32,502 nt of DNA from a virus: positions 1-32,502 of the IMG/VR virus record IMGVR_UViG_3300032088_000040; one strand, 5' to 3'. The notes beneath the pieces were generated by a model. It had not been told where the DNA came from. It searched no databases and saw only the letters and a program-made list of their open reading frames with translations. Below, one piece after another: positions 1 through 32,502 of this stretch. The translations under genes and the position numbers were made by a program. Within the stretch, counting starts at the first letter, position 1, and each line of letters opens with the position of its first letter.

Positions 1-318
1 TATAGAAATCTTCGCCCAGAAAAAGAAAATGGAAGCCATGAGAAAGGAAATAAAAGACCATATATCATGGACTTACGGGCCATCTGCGTGGGAGGAGGTG
101 CTTCAAATAGAAGGTGAGATGCGCCGCATTCGCAAGGAAGAGGCTTACAAGAAACAAGAGATGATCGACAATGCTATCAATTTCACCCTTGGCACTATTA
201 TATTCGTTATTGCTGGTGCGGGGATCGTGACAGGATTTTATTATCTTGGGCGCTATCAGGGCAAGTGGTAATGTGGTTTTTAGTTTGGTTTCAAGTTATA
301 AACAACAACATTGAGCAT
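1..318. repeat. Left copy of the redundant contig end
   Basis: This stretch matches 32185-32502 without gaps at a constant offset of 32,184. Bases 1-126 are identical. After that I count 14 mismatches: 127, 154, 184, 187, 193, 205, 235, 262, 270, 292, 293, 295, 297 and 300. Those up to 262 are all synonymous, and position 270 changes TAA to TGA. The simplest reading is a circular or circularly permuted genome whose two contig ends come from different strain variants, not an exact terminal repeat. Confidence 0.9.
2..271 (+). CDS. 3' part of the 157-aa membrane protein gene (cut by window edge)
   Basis: The open frame runs in from base 2 with no start and encodes the last 89 residues of the protein that is complete at 31982-32455. 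The protein sequence is identical in both copies although several third codon positions differ. It has a charged helical region (many Lys and Glu), then one hydrophobic segment near the C-terminus and a short GRYQGKW tail. An internal ATG at 29 is not the real start, because the complete copy begins 68 codons before the codon matching base 2. The stop TAA overlaps the next ATG (TAATG at 269-273). The function is unknown; see the complete copy. Confidence 0.85.
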   Translation: MEIFAQKKKMEAMRKEIKDHISWTYGPSAWEEVLQIEGEMRRIRKEEAYKKQEMIDNAINFTLGTIIFVIAGAGIVTGFYYLGRYQGKW

Positions 319-435
319 TATCAACTCAATCAGTTTACTACTGAAGATGAGTGCGCAGAAGCCCTAGAAGATGCAAAGGTCTTGATAACCACAAGCCAGA
401 CTACGGTGTATTGTTTTGAGGTTATACCAGAATAA
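271..435 (+). CDS. Small exported-looking protein, 54 aa
   Basis: A 54-codon frame starts at the ATG inside TAATG, so it is translationally coupled to the gene before it. The N-terminus is short and hydrophobic (MWFLVWFQV). The rest is polar, with two cysteines (residues 28 and 48) that could form a disulfide, which fits a small periplasmic or membrane-attached product. The right-hand end of the window holds the first 16 codons of a variant (32455-32502) in which residues 8-9 change from Gln-Val to Ile-Ile. From memory, short proteins of this look occur beside lysis genes in marine phages. An outer-membrane spanin is possible but unproven: no lipobox is seen. Function unknown. Confidence 0.7.
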   Translation: MWFLVWFQVINNNIEHYQLNQFTTEDECAEALEDAKVLITTSQTTVYCFEVIPE

Positions 436-541
436 AAAAGGCAATTACGTTGTATATGACAAAGATGAAAAAGTTGTTATTATTACGCACCACAAGCACT
501 ACGCGATTGCTTACGCTAGGAGTTTAAAAGATGCCAAATGA
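416..541 (+). CDS. Possible 41-aa protein with TTG start
   Basis: The frame overlapping the end of the 54-aa gene encodes a plausible polar peptide (KGNYVVYDKDEKVV, then a His-rich HHKHY stretch). Its stop overlaps the start of the EF-hand gene by 11 nt, in keeping with the tight packing here. There is no ATG in frame; TTG at 416 is the best candidate, without a convincing ribosome binding site. Coding is supported by codon pattern and by filling an otherwise empty gap. The start is uncertain, and so is whether it is translated. Confidence 0.4.
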   Translation: MRLYQNKKGNYVVYDKDEKVVIITHHKHYAIAYARSLKDAK

Positions 542-860
542 ATTTGATCTAAACGGCAATGGAGAGATTGATCCTATAGAGCACGAGATCATGCTGGAAG
601 ACCGCCGCCGCCGCATGGAGGACTCAGACGCCAAGAGAGACGCACAGAGGCGCATGACGTGGTTTTCCTTATCTGGGATGGTTTTATACCCTTTCGTCAT
701 TCTAGCGGCCTCTCTGTGGGGCTTAGAGACTGCTGCGGGTTTATTGGCCGACATAGCGGCGGTTTATGTTATCGGGGCGTCTGGTATCGCTGCTGCTTAT
801 TTCGGTTTTAACGCAATGGAGAGTAAAAATGCTTCAAGCTCTGATCGGTCCAATAGCTAA
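531..860 (+). CDS. EF-hand-containing membrane protein, lysis region
   Basis: This 109-aa protein opens with a single EF-hand-like calcium loop (residues 6-16, DLNGNGEIDPI, with Asp/Asn at the metal positions and Glu soon after). An Arg-rich, very polar stretch follows at about 24-42, then two hydrophobic segments (about 44-62 and 66-95) suitable for membrane spanning. It sits directly before a holin candidate and overlaps it by 32 nt, so a part in holin or antiholin function is a fair inference. Proteins combining an EF-hand-like loop and a membrane domain occur in marine phages by my recollection. The N-terminal charge suggests it stays in the cytoplasm. The 524-754 minus open frame here is a shadow. 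Confidence 0.75.
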   Translation: MPNEFDLNGNGEIDPIEHEIMLEDRRRRMEDSDAKRDAQRRMTWFSLSGMVLYPFVILAASLWGLETAAGLLADIAAVYVIGASGIAAAYFGFNAMESKNASSSDRSNS

Positions 861-1212
861 CCTTGCGGGGGGTTGGCTTGACGCAAAGACTACCAAACAG
901 GCAGCGGATGCAAAGCTCAAGCTCACTGAAGCTGAAGCCAAAGCGAAAATTATGCTTTCAGAGCATACTAGCGTTGCCGATTGGGAACGCATCATGGCAG
1001 AAGGTGCAAAATCTAGCTGGAAAGACGAGTGGTTCGTAATCGTTCTGTCAATCCCGCTTATTTTGGCTTTCATACCCGGTGCAGAGGGATGGGTTGACCG
1101 TGGCTTTGAGCAGCTTTCCAAAGCGCCGGATTGGTATTTTTATTCGTTAGGTATTGCAATAAGCGCGAGCTTCGGTGTCCGGGGTGCGCAGGCTTTGTTT
1201 AAGAGGAAGTGA
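829..1212 (+). CDS. Holin-like membrane protein
   Basis: The protein has 127 residues from the ATG at 829, which has GGAGAG at 819-824. An in-frame upstream start at 766 would add 21 residues deep inside the previous gene and is less likely. The N-terminal part (1-20) is amphipathic, residues 22-70 form an Ala/Lys/Glu-rich helix, and two hydrophobic segments follow (about 68-82 and 100-118), ending in a basic tail (FKRK). This helix-then-hairpin design and the place before a spanin-like gene and an endolysin fit a phage holin, which would open the inner membrane to release the endolysin. No named motif proves it. Confidence 0.65.
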   Translation: MLQALIGPIANLAGGWLDAKTTKQAADAKLKLTEAEAKAKIMLSEHTSVADWERIMAEGAKSSWKDEWFVIVLSIPLILAFIPGAEGWVDRGFEQLSKAPDWYFYSLGIAISASFGVRGAQALFKRK

Positions 1213-1568
1213 TGGAAAACTTAAAGTTACCTGTAGCCCTTGTGGCCGCGATGGCTGTCCAGCTTGCTGCGGGTGTGTGGTGGGTAAGCCAGCAGGCGGC
1301 TACGATTGCCAGCCTTGAAGAGACAGTGAGTCAGATCGGCTCTCGCATGGCGATTGAGGACAACATCAACCTTAAGCGTGATGTCCAAGACAATGCAATG
1401 GAAATCGAATACGCTTTCGATGACCTTGATGAGGTCTGGGATGAACTAGCTAACTTAGCTAACTCCATTGGGAAGGTTACGGCGTTGCAGCAAAGAGTTG
1501 CTTTGATTGAGAATGATCTAAAGTATATTGGTCGAGACCATTTAGATATGAAGGGTAACATGAAATGA
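1212..1568 (+). CDS. Membrane-anchored coiled-coil protein, inner-membrane spanin-like
   Basis: ATG at 1212 overlaps the holin stop (TGATG) and follows a good AAGAGGAAG; a GTG at 1209 is a weaker alternative. The 118-aa product has one N-terminal transmembrane segment (about residues 7-30) followed by a long, charged, helix-forming region with heptad-like hydrophobic spacing (about 35-110). This topology matches Rz-type i-spanins, which join inner and outer membranes in the last step of lysis. The position just before the endolysin supports it. No embedded Rz1-type lipoprotein was recognised, so the assignment rests on topology and place. Confidence 0.6.
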   Translation: MENLKLPVALVAAMAVQLAAGVWWVSQQAATIASLEETVSQIGSRMAIEDNINLKRDVQDNAMEIEYAFDDLDEVWDELANLANSIGKVTALQQRVALIENDLKYIGRDHLDMKGNMK

Positions 1569-2080
1569 AAGAGAACTTCGGATACTGTTTAAGAATGCTT
1601 CTCAAGCACGAAGGCGGGTTTGTAAATCACCCGAAAGATCCGGGGGGGATGACCAACCTCGGTGTGACCAAGGCTGTTTATGACAAGTGGATTGGACGGG
1701 AAAGCACTGAGCAGGAAATGCGCGACCTAACACCGGACGATGTGGCCCCGATATACAAGAAAAACTATTGGGATAAAATTCGCGGTGACGATCTAGGCAG
1801 CGGTTTGGATTGGTGCGCGTTCGATTGGGCTGTTAATTCCGGCAGCGGCAGGCCAGCCAAGGCTATTCAACGTGCCGTTGGGGCGAAGCAAGACGGGGCT
1901 ATCGGGCCTATGACGTTGCAGGCAGTGGCTGACAAAGACCCCAAGGAAATTATAGAGGCAGTGTATCACACGCGGCAAAGGTTTTATGAGCGGCTAAAAA
2001 CTTTTGAGACCTTTGGCAAAGGCTGGACGCGCCGCAACAAGGAAACGCTAGAAACAGCATTGGAGATGGCAGATGCCTAA
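1565..2080 (+). CDS. Endolysin, glycoside hydrolase family 108 (N-acetylmuramidase)
   Basis: A 171-aa muramidase that would cut the glycan strands of peptidoglycan at lysis. The family hallmark lies at residues 16-34: EGG with catalytic Glu16, then NHPKDPGGMTNLGVT. A C-terminal peptidoglycan-binding-like half follows (about 85-165), with the typical DWAVNSG and DGAIGPMTL segments. Length and domain order match GH108 lysozymes with a PG_binding_3 domain. There is no signal peptide, so export would depend on the holin. The start overlaps the previous stop (ATGA at 1565-1568) and the stop overlaps the next tiny ORF. This is the best-defined lysis gene in the window. Confidence 0.93.
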   Translation: MKENFGYCLRMLLKHEGGFVNHPKDPGGMTNLGVTKAVYDKWIGRESTEQEMRDLTPDDVAPIYKKNYWDKIRGDDLGSGLDWCAFDWAVNSGSGRPAKAIQRAVGAKQDGAIGPMTLQAVADKDPKEIIEAVYHTRQRFYERLKTFETFGKGWTRRNKETLETALEMADA

Positions 2081-2162
2081 GCAAGGATTATATGCAAACA
2101 TTCACGCAAAGAAAAAGCGCATTGCCGCTGGATCTGGAGAGAAGATGCGCAAAAAAACTTGA
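2073..2162 (+). CDS. 29-aa basic protein of a common marine-phage small ORF family
   Basis: The frame starts inside the endolysin gene's last codons (ATG at 2073, overlap 8 nt) and encodes a Lys-rich peptide beginning MPKQGLYANIHAKKKR and including AAGSGEKMRK. By recollection, this wording is very common in small proteins of marine phages, where it usually continues with a RKPG/KGAPT segment. Here it stops after KKT, so it may be a shortened version. It is the last gene of the rightward lysis unit. The function is unknown; the charge suggests nucleic acid or virion binding. Confidence 0.7.
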   Translation: MPKQGLYANIHAKKKRIAAGSGEKMRKKT

Positions 2163-2302
2163 AGTCATTTCGTGCGCTGCTATAAATCTCTAGTGGGTGG
2201 CTATCATCACAACATAAATTGCCCTTTTCCAAGCGGGGCGGTTGTTTACCTAGGATGACGTTGCTACCAAAAAAGCGCCAACTTTTAAATATCAACGGCC
2301 AC
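2163..2302. other. Intergenic region between converging lysis and early units
   Basis: About 140 bp between the rightward lysis unit and the leftward methyltransferase gene. A bidirectional terminator would be expected, but I see only weak pairings (for example GTTG and CAAC arms near 2264-2284 followed by TTTTA) and no strong GC stem with a T-tract. A minus-strand open frame across 2077-2295 has no overlap logic or recognisable content and was not accepted. Confidence 0.4.
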
Positions 2303-2851
2303 TCACACGATTAATCTGCCATAGAAAGCCGTTGGTAAATCTGGTTTTTTATTTATGTCGAACAGATACCAAGCGCAGTTATCTTTGCCAGTGTTCTTGC
2401 TTCCTTCAATCCACTTCACCCTGCCAACGCTCACAATCTTTGAGCAATATGTAATCAGGGTTGAGGATTGTTTTGTGTGCATCCAATCAGCATCAAACAA
2501 AAGCCAAGTGGGGCATACACACATCCATGACTCAATCAGCGGGTGCAGAGTTTTCCTATCCCAAGGAGGATTGGTGATGCAAAAGTCAACTGACTTGCCA
2601 ACGCTTGCCTTTATGTCTAGCGCGTTTGCTCTGCGGATGTTGTCGGCTTTTGGTTCGATGTCGGCGGCATAGTTGCACTGGCCGCCACAATCAGTCAAAT
2701 TTGTTATGTGCTGGATAAGCCTACCATCGCCAGCGCAAGGCTCTGCATATGTAAAAAAGTAAGGCAGGTGCGCAATGAGCGGCGCAACTGCCTCAACAGG
2801 GGTTGGATAGTAATCGCGGGGGATGCGGTCAAATGAGCTCCGCTTCCCCAC
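2303..2851 (-). CDS. SAM-dependent DNA methyltransferase, adenine-N6 type
   Basis: A 182-aa protein with the class I methyltransferase layout: a YYPTP entry (residues 14-18), the SAM-binding motif I EPCAGDGRL at about 37-45, an acidic residue after strand 2 (AADIEP, about 62-67) and the catalytic NPPW at 94-97. NPPW is the motif IV of N6-adenine (or N4-cytosine) methyltransferases. No separate target-recognition domain is visible, so it is a small orphan enzyme. A likely role is marking phage DNA against host restriction or regulation. It starts with GTG at 2851, sharing one base with the TAG stop of the 36-aa gene, so translation is probably coupled. It is the last gene of the leftward unit. 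Confidence 0.85.
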   Translation of the reverse strand: MGKRSSFDRIPRDYYPTPVEAVAPLIAHLPYFFTYAEPCAGDGRLIQHITNLTDCGGQCNYAADIEPKADNIRRANALDIKASVGKSVDFCITNPPWDRKTLHPLIESWMCVCPTWLLFDADWMHTKQSSTLITYCSKIVSVGRVKWIEGSKNTGKDNCAWYLFDINKKPDLPTAFYGRLIV

Positions 2852-2961
2852 TAGAATATAATCCCCACCATAGCCATCAGGCCAGCGCCGCTAACGAAGC
2901 CAATAATAGCTCCAATCAGACCGGCTGCGTTAATCATGCGCTCCACTTCCTTGTCATCCAT
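2851..2961 (-). CDS. 36-aa single-pass membrane peptide
   Basis: An ATG at 2961 opens a 36-codon frame with a charged N-terminus (MDDKEVERM) and then a continuous hydrophobic segment rich in Gly, Ala and Ile to the C-terminus. The start overlaps the previous stop (TAATG) and its own stop overlaps the methyltransferase GTG by one base. This double overlap is strong support for real translation. The topology predicts a small inner-membrane peptide made early. The function is unknown; membrane-acting superinfection exclusion or host-modifying peptides look like this, but nothing specific is recognised. Confidence 0.7.
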   Translation of the reverse strand: MDDKEVERMINAAGLIGAIIGFVSGAGLMAMVGIIF

Positions 2962-3029
2962 TACGATTTATCTCCAAACACTTTGCGAAACGCATCGTCC
3001 AAAATCTTTTCAATATCCCGTTCAGTCAT
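2961..3029 (-). CDS. 22-aa peptide in overlapping gene chain
   Basis: ATG at 3029 opens a 22-codon, charged, helix-prone frame (MTERDIEKILDDAF, then RKVFGDKS). It overlaps the end of the 252-aa gene by 8 nt and shares its stop (TAATG) with the next start. No function can be assigned. It may be a real peptide or a translation relay that keeps ribosomes coupled between its neighbours. Confidence 0.5.
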   Translation of the reverse strand: MTERDIEKILDDAFRKVFGDKS

Positions 3030-3780
3030 GAGTGCGCTCCTTTGGTGTTTGATTGGGCAAGTAATACAACCAATAATCTGGTTTGTTTTTTTGATATTCC
3101 AATCGGTATTTTTTCAACCTACCCATTTGCACAAGGCCATTCATCAATCCGCTAATAACAGAAGCATTCATGCCCATGTTATCGTCGCCCATCATGTTTT
3201 TAAGTTCTGGAACTGTGTAGTCTTTGCCGATTTCAAAGAAGCTAATAATGTGGTGCCTGCGATCTTCTGATATTTTAAGCAATCGAGCTTTTTCTTTTTG
3301 CATTTGCTGTTTGTTAGGTGTTTTTATTTGCATTGGGAGTGCTGGGCGTTTTCCCAGCTTTGCCATTTCAAGTTCAAACTCTAAAACATGCCAGCCCCAA
3401 ACAATCTCATCAATGACCTCTTTTCGTGTTTCTTTTTGAATTGCGGCTATTGCGAGTTCTTTTCGATGTTTCTTTTTATCAACTGCCCAAGCGCGAGGAT
3501 TTCTTCTAATTGCTGCTTCAAGTTGTGTCTGTTCGCTTTTTTGGACTTCTCTATCATCAACTCCAACAGTTTCTGCTGTCTTGCACACGCAATTATCAAC
3601 TCCGCATTTGTCACAAGTCTTATCCTTTACAGTTTTAAATTTTATTCCAAACCGCCTTGCGTTGCGGCTGATTGTTGCTGGGGAAACATTTAATACATCT
3701 GCCGTTTGGGTTTGATCCAACCCATTTTCGGCGCATCTTATCATGATCCCTATATCGCTTTCTTTGAGCTTTACGTTCAT
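3022..3780 (-). CDS. DNA-binding protein with N-terminal HTH, Cys cluster and C-terminal winged-helix-like region
   Basis: The chosen ATG at 3780 gives 252 aa, one base after the upstream stop, with GGGGT before it; starts 10 or 14 codons earlier would lie inside the upstream gene. Residues 8-47 look like a homeodomain-type helix-turn-helix (QTQTADVLNVSPATISRNAR). A four-cysteine cluster follows (Cys56, 59, 64, 66), a possible zinc knuckle. The middle is Lys-rich. Residues about 172-240 resemble a second winged helix (TVPELKNMMG, SVISGLMNGLVQMG, then a beta-like RLKKYRLEY). Two DNA-binding modules suggest a regulator or a DNA architecture protein. I do not recognise a named family. Confidence 0.7.
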   Translation of the reverse strand: MNVKLKESDIGIMIRCAENGLDQTQTADVLNVSPATISRNARRFGIKFKTVKDKTCDKCGVDNCVCKTAETVGVDDREVQKSEQTQLEAAIRRNPRAWAVDKKKHRKELAIAAIQKETRKEVIDEIVWGWHVLEFELEMAKLGKRPALPMQIKTPNKQQMQKEKARLLKISEDRRHHIISFFEIGKDYTVPELKNMMGDDNMGMNASVISGLMNGLVQMGRLKKYRLEYQKNKPDYWLYYLPNQTPKERTHD

Positions 3781-3781
3781 T

Positions 3782-4033
3782 TTAATAACCCCGCTCCGCA
3801 AAGTCTTCATCAATATACTCAATTAACGTGCAGTGATATTGCTTTAGAATTTCATTGCTCAAGCGTTTAGAAACTGGATCGGTTTTGCCGGGGCGGCAGA
3901 TGCTTGTGATTTCGCTTTCGATCTCACCGGGATCATCTGCCCATCCAATTCCCTTTGAGGCTTCGTAATAAACCTCAATGTCTAACTCGATGCCTTTAAT
4001 TTCAACTGCGGTTTTTATTGAGTAATAATTCAT
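3782..4033 (-). CDS. Hypothetical acidic protein, 83 aa
   Basis: Starts at ATG 4033 with CAGGAG seven bases upstream. Small soluble protein, beta-rich at the start (about residues 3-24), then an acidic, Cys-containing middle (EIESEITSICRPG) and an acidic end (EYIDEDFAERGY). Proteins with a similar start and EI.S end occur in phages without known function, by recollection. It is the first gene of a leftward unit that runs to the methyltransferase, directly downstream of the promoter-like module at 4062-4103. Confidence 0.7.
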   Translation of the reverse strand: MNYYSIKTAVEIKGIELDIEVYYEASKGIGWADDPGEIESEITSICRPGKTDPVSKRLSNEILKQYHCTLIEYIDEDFAERGY

Positions 4034-4061
4034 GATCTGCTCCTGTTATCCTATACGCACT

Positions 4062-4103
4062 TTTGTATTGCGCTATTTACAATGTTGCAAGCGTTTATTT
4101 ACA
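4062..4103 (-). promoter_or_regulatory. Promoter/operator-like module, leftward
   Basis: Read on the minus strand: TGTAAA (4103-4098), 7 bases, TTGCAA (4090-4085), 3 bases, TGTAAA (4081-4076). TTGCAA with a 17-base spacer leads to TACAAA (4067-4062), a plausible -35/-10 pair for the unit starting at 4033. The same arrangement recurs at 4697-4737. TGTAAA copies repeat at 22 bases, near two helical turns, as expected for an operator. Confidence 0.5.
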
Positions 4104-4173
4104 GAAATAGCACCAATGCAAATAAACCCGTGATGAATAAAACTTCTCCAACAATTTCCCAATCCATAACCAT
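4099..4173 (-). CDS. 24-aa hydrophobic peptide
   Basis: ATG at 4173 lies in TAATG with the previous stop and has AAGGAG just upstream, an unusually good ribosome binding site for so short a frame. The product begins MVMDWEIVGE and is then wholly hydrophobic to the stop, so it should insert in the inner membrane. It ends inside the promoter-like module that serves the next unit. The function is unknown. Confidence 0.55.
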   Translation of the reverse strand: MVMDWEIVGEVLFITGLFALVLFL

Positions 4174-4235
4174 TACTCCTTTTCTTTGATTAATCTGTTG
4201 CAGATACTGATTAGGTTTTCTTTATAATCGGTCAT
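4173..4235 (-). CDS. 20-aa peptide in overlapping gene chain
   Basis: A 20-codon frame (MTDYKENLISICNRLIKEKE) whose ATG overlaps the stop of the winged-helix gene (ATGA) and whose stop overlaps the next start (TAATG). Its last codons supply the ribosome binding site of the 24-aa gene. Charged and helix-prone. It may be a real peptide or only a translation relay. Confidence 0.45.
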   Translation of the reverse strand: MTDYKENLISICNRLIKEKE

Positions 4236-4444
4236 TGTTTAGCCTCCGAAATCAAAAAATAACGAGCATAAGATTTATTGTTATGCTGTTCCCTGACAGC
4301 TTCAATTGTGTGTCCATCCTCCTTCAAGAAGCCAATGTAAGCGGCAAGCCGCGTAACATGATAATTGGTTATCGCCTCCCACGAGGTTATGCCGTTTTTG
4401 TGTGTTCTGAGATGATTAAGCACTTTGAGTTTTTGAGTTTCCAT
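4232..4444 (-). CDS. Small winged-helix DNA-binding protein (HTH_39-like)
   Basis: A 70-aa protein made almost only of one helix-turn-helix domain: KVLNHLRTHKNGITSWEA, then NYHVTRLAAYIGFLKEDGH, and a beta hairpin ending SYARYFL. This pattern (ITSWEAI...TRLAAYI..L...GH.I) matches the phage HTH_39 type domain as I remember it. AAGGAAAAG precedes the start. The leader holds a hairpin with a UUCG loop and a 19-bp repeat that recurs at 5570. A regulatory role in the early region is likely, but its target cannot be read from sequence. Confidence 0.8.
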   Translation of the reverse strand: METQKLKVLNHLRTHKNGITSWEAITNYHVTRLAAYIGFLKEDGHTIEAVREQHNNKSYARYFLISEAKQ

Positions 4445-4463
4445 TTTCTTTTCCTTTTACAAC

Positions 4464-4482
4464 TGGATTTTTTTCAAGTTTG
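4464..4482 (-). repeat. 19-bp exact repeat, copy 1 (leader of winged-helix gene)
   Basis: On the minus strand this reads CAAACTTGAAAAAAATCCA. An identical copy lies at 5570-5588, also in an untranslated leader on the same strand. It contains TTGAAA, but no good -10 follows at the usual spacing in this copy. A shared protein-binding or RNA-level signal is more likely than a sigma70 promoter. Confidence 0.75.
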
Positions 4483-4484
4483 GT

Positions 4485-4502
4485 GGGGAGCCGAAGCTCC
4501 CC
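4485..4502 (-). promoter_or_regulatory. Seven-pair hairpin with UUCG loop
   Basis: On the minus strand GGGGAGC and GCTCCCC close a TTCG loop, the very stable C(UUCG)G form. It lies 7 bases after the stop of the 48-aa gene and about 40 bases before the winged-helix start. The bases after it are A-rich, not T-rich, so it is not a classic intrinsic terminator in this direction. It may stabilise RNA ends or pause transcription. Confidence 0.7.
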
Positions 4503-4509
4503 GTGTTGA

Positions 4510-4656
4510 TTAGATTTCCAAAATGCTCACAATGTGCTTTGGCAATGTTCCCATCGCATCACACTTTTGGCGAGCTTGGGCTTTGGCTTCGGAAATTGTG
4601 TATCCGATACCTTTGATGGTCAAACCGTTGAATGTTGAAACTGTAAACTCGATCAT
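4510..4656 (-). CDS. Hypothetical 48-aa protein
   Basis: ATG at 4656 follows a strong GGGGAGGG with 7-8 bases spacing. The 48 codons give a well-folded-looking small protein: two beta-like stretches (EFTVSTFNGLTIKGIGYT) and a helix (SEAKAQARQKCDAM), ending in IVSILEI. This layout resembles small phage proteins of unknown function. It is the first gene of a leftward unit downstream of the promoter module at 4697-4737 and is divergent from rusA. Confidence 0.7.
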   Translation of the reverse strand: MIEFTVSTFNGLTIKGIGYTISEAKAQARQKCDAMGTLPKHIVSILEI

Positions 4657-4696
4657 GTCGATGCCCTCCCCGAGCGTTGATTGTTTCTATACATAC

Positions 4697-4737
4697 AATG
4701 TAAATTGGTTTTTACACTATTGCAAGGGGGATTTACA
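4697..4737 (-). promoter_or_regulatory. Second promoter/operator-like module, leftward
   Basis: On the minus strand: TGTAAA (4737-4732), 6 bases, TTGCAA (4725-4720), 3 bases, TGTAAA (4716-4711), and TTGCAA plus 17 bases leads to TACATT (4702-4697). This repeats the module at 4062-4103. A further TGTAAA on the plus strand (4699-4704) makes an inverted repeat with the one at 4711. The region lies between divergent genes (48-aa gene and rusA), so it could control both. Confidence 0.5.
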
Positions 4738-4766
4738 ACTTTTTTTAAAAAAACTATCAATGCCTC

Positions 4767-5198
4767 ATGTATCGTGTTGAAATTGAGGTAGAGGGACAAC
4801 CCCAAGGCAAGGCCAGACCGCGCATGAGCCGATTTGGTCACGTTTACACGCCTCAGAAGACTAGAGAGTATGAAAAGCGCATAAAGGCCGCTGTGTGGGC
4901 CGCTATGCAGCGAGAACGGCTGGAAGCAACCAACAGGCCCGTTCATATAGATATGGTTGCTTTTATGGACATTCCGAAAAGCTGGTCGAATACTAAAAAG
5001 ATCGCCGCTGAGTTTGACGCATTTCGGCACACGACAAAGCCAGACTTAGACAACATATTGAAGGCCGCTTTAGACGGCATATCAGGGCCGCAGGGCGTTA
5101 TATTGGATGATAAGCAAGTTCACAGCGTCAAAGCTAAAAAGGTGTTCTGTCACCCCGACAGAGGCCCGGTGCTTTATATATCTATCTCTTGGGAATAG
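4767..5198 (+). CDS. rusA: RusA-type Holliday junction resolvase
   Basis: A 143-aa endonuclease that cuts four-way DNA junctions symmetrically, working as a dimer. Seen: the substrate-side N-terminus GKARPRM (14-20), then the acidic core KPDLDNILKAALDGI (91-105) with Asp93 and Asp95, and a third acidic site in GVILDDKQV (110-118, Asp114). These match the three catalytic aspartates of RusA, and Lys99 the conserved lysine. Length is usual. It is the only rightward gene within a leftward block and its last 25 bases overlap the end of the HNH gene. The ribosome binding site is poor, so the start at 4767 is likely but not certain. Role: resolving recombination intermediates before packaging. Confidence 0.93.
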   Translation: MYRVEIEVEGQPQGKARPRMSRFGHVYTPQKTREYEKRIKAAVWAAMQRERLEATNRPVHIDMVAFMDIPKSWSNTKKIAAEFDAFRHTTKPDLDNILKAALDGISGPQGVILDDKQVHSVKAKKVFCHPDRGPVLYISISWE

Positions 5199-5488
5199 GA
5201 GTAATCTGGCCCATAAAGATCGCGCCATTCTTTCGGACTTTGGTGAATGGCAATTTTACTGTTGTCCCATAATCCCTGATGGTGTCCCTCACATAGTGGG
5301 ATCGCCATTCGATCAGCGGTTTTCGATCTACTGAACCTATCGTGAATAACGTGGTGCGCTTGAGTCGGTGACATTTGCGGCAAGTCAAATGCCGTGCAAA
5401 TACAGCAATCCTTTTCCCGAAGCATCTGCAAAAACTTCGGGTCTTTCTTGGCCTTGCTAGGCTTTGGGTTAGACCACACTAATTCCAT
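5174..5488 (-). CDS. HNH-type nuclease-like protein (DUF968/Ref-like)
   Basis: A 104-aa protein with a zinc-finger HNH layout: CCIC (28-31), AHHVI (44-48), then LCEGHHQGLW (65-74). The cysteine pairs would hold zinc and the His pair forms the nuclease core. Small DUF968-type proteins near rusA in lambdoid phages share this pattern, and that supports a recombination-linked nuclease. AGGA precedes the ATG at 5488. A 7-pair hairpin (5499-5517) sits just upstream, and the 19-bp repeat copy 2 lies before it. The 3' end overlaps rusA tail to tail, so transcripts of the two genes are partly antisense. Confidence 0.8.
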   Translation of the reverse strand: MELVWSNPKPSKAKKDPKFLQMLREKDCCICTAFDLPQMSPTQAHHVIHDRFSRSKTADRMAIPLCEGHHQGLWDNSKIAIHQSPKEWRDLYGPDYSYSQEIDI

Positions 5489-5498
5489 TTAATCCTCA

Positions 5499-5517
5499 GT
5501 TGGCACCAGCTGCCAAC
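5499..5517 (-). promoter_or_regulatory. Leader hairpin before the HNH gene
   Basis: GTTGGCA and TGCCAAC pair perfectly over 7 bases around a 5-base loop, ending 6 bases before the AGGA region of the gene starting at 5488. There is no T-tract after it on the minus strand. It could set access to the ribosome binding site or mark an RNA processing point. Confidence 0.5.
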
Positions 5518-5569
5518 AAATATAAGTAAAGACCCTCTGTTTGTCTAAATAGTGAAGGTAGTTTTGAAT

Positions 5570-5588
5570 TGGATTTTTTTCAAGTTTG
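5570..5588 (-). repeat. 19-bp exact repeat, copy 2
   Basis: Identical to 4464-4482 and in the same orientation. It begins 4 bases after the stop of the DUF1367-like gene and lies in the roughly 100-bp leader of the HNH gene, which holds no ORF. With TTGAAA as -35, the hexamer 17 bases on is TACCTT, a poor -10. Confidence 0.75.
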
Positions 5589-5592
5589 TTAT

Positions 5593-5994
5593 TTACCTAC
5601 CGTGCAGTGGGTCATATCCAACAGCCTCTGCTAATTTACTCATGGCGAGTTCAAAATATGTCATAAACTCTGCCTGTGTCATGGCGCTAAACTCTGTGCT
5701 GTCCACATGGCGCACGATGCTGGACGTGAGCGGCGATATGGTGGTCTTGTAATAGCCGCAAACCAATTTCAGTTCATGGTGTAAGTGCTGGGCTGTCGGC
5801 CACATACCAGTGCTTTCACACGCGGTTTTTAAAGTTGACCAATACAGGTTGTGGTGCGGGTTTGATCTTGTCCCGGTCACTGACAGGTTAAAAAGCTGTC
5901 CCGATTTGCACTCGTTTAAACGCTCGGAGTCATGTTGAGAAACAGGCAGTAACTGCCCATCCCTCAACTCAACTTGAATTTTAGGCACTTTCAT
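5593..5994 (-). CDS. DUF1367-like recombination-region protein
   Basis: A 133-aa protein. Seen: residues 20-35 DSERLNECKSGQLFNL, the HHNLYWSTLK segment (about 47-56), the WPTAQHLHHELKLVCGYY helix and a C-terminal FMTYFELAMSKLAEAVGYDPL. The order (G..F......RN...H..Y...L, then WPT...LH..LK...GY) is that of phage DUF1367-type proteins as I recall them. These are of unknown function and commonly sit beside SSB, RusA or NinB-type genes. The start lies in TAATG with the SSB stop, so it is coupled to SSB. An accessory role in recombination or replication is inferred from neighbours only. Confidence 0.6.
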   Translation of the reverse strand: MKVPKIQVELRDGQLLPVSQHDSERLNECKSGQLFNLSVTGTRSNPHHNLYWSTLKTACESTGMWPTAQHLHHELKLVCGYYKTTISPLTSSIVRHVDSTEFSAMTQAEFMTYFELAMSKLAEAVGYDPLHGR

Positions 5995-6377
5995 TAGAAT
6001 GGGATTTCATCGTCCATGTCGGAAGATGTGCCATTAGGTGAGTTAACAGGGTTCACATGGTTAACAGGGTCACTAGAGGCGCTCTTAGAACTTTGAAGCG
6101 TCAAATCGTTAACCGTTACGCCCAGATATGTTTTGCCGTTATATTCGCGCCGTGTTAGCTCTCCGCTTACAGTAACTTTGGAACCTTTGCGCACATACGG
6201 AACAACGGCTATGCCGCGCTTGCCCCAAAACGTGCAATCAAAATACATGGTTGATTTGTTTGCACCATAACCATCGTCCACAGCTAACGAGAACGAACCG
6301 AGCCCAGCTTTGTCCATTCCCCCCTCTTTAACCTCACCATCTTTGGTTGCAGTCCCTGCGATTGTAATGACTTTCAT
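5994..6377 (-). CDS. ssb: Single-stranded DNA-binding protein
   Basis: A 127-aa OB-fold protein: ITIAGTATKDGEVK at the start, core FDCTFWGKRG..VVPYVRKGSKVTVSGEL, then REYNGKTYLGVTVNDL, a Ser/Asn/Pro-rich linker and the acidic tip DMDDEIPF. The ending matches the conserved SSB tip (DDDIPF) that binds partner proteins such as host exonuclease I, RecO or PriA. It would protect single-stranded phage DNA and work with the annealing protein encoded just upstream, with which it overlaps (ATGA at 6377-6374). The length is short, as usual for phage SSBs. Confidence 0.93.
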   Translation of the reverse strand: MKVITIAGTATKDGEVKEGGMDKAGLGSFSLAVDDGYGANKSTMYFDCTFWGKRGIAVVPYVRKGSKVTVSGELTRREYNGKTYLGVTVNDLTLQSSKSASSDPVNHVNPVNSPNGTSSDMDDEIPF

Positions 6378-6985
6378 AATTCTAGCTCCTTTTTGCGATC
6401 ATCATGTGCTTCAACCATGCGGTTAAAGTCTTCCTCTGAAAGACCGACTTGGTTTATAGTTTTGACGTATTTTGGTTCAAACTTTTGGAAATTAGCCGCG
6501 CTGCAACCGTTACTGTAGAAATCAACAACCGCCTGCACCCGATCATCTGGGGCTATGCTCATTGGCGTGTGCTTTGGTGCTATTGTTTCGTTCTTGCGTT
6601 CAACACCCACCATTTCATTAGCAGACGCATATGTGCCGCCATGTAAGCCCAGCGAAGCCAATGCGCGTCCAATTGCAGATGTTTCGCAAACTTCCAAGGC
6701 TGATGTTTTGGTTATGTAGGATGATCCGCGTATTTCTTCCGCAAGGCCCGATCCAACAATAAAACCGTCTTTGTCTTTAATGATGGCTCGGACAACGACC
6801 GTTTGTTGGTCGTTATATACAAGCTCTGTTTCGATCCCGTAATTGCCTCCAAACGTAATGCGGAAGGCTTCCATTCGTGTGGAAACCTCTGTGTATGACT
6901 TGCCGCCCTTTTGCATAACGCCGTGAGATTTGTTTAACTCACTGACAAGCTCCATAGCATCGTGGAATTTTTTGGTCTCGGTCAT
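6374..6985 (-). CDS. Single-strand annealing recombinase-like protein (ERF/Rad52-type)
   Basis: A 203-aa protein whose core GSGLAEEIRGSS (about 78-89), ITKTSALEVCETSAIGRALAS and LGLHGGTYASANEM is the signature seen in phage ERF-like single-strand annealing proteins: the glycine/serine loop, then the ETSAIGRALA helix and the Y.SANE ending. It would pair complementary strands during recombination-dependent replication or repair. The C-terminal part (about 130-203) is more variable. It is translationally coupled on both sides (TAATG at the start, ATGA at the end) and is the second gene of the leftward unit from the 7198-7263 promoter region. Confidence 0.82.
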   Translation of the reverse strand: MTETKKFHDAMELVSELNKSHGVMQKGGKSYTEVSTRMEAFRITFGGNYGIETELVYNDQQTVVVRAIIKDKDGFIVGSGLAEEIRGSSYITKTSALEVCETSAIGRALASLGLHGGTYASANEMVGVERKNETIAPKHTPMSIAPDDRVQAVVDFYSNGCSAANFQKFEPKYVKTINQVGLSEEDFNRMVEAHDDRKKELEL

Positions 6986-7173
6986 TATTGGTCTCCCCCA
7001 AAGTCTCTAATTGTTTTGCTTATTTTTTCGATTGCACCGACAGGAAAGTTTAGCTTGTTATACTCTTCAAAGCTGATTTCTTTCTGTTCAAATTTTTTGG
7101 AAACGTCCATCCAGTGTTCGGTTAGCAATGTGTACATCTTGCTAATTAACAACTCTTTATCGTTTACGGTCAT
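6985..7173 (-). CDS. Hypothetical 62-aa protein, first gene of recombination unit
   Basis: ATG at 7173 is preferred because GGGAG lies 10 bases upstream; a start at 7197 would add 8 residues. The protein is a small helical one (NDKELLISKMYTLLTEHWMD, then SFEEYNKLNFPVGAIEKISK). Its stop overlaps the start of the annealing protein. No known domain is recognised. It may be an accessory partner of the recombinase, judged only from the coupling. Confidence 0.65.
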   Translation of the reverse strand: MTVNDKELLISKMYTLLTEHWMDVSKKFEQKEISFEEYNKLNFPVGAIEKISKTIRDFGGDQ

Positions 7174-7204
7174 TGTTATTTCTCCCATTGTCTGCATCTT
7201 GGGG

Positions 7205-7244
7205 TTTACAATAGATATTTGCGGGTGTAAAGCATAAATTGCAA
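7205..7244. promoter_or_regulatory. Divergent promoter/operator region between early units
   Basis: The 90-bp gap between the 62-aa gene and the Cro-like gene holds TTTACA at 7205, TGTAAA at 7226 (an inverted repeat with 15 bases between) and TTGCAA at 7239. TGTAAA, 7 bases, TTGCAA is the same half-module seen at 4062 and 4697. Either strand has TTTACA followed 17 bases later by TAAAGC or TAAACC as weak -35/-10 pairs. Transcription must begin here in both directions. Confidence 0.55.
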
Positions 7245-7263
7245 ATAATTGATGGAGACTTAA

Positions 7264-7434
7264 ATGCTAACGCCAGACGAAATTCGTGAAAAGCTGACTG
7301 ACGTAAACATGAGCAAGATTGCCAGAGAGACAGGTTTAACGCGCCCGACGATATATAAATTTCTGACCGGGGCTGAAAATATGCAGTATGATACTGTCAG
7401 AAGGGTTTCGGAATACTTTGAAAGGGAAGTCTAA
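7264..7434 (+). CDS. Small Cro/XRE-like helix-turn-helix regulator
   Basis: A 56-aa protein that is nothing but a helix-turn-helix: EIREKLTDVNMSKIARETG, then LTRPTIYKFLTGAENMQYDT and a closing helix VRRVSEYFE. This is the XRE/Cro layout with the recognition helix at about residues 26-35. GGAG is placed 6 bases before the ATG. The stop overlaps the initiator's start (TAATG). Position at a divergent promoter that carries inverted TTTACA/TGTAAA boxes suggests autoregulation and switching of the early units, in the manner of lambda Cro. Direct binding is inferred. Confidence 0.82.
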   Translation: MLTPDEIREKLTDVNMSKIARETGLTRPTIYKFLTGAENMQYDTVRRVSEYFEREV

Positions 7435-8126
7435 TGTCTCACCAAATGACAGCACTTGCTATGGAACAGGACTTAGCCCCTGCCCCAAAGATTGTTCTGT
7501 ATTGGATTGCTAACCACCATAACGGTGAAACTGGCTTGTGCTTTCCGAGTATCAACAGGCTGGCTAAGGTGTGCAGAATGTCCCGGCGATCTGTGGAGAA
7601 GCATATAGCCGATCTGGCAGGGCTTGGTCTTATACAGGTGACACAAAGGTTTCGTGCTGAAGGTGGTAAGACTTCCAATAGTTACCAGTTGTTTCTCAAG
7701 AGTTCCCAAGAGTTCCAGACCGATGCGCAAAATCTGCGTATGGGTAGCGCAAAAACTGCGCATGGGGATACGCAAAATCTGCGCATGAATAACCTTGGAA
7801 GAAAGAACCTTGGAATAGAAGATAATATATTGGTCGAAAAGTTTGACGATTTTTATAAATGCTTCCCAAGAAAGACGGCGAAGGGTTTAGCGAGAAAGGC
7901 TTGGGAACTTGCAGTTGCAAAGACCAACCCTGATGTTATTATTTCAAAGGCTGCTTTGTATGCGGCCAGTGTAGAGGGCAAAGACAAAAAGTTTATCCCG
8001 CATCCCGCTACATGGTTAAATCAAGAACGATGGGATGATGAAGTATTCGCTCAAGCAGACAGCGAACAAAATCAACAAAACTTAGTGCATAAGATTTTTG
8101 CAGAAATGGTGAAACCAAATGCGTGA
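7434..8126 (+). CDS. Replication initiator, lambda O-like, with winged helix
   Basis: A 230-aa protein. Residues about 17-88 form a HTH_36-type winged helix (IVLYWIANHHN, CFPSINRLAKVCRMSRRSVE, HIADLAGLGLI). Residues 89-135 are a low-complexity linker, and 136-205 form a second domain with FYKCFPRKTAKGLARKAW and PHPATWLNQERW, seen in many phage replication initiators. It should bind origin iterons and recruit the host helicase. The linker is encoded by three palindromic DNA repeats (7723-7787), exactly where lambda carries its origin within O. The start is coupled to the Cro-like gene by TAATG. Family membership is clear; the host partner is inferred. Confidence 0.85.
   Translation: MSHQMTALAMEQDLAPAPKIVLYWIANHHNGETGLCFPSINRLAKVCRMSRRSVEKHIADLAGLGLIQVTQRFRAEGGKTSNSYQLFLKSSQEFQTDAQNLRMGSAKTAHGDTQNLRMNNLGRKNLGIEDNILVEKFDDFYKCFPRKTAKGLARKAWELAVAKTNPDVIISKAALYAASVEGKDKKFIPHPATWLNQERWDDEVFAQADSEQNQQNLVHKIFAEMVKPNA
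7723..7858. other. Putative replication origin: three iterons plus AT-rich segment
   Basis: Three related 18-bp palindromic repeats lie at 7725-7742, 7747-7764 and 7770-7787, core GCGCAAAATCTGCGCATG with small changes. Each has TGCGCA-type arms around an A-rich centre. Start-to-start spacing is 22 and 23 bases, not a multiple of three, so the repeats are kept as DNA and not as a protein repeat. They are followed by a doubled AACCTTGGAA (7791 and 7806) and an AT-rich stretch at about 7816-7858, which would serve as the unwinding element. The layout is that of lambda ori. Confidence 0.75.
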
Positions 8127-8613
8127 AGAACAGCTACAAGAATTAACACTTAAACTTCTAAGCCGATTAAATCCACCAAGGGCGATAATCGGGCAAGCAA
8201 AAGCGATCAAAGATGAAGCCTCATTTCTTTCTAAGTGCATAAGCAGACATGCGCCAAGCCGAGGTTTGACGGATTGGTTTGAAGAGTTTGAAGAGGCTGT
8301 TCTGGGTAACTTAGAAACCCGCACATGGCCGACAGCTAAAGAGCTTTCTAAGGCAGCGCGGCAAATACGAAAAGAAAAGCCTCTCTTTGCCGATCTTAGT
8401 GGGGAAGGTGAGTGGTTGCTTGACCCAGTAACAATTAATGCAAAGCGCATTCAAGGCGGTCATCCAGTGTGTGAAACATGGTTAAGTGGTAAACGGGCGA
8501 AATCCATGCTGGCTACGGGTATGATTTGTGAAGCTGATATAAATAGGTACAAAAAAACGATAAGGTTTCAAAAATCTATTTGGGGGAAAGAAAGTGGCGA
8601 GTTTGACGAATGA
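8119..8613 (+). CDS. Initiator partner protein, possible helicase-loader position
   Basis: A 164-aa mostly helical protein whose start overlaps the initiator's end by 8 nt. It has a helical N-terminal region (EEQLQELTLKLLSRLNPP, then AIIGQAKAIKDEASFL), a middle with RTWPTAKELSKAARQIRK, and a basic C-terminal part (RYKKTIRFQKS). The place corresponds to lambda P, the loader that brings host DnaB to the origin. I see no Walker A motif, which would be present in DnaC-type loaders but not in lambda P. A role in initiation is inferred from position; no family is recognised with certainty. Confidence 0.6.
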   Translation: MREEQLQELTLKLLSRLNPPRAIIGQAKAIKDEASFLSKCISRHAPSRGLTDWFEEFEEAVLGNLETRTWPTAKELSKAARQIRKEKPLFADLSGEGEWLLDPVTINAKRIQGGHPVCETWLSGKRAKSMLATGMICEADINRYKKTIRFQKSIWGKESGEFDE

Positions 8614-8684
8614 GCAATTTTATGCTTAAATGCAGATACTGTTCTCACAGACAGTCTGCTCGGTTAGTTTCCTCCCAGAGCTAA
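8610..8684 (+). CDS. 24-aa Cys-containing peptide
   Basis: ATG at 8610 overlaps the previous stop (ATGA). The peptide MSNFMLKCRYCSHRQSARL followed by VSSQS contains one CxxC like half of a zinc ribbon. It ends 9 bases before the terminator stem at 8694. It may be a remnant of a small zinc-ribbon protein or a real short product; support is the overlap only. Confidence 0.4.
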   Translation: MSNFMLKCRYCSHRQSARLVSSQS

Positions 8685-8693
8685 CTCCCCTAT

Positions 8694-8741
8694 CTGGCAG
8701 AGAAGCAAGTTTCCCAATTCCTTGTTTCTCTGTCAGTTTTT
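8694..8741 (+). terminator. Strong intrinsic terminator after the replication unit
   Basis: A 16-pair stem (8694-8709 with 8721-8736, 14 Watson-Crick pairs and two G-U) around an 11-base loop, followed by TTTTT at 8737-8741. This is a textbook intrinsic terminator on the plus strand. It separates the early rightward unit from the packaging and structural genes. Late transcription must therefore start after it or pass through it. Confidence 0.88.
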
Positions 8742-8774
8742 AAATTTCTACGCACCCTGAGAAGGACGTAACAA

Positions 8775-9101
8775 ATGGATAAAGATGATAATTCCCGTAA
8801 AGTAGGGGAATCTATGGAGCCAAAAGCTGCTGGTAATCGAGGCAAAGGCAGAAAAAAAGGCGTTCCAAACAAGAACACAAAGCTCCTAAAAGATGCAATT
8901 TTGATGGCGGCTGAGAAAGCTGGCAACTCAATTGGGGGCGATGGGATAGTTTCATATCTTGAATTGCAAGCGGTAGAAAATCCAAGTGGGTTTATGAACT
9001 TGATGGGGAAGGTTCTACCTCTGCAAGTTAATGGCTCTGGGGTCGATGGTGAGCATGTTATCACCTATAAATGGTTAAGTGATGCCGACCAAGACGATTA
9101 A
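8775..9101 (+). CDS. terS: Terminase small subunit-like protein
   Basis: A 108-aa protein with a basic, Gly-rich N-terminal part (GNRGKGRKKGVPNKNTKLL, about 20-38), then a helical segment (LKDAILMAAEKAG) and GGDGIVSYLELQAVENPSGF followed by LMGKVLPLQV. This set is common to small terminase-like proteins placed right before terL in many phages. It would select viral DNA for packaging and stimulate the large subunit. GAGAAGGA precedes the start and its end overlaps terL by 20 nt. It is the first gene after the terminator, so a late promoter may lie in 8742-8774, though none is evident. Confidence 0.82.
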   Translation: MDKDDNSRKVGESMEPKAAGNRGKGRKKGVPNKNTKLLKDAILMAAEKAGNSIGGDGIVSYLELQAVENPSGFMNLMGKVLPLQVNGSGVDGEHVITYKWLSDADQDD

Positions 9102-10341
9102 CTACCGGCCAAGACATCATGTAAGGCCATATCATGCGCGAAAGCAACGCTGGGCGGTAATCGTAGCTCACAGGCGCTTTGGCAAGACAGTTGCGGCTAT
9201 CAACGACCTTATACGAGATGCCTTAACGATACCGCGTGAAAAGGTGAGGGTTGCATACATTGCGCCGTATTACCGACAGGCGAAGGCTATCGCTTGGGAT
9301 TACTTGCTAGAATACACCAGAGACATTGAGGGCGCTGTTGCCAATGCAAGCGAATTGCGTGTGGATTTCCCGAATGGCTCCCGCATCCGTTTATTCGGCG
9401 CTGATAACTATGATGCCATGCGTGGGTTGTATTTTGACAGCGTTGTGCTTGATGAACCCGCTGACTTCCCGGCTAATGCTTGGCCTGTTGTTATTCGCCC
9501 TAGCCTTGCCGACCGTAAGGGCCGCGCCACGTTTATTGGAACGCCCAAGGGCAAAAACGACTTCTGGGACATTTACCACCACGCGCAAAGCGATCCAGAT
9601 TGGTTCTGTGCGATGTACAAAGCTGATGAAACGGGCGTCTTAGATGATGAGGAACTAGCGGAAGCAGAGCGCACAATGGGAGAAGATCGTTATGCTCAAG
9701 AGTTTCTTTGCTCTTTCGAGGCTGCGATCCAAGGCGCATATTATGCCACAGAAATGAAAAAGGCCAAAGAAGAAAAGCGCATTTCAAACGTGCCATACGA
9801 TCCTAGCGTGGGTGTGGTTACCGCATGGGACTTGGGTATTGGCGACAGCACGGCTATCTGGTTTGCGCAATATGTCGGCAAAGAAATCCGCTTAATAGAT
9901 TACTATGAGAGCAGCGGTGTAGGTTTAGACCATTACGCAAAGGCTCTAAGTGAGCGTGGCTATCATTACGAGCAGCATATTTTGCCGCACGATGTCAGAG
10001 TTAAGGAGCTTGGCACCGGCAAGAGCAGATTGGAAACGCTGGACGCGCTGGGCATTAAAGACATAGAAATAGCTCCCCGGCTGGGAATAGAAGATGGCAT
10101 TCAGGCCGCGCGTTCCATGCTGAACCGTTGTTGGTTTGATGAAAGCAAGTGTGAGCGTGGCGTTGAAGCGATGTTGCAATATCGGCGTGAGTTTGATGAG
10201 CGGATGAAGTCTTGGCGCGGCAGACCCTTGCACGATTGGACTTCTCATGGTGCGGATGCGTTCAGATATTTGGCTGTTGGTTATAAGCCAGAGGCCGATT
10301 GGGGCGCACCAATCAAGCGCGGATTGCGTGGAATAGCATAA
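9082..10341 (+). CDS. terL: Terminase large subunit
   Basis: The packaging motor, 419 aa from ATG 9082 (GTG at 9079 is an alternative). Seen: the Walker A-like loop AHRRFGKT at residues 29-36, Walker B VVLDEPADF at about 121-129, the coupling motif FIGTPKGKNDFW soon after, and the RNase H-like nuclease with AWDLGIGDSTAIW and a later acidic HDWTSHGADAFRY near the C-terminus. This is the full ATPase plus nuclease order of TerL. It docks on the portal and cuts concatemers. Whether packaging is headful or site-specific cannot be decided here. The redundant, permuted-looking ends would suit headful, but assembly alone explains them. Confidence 0.96.
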   Translation: MPTKTINYRPRHHVRPYHARKQRWAVIVAHRRFGKTVAAINDLIRDALTIPREKVRVAYIAPYYRQAKAIAWDYLLEYTRDIEGAVANASELRVDFPNGSRIRLFGADNYDAMRGLYFDSVVLDEPADFPANAWPVVIRPSLADRKGRATFIGTPKGKNDFWDIYHHAQSDPDWFCAMYKADETGVLDDEELAEAERTMGEDRYAQEFLCSFEAAIQGAYYATEMKKAKEEKRISNVPYDPSVGVVTAWDLGIGDSTAIWFAQYVGKEIRLIDYYESSGVGLDHYAKALSERGYHYEQHILPHDVRVKELGTGKSRLETLDALGIKDIEIAPRLGIEDGIQAARSMLNRCWFDESKCERGVEAMLQYRREFDERMKSWRGRPLHDWTSHGADAFRYLAVGYKPEADWGAPIKRGLRGIA

Positions 10342-10376
10342 TGTGATACTGTGTGATTGAAAAACACAGGTGCATC

Positions 10377-10526
10377 ATGGCGAAAATGACTAAAGCACAA
10401 ATTGCGAGAGCTAAGGCTATGTCCGAGCGCGAGGGTTCTGCGTATCCCAATGCTTGGTCAAATTTAAAAGTTATCAGAGCAGATGCAAAGAAATCCAAGA
10501 AAAAACCAGTAAAAAGGAAAGCATGA
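10377..10526 (+). CDS. 49-aa basic protein (MAKMTKAQIARAKAM type)
   Basis: A 49-codon frame starting shortly after terL. It begins MAKMTKAQIARAKAM, has a short SAYPNAWSNL segment and ends in a Lys-rich tail. Small proteins with this start occur in marine phage structural regions by recollection. A 6-pair hairpin (CTGTGT/ACACAG, 10349-10369) lies between terL and this start. Its end overlaps the next tiny gene (ATGATG). Basic charge suggests binding to DNA or to the acidic scaffold; the function is unknown. Confidence 0.7.
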   Translation: MAKMTKAQIARAKAMSEREGSAYPNAWSNLKVIRADAKKSKKKPVKRKA

Positions 10527-10579
10527 TGGGTTATGGCAAAAAAGGTATGGGTAAGAAAAAGGGCGGCAAAAAGAAATGA
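10523..10579 (+). CDS. 18-aa Gly/Lys-rich peptide
   Basis: MMGYGKKGMGKKKGGKKK, eighteen residues, overlaps the gene before it (ATGA) and the gene after it (ATGA). Very short Gly/Lys peptides of this kind sit next to packaging genes in marine phages by recollection. The high positive charge suits DNA binding in the head. Whether the first or second ATG is used is open. Confidence 0.5.
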   Translation: MMGYGKKGMGKKKGGKKK

Positions 10580-10680
10580 AAACTGGTAAGTATTCTTCCG
10601 CAGCATCCTTCAAACCATGCAAGGGTTGCCCTACACCAAGCAAATGCGCAATGGCTGGCAAGTGTTTAGCAAAGGCATAA
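10576..10680 (+). CDS. 34-aa four-cysteine peptide
   Basis: Starts in ATGA overlap and encodes MKTGKYSSAASFKPCKG then CPTPSKCAMAGKC and LAKA. The four cysteines (CxxC...CxxxxxC) could bind a metal ion. Similar TP.KC..AGKC peptides are seen in marine phages by recollection. It forms a run of three tiny coupled genes with the two before it and ends 3 bases before the large gene. Function unknown. Confidence 0.65.
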   Translation: MKTGKYSSAASFKPCKGCPTPSKCAMAGKCLAKA

Positions 10681-10683
10681 ATT

Positions 10684-12513
10684 TTGGCTGATTTGATTTC
10701 TGCGCTTCGTGATAAATATTCCGAAGCAAATCTAATGAATATGCTAGACCCTGCAAATGCTTCTGGCTGGGAGGCAGAGGGCAAGAGGCTTGCAGTCAAT
10801 CTCCCCGAAGTTACGGTGCGAGATGCTGCTAAGTTTGTCGCTGAAATGACTCCTATTCTTGGTGATGCAATCGCTGCAAAAGAGCTATGGGATATGGCGA
10901 CATCTGATAATCCAAATTGGCCGCTTATCGGCGCAATGGGTGGTGCCACAGTTATAGGACTTATTCCCGGCATTGGTGATGCTGCGGCAAAGGGTATAAA
11001 GGCTGGCGCAAGGAGAATGCTTGATACGGCCAAGCGCGTCGAGGTTGATCCTAATTCTATGGGTTCTATGCTCGGTAATGTGCGATTAAAGCCAAAAGTA
11101 GATGCACCCTTCGACTTGGGTCGTGGCGCTGGCGGCGGCCCAGTGTTAGACTCCAGAGTTCCATATTCGCGTTCTGGTGCAGATATTTCCGAAAAACTCG
11201 CTAACATTCCAAGCGCAAAAGTAGCTCTTGGAGTTGATGATGTTGCCCCAGCCGGGATGTTTACAACCGTAAAAGCTCAACAACCTAATATATTGCGTGA
11301 ACATATTAGCGAAGGGTATTTGTCGAGTGAGGTAGTGCCGCCAATCCCAACAAGCATAGAGGATTATTTGGGGCGTACTAGCATGGCGATTGTTGGTGAC
11401 AATACTGGTCGCCACACAGTTACAGGTCAAGGGGGCGCACTTTTCAAGGAACCTGTTGATAGTATGGCTGGGTTTCAATATATTGATGTGCCGGGACAAG
11501 GCTATGCAGGCGCACAAAGCGCAACTTCTTCTAAATTAAATGAGGCAATTTTAGAGGCCCGAAAGGGTAACGATCCTTTCTATAATTCATTCTTAATGGC
11601 TGAAAGGTCTGGAGATTTTTCGCAGCACGTTAACGATATATATGGAAGAATGTTTCAAAATGCTTCGATTGATCCTTCTGATGTAAATAAAATTGACGAA
11701 AGCATTCGCAAAATTGGAATGTCAAAAATTGTTAAAGTTTATGATGAATCTGGAAATGTAATTAAAAAGCCCGATGGTTCGGCAAAAACCAAATCAATAA
11801 CTGTTTACCCATTTGAGGATTTTTCATCTGTAAAAGACCCGCTTTCAGTAGGTAAATACTTGCAAAGTTTGCCTACGGGTACTCAAAGAGCAGCCTTTAT
11901 CAAGGGTATGGATAAGGCTGGATTGCATAAAATGGGTGTTCCAAAAGTTGCTGATGCGAGACTAGCTGCCGCAGACGCGGATCAAATTGGAATGGATTGG
12001 GGTACTGTTGGATATCGTATATTCACTCCAGATTTGGAAAAGGGATTAATAAAAACAACCCCGCAACAATCTACCACATATGAAGCGGGAGTGGATAAAA
12101 TTGGAAATTCTCAAACTTTATTAGGCCAAGGTTCAATGGGCATACCCGCGAATTTATTTTATAGAGATTTAGCTGAAAGTCAGAGGGCAAAAGGGACGGG
12201 CGGAAAACTTTTAATGACTTCACCTGATTATAAAATATATGAAGGTTCGCCTAAAAGGTCAAAGCAACTTATTGACAATTTGGCTGTAGAAACAATTGAT
12301 ACATTTCTAGAAATGGAGCGTAGATTTGGTCGTGAAAAGGCCATTCAGTACGCGAATGATGTTGTCGCAAGTGGTAAGGTAAATTCTGCCGTCATAGAGG
12401 CCGCGAGAAAATCAAATGCACCAGCTTGGATGATTGGTGCTCTTACTACGTCTGCCGCTCTGTCTGCCGCTAATATGCAACGCACAAATCAACCCGAAGG
12501 AGGCCAAATTTGA
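10684..12513 (+). CDS. Large protein with pore-like segment, possible internal virion protein
   Basis: A 609-aa protein starting with TTG at 10684 (AAAGG about 8 bases upstream); the next ATG would drop 17 residues of a good helix. Residues about 76-103 are hydrophobic and Gly-rich (LIGAMGGATVIGLIPGIGDA), like a membrane-inserting hairpin, followed by a basic helix (KGIKAGARRML). The rest is polar with no catalytic motif I can name. A stretch YLQSLPTGTQRAAFIKGM and DARLAAADADQIG recalls segments of large phage polyvalent proteins, from memory only. The gene is more AT-rich in its second half, like the internal-protein genes at 24-26.8 kb. An ejected or head-internal protein is the best guess. 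Confidence 0.5.
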   Translation: MADLISALRDKYSEANLMNMLDPANASGWEAEGKRLAVNLPEVTVRDAAKFVAEMTPILGDAIAAKELWDMATSDNPNWPLIGAMGGATVIGLIPGIGDAAAKGIKAGARRMLDTAKRVEVDPNSMGSMLGNVRLKPKVDAPFDLGRGAGGGPVLDSRVPYSRSGADISEKLANIPSAKVALGVDDVAPAGMFTTVKAQQPNILREHISEGYLSSEVVPPIPTSIEDYLGRTSMAIVGDNTGRHTVTGQGGALFKEPVDSMAGFQYIDVPGQGYAGAQSATSSKLNEAILEARKGNDPFYNSFLMAERSGDFSQHVNDIYGRMFQNASIDPSDVNKIDESIRKIGMSKIVKVYDESGNVIKKPDGSAKTKSITVYPFEDFSSVKDPLSVGKYLQSLPTGTQRAAFIKGMDKAGLHKMGVPKVADARLAAADADQIGMDWGTVGYRIFTPDLEKGLIKTTPQQSTTYEAGVDKIGNSQTLLGQGSMGIPANLFYRDLAESQRAKGTGGKLLMTSPDYKIYEGSPKRSKQLIDNLAVETIDTFLEMERRFGREKAIQYANDVVASGKVNSAVIEAARKSNAPAWMIGALTTSAALSAANMQRTNQPEGGQI

Positions 12514-12785
12514 TGCGTACAAAAGCTGAAAAAATAGCAGCGGCAAAAAAGCGGCACGGTTTCACGGCGGTAAATAAACCTCGCCGGGGTGGGCCTAAGA
12601 AGTTCGAAGTCTTGGCGGTTGAAGGCAACCAAGTTAAAAAAGTTAACTTTGGCGATCCCAATATGACCATCAAAAAAAGCACCCCAAGTCGAAAAGCATC
12701 GTATTGTGCGCGTTCTGGTGGTATAAAGGGTAAGAATAGCAAATTGTCGGCTAACTATTGGTCGCGTAAGGCATGGGACTGTTAA
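12513..12785 (+). CDS. DUF6321-like small protein
   Basis: A 90-aa protein from ATG 12513, overlapping the previous stop (TGATG) with an excellent GAAGGAGG upstream. After a Lys/Ala-rich N-terminus, the body holds KKFEVLAVEGNQVKKVNFGDP followed by N and MTIKKSTPSRKASYCARSGG, then SANYWSRKAWDC. The KVNFGDPNM...R..S..AR......YWS...W order is that of DUF6321-type proteins in phages and phage-like genomes, which often accompany head or packaging genes and have no known function. The stop is directly followed by the adaptor ATG. Confidence 0.72.
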   Translation: MRTKAEKIAAAKKRHGFTAVNKPRRGGPKKFEVLAVEGNQVKKVNFGDPNMTIKKSTPSRKASYCARSGGIKGKNSKLSANYWSRKAWDC

Positions 12786-13400
12786 ATGGCAATCACAACT
12801 TATTCAGAGTTAAAATCGTCTATAGAAACTTGGTTGAACCGCGAGGGCGACACTTCTTTAATCCCTGTAATCCCTGATTTTATTTCTTTGGCAGAAGCGC
12901 AAATTGCGCGTGATGTTCGCCACTGGCGGCAGGAAAAACGTGTAACTACTACCGTTAACGAGCAATATGAAAACCTGCCTATTGATTGGTTGGCAATGAT
13001 ACAAATTCAGTTAACCGAAGGTGGTAAGCTGCAATCAATATCTGCGTCTGAGTTGCAGGACAGAAAGCAATTAAGTCGGGTTCCCAATAAACCGCAGTTT
13101 TTTAGGTTAACGGCAGATCAGATAGAACTGTATCCTATTCCTAATACTGGATATGAAGCGTCTATGCAGTATTATGCGCGGGTTCCCGCACTAACTGACG
13201 CTGATCCATATAATTGGATATTGACTGAATATCCTGATGTTTATCTCTATGGTGCGTTAATCCATGCAGCCCCGTACTTGCTTGATGATAATCGTCTGGA
13301 AGTTTGGGCGTCATTGTATCAATCTGCTGTTTCTGCCCTTAATAAAGATAACGAGCAATCAAGGGTTTCTGGCCCATTTGTTATAGGAGCGCCAAGGTAA
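12786..13400 (+). CDS. Head-tail adaptor (SU10-adaptor-like)
   Basis: A 204-aa protein with the typical adaptor opening TYSELKSSIETWLNREG, then IPDFISLAEAQIARDVRHWR, a central beta part with LPIDWLAMIQIQL and KPQFFRLTADQIELYPIP, and a helical end YGALIHAAPYLLDDNRLEVW. This order is shared by phage adaptor proteins of the SU10 type. It would form a 12-fold ring under the portal and connect to the tail. It follows the DUF6321-like gene without a gap and its stop overlaps the fibre gene (TAATG). It pairs with the SU10-like capsid at 30235. Confidence 0.82.
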   Translation: MAITTYSELKSSIETWLNREGDTSLIPVIPDFISLAEAQIARDVRHWRQEKRVTTTVNEQYENLPIDWLAMIQIQLTEGGKLQSISASELQDRKQLSRVPNKPQFFRLTADQIELYPIPNTGYEASMQYYARVPALTDADPYNWILTEYPDVYLYGALIHAAPYLLDDNRLEVWASLYQSAVSALNKDNEQSRVSGPFVIGAPR

Positions 13401-15976
13401 TGGTTACTACAACATGGTCACAAACCGCTGGCATGACTAGCGAAACAGGCACTGACAATATTGAGGATTACGCGGAGCAGGCGGAAGCGTCAAAAGATGC
13501 CGCCGCAGCATCTGAAACTGCGTCAGCTAATTCTGCCGCCGCTTCTGCATCGAGCGCGTCTGGTTCATCTGCTAGCGCCTCCGAAGCATTGGCAAGCAAG
13601 AATGCCGCCGCTGCATCTGAGACAAGCGCCGCAGCATCTGCCGCAACGGCAACCACTCAGGCGTCAAATTCATCGACAAGCGCAACTGCTAGTGAAACGT
13701 CACGAGTTGCCTCTGTTGCCGCGCAAGCCGCCGCTGAGACCGCAGAAACAGCCGCAGAGACCGCTCAGGCCGCAGCGGAAGCCGCAGAAGCTGGTGTTGC
13801 CGCTGACGCAGCCACCGCAACCGCGCAAGCCGCCATTGCAACAACTCAGGCCACCAACTCTGGTACAAGCGCCACCGCAAGTGAAGCATCTCGCGTTGCC
13901 GCCGTAGCTGCACAAGCCGCAGCTGAAACCGCCGAGACCAATGCCGAAACCGCAGAAACAAACGCTGAGACCGCACAGGTCGCCGCAGAGGCCGCTGAGA
14001 CAAGTGCTTCTGGTTTTAGCACATCGGCATCAACTAGCGCCGCAACGGCCACCACACAGGCTGGTATTGCGACCACAAAGGCTGGAGAGGCCGCAGCATC
14101 TGCCACGGCTAGTGCTTCGTCGGCCACTGCCTCTGAGGCTGCAAAAGACGCCGCGCTTTCAGCTTTGGATAATTTTCAAGACCAGTATCTAGGTGACTTT
14201 GCATCCGATCCCACGACTGACAATGATGGCGATCCGTTGCAGGCTGGGATGCTCTATTTCAATACGACCGACGATGTGATGAAGGTTTACACGGGCAGCG
14301 CATGGGTCGCGGCTTATGCGTCTCTCTCTGGAGCACTGCTAACATCCAACAATCTTAGCGATTTAGTTAATGTCCCTGTGGCGCGAACCAATCTTGGACT
14401 TGGCACTGCCGCCACAACGGCAGCAACCGACTACGCGACTGCCGCTCAAGGCGCACTGGCTGATAGCGCGGTCCAACCAAGCGACAGCCCAACATTTGGA
14501 AGCGTAACTGTTACCGGGACCGTTGATGGCCGTGACGTTGCTGCTGATGGCACTAAGCTGGATGGCATTGAGGCGGGCGCAACCGCAGATCAAACGAAAG
14601 CTGACATTGATGCGCTGGGAATTGCGGCAAGCACTGCAAGCACATTAGCGACCGCGCGGAACATTGCTGTCACTGGTGCTGTCACAGGCAACGCTGACTT
14701 TGACGGCTCTGGTAATATCAGCATCAGTACCACTGCTACATCTGATCCAACGATCACTTTGGGTGGAGACTTGAGCGGTTCTGCTACGTTGACCAACCTT
14801 GGTGACGCTACGCTTACTGCAACGATTACTGCTAACTCTGTAGCACTTGGTACGGACACTACAGGTAATTATGTTGCAGGCATTACAGCGGGCGCGGCGA
14901 TTACTGTTACAGGATCGGGGAGCGAGAGCGCCTCGCCCACTATCAATCACGCCGATACCTCTAGTCAGGGCAGCGTAAACAACAGCGGTGCTACGGTTAT
15001 CCAAGACGTGACGCTAGACACTTACGGCCACGTTACGGCCCTTGGCTCTCACACCCTTACTCTAGCAGACTTGGGCTACACTGGTGCAACCAATGCCAAC
15101 TACATTACAAATAACAACCAGCTAACTAATGGTGCGGGTTATACAACTTACACGTCAAACCAAGCGACTAACACTTCTTCTAATGTTACTCATAACCAAG
15201 TTACTGGAACTGCTTGGGTGTATTCACCGGGGTACTTACAAGCTCCTAATGCGTACATTGACAGCGCCATTTATCACAGTGGCGATACAGATACTCGTAT
15301 ATTGTTTGACACAAACACAATTTACCTGCAAACAGGTGGTTCATCTGAAATAACAGTCAACACCACAGGTGTACGTCTAGGCGACACAGGCAACGGCTAC
15401 TTCCAGCCTGTCTCTGGCAGTTACGGCTCTATTCAGATTGATGGTGGAGCGCATGGTGGTTATGAAGGCTACAGCATCGGTGGTCGTGTTGTCTTTATGC
15501 ACAATAACGGTACTGCCGCAGGGATATACGATGACGTAAATAATGAATGGATGGTGAACTGCACACTCAATGGCGCAGTTAATCTATACTACAACGGTGC
15601 CTCCAAGCTAGACACACTGAGCACCGGCGTTTCTATAAACGGCAATCTCTACACTGATGGCTCCAATGCAGAAGACTATGATGCAATCTCAGGCACATCT
15701 CCAACGTGTAACGTAGACAATGCTGGCGCATTCAGCCTTACAATGTCAGGCAACACTACCTTTACATTCAGTGGCGCAGATAACGGCTGGTCAATGGGCT
15801 TCATCCTTAAGCTAGTCGGCAACGGCTCAACAGTCACATGGCCTTCCTCTGTAGACTGGGCCGGTGGCACTGCACCTGATGCACCTGCCAGTGGCGAAAC
15901 TGACATTTACGTTTTTTGGACAATAAACGGTGGGTCAACATGGTACGGCGTTCAATCCATAGACGCGGCGGCATAA
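13400..15976 (+). CDS. Tail fibre with Ala-rich coiled stalk
   Basis: 858 aa. Residues 1-28 are a short head-proximal part. Residues about 30-256 are almost only Ala, Ser, Thr and Glu with repeated segments: TSATASETSRVASVAAQAAA returns 63 residues later with slight changes, which suits a trimeric coiled stalk. Residues 262-305 hold the common connector YLGDFASDPTTDNDGDPL then YFNTTDDVMKVYTGSAW. The middle carries fibre motifs (DGRDVAADGTKLDGIEAGAT), and the last 80 residues contain VTWPSSVDWAGGTAPDAP and TWYGVQS, a C-terminal domain often seen on marine phage fibres. Likely receptor-binding. The Ala stretch gives long open frames in other frames that are not genes. Confidence 0.87.
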   Translation: MVTTTWSQTAGMTSETGTDNIEDYAEQAEASKDAAAASETASANSAAASASSASGSSASASEALASKNAAAASETSAAASAATATTQASNSSTSATASETSRVASVAAQAAAETAETAAETAQAAAEAAEAGVAADAATATAQAAIATTQATNSGTSATASEASRVAAVAAQAAAETAETNAETAETNAETAQVAAEAAETSASGFSTSASTSAATATTQAGIATTKAGEAAASATASASSATASEAAKDAALSALDNFQDQYLGDFASDPTTDNDGDPLQAGMLYFNTTDDVMKVYTGSAWVAAYASLSGALLTSNNLSDLVNVPVARTNLGLGTAATTAATDYATAAQGALADSAVQPSDSPTFGSVTVTGTVDGRDVAADGTKLDGIEAGATADQTKADIDALGIAASTASTLATARNIAVTGAVTGNADFDGSGNISISTTATSDPTITLGGDLSGSATLTNLGDATLTATITANSVALGTDTTGNYVAGITAGAAITVTGSGSESASPTINHADTSSQGSVNNSGATVIQDVTLDTYGHVTALGSHTLTLADLGYTGATNANYITNNNQLTNGAGYTTYTSNQATNTSSNVTHNQVTGTAWVYSPGYLQAPNAYIDSAIYHSGDTDTRILFDTNTIYLQTGGSSEITVNTTGVRLGDTGNGYFQPVSGSYGSIQIDGGAHGGYEGYSIGGRVVFMHNNGTAAGIYDDVNNEWMVNCTLNGAVNLYYNGASKLDTLSTGVSINGNLYTDGSNAEDYDAISGTSPTCNVDNAGAFSLTMSGNTTFTFSGADNGWSMGFILKLVGNGSTVTWPSSVDWAGGTAPDAPASGETDIYVFWTINGGSTWYGVQSIDAAA

Positions 15977-16011
15977 AATCGGTATGATGCCGATAACCAG
16001 AGGAAATTTAG

Positions 16012-16863
16012 ATGGCAAGCACTTGGACACTGAATAACGCGGTTGAAAAAATCGCTGACGGAGAGAAGACTGACACTTGGGGTCAGATCACAAACCGAAA
16101 CTTTGACATCCTAGATCGCGCTGCATCTGGTGTTGGCACGATTGACTTATCATCTTCTGCGGCGGCGCATACTCTTAATACTGCAAACGGGTCAACTGGT
16201 GACGCTCTAAGCGACGGGATGTATAAGGTTCTGGTGCTATCTGGTGCGACAGAGGCTTGCACAATTACAGTGACGCCTAATGACGCCTCGAAGTTTTACT
16301 TGGTAAGCAATGACAGCGGATTTGATGCTACATTTACTCAGGGTACTGGTGCCAGCTTATCTGTTCCAAACGGAACGTCTGGGATAATATACTGCGATGG
16401 CACTGGGGCGGCGGCAAATGTCAAAGCAATCATCGACGCGACAACTCTGACAACTCTGGGGATTACGGCCACTTCCGCCGAGTTAAATTACAACGACATT
16501 ACAACGCTTGGCACATCACAAGCCAGCAAGGCTGTCACTGCGGATGCAAATGGCGATGTAAAGTTTTCCAATGCAATCGTTGAAACCGTATATTCATTAA
16601 CAGGGACCGCACTTGATCCGAGTAATGGTACGGTGCAGACCAAAACAATCGGTGCCAACACAACATTCACTGACAGCTTGTCATCGGGCGAAAGTATGTC
16701 CCTGCACCTTACAAGTGCGTCTTCCTATACAATCACTTGGCCTACAATCACTTGGATTACGGGAACTGGAAATATCGCACCTACTTTGACAGCGGCAGAT
16801 ACAGTGGTTTTATTTAAAATTAGCACTACGCTTTACGGTGTTTGGATTGGGAGTTCTGCGTAA
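16012..16863 (+). CDS. Second tail fibre or collar protein
   Basis: 283 aa. The opening MASTWTLNNAVEKIADGEKT, DTWGQITNRNFDILD is a common fibre/collar start in marine phages; the middle contains LGITATSAELNYNDI, and the end YTITWPTITWITGTGNIAP repeats in short form the TWP...W domain that also ends the gene before it. The two proteins may therefore trimerise or attach in the same way. AGAGG lies before the ATG. The 35-bp gap upstream holds a small stem (15978-15994). The stop overlaps the next fibre gene (TAATG). Confidence 0.8.
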   Translation: MASTWTLNNAVEKIADGEKTDTWGQITNRNFDILDRAASGVGTIDLSSSAAAHTLNTANGSTGDALSDGMYKVLVLSGATEACTITVTPNDASKFYLVSNDSGFDATFTQGTGASLSVPNGTSGIIYCDGTGAAANVKAIIDATTLTTLGITATSAELNYNDITTLGTSQASKAVTADANGDVKFSNAIVETVYSLTGTALDPSNGTVQTKTIGANTTFTDSLSSGESMSLHLTSASSYTITWPTITWITGTGNIAPTLTAADTVVLFKISTTLYGVWIGSSA

Positions 16864-18761
16864 TGTCAGGATGGAAAAAATTAGCTGCGGCTTCCGCTGC
16901 TGGAGGCGGTGGCCTTGATGTTGATGAGGTGTTCAGCACTTACGTGTATGCTGGGAATAATTCTAGTCGAACAATAACTAATGGCATTGACCTTGCAGGT
17001 GAAGGTGGTTGGGTCGTTTCTAAAGTCAGAGATAGTGGAGAATTTGCTGAAACCGCAAGCCCTGATCTAGGAACTGGCGGTAAGATTTTACGTTGGGGAA
17101 GCACTAATGGTGTTCAGAATGACACAGACAGTATTAATGGCTTTACATCTTCTGGTTTTACTATAGGCGGGGCAGATACGGGTGTAAATGCGGGTGCTTA
17201 CAATTATGTTTCTTGGACATTCCGCAAAGCCCCTAAGTTCTTTGATATACAAACAATAAGCCAGGTTAATAGTACCTATGGATTAGAAACCAAAAGCCAT
17301 TCACTAGGTGTAAACCCTGCGTTTATCCTAATCAAAAGAACAGATAGTGGCGGGAATTGGTTTGCTTGGCATTACGATGGTACTACCGTTACAAACAATT
17401 TTTTTAATTCGACGCAAGGTAGCTCTAGCAATAATGCAGTTCAAAATGTTACGTCCACAACAGTAGACGTAAACTTTAATGACGTTGGAAACGGACAGGG
17501 TTCTCAATATGTTATGTATCTATTCGCCCACAACGATGGTGACGGTGAGTTCGGCCCTGATGGTGACCAAGATATTATCAAGTGTGGTTCTTATACTACT
17601 AATTCTTCTGCTGATGCGAGTATTGATCTGGGATTTGAGCCACAGTGGGTTTTGTTTAAAACTGTAAACGATACTAGCAACTGGAAGATAGTTGACAGTA
17701 TGCGTGGCTTAGAGGGTAAAGCTCCTTCATATCCTTATGGTTCTTTCTCATTATCTGCTGACAGTAGTTCTGCAGAGGTTGCACAAGACAACATATACAT
17801 AACGCCGACAGGGTTTGAGCATGTAAGTGGTTTTGCCAATAAAACGCTGATCTACATGGCAATCCGCCGTGGCTCTCTGTTCCCACCTGAGAGTGCGACT
17901 GAGGTGTTTGATATTGATACTTGGGGAGGTGCCTCAGCTGGCAACCCAATGTTTAGCTCAGGTTTTCCTGTGGATATGTCTATTCTTAAAGGTATAACGG
18001 GTACTAACTCTGTTAATACAGCAAGACTTATGCAGGGGTATGGCTTGTATGCTGATACAATCGGTCCAAACGTGGGCGTGAGCTATGCTATGTTTGACTA
18101 CATGGATGGCTGGGGAGATAATACTGCTAACGAGCCTAACTTTTATAGTTGGATGTGGAAACGTGCCCCCGGCTATTTTGACGTTTTGGCATACACAGGA
18201 ACGTCATCTAGTGCCTCACACACAGTCAACCATAACTTGGGAGTTGCTCCTGAATTTGTTTGGATCAAGCGCAGAGATGGCACTAGTTCGTGGAGATGTT
18301 ACCACAATGATGGCTCAACAGAGCGAACAGTTTACCTTGAATCTACTTTACAGGGTTTTTCTAATAGCACTTTAAGTAGTGTTGGGGCTACATCTTTTGT
18401 TGTAAATGGTGGCGTTTTAGACGCTTCTGCTGAATACATCATGTATCTATTCGCAACCCTCCCCGGCATATCCAAGGTGGGGGGCTACACGGGTAACGGC
18501 TCAAGTCAGACTATCAACTGTGGCTTTACGTCAGGCGCTAGGTTCATCCTTGTTAAGCGTACAGACAGCACAGGTGATTGGTATGTCTGGGACTCGGTCC
18601 GTGGTATTGTTGCTGGTAATGATCCATACCTTGAGTTAAACACAACCGATGCAGAAGTAACTAGCACGGATTGGGTTGACCCCGACAACAGTGGCTTCAT
18701 CGTAAACGGCACGACAATCAATGCTTCAAGTGCTGAATACATCTTCTACGCAGTCGCATAG
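16863..18761 (+). CDS. Third tail fibre: repeated-domain protein (DUF7483-like)
   Basis: 632 aa from the ATG in TAATG (an earlier start at 16842 lies inside the previous gene). It carries at least four related units, about residues 117-225, 238-334, 430-531 and 537-632. Each has a beta start (for example GYTGNGSSQTINCGF), a core FILVKRTDSTGDWYVWDSVRG or close relative, and an end such as AEYIMYLFA. A weaker fifth copy may lie at 24-70. The segment YLFAHNDGDGEFGPDGDQD is typical of DUF7483-type phage tail proteins by recollection. The function is probably binding of a cell-surface ligand. No enzyme motif is visible. Confidence 0.83.
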   Translation: MSGWKKLAAASAAGGGGLDVDEVFSTYVYAGNNSSRTITNGIDLAGEGGWVVSKVRDSGEFAETASPDLGTGGKILRWGSTNGVQNDTDSINGFTSSGFTIGGADTGVNAGAYNYVSWTFRKAPKFFDIQTISQVNSTYGLETKSHSLGVNPAFILIKRTDSGGNWFAWHYDGTTVTNNFFNSTQGSSSNNAVQNVTSTTVDVNFNDVGNGQGSQYVMYLFAHNDGDGEFGPDGDQDIIKCGSYTTNSSADASIDLGFEPQWVLFKTVNDTSNWKIVDSMRGLEGKAPSYPYGSFSLSADSSSAEVAQDNIYITPTGFEHVSGFANKTLIYMAIRRGSLFPPESATEVFDIDTWGGASAGNPMFSSGFPVDMSILKGITGTNSVNTARLMQGYGLYADTIGPNVGVSYAMFDYMDGWGDNTANEPNFYSWMWKRAPGYFDVLAYTGTSSSASHTVNHNLGVAPEFVWIKRRDGTSSWRCYHNDGSTERTVYLESTLQGFSNSTLSSVGATSFVVNGGVLDASAEYIMYLFATLPGISKVGGYTGNGSSQTINCGFTSGARFILVKRTDSTGDWYVWDSVRGIVAGNDPYLELNTTDAEVTSTDWVDPDNSGFIVNGTTINASSAEYIFYAVA

Positions 18762-18805
18762 TCGCATACGCAATATAATCAAGGTCATACAAGGAGTATC
18801 AACTA
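18753..18805 (+). promoter_or_regulatory. Short intergenic region with TATAAT and a tandem 8-bp repeat
   Basis: GTCGCATA is doubled at 18753-18768, across the stop of the fibre gene. A perfect TATAAT is at 18774-18779, but the hexamer 17 bases before it is not -35-like. AAGGAG at about 18792-18797 serves the next gene. An internal promoter is possible but weakly supported. Confidence 0.3.
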
Positions 18806-19312
18806 ATGACTGAATATCGTGATCGCACAACTGGTGAGTTAAAATCTCAAGGCCAGTTACGCAAAGAAAACCCTAACATGTCCATGCCTAAAGTGTGGAC
18901 TAGTAATGTATTTGATGCGCTCAATGTAGACCCTGTTCTGCGTGCGCCTAAACCTACAGATGGCATTGGTGCATACCAATCAGTACGCCGTAATGGTGTC
19001 GTACAGGATGCGCTAAACAACTGGGTTGAGGCATGGGAAGTTGCTGACATGTTCAGTGACACAACTGACGAGGATGGTTTAACAACCACTAAAGCTGAAC
19101 ACGAAGCAGCATACCAGCAACAGCTAGATGATAATGCAGCGGAGAGTAACCGCTCACAGCGTGATCGTTTGATTGCTGAAACTGACTGGTGGGCATCATC
19201 TGACTTAACCATGACTGCTGAACAAACAGCATACCGTCAAGCACTTCGTGACATTACCAGCCACGCTAACTGGCCGCACTTGGATGAGGCTGATTGGCCT
19301 ACTAAACCGTAA
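18806..19312 (+). CDS. Tail-fibre assembly chaperone-like protein
   Basis: 168 aa. The N-terminal half is variable. The C-terminal part (about 112-168) has NRSQRDRLIAETDWWASSDL, then TAYRQALRDITSHANWP and DEADWPTKP, the pattern of Phage_tail_APC type chaperones: a helix ending RD.L...TDW, then W/YR..LRDI and a Trp/Pro-rich end. These help fold or attach tail fibres, and the gene directly follows three fibre genes. AAGGAG precedes the start. The reading frame is intact and the length is normal for the group. Confidence 0.78.
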   Translation: MTEYRDRTTGELKSQGQLRKENPNMSMPKVWTSNVFDALNVDPVLRAPKPTDGIGAYQSVRRNGVVQDALNNWVEAWEVADMFSDTTDEDGLTTTKAEHEAAYQQQLDDNAAESNRSQRDRLIAETDWWASSDLTMTAEQTAYRQALRDITSHANWPHLDEADWPTKP

Positions 19313-19323
19313 GGATAGCGCAA

Positions 19324-20832
19324 ATGCCTCTAGTCCCGCTGAACATTCCAAAGGGCCAGTACGCAAACGGAACTGAGTATCAGTCTCTAGGCCGCTGGCG
19401 CGACGTAAACCTTGTCCGTTGGCATGAGGACGCTTTACGCCCGGTCGGTGGCTGGAGACCCCGTGCGCAGTCGGATAACACTTCTGTCACGGCAGGCGGT
19501 ATTGTTCGGGGTGTTCATACATGGATTGACAATGACGGTGAGCGTTACGCAGCCTTCGGGTCGCACGACACTCTAACGGCAATGCTGGAAAGCTCTGTCA
19601 CGGCAGACGTAACCCCGACAGCTCTAACAAGCGGTCGTGTAAACGCTACCATTAACACTGGTTGGGGAGCTGGGGGCTGGGGTCTGTTCGGTTGGGGCGT
19701 TGCTCGTCCTGATCTCGGAAGTATTTTGCGTGCTACGACTTGGAGCTTGGACAATTGGGGTGAGGAGCTAATTGCTTGCTCTAGCGACGATGGCGTTATT
19801 TACTCATGGGACTTGGCAACGGGAACACCCGCCGCTCCGGTGACAGGAGCACCAACGGGATGCACGGCAGCATTTGTCACCGAAGAGCGGTTCTTGGTGG
19901 CTTTAGGGGCTGATTACAGCGTCTCTCAGGCGTCAAGTAAGCGCGTGGCATGGTCAGACCGCGAGGATTACAATACATGGACTGCGGCGGCTACAAACGA
20001 GGCTGGCGACATCGAGCTTCAGACTAGCGGCACAATTCTAGCAGCGGTAAAAACTCGGGGTCAGTCTTTGATCCTAACCGACCAAGACGCTCATTCTATG
20101 ACATATTCAGGCCCGCCTTTTGTTTTTGGATTTCAAAGGGTTGGCACGGCATGCGGTATGATTGCAGCGGGGGCATATGCTTCTGTTGACGCTGGCGTAA
20201 TCTGGATGGGCCGACGAAACTTCTATATTTATTCTGGAGGTCAGGTCCAAGAAATACCGTGCGAGGTTGCTGATCTGGTGTTTAGCAACATAAATTACGA
20301 TCAGGCGTCTAAAGTGCAGGCGATGGTCAACTCGCAATGGAATGAAATCTGGTGGGTCTATCAGTCGCAAGATGCGTCAGAATGCGACAAGTATGTTGCA
20401 TATGATTATGTCGAAAACATCTGGACAACAGGCAGTATCGACCGCACCGCAGGCGTAGATCGCGGCGTGTTCCGTTTGCCGTTCTTAGTCAAGTCAGATG
20501 GCGTGGTGTATGAGCATGAGGTTGGTTTTGACTATGATGGGGAAACTCCATTTGCAGAAACCGGGCCAATCGCAATCGGCACTGGTGAGCGGCATATGTC
20601 TGTTACAAGCGTAATTCCAGACGAGAAAACGCAAGGCCAAGTCAGTATGACCTTCAAATCAAGAGCATATCCAAATGCGTCTGAAAGCCAGTTTGGGCCG
20701 TTTAATGCAGCAAACCCAACTTCAGTTCGCTTTCAGGGAAGGCAAATCAGGATGCGGGTTGATGGGGCCGAGGCCGCTGATTGGCGTGTCGGGATTATGC
20801 GCCTCGATGCTAAACAGGGCAGCGGTAGATGA
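19324..20832 (+). CDS. Tail/packaged-DNA stabilisation protein, beta-propeller-like
   Basis: 502 aa. It begins MPLVPLNIPKGQYANGTEYQ, followed by GRWRDVNLVRW, an opening typical of phage stabilisation proteins that close the portal channel (P22 gp10-like). The body consists of repeated beta segments with Trp/Gly turns (GWGAGGWGLFGWG; WSLDNWGEELIACSSDDG; RVAWSDREDYNTW; FVFGFQRVGT), in line with a beta-propeller hub. It would sit below the adaptor ring and carry the fibres. The stop overlaps the next start (ATGA at 20829-20832). No catalytic site seen. Confidence 0.82.
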   Translation: MPLVPLNIPKGQYANGTEYQSLGRWRDVNLVRWHEDALRPVGGWRPRAQSDNTSVTAGGIVRGVHTWIDNDGERYAAFGSHDTLTAMLESSVTADVTPTALTSGRVNATINTGWGAGGWGLFGWGVARPDLGSILRATTWSLDNWGEELIACSSDDGVIYSWDLATGTPAAPVTGAPTGCTAAFVTEERFLVALGADYSVSQASSKRVAWSDREDYNTWTAAATNEAGDIELQTSGTILAAVKTRGQSLILTDQDAHSMTYSGPPFVFGFQRVGTACGMIAAGAYASVDAGVIWMGRRNFYIYSGGQVQEIPCEVADLVFSNINYDQASKVQAMVNSQWNEIWWVYQSQDASECDKYVAYDYVENIWTTGSIDRTAGVDRGVFRLPFLVKSDGVVYEHEVGFDYDGETPFAETGPIAIGTGERHMSVTSVIPDEKTQGQVSMTFKSRAYPNASESQFGPFNAANPTSVRFQGRQIRMRVDGAEAADWRVGIMRLDAKQGSGR

Positions 20833-21482
20833 GTTTTTACGGAGCACCTCCTGTCGGTCCTGATTTTAAGGTGTGGGCTGAGAAGTTTAGTTCATGGCTG
20901 ACCAGTACGCGATCTTTCCTCACCCACCGGCGCGAATATGAAAGCGCGGCCGAGGATGGTGTTCTGCTCTGGGACCGAGAATATGGATACCCGGTGGTCT
21001 CAAAGAACGGTGAGTGGGTGCAAGTTGTTTTAGAAGACGGCAAATACTCTGGGGCAGTGACAGCTGACCAAACTGCTGTAGCCATCAACACAGCTTACGC
21101 TTTGACTTACACTTCCAGCACCGCTGATGGTATTGCTAACGGCACTCCAGCCTCTCGCATTGTGTTCGATGAGGCTGGTCAGTATATGATTAGCTTTTCT
21201 GCGCAAATTGCATCGACATCAAGCTCAACTGTAAACTTCTGGTTCTGGCCACGGGTCAATGGCTCTGATGTTACTGGGTCAACAATGAAAAATGCACTGC
21301 ACCAAAACGGGTCTGTTTTAGTTGTTTCGCGCTCTGCAATATTTGAGATTAACGCTGGAGACTATCTTGAGGCTATGTGGGCAGTAGACAGCACCAGTGG
21401 GTTTCTTGACGCAACAACCGCAACTGCGTTTGCGCCTGCCGCGCCAGCCTCAACTATAGCAATTACGAGGTTGCACGGCTAG
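20829..21482 (+). CDS. C1q/TNF-like jelly-roll virion protein
   Basis: 217 aa. Residues 1-75 are a short attachment part with WAEKFSSWLTSTRSFL and LLWDREYGYPVVSKNGEW. Residues about 78-217 form a beta sandwich: IVFDEAGQYMISFSAQIAS, STVNFWFWPRVNGSDVTGST, SVLVVSRSAIFEINAGDYLE and an ending SGFLDATTATAFAPAAPAST. This is the C1q-like jelly-roll order used in phage head or tail decorations for receptor or glycan contact. It overlaps the stabilisation gene by 4 nt, so it probably attaches to the tail hub. Which surface it binds cannot be told. Confidence 0.72.
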   Translation: MSFYGAPPVGPDFKVWAEKFSSWLTSTRSFLTHRREYESAAEDGVLLWDREYGYPVVSKNGEWVQVVLEDGKYSGAVTADQTAVAINTAYALTYTSSTADGIANGTPASRIVFDEAGQYMISFSAQIASTSSSTVNFWFWPRVNGSDVTGSTMKNALHQNGSVLVVSRSAIFEINAGDYLEAMWAVDSTSGFLDATTATAFAPAAPASTIAITRLHG

Positions 21483-21504
21483 GGGTGTCAAAGTGCGAGA
21501 AATA

Positions 21505-21513
21505 TGGTATAAA
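21505..21513 (+). promoter_or_regulatory. Extended -10 promoter candidate
   Basis: TGGTATAAA within the 56-bp gap before the 226-aa gene gives an extended -10 (TG, one base, TATAAA). The -35 candidate, TGTCAA 16 bases upstream, is weak. It could be an internal late promoter for the internal-protein and head genes. CGGAG serves as the ribosome binding site of the next gene. Confidence 0.3.
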
Positions 21514-21538
21514 TGTTTAAACCGTTCGGAGTTATAAA

Positions 21539-22219
21539 ATGGGCATCATGGATTTCTTATTTGGCAAACCTGAGCAAACAGGCCAACTTGATCCGCGAAT
21601 AGAAGCGGCAAGAAACTTTTTGCTCGAACAAGCTATGCAGCAATCTAGTGCTGGGCCAGTAAATATTCCTCAATATCAGGCTGTTGCACCCGCCGCAATG
21701 TATAGCGGCACAAACGATCTCTTAACTTCTCTTGGTTTAGGGACGGTTGCACCTCCATCAATGCCCACAGTAAATGTCGGCGGTGTTGAGGCTTACAGTA
21801 GCCAGCCATTCCAAGAGCAAATAGAAACTGCTTACGGGGAACAGTATCCGGGGCAATACGAATTCTTTCGATCTTTTTACCGAGACCCTGTTACTAGCGA
21901 ACCCGGCACTCGTTCTTATGGATATGTTGATCCAAACGCGCCTGTAACTATGCCCGGTGGCGGCGTCGGTGGTGGAAATCAATATAATAATAGCGCCTCC
22001 GACTCCACGGCTTACGCTATAAGTGAGCACAATAGACTATTCCCTACTGCTGATTATTCTGGTGGGCCATCTAATTACACTGATAGTTATGGTGTGGTTG
22101 GCTCTGATGCACCTGTATTTTCTGGTGGCGGTGCTGACGGCGTGGGCAATTTTGGCGCTGTTGGCGACTTTTTTGGAGGGATCGGCAATGCGCTCGGTAT
22201 TACTGACTACAAATTGTGA
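21539..22219 (+). CDS. Hypothetical structural protein, Gly-rich, 226 aa
   Basis: Starts MGIMDFLFGKPEQTGQLDP; the first 30 residues form a helix (RIEAARNFLLEQAMQQS), then a Pro/Gly/Tyr-rich, low-order middle and a Gly-rich C-terminus with FFGGIGNALGITDYKL. Small proteins with this start are found just before internal virion proteins of marine short-tailed phages by recollection. Place and composition suggest a minor virion part, perhaps a partner of the 321-aa protein that follows 15 bases later. No domain is recognised. Confidence 0.65.
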   Translation: MGIMDFLFGKPEQTGQLDPRIEAARNFLLEQAMQQSSAGPVNIPQYQAVAPAAMYSGTNDLLTSLGLGTVAPPSMPTVNVGGVEAYSSQPFQEQIETAYGEQYPGQYEFFRSFYRDPVTSEPGTRSYGYVDPNAPVTMPGGGVGGGNQYNNSASDSTAYAISEHNRLFPTADYSGGPSNYTDSYGVVGSDAPVFSGGGADGVGNFGAVGDFFGGIGNALGITDYKL

Positions 22220-22234
22220 TGAAAGGTTGTTCCA

Positions 22235-23200
22235 ATGATCGGTTCAAACGTATTTGGGCAAGCCCAACAGTATCAAACCCAAGCGGGTGACGTTTACGGA
22301 CGCTTAGGAAATTTCACCCCAACGAATATGCAAGCTGCACAACTTGGTCCCGCGCAAACAATGCAGGGTGTCGGTGCTGTGCAATCCGCACAAGCTCCCG
22401 GCCAGATTAATGTCAATCAGTTAGCCAGCACAAACTTCGATCCATACATGAACCCTTATACGCAAAATGTGATTGAAGCGGGTCAGGCTGACATCGAGCG
22501 GCAACGTCAACTTGCATCAAACCAATTGGGCGCACAGGCGCAATCTGCGGGTGCTTTTGGTGGTTCCCGTCAAGCGGTGCAAGAGGGTGTGCTTGCTGGT
22601 GAGGCTTTGCGTCAAGCTGGTCAACTTTCTGCGCAACAACGGCAACAAGCATTTACTCAAGCACTGCAATCTGGTCAGTTTGACATTGGCAACGTGCAAC
22701 AGGCGCGAACACTTGCATCTGGTCAAGAGTTTCAAGCAAACCAATATGCACAACAAGCACAAGAGGCCGCAGCGGCGCGTGAACAAGCGGCGCGTTCTGG
22801 CAATATGCAAGCGGCTAATCAGTTTGCGTTACAGCAGGCTCAATTCGAGCAAGCGGCAAACCGAGCAAATTATCAGGGCCAATTCCAAGCGGCTAACATA
22901 CAATCAAGCGGGGCTACTGGTTTGCGCGGTCTTGGATCAAATATGTTCGGTCAGGGTATGCGCGCTTTAGATCAGCAACAAGCGGCAGCGGCTAGAGCGC
23001 AAGCTGCACAACAAGCAATGCTAGATGCTGGGCGTCAGCAAACATTGGCTAACTTAGGCTATCCCGGTCAGGCTCTGCAAACTGGTTCTGGGATACTTTC
23101 CGGGCTCCCAAGTGCAACAATGAAGCAATCGGGACAACCCGGCTTGTTTGAGGCTTTAGGTACTATTGGAAGCCTTCCACGCATACCGGGGTTTATTTAA
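22235..23200 (+). CDS. Gln/Ala-rich internal virion (ejection-type) protein
   Basis: 321 aa, very rich in Gln and Ala and mostly helical. Seen: FDPYMNPYTQNVIEAGQADI at about 69-88, then AQSAGAFGGSRQAVQEGVLA and a long helix with repeated QQA, FQANQYAQQAQEAAAA, FALQQAQFEQAANRANYQ. The YMNPYT...DI.R and GAFGGSRQA pair is common to putative injection proteins of marine phages. The protein probably leaves the capsid with the DNA and helps build a channel. Repetitive Gln codons give a false 165-aa frame at 22473-22970. Confidence 0.72.
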   Translation: MIGSNVFGQAQQYQTQAGDVYGRLGNFTPTNMQAAQLGPAQTMQGVGAVQSAQAPGQINVNQLASTNFDPYMNPYTQNVIEAGQADIERQRQLASNQLGAQAQSAGAFGGSRQAVQEGVLAGEALRQAGQLSAQQRQQAFTQALQSGQFDIGNVQQARTLASGQEFQANQYAQQAQEAAAAREQAARSGNMQAANQFALQQAQFEQAANRANYQGQFQAANIQSSGATGLRGLGSNMFGQGMRALDQQQAAAARAQAAQQAMLDAGRQQTLANLGYPGQALQTGSGILSGLPSATMKQSGQPGLFEALGTIGSLPRIPGFI

Positions 23201-23204
23201 ATAA

Positions 23205-24803
23205 ATGGAACTAACGCAAAGAGACTTACTAGCAAAGACACTGCAAGCCGAGGCTGGAAACCAAGGCTATAATGGCATGGTGGCTGTTGGTTCGGTAATT
23301 ATGAACCGTCTTGGCGGCGGCAGTGATCTTGGCAAAGTCATTTTGCAGCCGGGTCATTTCTCTGCGTGGAATAGAGAAACTGACTATCTTAAGGGCGAAC
23401 AAGGTCAAGATATGAGTTTTACGCCAAGTGACAAAGCGTATGAAGTTGCTGATCTTTTGCTTTCTGGTAATTATGAAGACCCAACAGGTGGTGCGACTCA
23501 TTATTATAATCCGGAATATGCTGATCCTATCTGGGGCGCATCTGCCGGTGGTGATTGGCAAGCCATCGGGGCGCACGTTTTTGGTAAAGCAAACAAAGCT
23601 GGCCAGAAACCAATACCAAATAATGGTCAATTAAAACCATCTTTAGAAGCCGCAATCTTTGGAGGAGCTTCAGAAATGAACGGACAACCTACGGGCCGAG
23701 ATATGAACCAGCCTAGTGCTATTCAGATGCAGAAAATGCAACAGCAGCAAGGATCGGGCGGTCTTATGGGCTTTCTGCGCGATCCGCGAACCCGCGAAGC
23801 GTTTTTATCTTTGGGCAGGTCGGGAAGGACAGACGGACTTCAGCAACGAGCTGCGGCTGATGTTAAGTTAATGCAAGAGCAGGAATTGCTAAATCAAGAA
23901 AATCAAAAGAATACGCAAATAAAAAATAGAACAATAGAAGTTTTGTCTCAGAAGGCCAATGCTGGAGATCAAGTTGCGTCAAAAGTTTTAAGTGGTATTC
24001 AGTCTGGCGCTTTAGATGCTAAAACCGGAATGAAATTGTATTTTCAAGAATCTATGAGAGTTCCAAAAGACTCACGGACTAGTCAAATAAAAAATTATGA
24101 ATATTGGATCGGCAAAGGAAAAACGCCAGAGGAAGCGGAGGCTTTGGCAAAAACAGGCCAAAATATTAGTATTGGCGGCCCTGCAAGTGCAGAAGATGAA
24201 TTTCATAAACAAAGGTATAAAGCTCTCGGTGAAGAGTTTGTTGACATACGAAAGAGAGCTAGCCAAGCGGCATCTAATAGCATAACAGTACAAGCTCTCA
24301 AACAGCTTTATCAAGTTTCTCCTAACGGGCCAATCACTGGTCGTTTCCTCGGACTGTTCCCGGACGCGACAGACGTTAGCGCAGCAATTGATTCTCTTAG
24401 AACACAACTTGCTCCACAACTTCGTGTTGAAGGTTCTGGTTCAACTTCTGATATTGAATATGCGGGGATGCTTAATAGTCTTGGTAGTTTGAAAAACTCA
24501 CCACAAGCAAACGCGGCGCTATTAGACTTATACTTAGTCAAAAGCGATCTCTTATTAAGAAAAGCTGAAATTGCTTCAAGAGTTAGTATGCCAGAAGATC
24601 AAGGCGGTTTAAGTATAAGTCAAGCTGACACGGCTATGCTAGAACTTGATAGAGAGATGTGGAGCGAAAATTCTATGATAGACAGCATTAAAGATTTAAT
24701 CCTAAACGCGGGTGGCTTTGATGCTGGAGGTGGCGGGAAGACTGTCACGACAAGTGGCGGTTTGATTGTTAATTTTGGTGACGAATCTCAAGAGGTCGAA
24801 TAA
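23205..24803 (+). CDS. Virion-associated SleB-type cell-wall hydrolase, large
   Basis: 532 aa. Residues about 1-125 form a SleB/Hydrolase_2 domain: RDLLAKTLQAEAGNQGYNGM with the likely catalytic Glu16, VAVGSVIMNR, FSAWN, and ATHYYNPEYADPIWG. The remaining 400 residues are helical without known domains and would anchor it in the head or tail. The fusion of a wall-cutting domain to a long helical part fits an ejected lysin that opens peptidoglycan for DNA entry, like T7 gp16 in concept. It lies between two other ejection-type genes. The start follows the previous stop by 4 bases. Confidence 0.85.
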   Translation: MELTQRDLLAKTLQAEAGNQGYNGMVAVGSVIMNRLGGGSDLGKVILQPGHFSAWNRETDYLKGEQGQDMSFTPSDKAYEVADLLLSGNYEDPTGGATHYYNPEYADPIWGASAGGDWQAIGAHVFGKANKAGQKPIPNNGQLKPSLEAAIFGGASEMNGQPTGRDMNQPSAIQMQKMQQQQGSGGLMGFLRDPRTREAFLSLGRSGRTDGLQQRAAADVKLMQEQELLNQENQKNTQIKNRTIEVLSQKANAGDQVASKVLSGIQSGALDAKTGMKLYFQESMRVPKDSRTSQIKNYEYWIGKGKTPEEAEALAKTGQNISIGGPASAEDEFHKQRYKALGEEFVDIRKRASQAASNSITVQALKQLYQVSPNGPITGRFLGLFPDATDVSAAIDSLRTQLAPQLRVEGSGSTSDIEYAGMLNSLGSLKNSPQANAALLDLYLVKSDLLLRKAEIASRVSMPEDQGGLSISQADTAMLELDREMWSENSMIDSIKDLILNAGGFDAGGGGKTVTTSGGLIVNFGDESQEVE

Positions 24804-26836
24804 TGGCTGGCAGAACAGATATATCAGTTCGAGGTGACAAAATACTTATTGATGGTCTCCCACCGATTACAATTCAAGATATGGAAAAATGGAATTCTAT
24901 GTCTTTAATTGAAAAAAGTGATGCGGTTCAAGAAATATTTGACACAGTAAAGCCAAGGCGCGTTGGTCGTGCGGCTCTGCAAGGTGCAACATTTGGTCTT
25001 TCAGATGAAGCTATTGCAGCGGTGTCAAATCCTCGTGCCGCCGTGAGTGCCGCGATAAGCGGTGAAACTGATGCGTCTGCTCCATATTACGAAGCATTAG
25101 AGGCGGAGCGGAAAAAATTATCTCAATACCGTGAGCAGTATCCACTTGGATCTGCACTTTCTGAATTTTCTGGGGCTGCTGGTCCAGCGATAGCTGCTAC
25201 CCTTTTTTCTGGTGGGACTGCGGCTCCCGCTACTGGAACTAGAATGGTGCAGGCGCTTAAAAGCGGGGGTCAGGCCGCAAAGGTCGGTGCGGTAGAAGGT
25301 GGTTTATATGGGTTTGGTGCTGGCGAAGGCGGTATTCAAGACAGATTAACAAGTTCCGCTTCTGGCGCAGCGTTAGGGGCAGTTTTTTCACCATTAGCTC
25401 AGGCGGCAACATATCCAATCGCAATGTCAGCGAATGCTTTAATAAATACAGCAAAAACTTTATTTGGAGGGCGTGGCGGTAAGGCCGTTGAGGCCGAGCT
25501 TCAAAAATTAGCCGAAGGAACGGGCGATAGTGTTGACGGTATCGCTCAGAAAGTTGCTGACGGTGAAATTATGGCTGAAAATGAAACTTTGCGCATGACT
25601 GTTCGCAGCTTGATGGCTAAAGGTGGTCAAGGCGAGACAATGGTGCGAAGTGTGTTTGATCCTAAGACAGGCCGTCCTCAACAGACGCGATCTCAAGCTA
25701 TGGCCGAAATTGAAAGCTATTTGGCCCGTGACCCAGAATTTGCTGGTAAAAATCCCAAGGCAATTCAACAAAATTTTGAAGCTGAAGTTGCGAAGGCGGA
25801 AAACAAAGCATATAAAGAAGTTCCCGGTTATAAATCATCAGAAAATTTAGATGTTCGGTTGGGGCGAACAATAGAGAACGCGGCAAATCAATATTCTGAA
25901 ATTGCAAGCGAACTAAACACATTTATCACCGGAACATCTAAGGGAACAAAATTACTAGGAAAGGTAGATGGTAATTGGACACTTCTTCGCGCACCAACAC
26001 TTGAAGAAGGTGAAGCAGCCCGTAGATATTTTAGAGAAAAATCAAGAGATACATTTGGCAAGCCAGTTAGCCGACTTTATAAAGATGTTCGCTATGAGCT
26101 TGAGTCATTACTAAATAAAGAGTCTAAAACTTTAGCGCGTGTTCGCAAAGATGCTGCAAATGTTCGAACCGCGCGTGACGCTTATCAATACGGCTTGAAT
26201 ATATTAAACAGATCATCTGACGATGTTGATTTATTTTTGGCAAAAATTATTGATGATGAGGCAGCAATGAAGTCTTTGCGTGCTGGTAGCTTGGCGCATA
26301 TTCGTCAAAAAATAGAGCAAGCTGGCGGCACAAATTTAATGAATAAATTGCAAGATGACGCAACAAGAGAAGGGAAGGTTTTTAGAGCAATATTTCCAAA
26401 TGAACAATTTGATAAAACTCTTGCATCTATAGAGAGAGCAGCTAAGTCGCAATCTGCAATGGGTGATATAATTAAAGGCCCAACAACCGCATTGACGACA
26501 GAAGCAAGTAAGAGAACTGGATCAGAAATTAACTTGGAAGATTTAACAAACATTACAAACCCAATGACTGCTATTCGGGTTGGTAATAAAATTGCAGCGC
26601 AATTAGACGAAGGCTTAACGGAAAAGCAAAGAGTTAAAGTTTTAGAAGTTTTGCTTTCTGAAAATCCCGATGTTGTTCGCAGGGCGCTCTTAGATGATCG
26701 TGGTATGCAGGCGTTTAAGGAAGGCGTTTCGAGAATTGCTGCCTCAATACGCCAAGGTTCGCGCCGTGCCGCTACACAGCAAGGTGTCCAGCGAGTGAAT
26801 GAACCATTGCAAGGAATGTTTGGCTCAAAGCCATAG
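24803..26836 (+). CDS. Large internal virion/ejection protein with Gly-zipper segments
   Basis: 677 aa. After a short beta start, residues about 50-110 are helical. Residues about 115-220 contain Ala/Gly hydrophobic runs (AAGPAIAATLFSGGTAAPAT, GAVEGGLYGFGAGEGG, ASGAALGAVFSPLAQAAT) able to insert in membranes. The remainder is long charged helices (KSLRAGSLAHIRQKIEQAGG) to the end. This plan, membrane-active part then long helix, suits ejected proteins that form a trans-envelope tube. It overlaps the SleB gene by one base (TAATG). Codon use looks more AT-rich than in the fibre genes. Confidence 0.72.
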   Translation: MAGRTDISVRGDKILIDGLPPITIQDMEKWNSMSLIEKSDAVQEIFDTVKPRRVGRAALQGATFGLSDEAIAAVSNPRAAVSAAISGETDASAPYYEALEAERKKLSQYREQYPLGSALSEFSGAAGPAIAATLFSGGTAAPATGTRMVQALKSGGQAAKVGAVEGGLYGFGAGEGGIQDRLTSSASGAALGAVFSPLAQAATYPIAMSANALINTAKTLFGGRGGKAVEAELQKLAEGTGDSVDGIAQKVADGEIMAENETLRMTVRSLMAKGGQGETMVRSVFDPKTGRPQQTRSQAMAEIESYLARDPEFAGKNPKAIQQNFEAEVAKAENKAYKEVPGYKSSENLDVRLGRTIENAANQYSEIASELNTFITGTSKGTKLLGKVDGNWTLLRAPTLEEGEAARRYFREKSRDTFGKPVSRLYKDVRYELESLLNKESKTLARVRKDAANVRTARDAYQYGLNILNRSSDDVDLFLAKIIDDEAAMKSLRAGSLAHIRQKIEQAGGTNLMNKLQDDATREGKVFRAIFPNEQFDKTLASIERAAKSQSAMGDIIKGPTTALTTEASKRTGSEINLEDLTNITNPMTAIRVGNKIAAQLDEGLTEKQRVKVLEVLLSENPDVVRRALLDDRGMQAFKEGVSRIAASIRQGSRRAATQQGVQRVNEPLQGMFGSKP

Positions 26837-26845
26837 GAGAAATAA

Positions 26846-28990
26846 ATGCGTATTGAACCAATGGATAAAGACACGGTTGAAGGCATCGTCCAAAAGGCGG
26901 TGCAAGATGCTGTTGATTTTATTGAGAGCGAAATCTCTGAACCAAGGATTAGGGCGCAGCGTTACTTTGATGGCAAGGTAGATATTGGGCATGAGCAGGG
27001 CCGATCAAAGGTCGTTGCCACAAAGTGCCGTGATGTTGTTCGTGCAATAAAACCATCCATTCAGCGCGTCTTTCTTAGCACAGAAAACCCGGTTGAGTTT
27101 GTGCCTCGTATGCCAGAGGACGTTGCTATTGCGGAGCAGATGACGAAATACGCTAACTATAAGTTTCAGCAGAACAACGGCTATCGTATGCTCAACGATG
27201 TGTTCCAAGATGCTATGGTTAAGAACTGCGGCATTGCCAAGGTAATGTATGAGGACAAAACCGAAAGCGAGACATTCACATATACTGGCTTGAACGAAGA
27301 TGAATTCATGTTCTTGGCGGAAGATGATGACGTTGAAGTTTTAGAACAAACCATCACGCAAGAAATTGAAATTGACGAAATGGGCGTTGAGATTGAGCGT
27401 CCTGTATATGACGTTAAGATTAGCCGCACAACTTACGATGGCGATATTCTTATTACATCCGTTCCACCGGAAGAGTTTTTTGTGGATCGGAATGCTCGAA
27501 GCATAGACGATTTTTTCGTGGTTGGGCATCGCACCGACATGACTATTGGCGACTTGCTTGCTATGGGTTATGAGGAAGATGAAATTCAGGGTTTAACTGG
27601 TACAATTTCAACTATGGAGTCTGAAGCTGAGTATGAGCGCCGTGGTTATACCATTGACGAAGACGATGACGAAAGCGCAGACCCAACTTCTAAAAAAGTA
27701 GTTGTCACAGAAGCATATATGAAAGTTGACGCAGATGGCGTCGGCGTTCCGCAGCTATATCGTTTTGTATTGGCTGGCGCTGGTTATAAAATGCTTTCAT
27801 ATGATAAAGCGGATGAAGTTCCGTTTGCTGTGTTTGAAGTAGACCCTGAACCACACGCATTCTTTGGTCGATCACTGGTTCAGTTAGTCCAAGACGATCA
27901 GGATGCGGCAACGGCAATGCTTCGCGGCGTTCTTGATAACGTATCACTGACAAACAATCCGGGCCTTGAAGTTGTCGATGGTCAAGTTTCAATAGACGAT
28001 CTTTTAAATAACGAGATCGGTCGAATTGTAAGGGTAAAGTCACCCGGCGCTATTCGTGAGCAAGTTGTGCCGTTTACTGCGGGTTCTACTCTTCCAGCGT
28101 TGCAATACTTCGATATGCTGGTTGATAACAAAACGGGCGTATCTAAGGCCGCACAGGGGCTTGATCCAGATGTATTGCAGTCAGCCACCGCGACAGCCGT
28201 TGCAGCCACCATAGAGGGCGCTGCGGGGCAGTCAGAGGTCATGGCTCGCAACTTAGCTGAAGGCGGTATGCGTCAACTGTTTAGATTGATTGCTTCGGCA
28301 ATAATTAAAAACTCAGACAAAGAAGAAATTATCCGTCTGAATAATCAGTTCGTCGCCGTCGATCCGCGCGTTTGGAACGCTGACATGGATATTGTGGTCA
28401 ATGTCGGATTAGGTACGGGCCGCGAAAATGAAAAGGCTGCGGTTCTGCGCGAGACTGTTCAGATGCAGATGAGCATTTGGCAGCAATACGGCCCAAATAA
28501 TGGCATGGTCACGATGACTAATATCCGCAACACTCTTGGTGATATGTTGTCTGCGGTTGGTCTTAAAAACTCAGATCGTTATTACCAGCCAGTTACGCCA
28601 GAAAGCGAACAGCAGCTAATTGCTCAAAAGCAGCAAGAGGCAATGATGGCGCAACAACAACAGCAGCAAGGCGGCGCTCCAGCATCTGATCCAAACCAAG
28701 CGTTTTTGATGGCAGAGCAAATGAAGGCTCAGGGCAAGGCGCAAGTCGATATGGCGAAGTTGCAGCTTGACGCACAAAAAGCATCTGCGGATCAGCAGTT
28801 CAAAATGCACGAACTTGCTATGAAGGACGATTTGAAGCGCGATGAGATGGTTCAAGACCTTGCCGTTGAAGTTGCGAAGATTTTGGGCCAGTATAACGCA
28901 ACTGTGAATGTTGCTTCTGTCAAAGCAGAACAGGACGCGACACGCGCACACAACGAACAAATGATGGGCGGTTATGGATTACAAGGTTAG
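26846..28990 (+). CDS. Portal protein
   Basis: 714 aa. Seen: a helical start (VQDAVDFIESEISEPRIRAQ), RYFDGKVDIGHEQGRSKVV, a clip and wing region with VPPEEFFVDRNARSIDDFFV, the stem-like PHAFFGRSLVQLVQDDQDAA and TAMLRGVLDNVSLTNNPGLE, and TATAVAATIEGAAGQSEVMA. The last 120 residues are Gln/Lys-rich helix (MMAQQQQQQ, AQGKAQVDMAKLQLDAQKA), as in barrel-forming portals. This is the portal type found next to SU10-like capsids in short-tailed marine phages. Twelve copies would form the DNA channel and bind TerL and the adaptor. GGAGAAAT precedes the ATG. Confidence 0.9.
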   Translation: MRIEPMDKDTVEGIVQKAVQDAVDFIESEISEPRIRAQRYFDGKVDIGHEQGRSKVVATKCRDVVRAIKPSIQRVFLSTENPVEFVPRMPEDVAIAEQMTKYANYKFQQNNGYRMLNDVFQDAMVKNCGIAKVMYEDKTESETFTYTGLNEDEFMFLAEDDDVEVLEQTITQEIEIDEMGVEIERPVYDVKISRTTYDGDILITSVPPEEFFVDRNARSIDDFFVVGHRTDMTIGDLLAMGYEEDEIQGLTGTISTMESEAEYERRGYTIDEDDDESADPTSKKVVVTEAYMKVDADGVGVPQLYRFVLAGAGYKMLSYDKADEVPFAVFEVDPEPHAFFGRSLVQLVQDDQDAATAMLRGVLDNVSLTNNPGLEVVDGQVSIDDLLNNEIGRIVRVKSPGAIREQVVPFTAGSTLPALQYFDMLVDNKTGVSKAAQGLDPDVLQSATATAVAATIEGAAGQSEVMARNLAEGGMRQLFRLIASAIIKNSDKEEIIRLNNQFVAVDPRVWNADMDIVVNVGLGTGRENEKAAVLRETVQMQMSIWQQYGPNNGMVTMTNIRNTLGDMLSAVGLKNSDRYYQPVTPESEQQLIAQKQQEAMMAQQQQQQGGAPASDPNQAFLMAEQMKAQGKAQVDMAKLQLDAQKASADQQFKMHELAMKDDLKRDEMVQDLAVEVAKILGQYNATVNVASVKAEQDATRAHNEQMMGGYGLQG

Positions 28991-29222
28991 GGCAGCACGA
29001 TCCCGGTCGTTAATGCAAAACGAACATTTCCAGCTAATCATGAAGGATTTGCGAAACCAGCAACTTGAGGGTTTTGCGAATAGTAGCGCCGACGAAGTGG
29101 AGAAACGTGAAGACGCTCACGCCATTTTGAGAGCATTAAACCAGATTGAGTATATTCTCCAAGCGGACGTAAACGCTGAGATGCTCATAGAAAAGAAGGG
29201 TAAGCACCGCAATGCCGACTGA
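28974..29222 (+). CDS. Hypothetical 82-aa protein between portal and scaffold
   Basis: Overlaps the portal gene's end by 17 nt and the scaffold start by 11 nt. Helical and charged: SRSLMQNEHFQLIMKDLRNQ, then EKREDAHAILRALNQIEYIL. Such small helical proteins between portal and scaffold are frequent in these phages by recollection, and no function is known. It could be a minor head or scaffold partner. Confidence 0.7.
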   Translation: MDYKVRAARSRSLMQNEHFQLIMKDLRNQQLEGFANSSADEVEKREDAHAILRALNQIEYILQADVNAEMLIEKKGKHRNAD

Positions 29223-30219
29223 TCCTAACGATGGAAGCATAGCTTCTGTAACTGAAATGCTGATGGAAACCCCGCAGCAAGATAATTCAAGCGAGGCTGT
29301 TGAGGCTTCCGAGGAGGTAACTGAGGGCGCTCAGACTGAACCGGAAGAGGTAATGGCTGAGAGCGAGGATGACACTGGCTACGATAGTGATGATGAGGCT
29401 GTAGAGCCTGATTATGAAAATGTAGATGAGGATGAATACACCGACGAGCCAGCCGCTCCTGTGGAGCTTTCTGACGATCTTGAACTTGAAATAAAGTCAG
29501 ATGGTCAATTAAAGAAGGTGACCCTGCAAGAGCTAAAGCGTGGCTACGCTGGGCAAGATTACGTCCAAAAGGGTATGGAACAGAATGCTAATTCTCGTAA
29601 AGAGTTGGAGCAACTGAACCAAACCATGCAACAAGAACGTGAACAGTTTTTGCAACGCATTAACCAACTCGAAAATGGTGAACTTTCACAAATGCCCCAG
29701 AAGCCGCCAAAGGAGCTGCAAAACAGCGACCCTTTAGGCTATTTGGAGCAAATGGAAGAATACCGCGAAAATGCGGCAAAATTTGAAAGCCTTAAACAAG
29801 AGGCTGAACAAGTTAAGCAGCAGCAACAGGCACAACAGGCGCAGGCCAATAATGCCTATATTGCTCAACAAGCTGAAATTCTGAAACAAGAAATCCCAGA
29901 GCTGCGCGATCCAGAAAAGGGCAAAAAACTCTTATCTGATATTCACGCAACGGCCACTGGTTATTATGGCGTTCCAGAAGAAATCGTTAGCTCGTTGACA
30001 CACGGATGGGAATTCAAAATCATGCGTGACGCGGTAGCTTATCAAAAGCTCAAGGGAACAAAGGACAAGGTCGCAGAAAAGTCAAAAACTGCGCGTCCTA
30101 TGGTTAAACCGGGAGCAAAGCGAACAGAGGATGGTCAAGCGAAACGGCGACAACAAGTGCGTTCTCGGATGAAGAAAAGCGGTGACATAAAAAGTGTCAC
30201 TTCGTTCTTATTGTCATAG
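29212..30219 (+). CDS. Scaffolding protein
   Basis: 335 aa with a very acidic N-terminal third (Glu/Asp-rich, residues 1-90), a central coiled coil (ANSRKELEQLNQTMQQERE, EQFLQRINQLENGEL, KQEAEQVKQQQQAQQAQ) and a strongly basic C-terminal end (GAKRTEDGQAKRRQQVRSRM then KKSG). Acidic start, coiled coil and basic end, placed directly before the capsid gene, are the marks of internal scaffolds, which bind the capsid by the C-terminus and leave or are digested before packaging. No protease domain is visible here or next to it. Confidence 0.83.
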   Translation: MPTDPNDGSIASVTEMLMETPQQDNSSEAVEASEEVTEGAQTEPEEVMAESEDDTGYDSDDEAVEPDYENVDEDEYTDEPAAPVELSDDLELEIKSDGQLKKVTLQELKRGYAGQDYVQKGMEQNANSRKELEQLNQTMQQEREQFLQRINQLENGELSQMPQKPPKELQNSDPLGYLEQMEEYRENAAKFESLKQEAEQVKQQQQAQQAQANNAYIAQQAEILKQEIPELRDPEKGKKLLSDIHATATGYYGVPEEIVSSLTHGWEFKIMRDAVAYQKLKGTKDKVAEKSKTARPMVKPGAKRTEDGQAKRRQQVRSRMKKSGDIKSVTSFLLS

Positions 30220-30234
30220 CGAAAGGAAAACACA

Positions 30235-31203
30235 ATGGGTGTTCTAGCTAATACAAACGAAACATATGATGTCACAACTATCCGCGAGGATGTTCAAGAC
30301 GCTTTGATTTCGATCACGCCAACTGAGACAATTTTCATGTCTACAATTGGCACACGCAACGTCGAAAACACTTACTTTGAGTGGGGCGAAGTTGATCTTG
30401 CGGGTGTTGCAACTGACAACCGCGTAATCGAAGGCGAGTCTGCTCCCGGCAACGACTCACCAACCAATGCGGTTCGCAAAGGGAACTACACACAGATTTC
30501 AGACAAAGTTGTCGATGTGTCTTCCACTGCAAACAAAGTCAACGGTGTTGGCGATGCGCAAACAGTTGCAGAGCAAGTTGCTTACAAACTGAAGGAACTG
30601 AAGCGAGATATGGAAGCAATGTTGCTTTCAAATACTGCCGCGTCTGCTGGTTCTTCTGGTACAGCCCGTGCAACCGCTGGTTTGCCAGCCTTTATCACTA
30701 CAAACACTGCGTTTGGTACTGGTGGTGCTGCTGGTACAACATCCGGTACAGGTGAAGCTGGCTTCCCTAACGCCGCTGCTACAGATGGCACAAAGCGCGA
30801 TCTGACAGAGGATATTCTGAAAACTGTTATCGCATCTTGCTGGGATAATGGCGCAGAACCTTCTGTTGTTCTCTGTGGTTCTTTCAACAAGCAAAAAATG
30901 TCTGCCTTTACAGGTAACGCTACGCGCTACAAAGAAGCGGAAGACAGCAAGTTGAACGCTGCAATCGACGTTTATGTGTCCGATTTTGGTGAATTGCAAA
31001 TCGTACCATCGCGTCACATTCGCCCTCGTGATGTGTTCGTACTTGACCCAAGCTATGCTTCGGTTGCTTACTTGCAGACTGCAAAGCAAGAGCCATTAGC
31101 GAAAACAGGCCACTCTGAGCGGCGACTTATCTCGGTCGAATATGGCCTTCAGGTTGGTTCGCAAAAAGCTCACGGCTTTATTGCTGACTGCTCCACTTCT
31201 TAA
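30235..31203 (+). CDS. Major capsid protein, SU10 type (DUF5309)
   Basis: 322 aa. Opening ETYDVTTIREDVQDALISIT, PTETIFMSTIGTRNVENTYF, EWGEVDLAG, then NRVIEGESAPGNDSP and NYTQISDKVVDVSSTANKVN, all typical of SU10-like capsids (DUF5309). A central KLKELKRDMEAMLLSN helix corresponds to the spine region of the HK97 fold. C-terminal QIVPSRHIRPRDVFVLDP, ERRLISVEYGLQV. AAGGAAAACACA precedes the ATG, and a terminator-like stem follows the stop by 7 bases, consistent with the need for high expression. Confidence 0.92.
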   Translation: MGVLANTNETYDVTTIREDVQDALISITPTETIFMSTIGTRNVENTYFEWGEVDLAGVATDNRVIEGESAPGNDSPTNAVRKGNYTQISDKVVDVSSTANKVNGVGDAQTVAEQVAYKLKELKRDMEAMLLSNTAASAGSSGTARATAGLPAFITTNTAFGTGGAAGTTSGTGEAGFPNAAATDGTKRDLTEDILKTVIASCWDNGAEPSVVLCGSFNKQKMSAFTGNATRYKEAEDSKLNAAIDVYVSDFGELQIVPSRHIRPRDVFVLDPSYASVAYLQTAKQEPLAKTGHSERRLISVEYGLQVGSQKAHGFIADCSTS

Positions 31204-31210
31204 TTCGATT

Positions 31211-31240
31211 GGGGGCTGTAATGGCCCCCTTTCCCCTTTT
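31211..31240 (+). terminator. Partial terminator after the capsid gene
   Basis: GGGGGC (31211-31216) pairs with GCCCCC (31224-31229) around a 7-base loop, followed by TTT, CCCC and TTTT. The T-tract is broken, so read-through to the following head and lysis genes is probable. It may also protect the 3' end of capsid mRNA. Confidence 0.7.
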
Positions 31241-31251
31241 GGAGTTTTAAA

Positions 31252-31491
31252 ATGCCTAAAGTAAAAATAATGACGGATAAAACATGGGTTGGTGGCTCTC
31301 GCGCGTTAGAAGGCCAAACTTATGAAGTCACCTCAGAAGAGGCGGAAGTTTTAATTTCAAACGGCTTTGCAGAAGCTGCGGAAGTTAAACGCGCACGGAA
31401 TAAAAAAGGTCAGTTGAAGTCGGATGATCCCAGCACTCCTGATGTAAATGAAGCATGGGTTGGCGGTAAGAAGCCAAAAAAGAAAAAATGA
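31252..31491 (+). CDS. Small head protein, 79 aa
   Basis: A protein with a short beta N-terminal part (KVKIMTDKTWVGGSRALEGQ, TYEVTSEEAEVLISNGFAE) followed by ARNKKGQLKSDDPSTPDVNEAW and VGGKKPKKKK. The RNKKGQ...DDPSTPDVNEAWVGGK end is found in small proteins after capsid genes of marine phages by recollection. A head completion or decoration role is inferred from its place. GGAGTTTTAAA precedes the ATG. The stop overlaps the next gene by 4 nt. Confidence 0.75.
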   Translation: MPKVKIMTDKTWVGGSRALEGQTYEVTSEEAEVLISNGFAEAAEVKRARNKKGQLKSDDPSTPDVNEAWVGGKKPKKKK

Positions 31492-31769
31492 TAGAACAAT
31501 TGCAAACAAAAATTAAGGAAGAAGGCAACAAGGTTGTCATTTCACGCACACAAGATGTGCAGTCGATCCTTGATTATAACAAAGAAAAACAAATTGCTGG
31601 AACGGTTGCGCGTAGCGATATGCGCCATGTGGGCCAAATCCCGTTTGTTGTGGTCGAAAAGTGGATGTCCGAGTCTGGTTTAAAACTAGGGTCGAAAGAG
31701 TTTGCAGAATATGTTAAGAAGAAACTGTTGAGCGGTGATTACGCGAAACTACTGGTTCACGGATACTGA
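31488..31769 (+). CDS. Hypothetical head-region protein, 93 aa
   Basis: Overlaps the 79-aa gene (ATGA). It begins MIEQLQTKIKEEGNKVVISR and includes TQDVQSILDYNKEKQIAG, FVVVEKWMSESGL, and a helical end KEFAEYVKKKLLSGDYAKLL. Proteins with the QDV..IL..NK segment occur after capsid genes in marine phages without a known function by recollection. A small connector or head protein is possible. Confidence 0.7.
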   Translation: MIEQLQTKIKEEGNKVVISRTQDVQSILDYNKEKQIAGTVARSDMRHVGQIPFVVVEKWMSESGLKLGSKEFAEYVKKKLLSGDYAKLLVHGY

Positions 31770-31779
31770 GGGCATCGCT

Positions 31780-31977
31780 ATGAGTAATAGAAATACAGTT
31801 GCATCTGCGCATGAGCGTATCGACGGGCTTGAAAAAGAGGTGATTGCTATGCAGACGGAAATGAAAATCCAGTTCAAGGATTTATTCGGTCGAGTTAAAC
31901 GCATGGAAGCAATTATGATTGGCACTACAGGCTTTATCATTGCACTCTTGCTCGCCGTGCTTTCCAAAATGAGCTAA
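31780..31977 (+). CDS. XhlA-like membrane protein
   Basis: 65 aa from ATG 31780, preferred over 31735 because TGAGGG lies just upstream and the longer form would overlap the previous gene. Coiled-coil-like residues 8-43 (AHERIDGLEKEVIAMQTEMK, DLFGRVKRMEAIM) lead into one C-terminal membrane segment (IGTTGFIIALLLAVL). This is the XhlA haemolysin/holin-partner layout (RI..LE...A....E...). It would lie at the inner membrane and help lysis. It opens the lysis region that continues across the contig closure. Confidence 0.75.
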   Translation: MSNRNTVASAHERIDGLEKEVIAMQTEMKIQFKDLFGRVKRMEAIMIGTTGFIIALLLAVLSKMS

Positions 31978-31981
31978 AAAA

Positions 31982-32455
31982 ATGATTGACCCTATTACAG
32001 CGGTCGGTCTAGCTACTAGCGCATTTAATATTCTGAAGCAGGGTATTAGTGCTGGCAAGGACATCCAAGAAATGAGCGGCACCTTAGCTAAATGGGGGGC
32101 CGCTTTTTCTGATTTTCAGTATGCTGAAGACAAAACAAAGAACCCTCCATTTTATAAGATGATGTCTGACAATAGCCAAAATGCTATAGAAATCTTCGCC
32201 CAGAAAAAGAAAATGGAAGCCATGAGAAAGGAAATAAAAGACCATATATCATGGACTTACGGGCCATCTGCGTGGGAGGAGGTGCTTCAAATAGAAGGTG
32301 AGATGCGCCGAATTCGCAAGGAAGAGGCTTACAAGAAGCAAGAGATGATCGACAATGCTATCAATTTTACACTTGGAACTATTATATTTGTTATTGCTGG
32401 TGCGGGGATCGTGACAGGCTTTTATTATCTTGGGCGCTATCAGGGAAAGTGGTGA
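31982..32455 (+). CDS. Hypothetical membrane protein, 157 aa, lysis region
   Basis: Complete copy of the gene cut at bases 2-271. The N-terminal part is Gly/Ala/Ile-rich (DPITAVGLATSAFNILKQGI), the middle is charged and helical (EIFAQKKKMEAMRKEIKDHI, EEVLQIEGEMRRIRKEE), and one hydrophobic segment at about 128-150 (NFTLGTIIFVIAGAGIV) is followed by GRYQGKW. Proteins of this kind are common at this place in marine phages by recollection, but no role is known. Its stop overlaps the next ATG (GTGATG). The protein is unchanged between the two variants although the DNA differs, so it is under purifying selection. Confidence 0.8.
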   Translation: MIDPITAVGLATSAFNILKQGISAGKDIQEMSGTLAKWGAAFSDFQYAEDKTKNPPFYKMMSDNSQNAIEIFAQKKKMEAMRKEIKDHISWTYGPSAWEEVLQIEGEMRRIRKEEAYKKQEMIDNAINFTLGTIIFVIAGAGIVTGFYYLGRYQGKW

Positions 32456-32502
32456 TGTGGTTTTTAGTTTGGTTTATAATAATCAACAACAACATTGAGC
32501 AT
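32185..32502. repeat. Right copy of the redundant contig end
   Basis: Gap-free partner of 1-318 with 14 differences, all after the first 126 bases. Together the two copies show that the sequence joins to itself, giving a unit of about 32,184 bp. Confidence 0.9.
32455..32502 (+). CDS. 5' start of the 54-aa gene (variant, cut by window edge)
   Basis: Sixteen codons, MWFLVWFIIINNNIEH, corresponding to the gene complete at 271-435. Two residues differ (Ile-Ile for Gln-Val at 8-9), both within the hydrophobic N-terminal segment, while the flanking codons are unchanged. The ATG overlaps the TGA of the gene before it. Confidence 0.75.
   Translation, partial: MWFLVWFIIINNNIEH

Follow-up and report, generated by a model that had tools for sequence, protein, structure and literature searches.

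The 32,502-bp stretch of marine phage DNA analysed here (the window), which spans the complete record of this virus, carries six similar dyad sites spread over three control regions. Our preferred reading, which we hold at a probability of roughly 0.6, is that two of these regions would be sigma-70 promoters with a pair of operators (O1 and O2) superimposed on them, and that a small 56-aa protein encoded at the third would bind all six sites and repress the early units. The two leftward units that follow modules 1 and 2 and the region of the 56-aa gene are thus probably controlled together (Table 1). By appearance the window derives from a podo- or siphovirus, and the host is probably a Roseobacter-like bacterium, since the nearest DNA matches of the window are patches in Roseobacter phages. 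The names ERF, SSB, RusA and HNH used throughout were given from synteny and the look of the sequences, with a library check for some of them. The two ends of the window (1-318 and 32185-32502) are 318-bp near-repeats with 14 mismatches, so that either the genome is circular or terminally redundant and its assembly mixes strains, or the repeat is truly imperfect.

Table 1. Sites, genes and gene units of the window (putative assignments are marked as such).
Feature	Position	Strand	Remarks
Module 1 operator O1 (putative)	4086..4103	-	TGTAA-ATAAACGC-TTGCA; exact, N8, intergenic; right arm overlaps -35; kept in relatives
Module 1 operator O2 (putative)	4064..4081	-	TGTAA-ATAGCGCA-ATACA; one mismatch; right arm overlaps -10
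Module 1 -35 TTGCAA	4085..4090	-	17 bp before TACAAA; TTGCAA/TTGCAC/TTGCAG in relatives
Module 1 -10 TACAAA	4062..4067	-	without T at -7; invariant in module 1 relatives
Module 2 operator O1 (putative)	4721..4737	-	TGTAA-ATCCCCC-TTGCA; exact, N7, one base shorter; right arm overlaps -35
Module 2 operator O2 (putative)	4699..4716	-	TGTAA-AAACCAAT-TTACA, perfect palindrome; exact; right arm overlaps -10
Module 2 -35 TTGCAA	4720..4725	-	TTGACA at equivalent place in L102, L105
Module 2 -10 TACATT	4697..4702	-	17 bp past TTGCAA; TACATT/TACATA/TACACA in relatives
A-tract TTTTTTTAAAAAAA	4740..4753		directly upstream of module 2; kept in window clade and 71% clade; possibly a UP-like element
Divergent operator (putative)	7226..7243	+	TGTAA-AGCATAAA-TTGCA; exact; leader of 56-aa gene
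Divergent operator (putative)	7193..7210	-	TGTAA-ACCCCAAG-ATGCA; one mismatch; toward leftward ERF/SSB unit
56-aa XRE-type HTH protein gene	7264..7434	+	best candidate binder of the six sites
83-aa ORF	3782..4033	-	first gene behind module 1; 84-100% identity in relatives
48-aa ORF	4510..4656	-	first gene behind module 2; exchangeable slot
70-aa winged-helix HTH_39 protein	4232..4444	-	behind slot; PF14090, 56.1 bits
RusA-like Holliday junction resolvase gene	4767..5198	+	divergent from module 2; synteny landmark; named from sequence
Leftward unit	4033-2303	-	begins behind module 1
Leftward unit	4656-4232	-	begins behind module 2
Leftward unit	7197-5174	-	ERF-like 203-aa protein, SSB-like, NinB, HNH-like
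Rightward genes	from 7264	+	56-aa HTH gene, replication initiator (phrog_270), later terminase and structural genes

The initial annotation had described a fixed order of three boxes, twice on the minus strand and each time upstream of a gene, and this proved exact: TGTAAA-N{6,7}-TTGCAA-N3-TGTAAA has exactly two matches in the window (4103-4076 and 4737-4711, both minus) and none in 100 dinucleotide-preserving shuffles of it. Both copies lie outside annotated genes, upstream of the 83-aa and 48-aa ORFs, and the -10-like TACAAA and TACATT each begin 17 bases past TTGCAA, as had been claimed. The spacers do differ while the boxes are kept, reading TAAACGC/TCCCCC, CAT/TAG and TAGCGCAA/AACCAATT in copy 1 versus copy 2. 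The second TGTAAA box and the -10 are also joined in an inverted repeat, TGTA-N10-TACA. The boxes are best read as half-sites of two palindromes placed in tandem at each promoter, O1 (TGTAA-N7/8-TTRCA) and O2 (TGTAA-N8-[AT]TACA), so that each module holds dyad half-sites at fixed spacing, in tandem over the -35 and the -10. We discarded three independent boxes for two reasons: a pair of palindromes accounts for the letters, and in the distant relative L221 the site in the leader of the HTH gene has a complete TTACA arm where the window has TTGCA. The covariation of half-sites in higBA promoters (see below) also points to two tandem palindromes, with the right arm of O1 acting as the -35 and that of O2 as the -10. 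Judged by eye, neither a BlaI/CopY box nor 11-bp direct repeats of the PhoB kind fit the spacing, and both readings were dropped. One observation weighs against our main reading: O1 of module 2 is a base shorter than the other sites.

Exact matches to TGTAA-N7/8-TTRCA number four in the window (both O1 sites, O2 of module 2 and 7226-7243), all in promoter regions and so in the 1.6 kb of the window that is non-coding, where 0.036 are expected from shuffled non-coding sequence; a motif equally common inside genes, the outcome named as telling against the idea, was thus not what we found. With one mismatch allowed at N8 there were 6 non-coding sites versus 0.33 expected in shuffled non-coding DNA, the added ones being 4064-4081, 7193-7210 and 10618-10635, together with two inside genes. 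Since the motif was built from four of the six sites, independent support comes from the third region (7193-7243), which has the same half-sites in a different arrangement, from a spacing scan of TGTAA-N-TTRCA, in which sites cluster at no spacing besides N7/N8, and from conservation. The lone one-mismatch site at 10618-10635 (minus strand; TGTAGGGCAACCCTTGCA) is non-coding and stands before a 609-aa ORF.

Relatives were gathered from IMG/VR by a pattern scan and by RusA and replication-protein scans; the first pattern scan gave 33 matches, many of them redundant or due to chance (e.g. L007, L009, L011 and L027). By RusA identity the relatives fall into three tiers: close ones at 96-100%, an intermediate clade at 71% that includes L052 and L055, and distant phages at 37-46%, which share the gene order. 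The layout found twice in the window is conserved among them, and in the 8.5-11.8 kb available from each of the close relatives L062, L012 and L078 all six sites recur without any additional one. Module 1 retains across relatives the boxes TGTAAATAA, TTGCA followed by one base that varies, TGTAAA and ATACAAAAGTGC; TTGCA/TTGC is constant while the last letters of TTGCAA vary, and O2 is kept as TGTAA-N8-ATACA. In module 2 they are TGTAAA, TTGCAATAG, TGTAAAA and TACA, with O2 reading TGTAA-N8-[TA]TACA in relatives and TGTAAG-N6-CTTACA in L221. The 71% clade keeps O1 of module 2 (L052, L055) and has TGTAAA-N6-TTTACA in this module. Just past the module 2 -10 (4702-4690, minus strand) the window reads TACATTGTATGTA, a short inverted repeat of the form TACAT-N3-ATGTA, which also follows the -10 in many other copies of the module, including those of L005, L032 and L221; many relatives read TACATATAAT there.

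The distant relatives L102, L181 and L105 (RusA 37-39%) have TGTAA-N8-TTGAC-N3-TGTAA-N10-TACA at the equivalent place, with 19-bp sites and a consensus -35, and the layout is present twice each in L102 and L181. In L221, whose RusA is 46% and whose 56-aa protein is 38-39% identical, there are two modules and their arms have shifted in concert to TGTAAG/TGTAAG/CTTACA, showing half-sites that change together, a comparison for which the arms of the window's own clade are too invariant. Counting against our main reading, in L221 the left arm of O1 is lost in the module opposite RusA and the right arm is lost in the leftward divergent site. The counterpart of 7226-7243 is a perfect palindrome, TGTAA-N8-TTACA, in L221 versus the TTGCA arm of the window, and CGTAA-N8-TTGCA in L055, while the 7193-7210 site is kept in six relatives (L062, L012, L078, L034, L006 and L029). 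Finally, an unrelated clade (L206, L224, L228 and others) has TGTAA-N8-CTACA directly before the start codon of a homologue with 33-35% identity to the 56-aa protein. A RusA search of genome contigs for prophage copies gave no relative, no close relative was found among cultured phages, TGTAA-N8-TTRCA did not occur in the regions examined of Sulfitobacter phage phiGT1 and of phages 1N2-2 and H103, and our literature search on roseophage promoters turned up nothing direct.

Two HTH proteins, of 56 and 70 aa, had been proposed as binders, and it is the former that the comparisons favor as the likeliest binder of the six sites. Two of the sites, 7226-7243 and 7193-7210, adjoin its own gene, which is always present in the window clade, the 71% clade and L221, with the same half-sites beside it. 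The protein belongs by Pfam to the PF21716 addiction-module antidote family (31.2 bits against a cut-off of 27) and by PHROG to phrog_18104, a transcriptional regulator (E 1e-12). An AF2 model built with nine sequences predicts a four-helix HTH fold (pLDDT 88), for which Foldseek gave probabilities of about 1 with HipB, HigA, C.Kpn2I and Aca11 (structure 9lx2); the E-values were weak because the protein is short. A second structural comparison gave Z scores of 6-8, values below 8 being unspecific. Homologues with the recognition helix RPTIY (window, L055, L221) are accompanied by TGTAA sites, and those with other recognition helices (1N2-2, H103, L087) had none in the regions examined. The 70-aa HTH_39 protein fared worse as a common regulator, being missing in the module-bearing L102, L105 and L221, and we rejected on the same grounds a 260-aa HTH protein that is missing in L102, L105, L181 and L221, all of these records being possible fragments. 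Another 70-aa ORF (6985-7197) matched no HTH family, and the two neighbours of the 56-aa gene (6985-7173 and 7434-8126) matched no toxin family.

The best-surviving alternative, which we nevertheless consider unlikely, is that the modules are bound by a different protein, either a host repressor of the XRE/HigA type or a second HTH protein of the phage; whether the leftward accessory units are silent or active would then depend on the host or on a separate phage regulator. No homologue of the 56-aa protein was detectable in L102, L105 and L181 despite their paired sites, in records that may be incomplete, and another protein must therefore serve there; weak HTH_3 matches are encoded inside the leftward units of L102 and L181, and host alphaproteobacterial higBA promoters closely share the geometry. 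Against this stand the constant association of the 56-aa gene with the half-sites beside it in the three groups named above and the absences of the HTH_39 and 260-aa proteins.

As to the promoters themselves, the idea of a promoter with a built-in operator common to two leftward units holds up, whereas its description as phage-specific does not. Most alphaproteobacterial sigma-70 promoters lack a T at -7 (PMC8407463), and TTGCAA-N17-TACAAA/TACATT shows the TTG at -35, the 17-bp spacer and the A at the second position of the -10 that are expected of this class, in which the -7T is optional. Neither module was listed by a scan for the E. coli consensus that required at least 9/12 matches and a T at -7, a point against our main reading. 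Distant relatives read TTGACA-N17-TACATT, and this consensus -35, together with the missing -7T being usual in alphaproteobacteria (PMC8407463), makes the host RNA polymerase the simpler reading. The modules thus look like host sigma-70 promoters with paired operators, and no observation here calls for a phage RNA polymerase.

It is quite improbable, in our estimate, that the boxes are instead activator sites, of which a phage-specific promoter would be a special case. The direct TGTAAA repeats, 21-22 bp apart and thus on one helix face, with one upstream of the -35 at about -53, and the non-consensus -35 and -10 elements of the window would suit an activator. However, the second arm falls in the spacer between the two hexamers and the -10 is covered by an arm of a palindrome, as is typical of repression. 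The boxes are also unchanged in relatives whose -35 is the consensus TTGACA, and the known analogues are autorepressed antitoxin operons. Less probable still is a reading in which only the -35/-10 of two early promoters are real and the TGTAAA boxes persist through the promoters' common descent: the -35 and -10 require parts of the half-sites, and a large share of the relatives differ very little, but spacers diverged where boxes did not, 7226-7243 and 7193-7210 are not required as -35/-10 of the two promoters, TGTAAG/CTTACA changed in concert in L221, and site numbers are far above those of shuffles.

Returning to repression by the 56-aa protein, the O1 and O2 centres lie ~22 bp, or two helical turns, apart, a distance at which two repressor dimers would occupy O1 and O2 on one DNA face and shut RNA polymerase out from both the -35 and the -10. 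The protein would repress its own divergent region, and hence the ERF/SSB recombination unit as well as its own replication operon, and would also repress the two leftward accessory units in the style of a Cro-like or antitoxin-like autorepressor. A PF00589 scan of the window, in a record that may be incomplete, gave no match to this tyrosine recombinase family, so that the tyrosine integrase by which a temperate-phage immunity region would be recognized was not found. Since none was found, the likeliest purpose would be to turn down early genes once the 56-aa protein accumulates. The comparisons themselves show where the sites lie, that they are confined to non-coding DNA and that they are conserved, and they give the protein a predicted fold; from this we infer that the promoters use sigma-70 and that the 56-aa protein binds and represses them, and the early timing from the genes involved.

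The gene directly behind module 2 occupies a slot whose content is exchanged. In the contigs compared (among them L008, L010, L013, L016, L021, L023, L031, L032, L052 and L054), it is replaced by unrelated small ORFs even where RusA is 96-100% identical, giving at least 8 unrelated first ORFs (48, 90, 51, 60, 132, 69, 61 and 148 aa), and the HTH_39 gene behind the slot is kept in the contigs compared while the slot gene changes. Ten of these first genes matched no PHROG of known function, and three (L032, L054 and the 90-aa family) had no Pfam match. Although speculative, module 2 might be a standing repressible operator-promoter for the slot, placing incoming genes (perhaps directed against host defence) at once under early control; we regard this as a tentative proposal. 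A second repeated element, AAACTTGAAAAAAATCCA(A/G)TT, occurs twice on the minus strand: at 4478-4461 it precedes the HTH_39 gene and itself follows a GGGGAGCTTCGGCTCCCC hairpin, and at 5584-5567 it precedes the HNH-like gene. L016 and L023 have two tandem copies of it at a period of 24 bp; it is possibly a second promoter class.

These results provide a concrete candidate regulon of six sites, three control regions and one candidate 56-aa repressor in a marine phage family known almost solely from metagenomes, and an example of an operator folded into the -35 and -10 themselves. The contents of the plug-in slot are good candidates for anti-host functions.

The closest parallels to the phage arrangement are found in higBA toxin-antitoxin promoters. 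The V. cholerae HigA2 operator, TGTACGC-N5-GCGTACA, lies between the -35 and over the -10 (PMC11006873). In a wide gene-blind scan with a generalised pattern, 16 of the 80 genome matches analysed lay 2-16 nt upstream of HigB-like ORFs, mostly of Alphaproteobacteria, three of which Pfam confirmed as PF05015. Two XRE genes (L340, L341) are preceded by TGTAAAC-N5-GTTgACA and then by TGTAAAC-N5-GTTTACA or a near copy. From locus to locus the base that follows TGTAA differs, yet the two left half-sites of a promoter share it in all 18 of these promoters (9.5 expected; 1 in 5000 shuffles as high), and in the same promoters the two O2 arms agree more than expected. Alphaproteobacterial higBA promoters with paired operators (nine loci, from L271 to L343, and others) share TGTAAX-N7-TTGAC-N3-TGTAAX-N..-TACA with a locus-specific X, an arrangement for which our literature search found no published description. 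Like higBA/HigA, the phage has an 18-19 bp dyad operator that starts with TGTA, ends with TACA and lies between -35 and -10, and a candidate binder of XRE fold (predicted, for the 56-aa protein); the alphaproteobacterial promoters additionally resemble those of the phage in having another operator, its right arm forming the -35, with left arms 21 bp apart. In contrast, no toxin gene was seen beside the phage HTH gene, the phage sites extend over three control regions and not one autoregulated operon, and they combine 18 bp with TTGCAA versus 19 bp with TTGACA. This common geometry suggests one reusable design of XRE-type repressor in Alphaproteobacteria and their phages.

The phage switch also resembles two other kinds of regulation. 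Cro/CI-type temperate phages, such as lambda with OR and OL, have a small XRE-fold protein at divergent promoters and similar operators at the left and right early promoters. The phage likewise has a small XRE-fold protein at a divergent region and several similar operators at early promoters, but two operators per promoter where Cro/CI systems have three, a single small XRE protein at that region, and no tyrosine integrase found in the window. Aca autorepressors of anti-CRISPR operons act at inverted repeats over a promoter that is followed by small, rapidly exchanged genes and then an HTH gene. The fold of the 56-aa model and the inverted repeats over a promoter ahead of exchanged small genes and an HTH gene are alike; unlike Aca operons, however, the phage slot is followed by an HTH gene that encodes a winged helix and has an upstream element to itself, and no slot gene matched a family of known function. 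The phage switch is neat but largely of a familiar kind.
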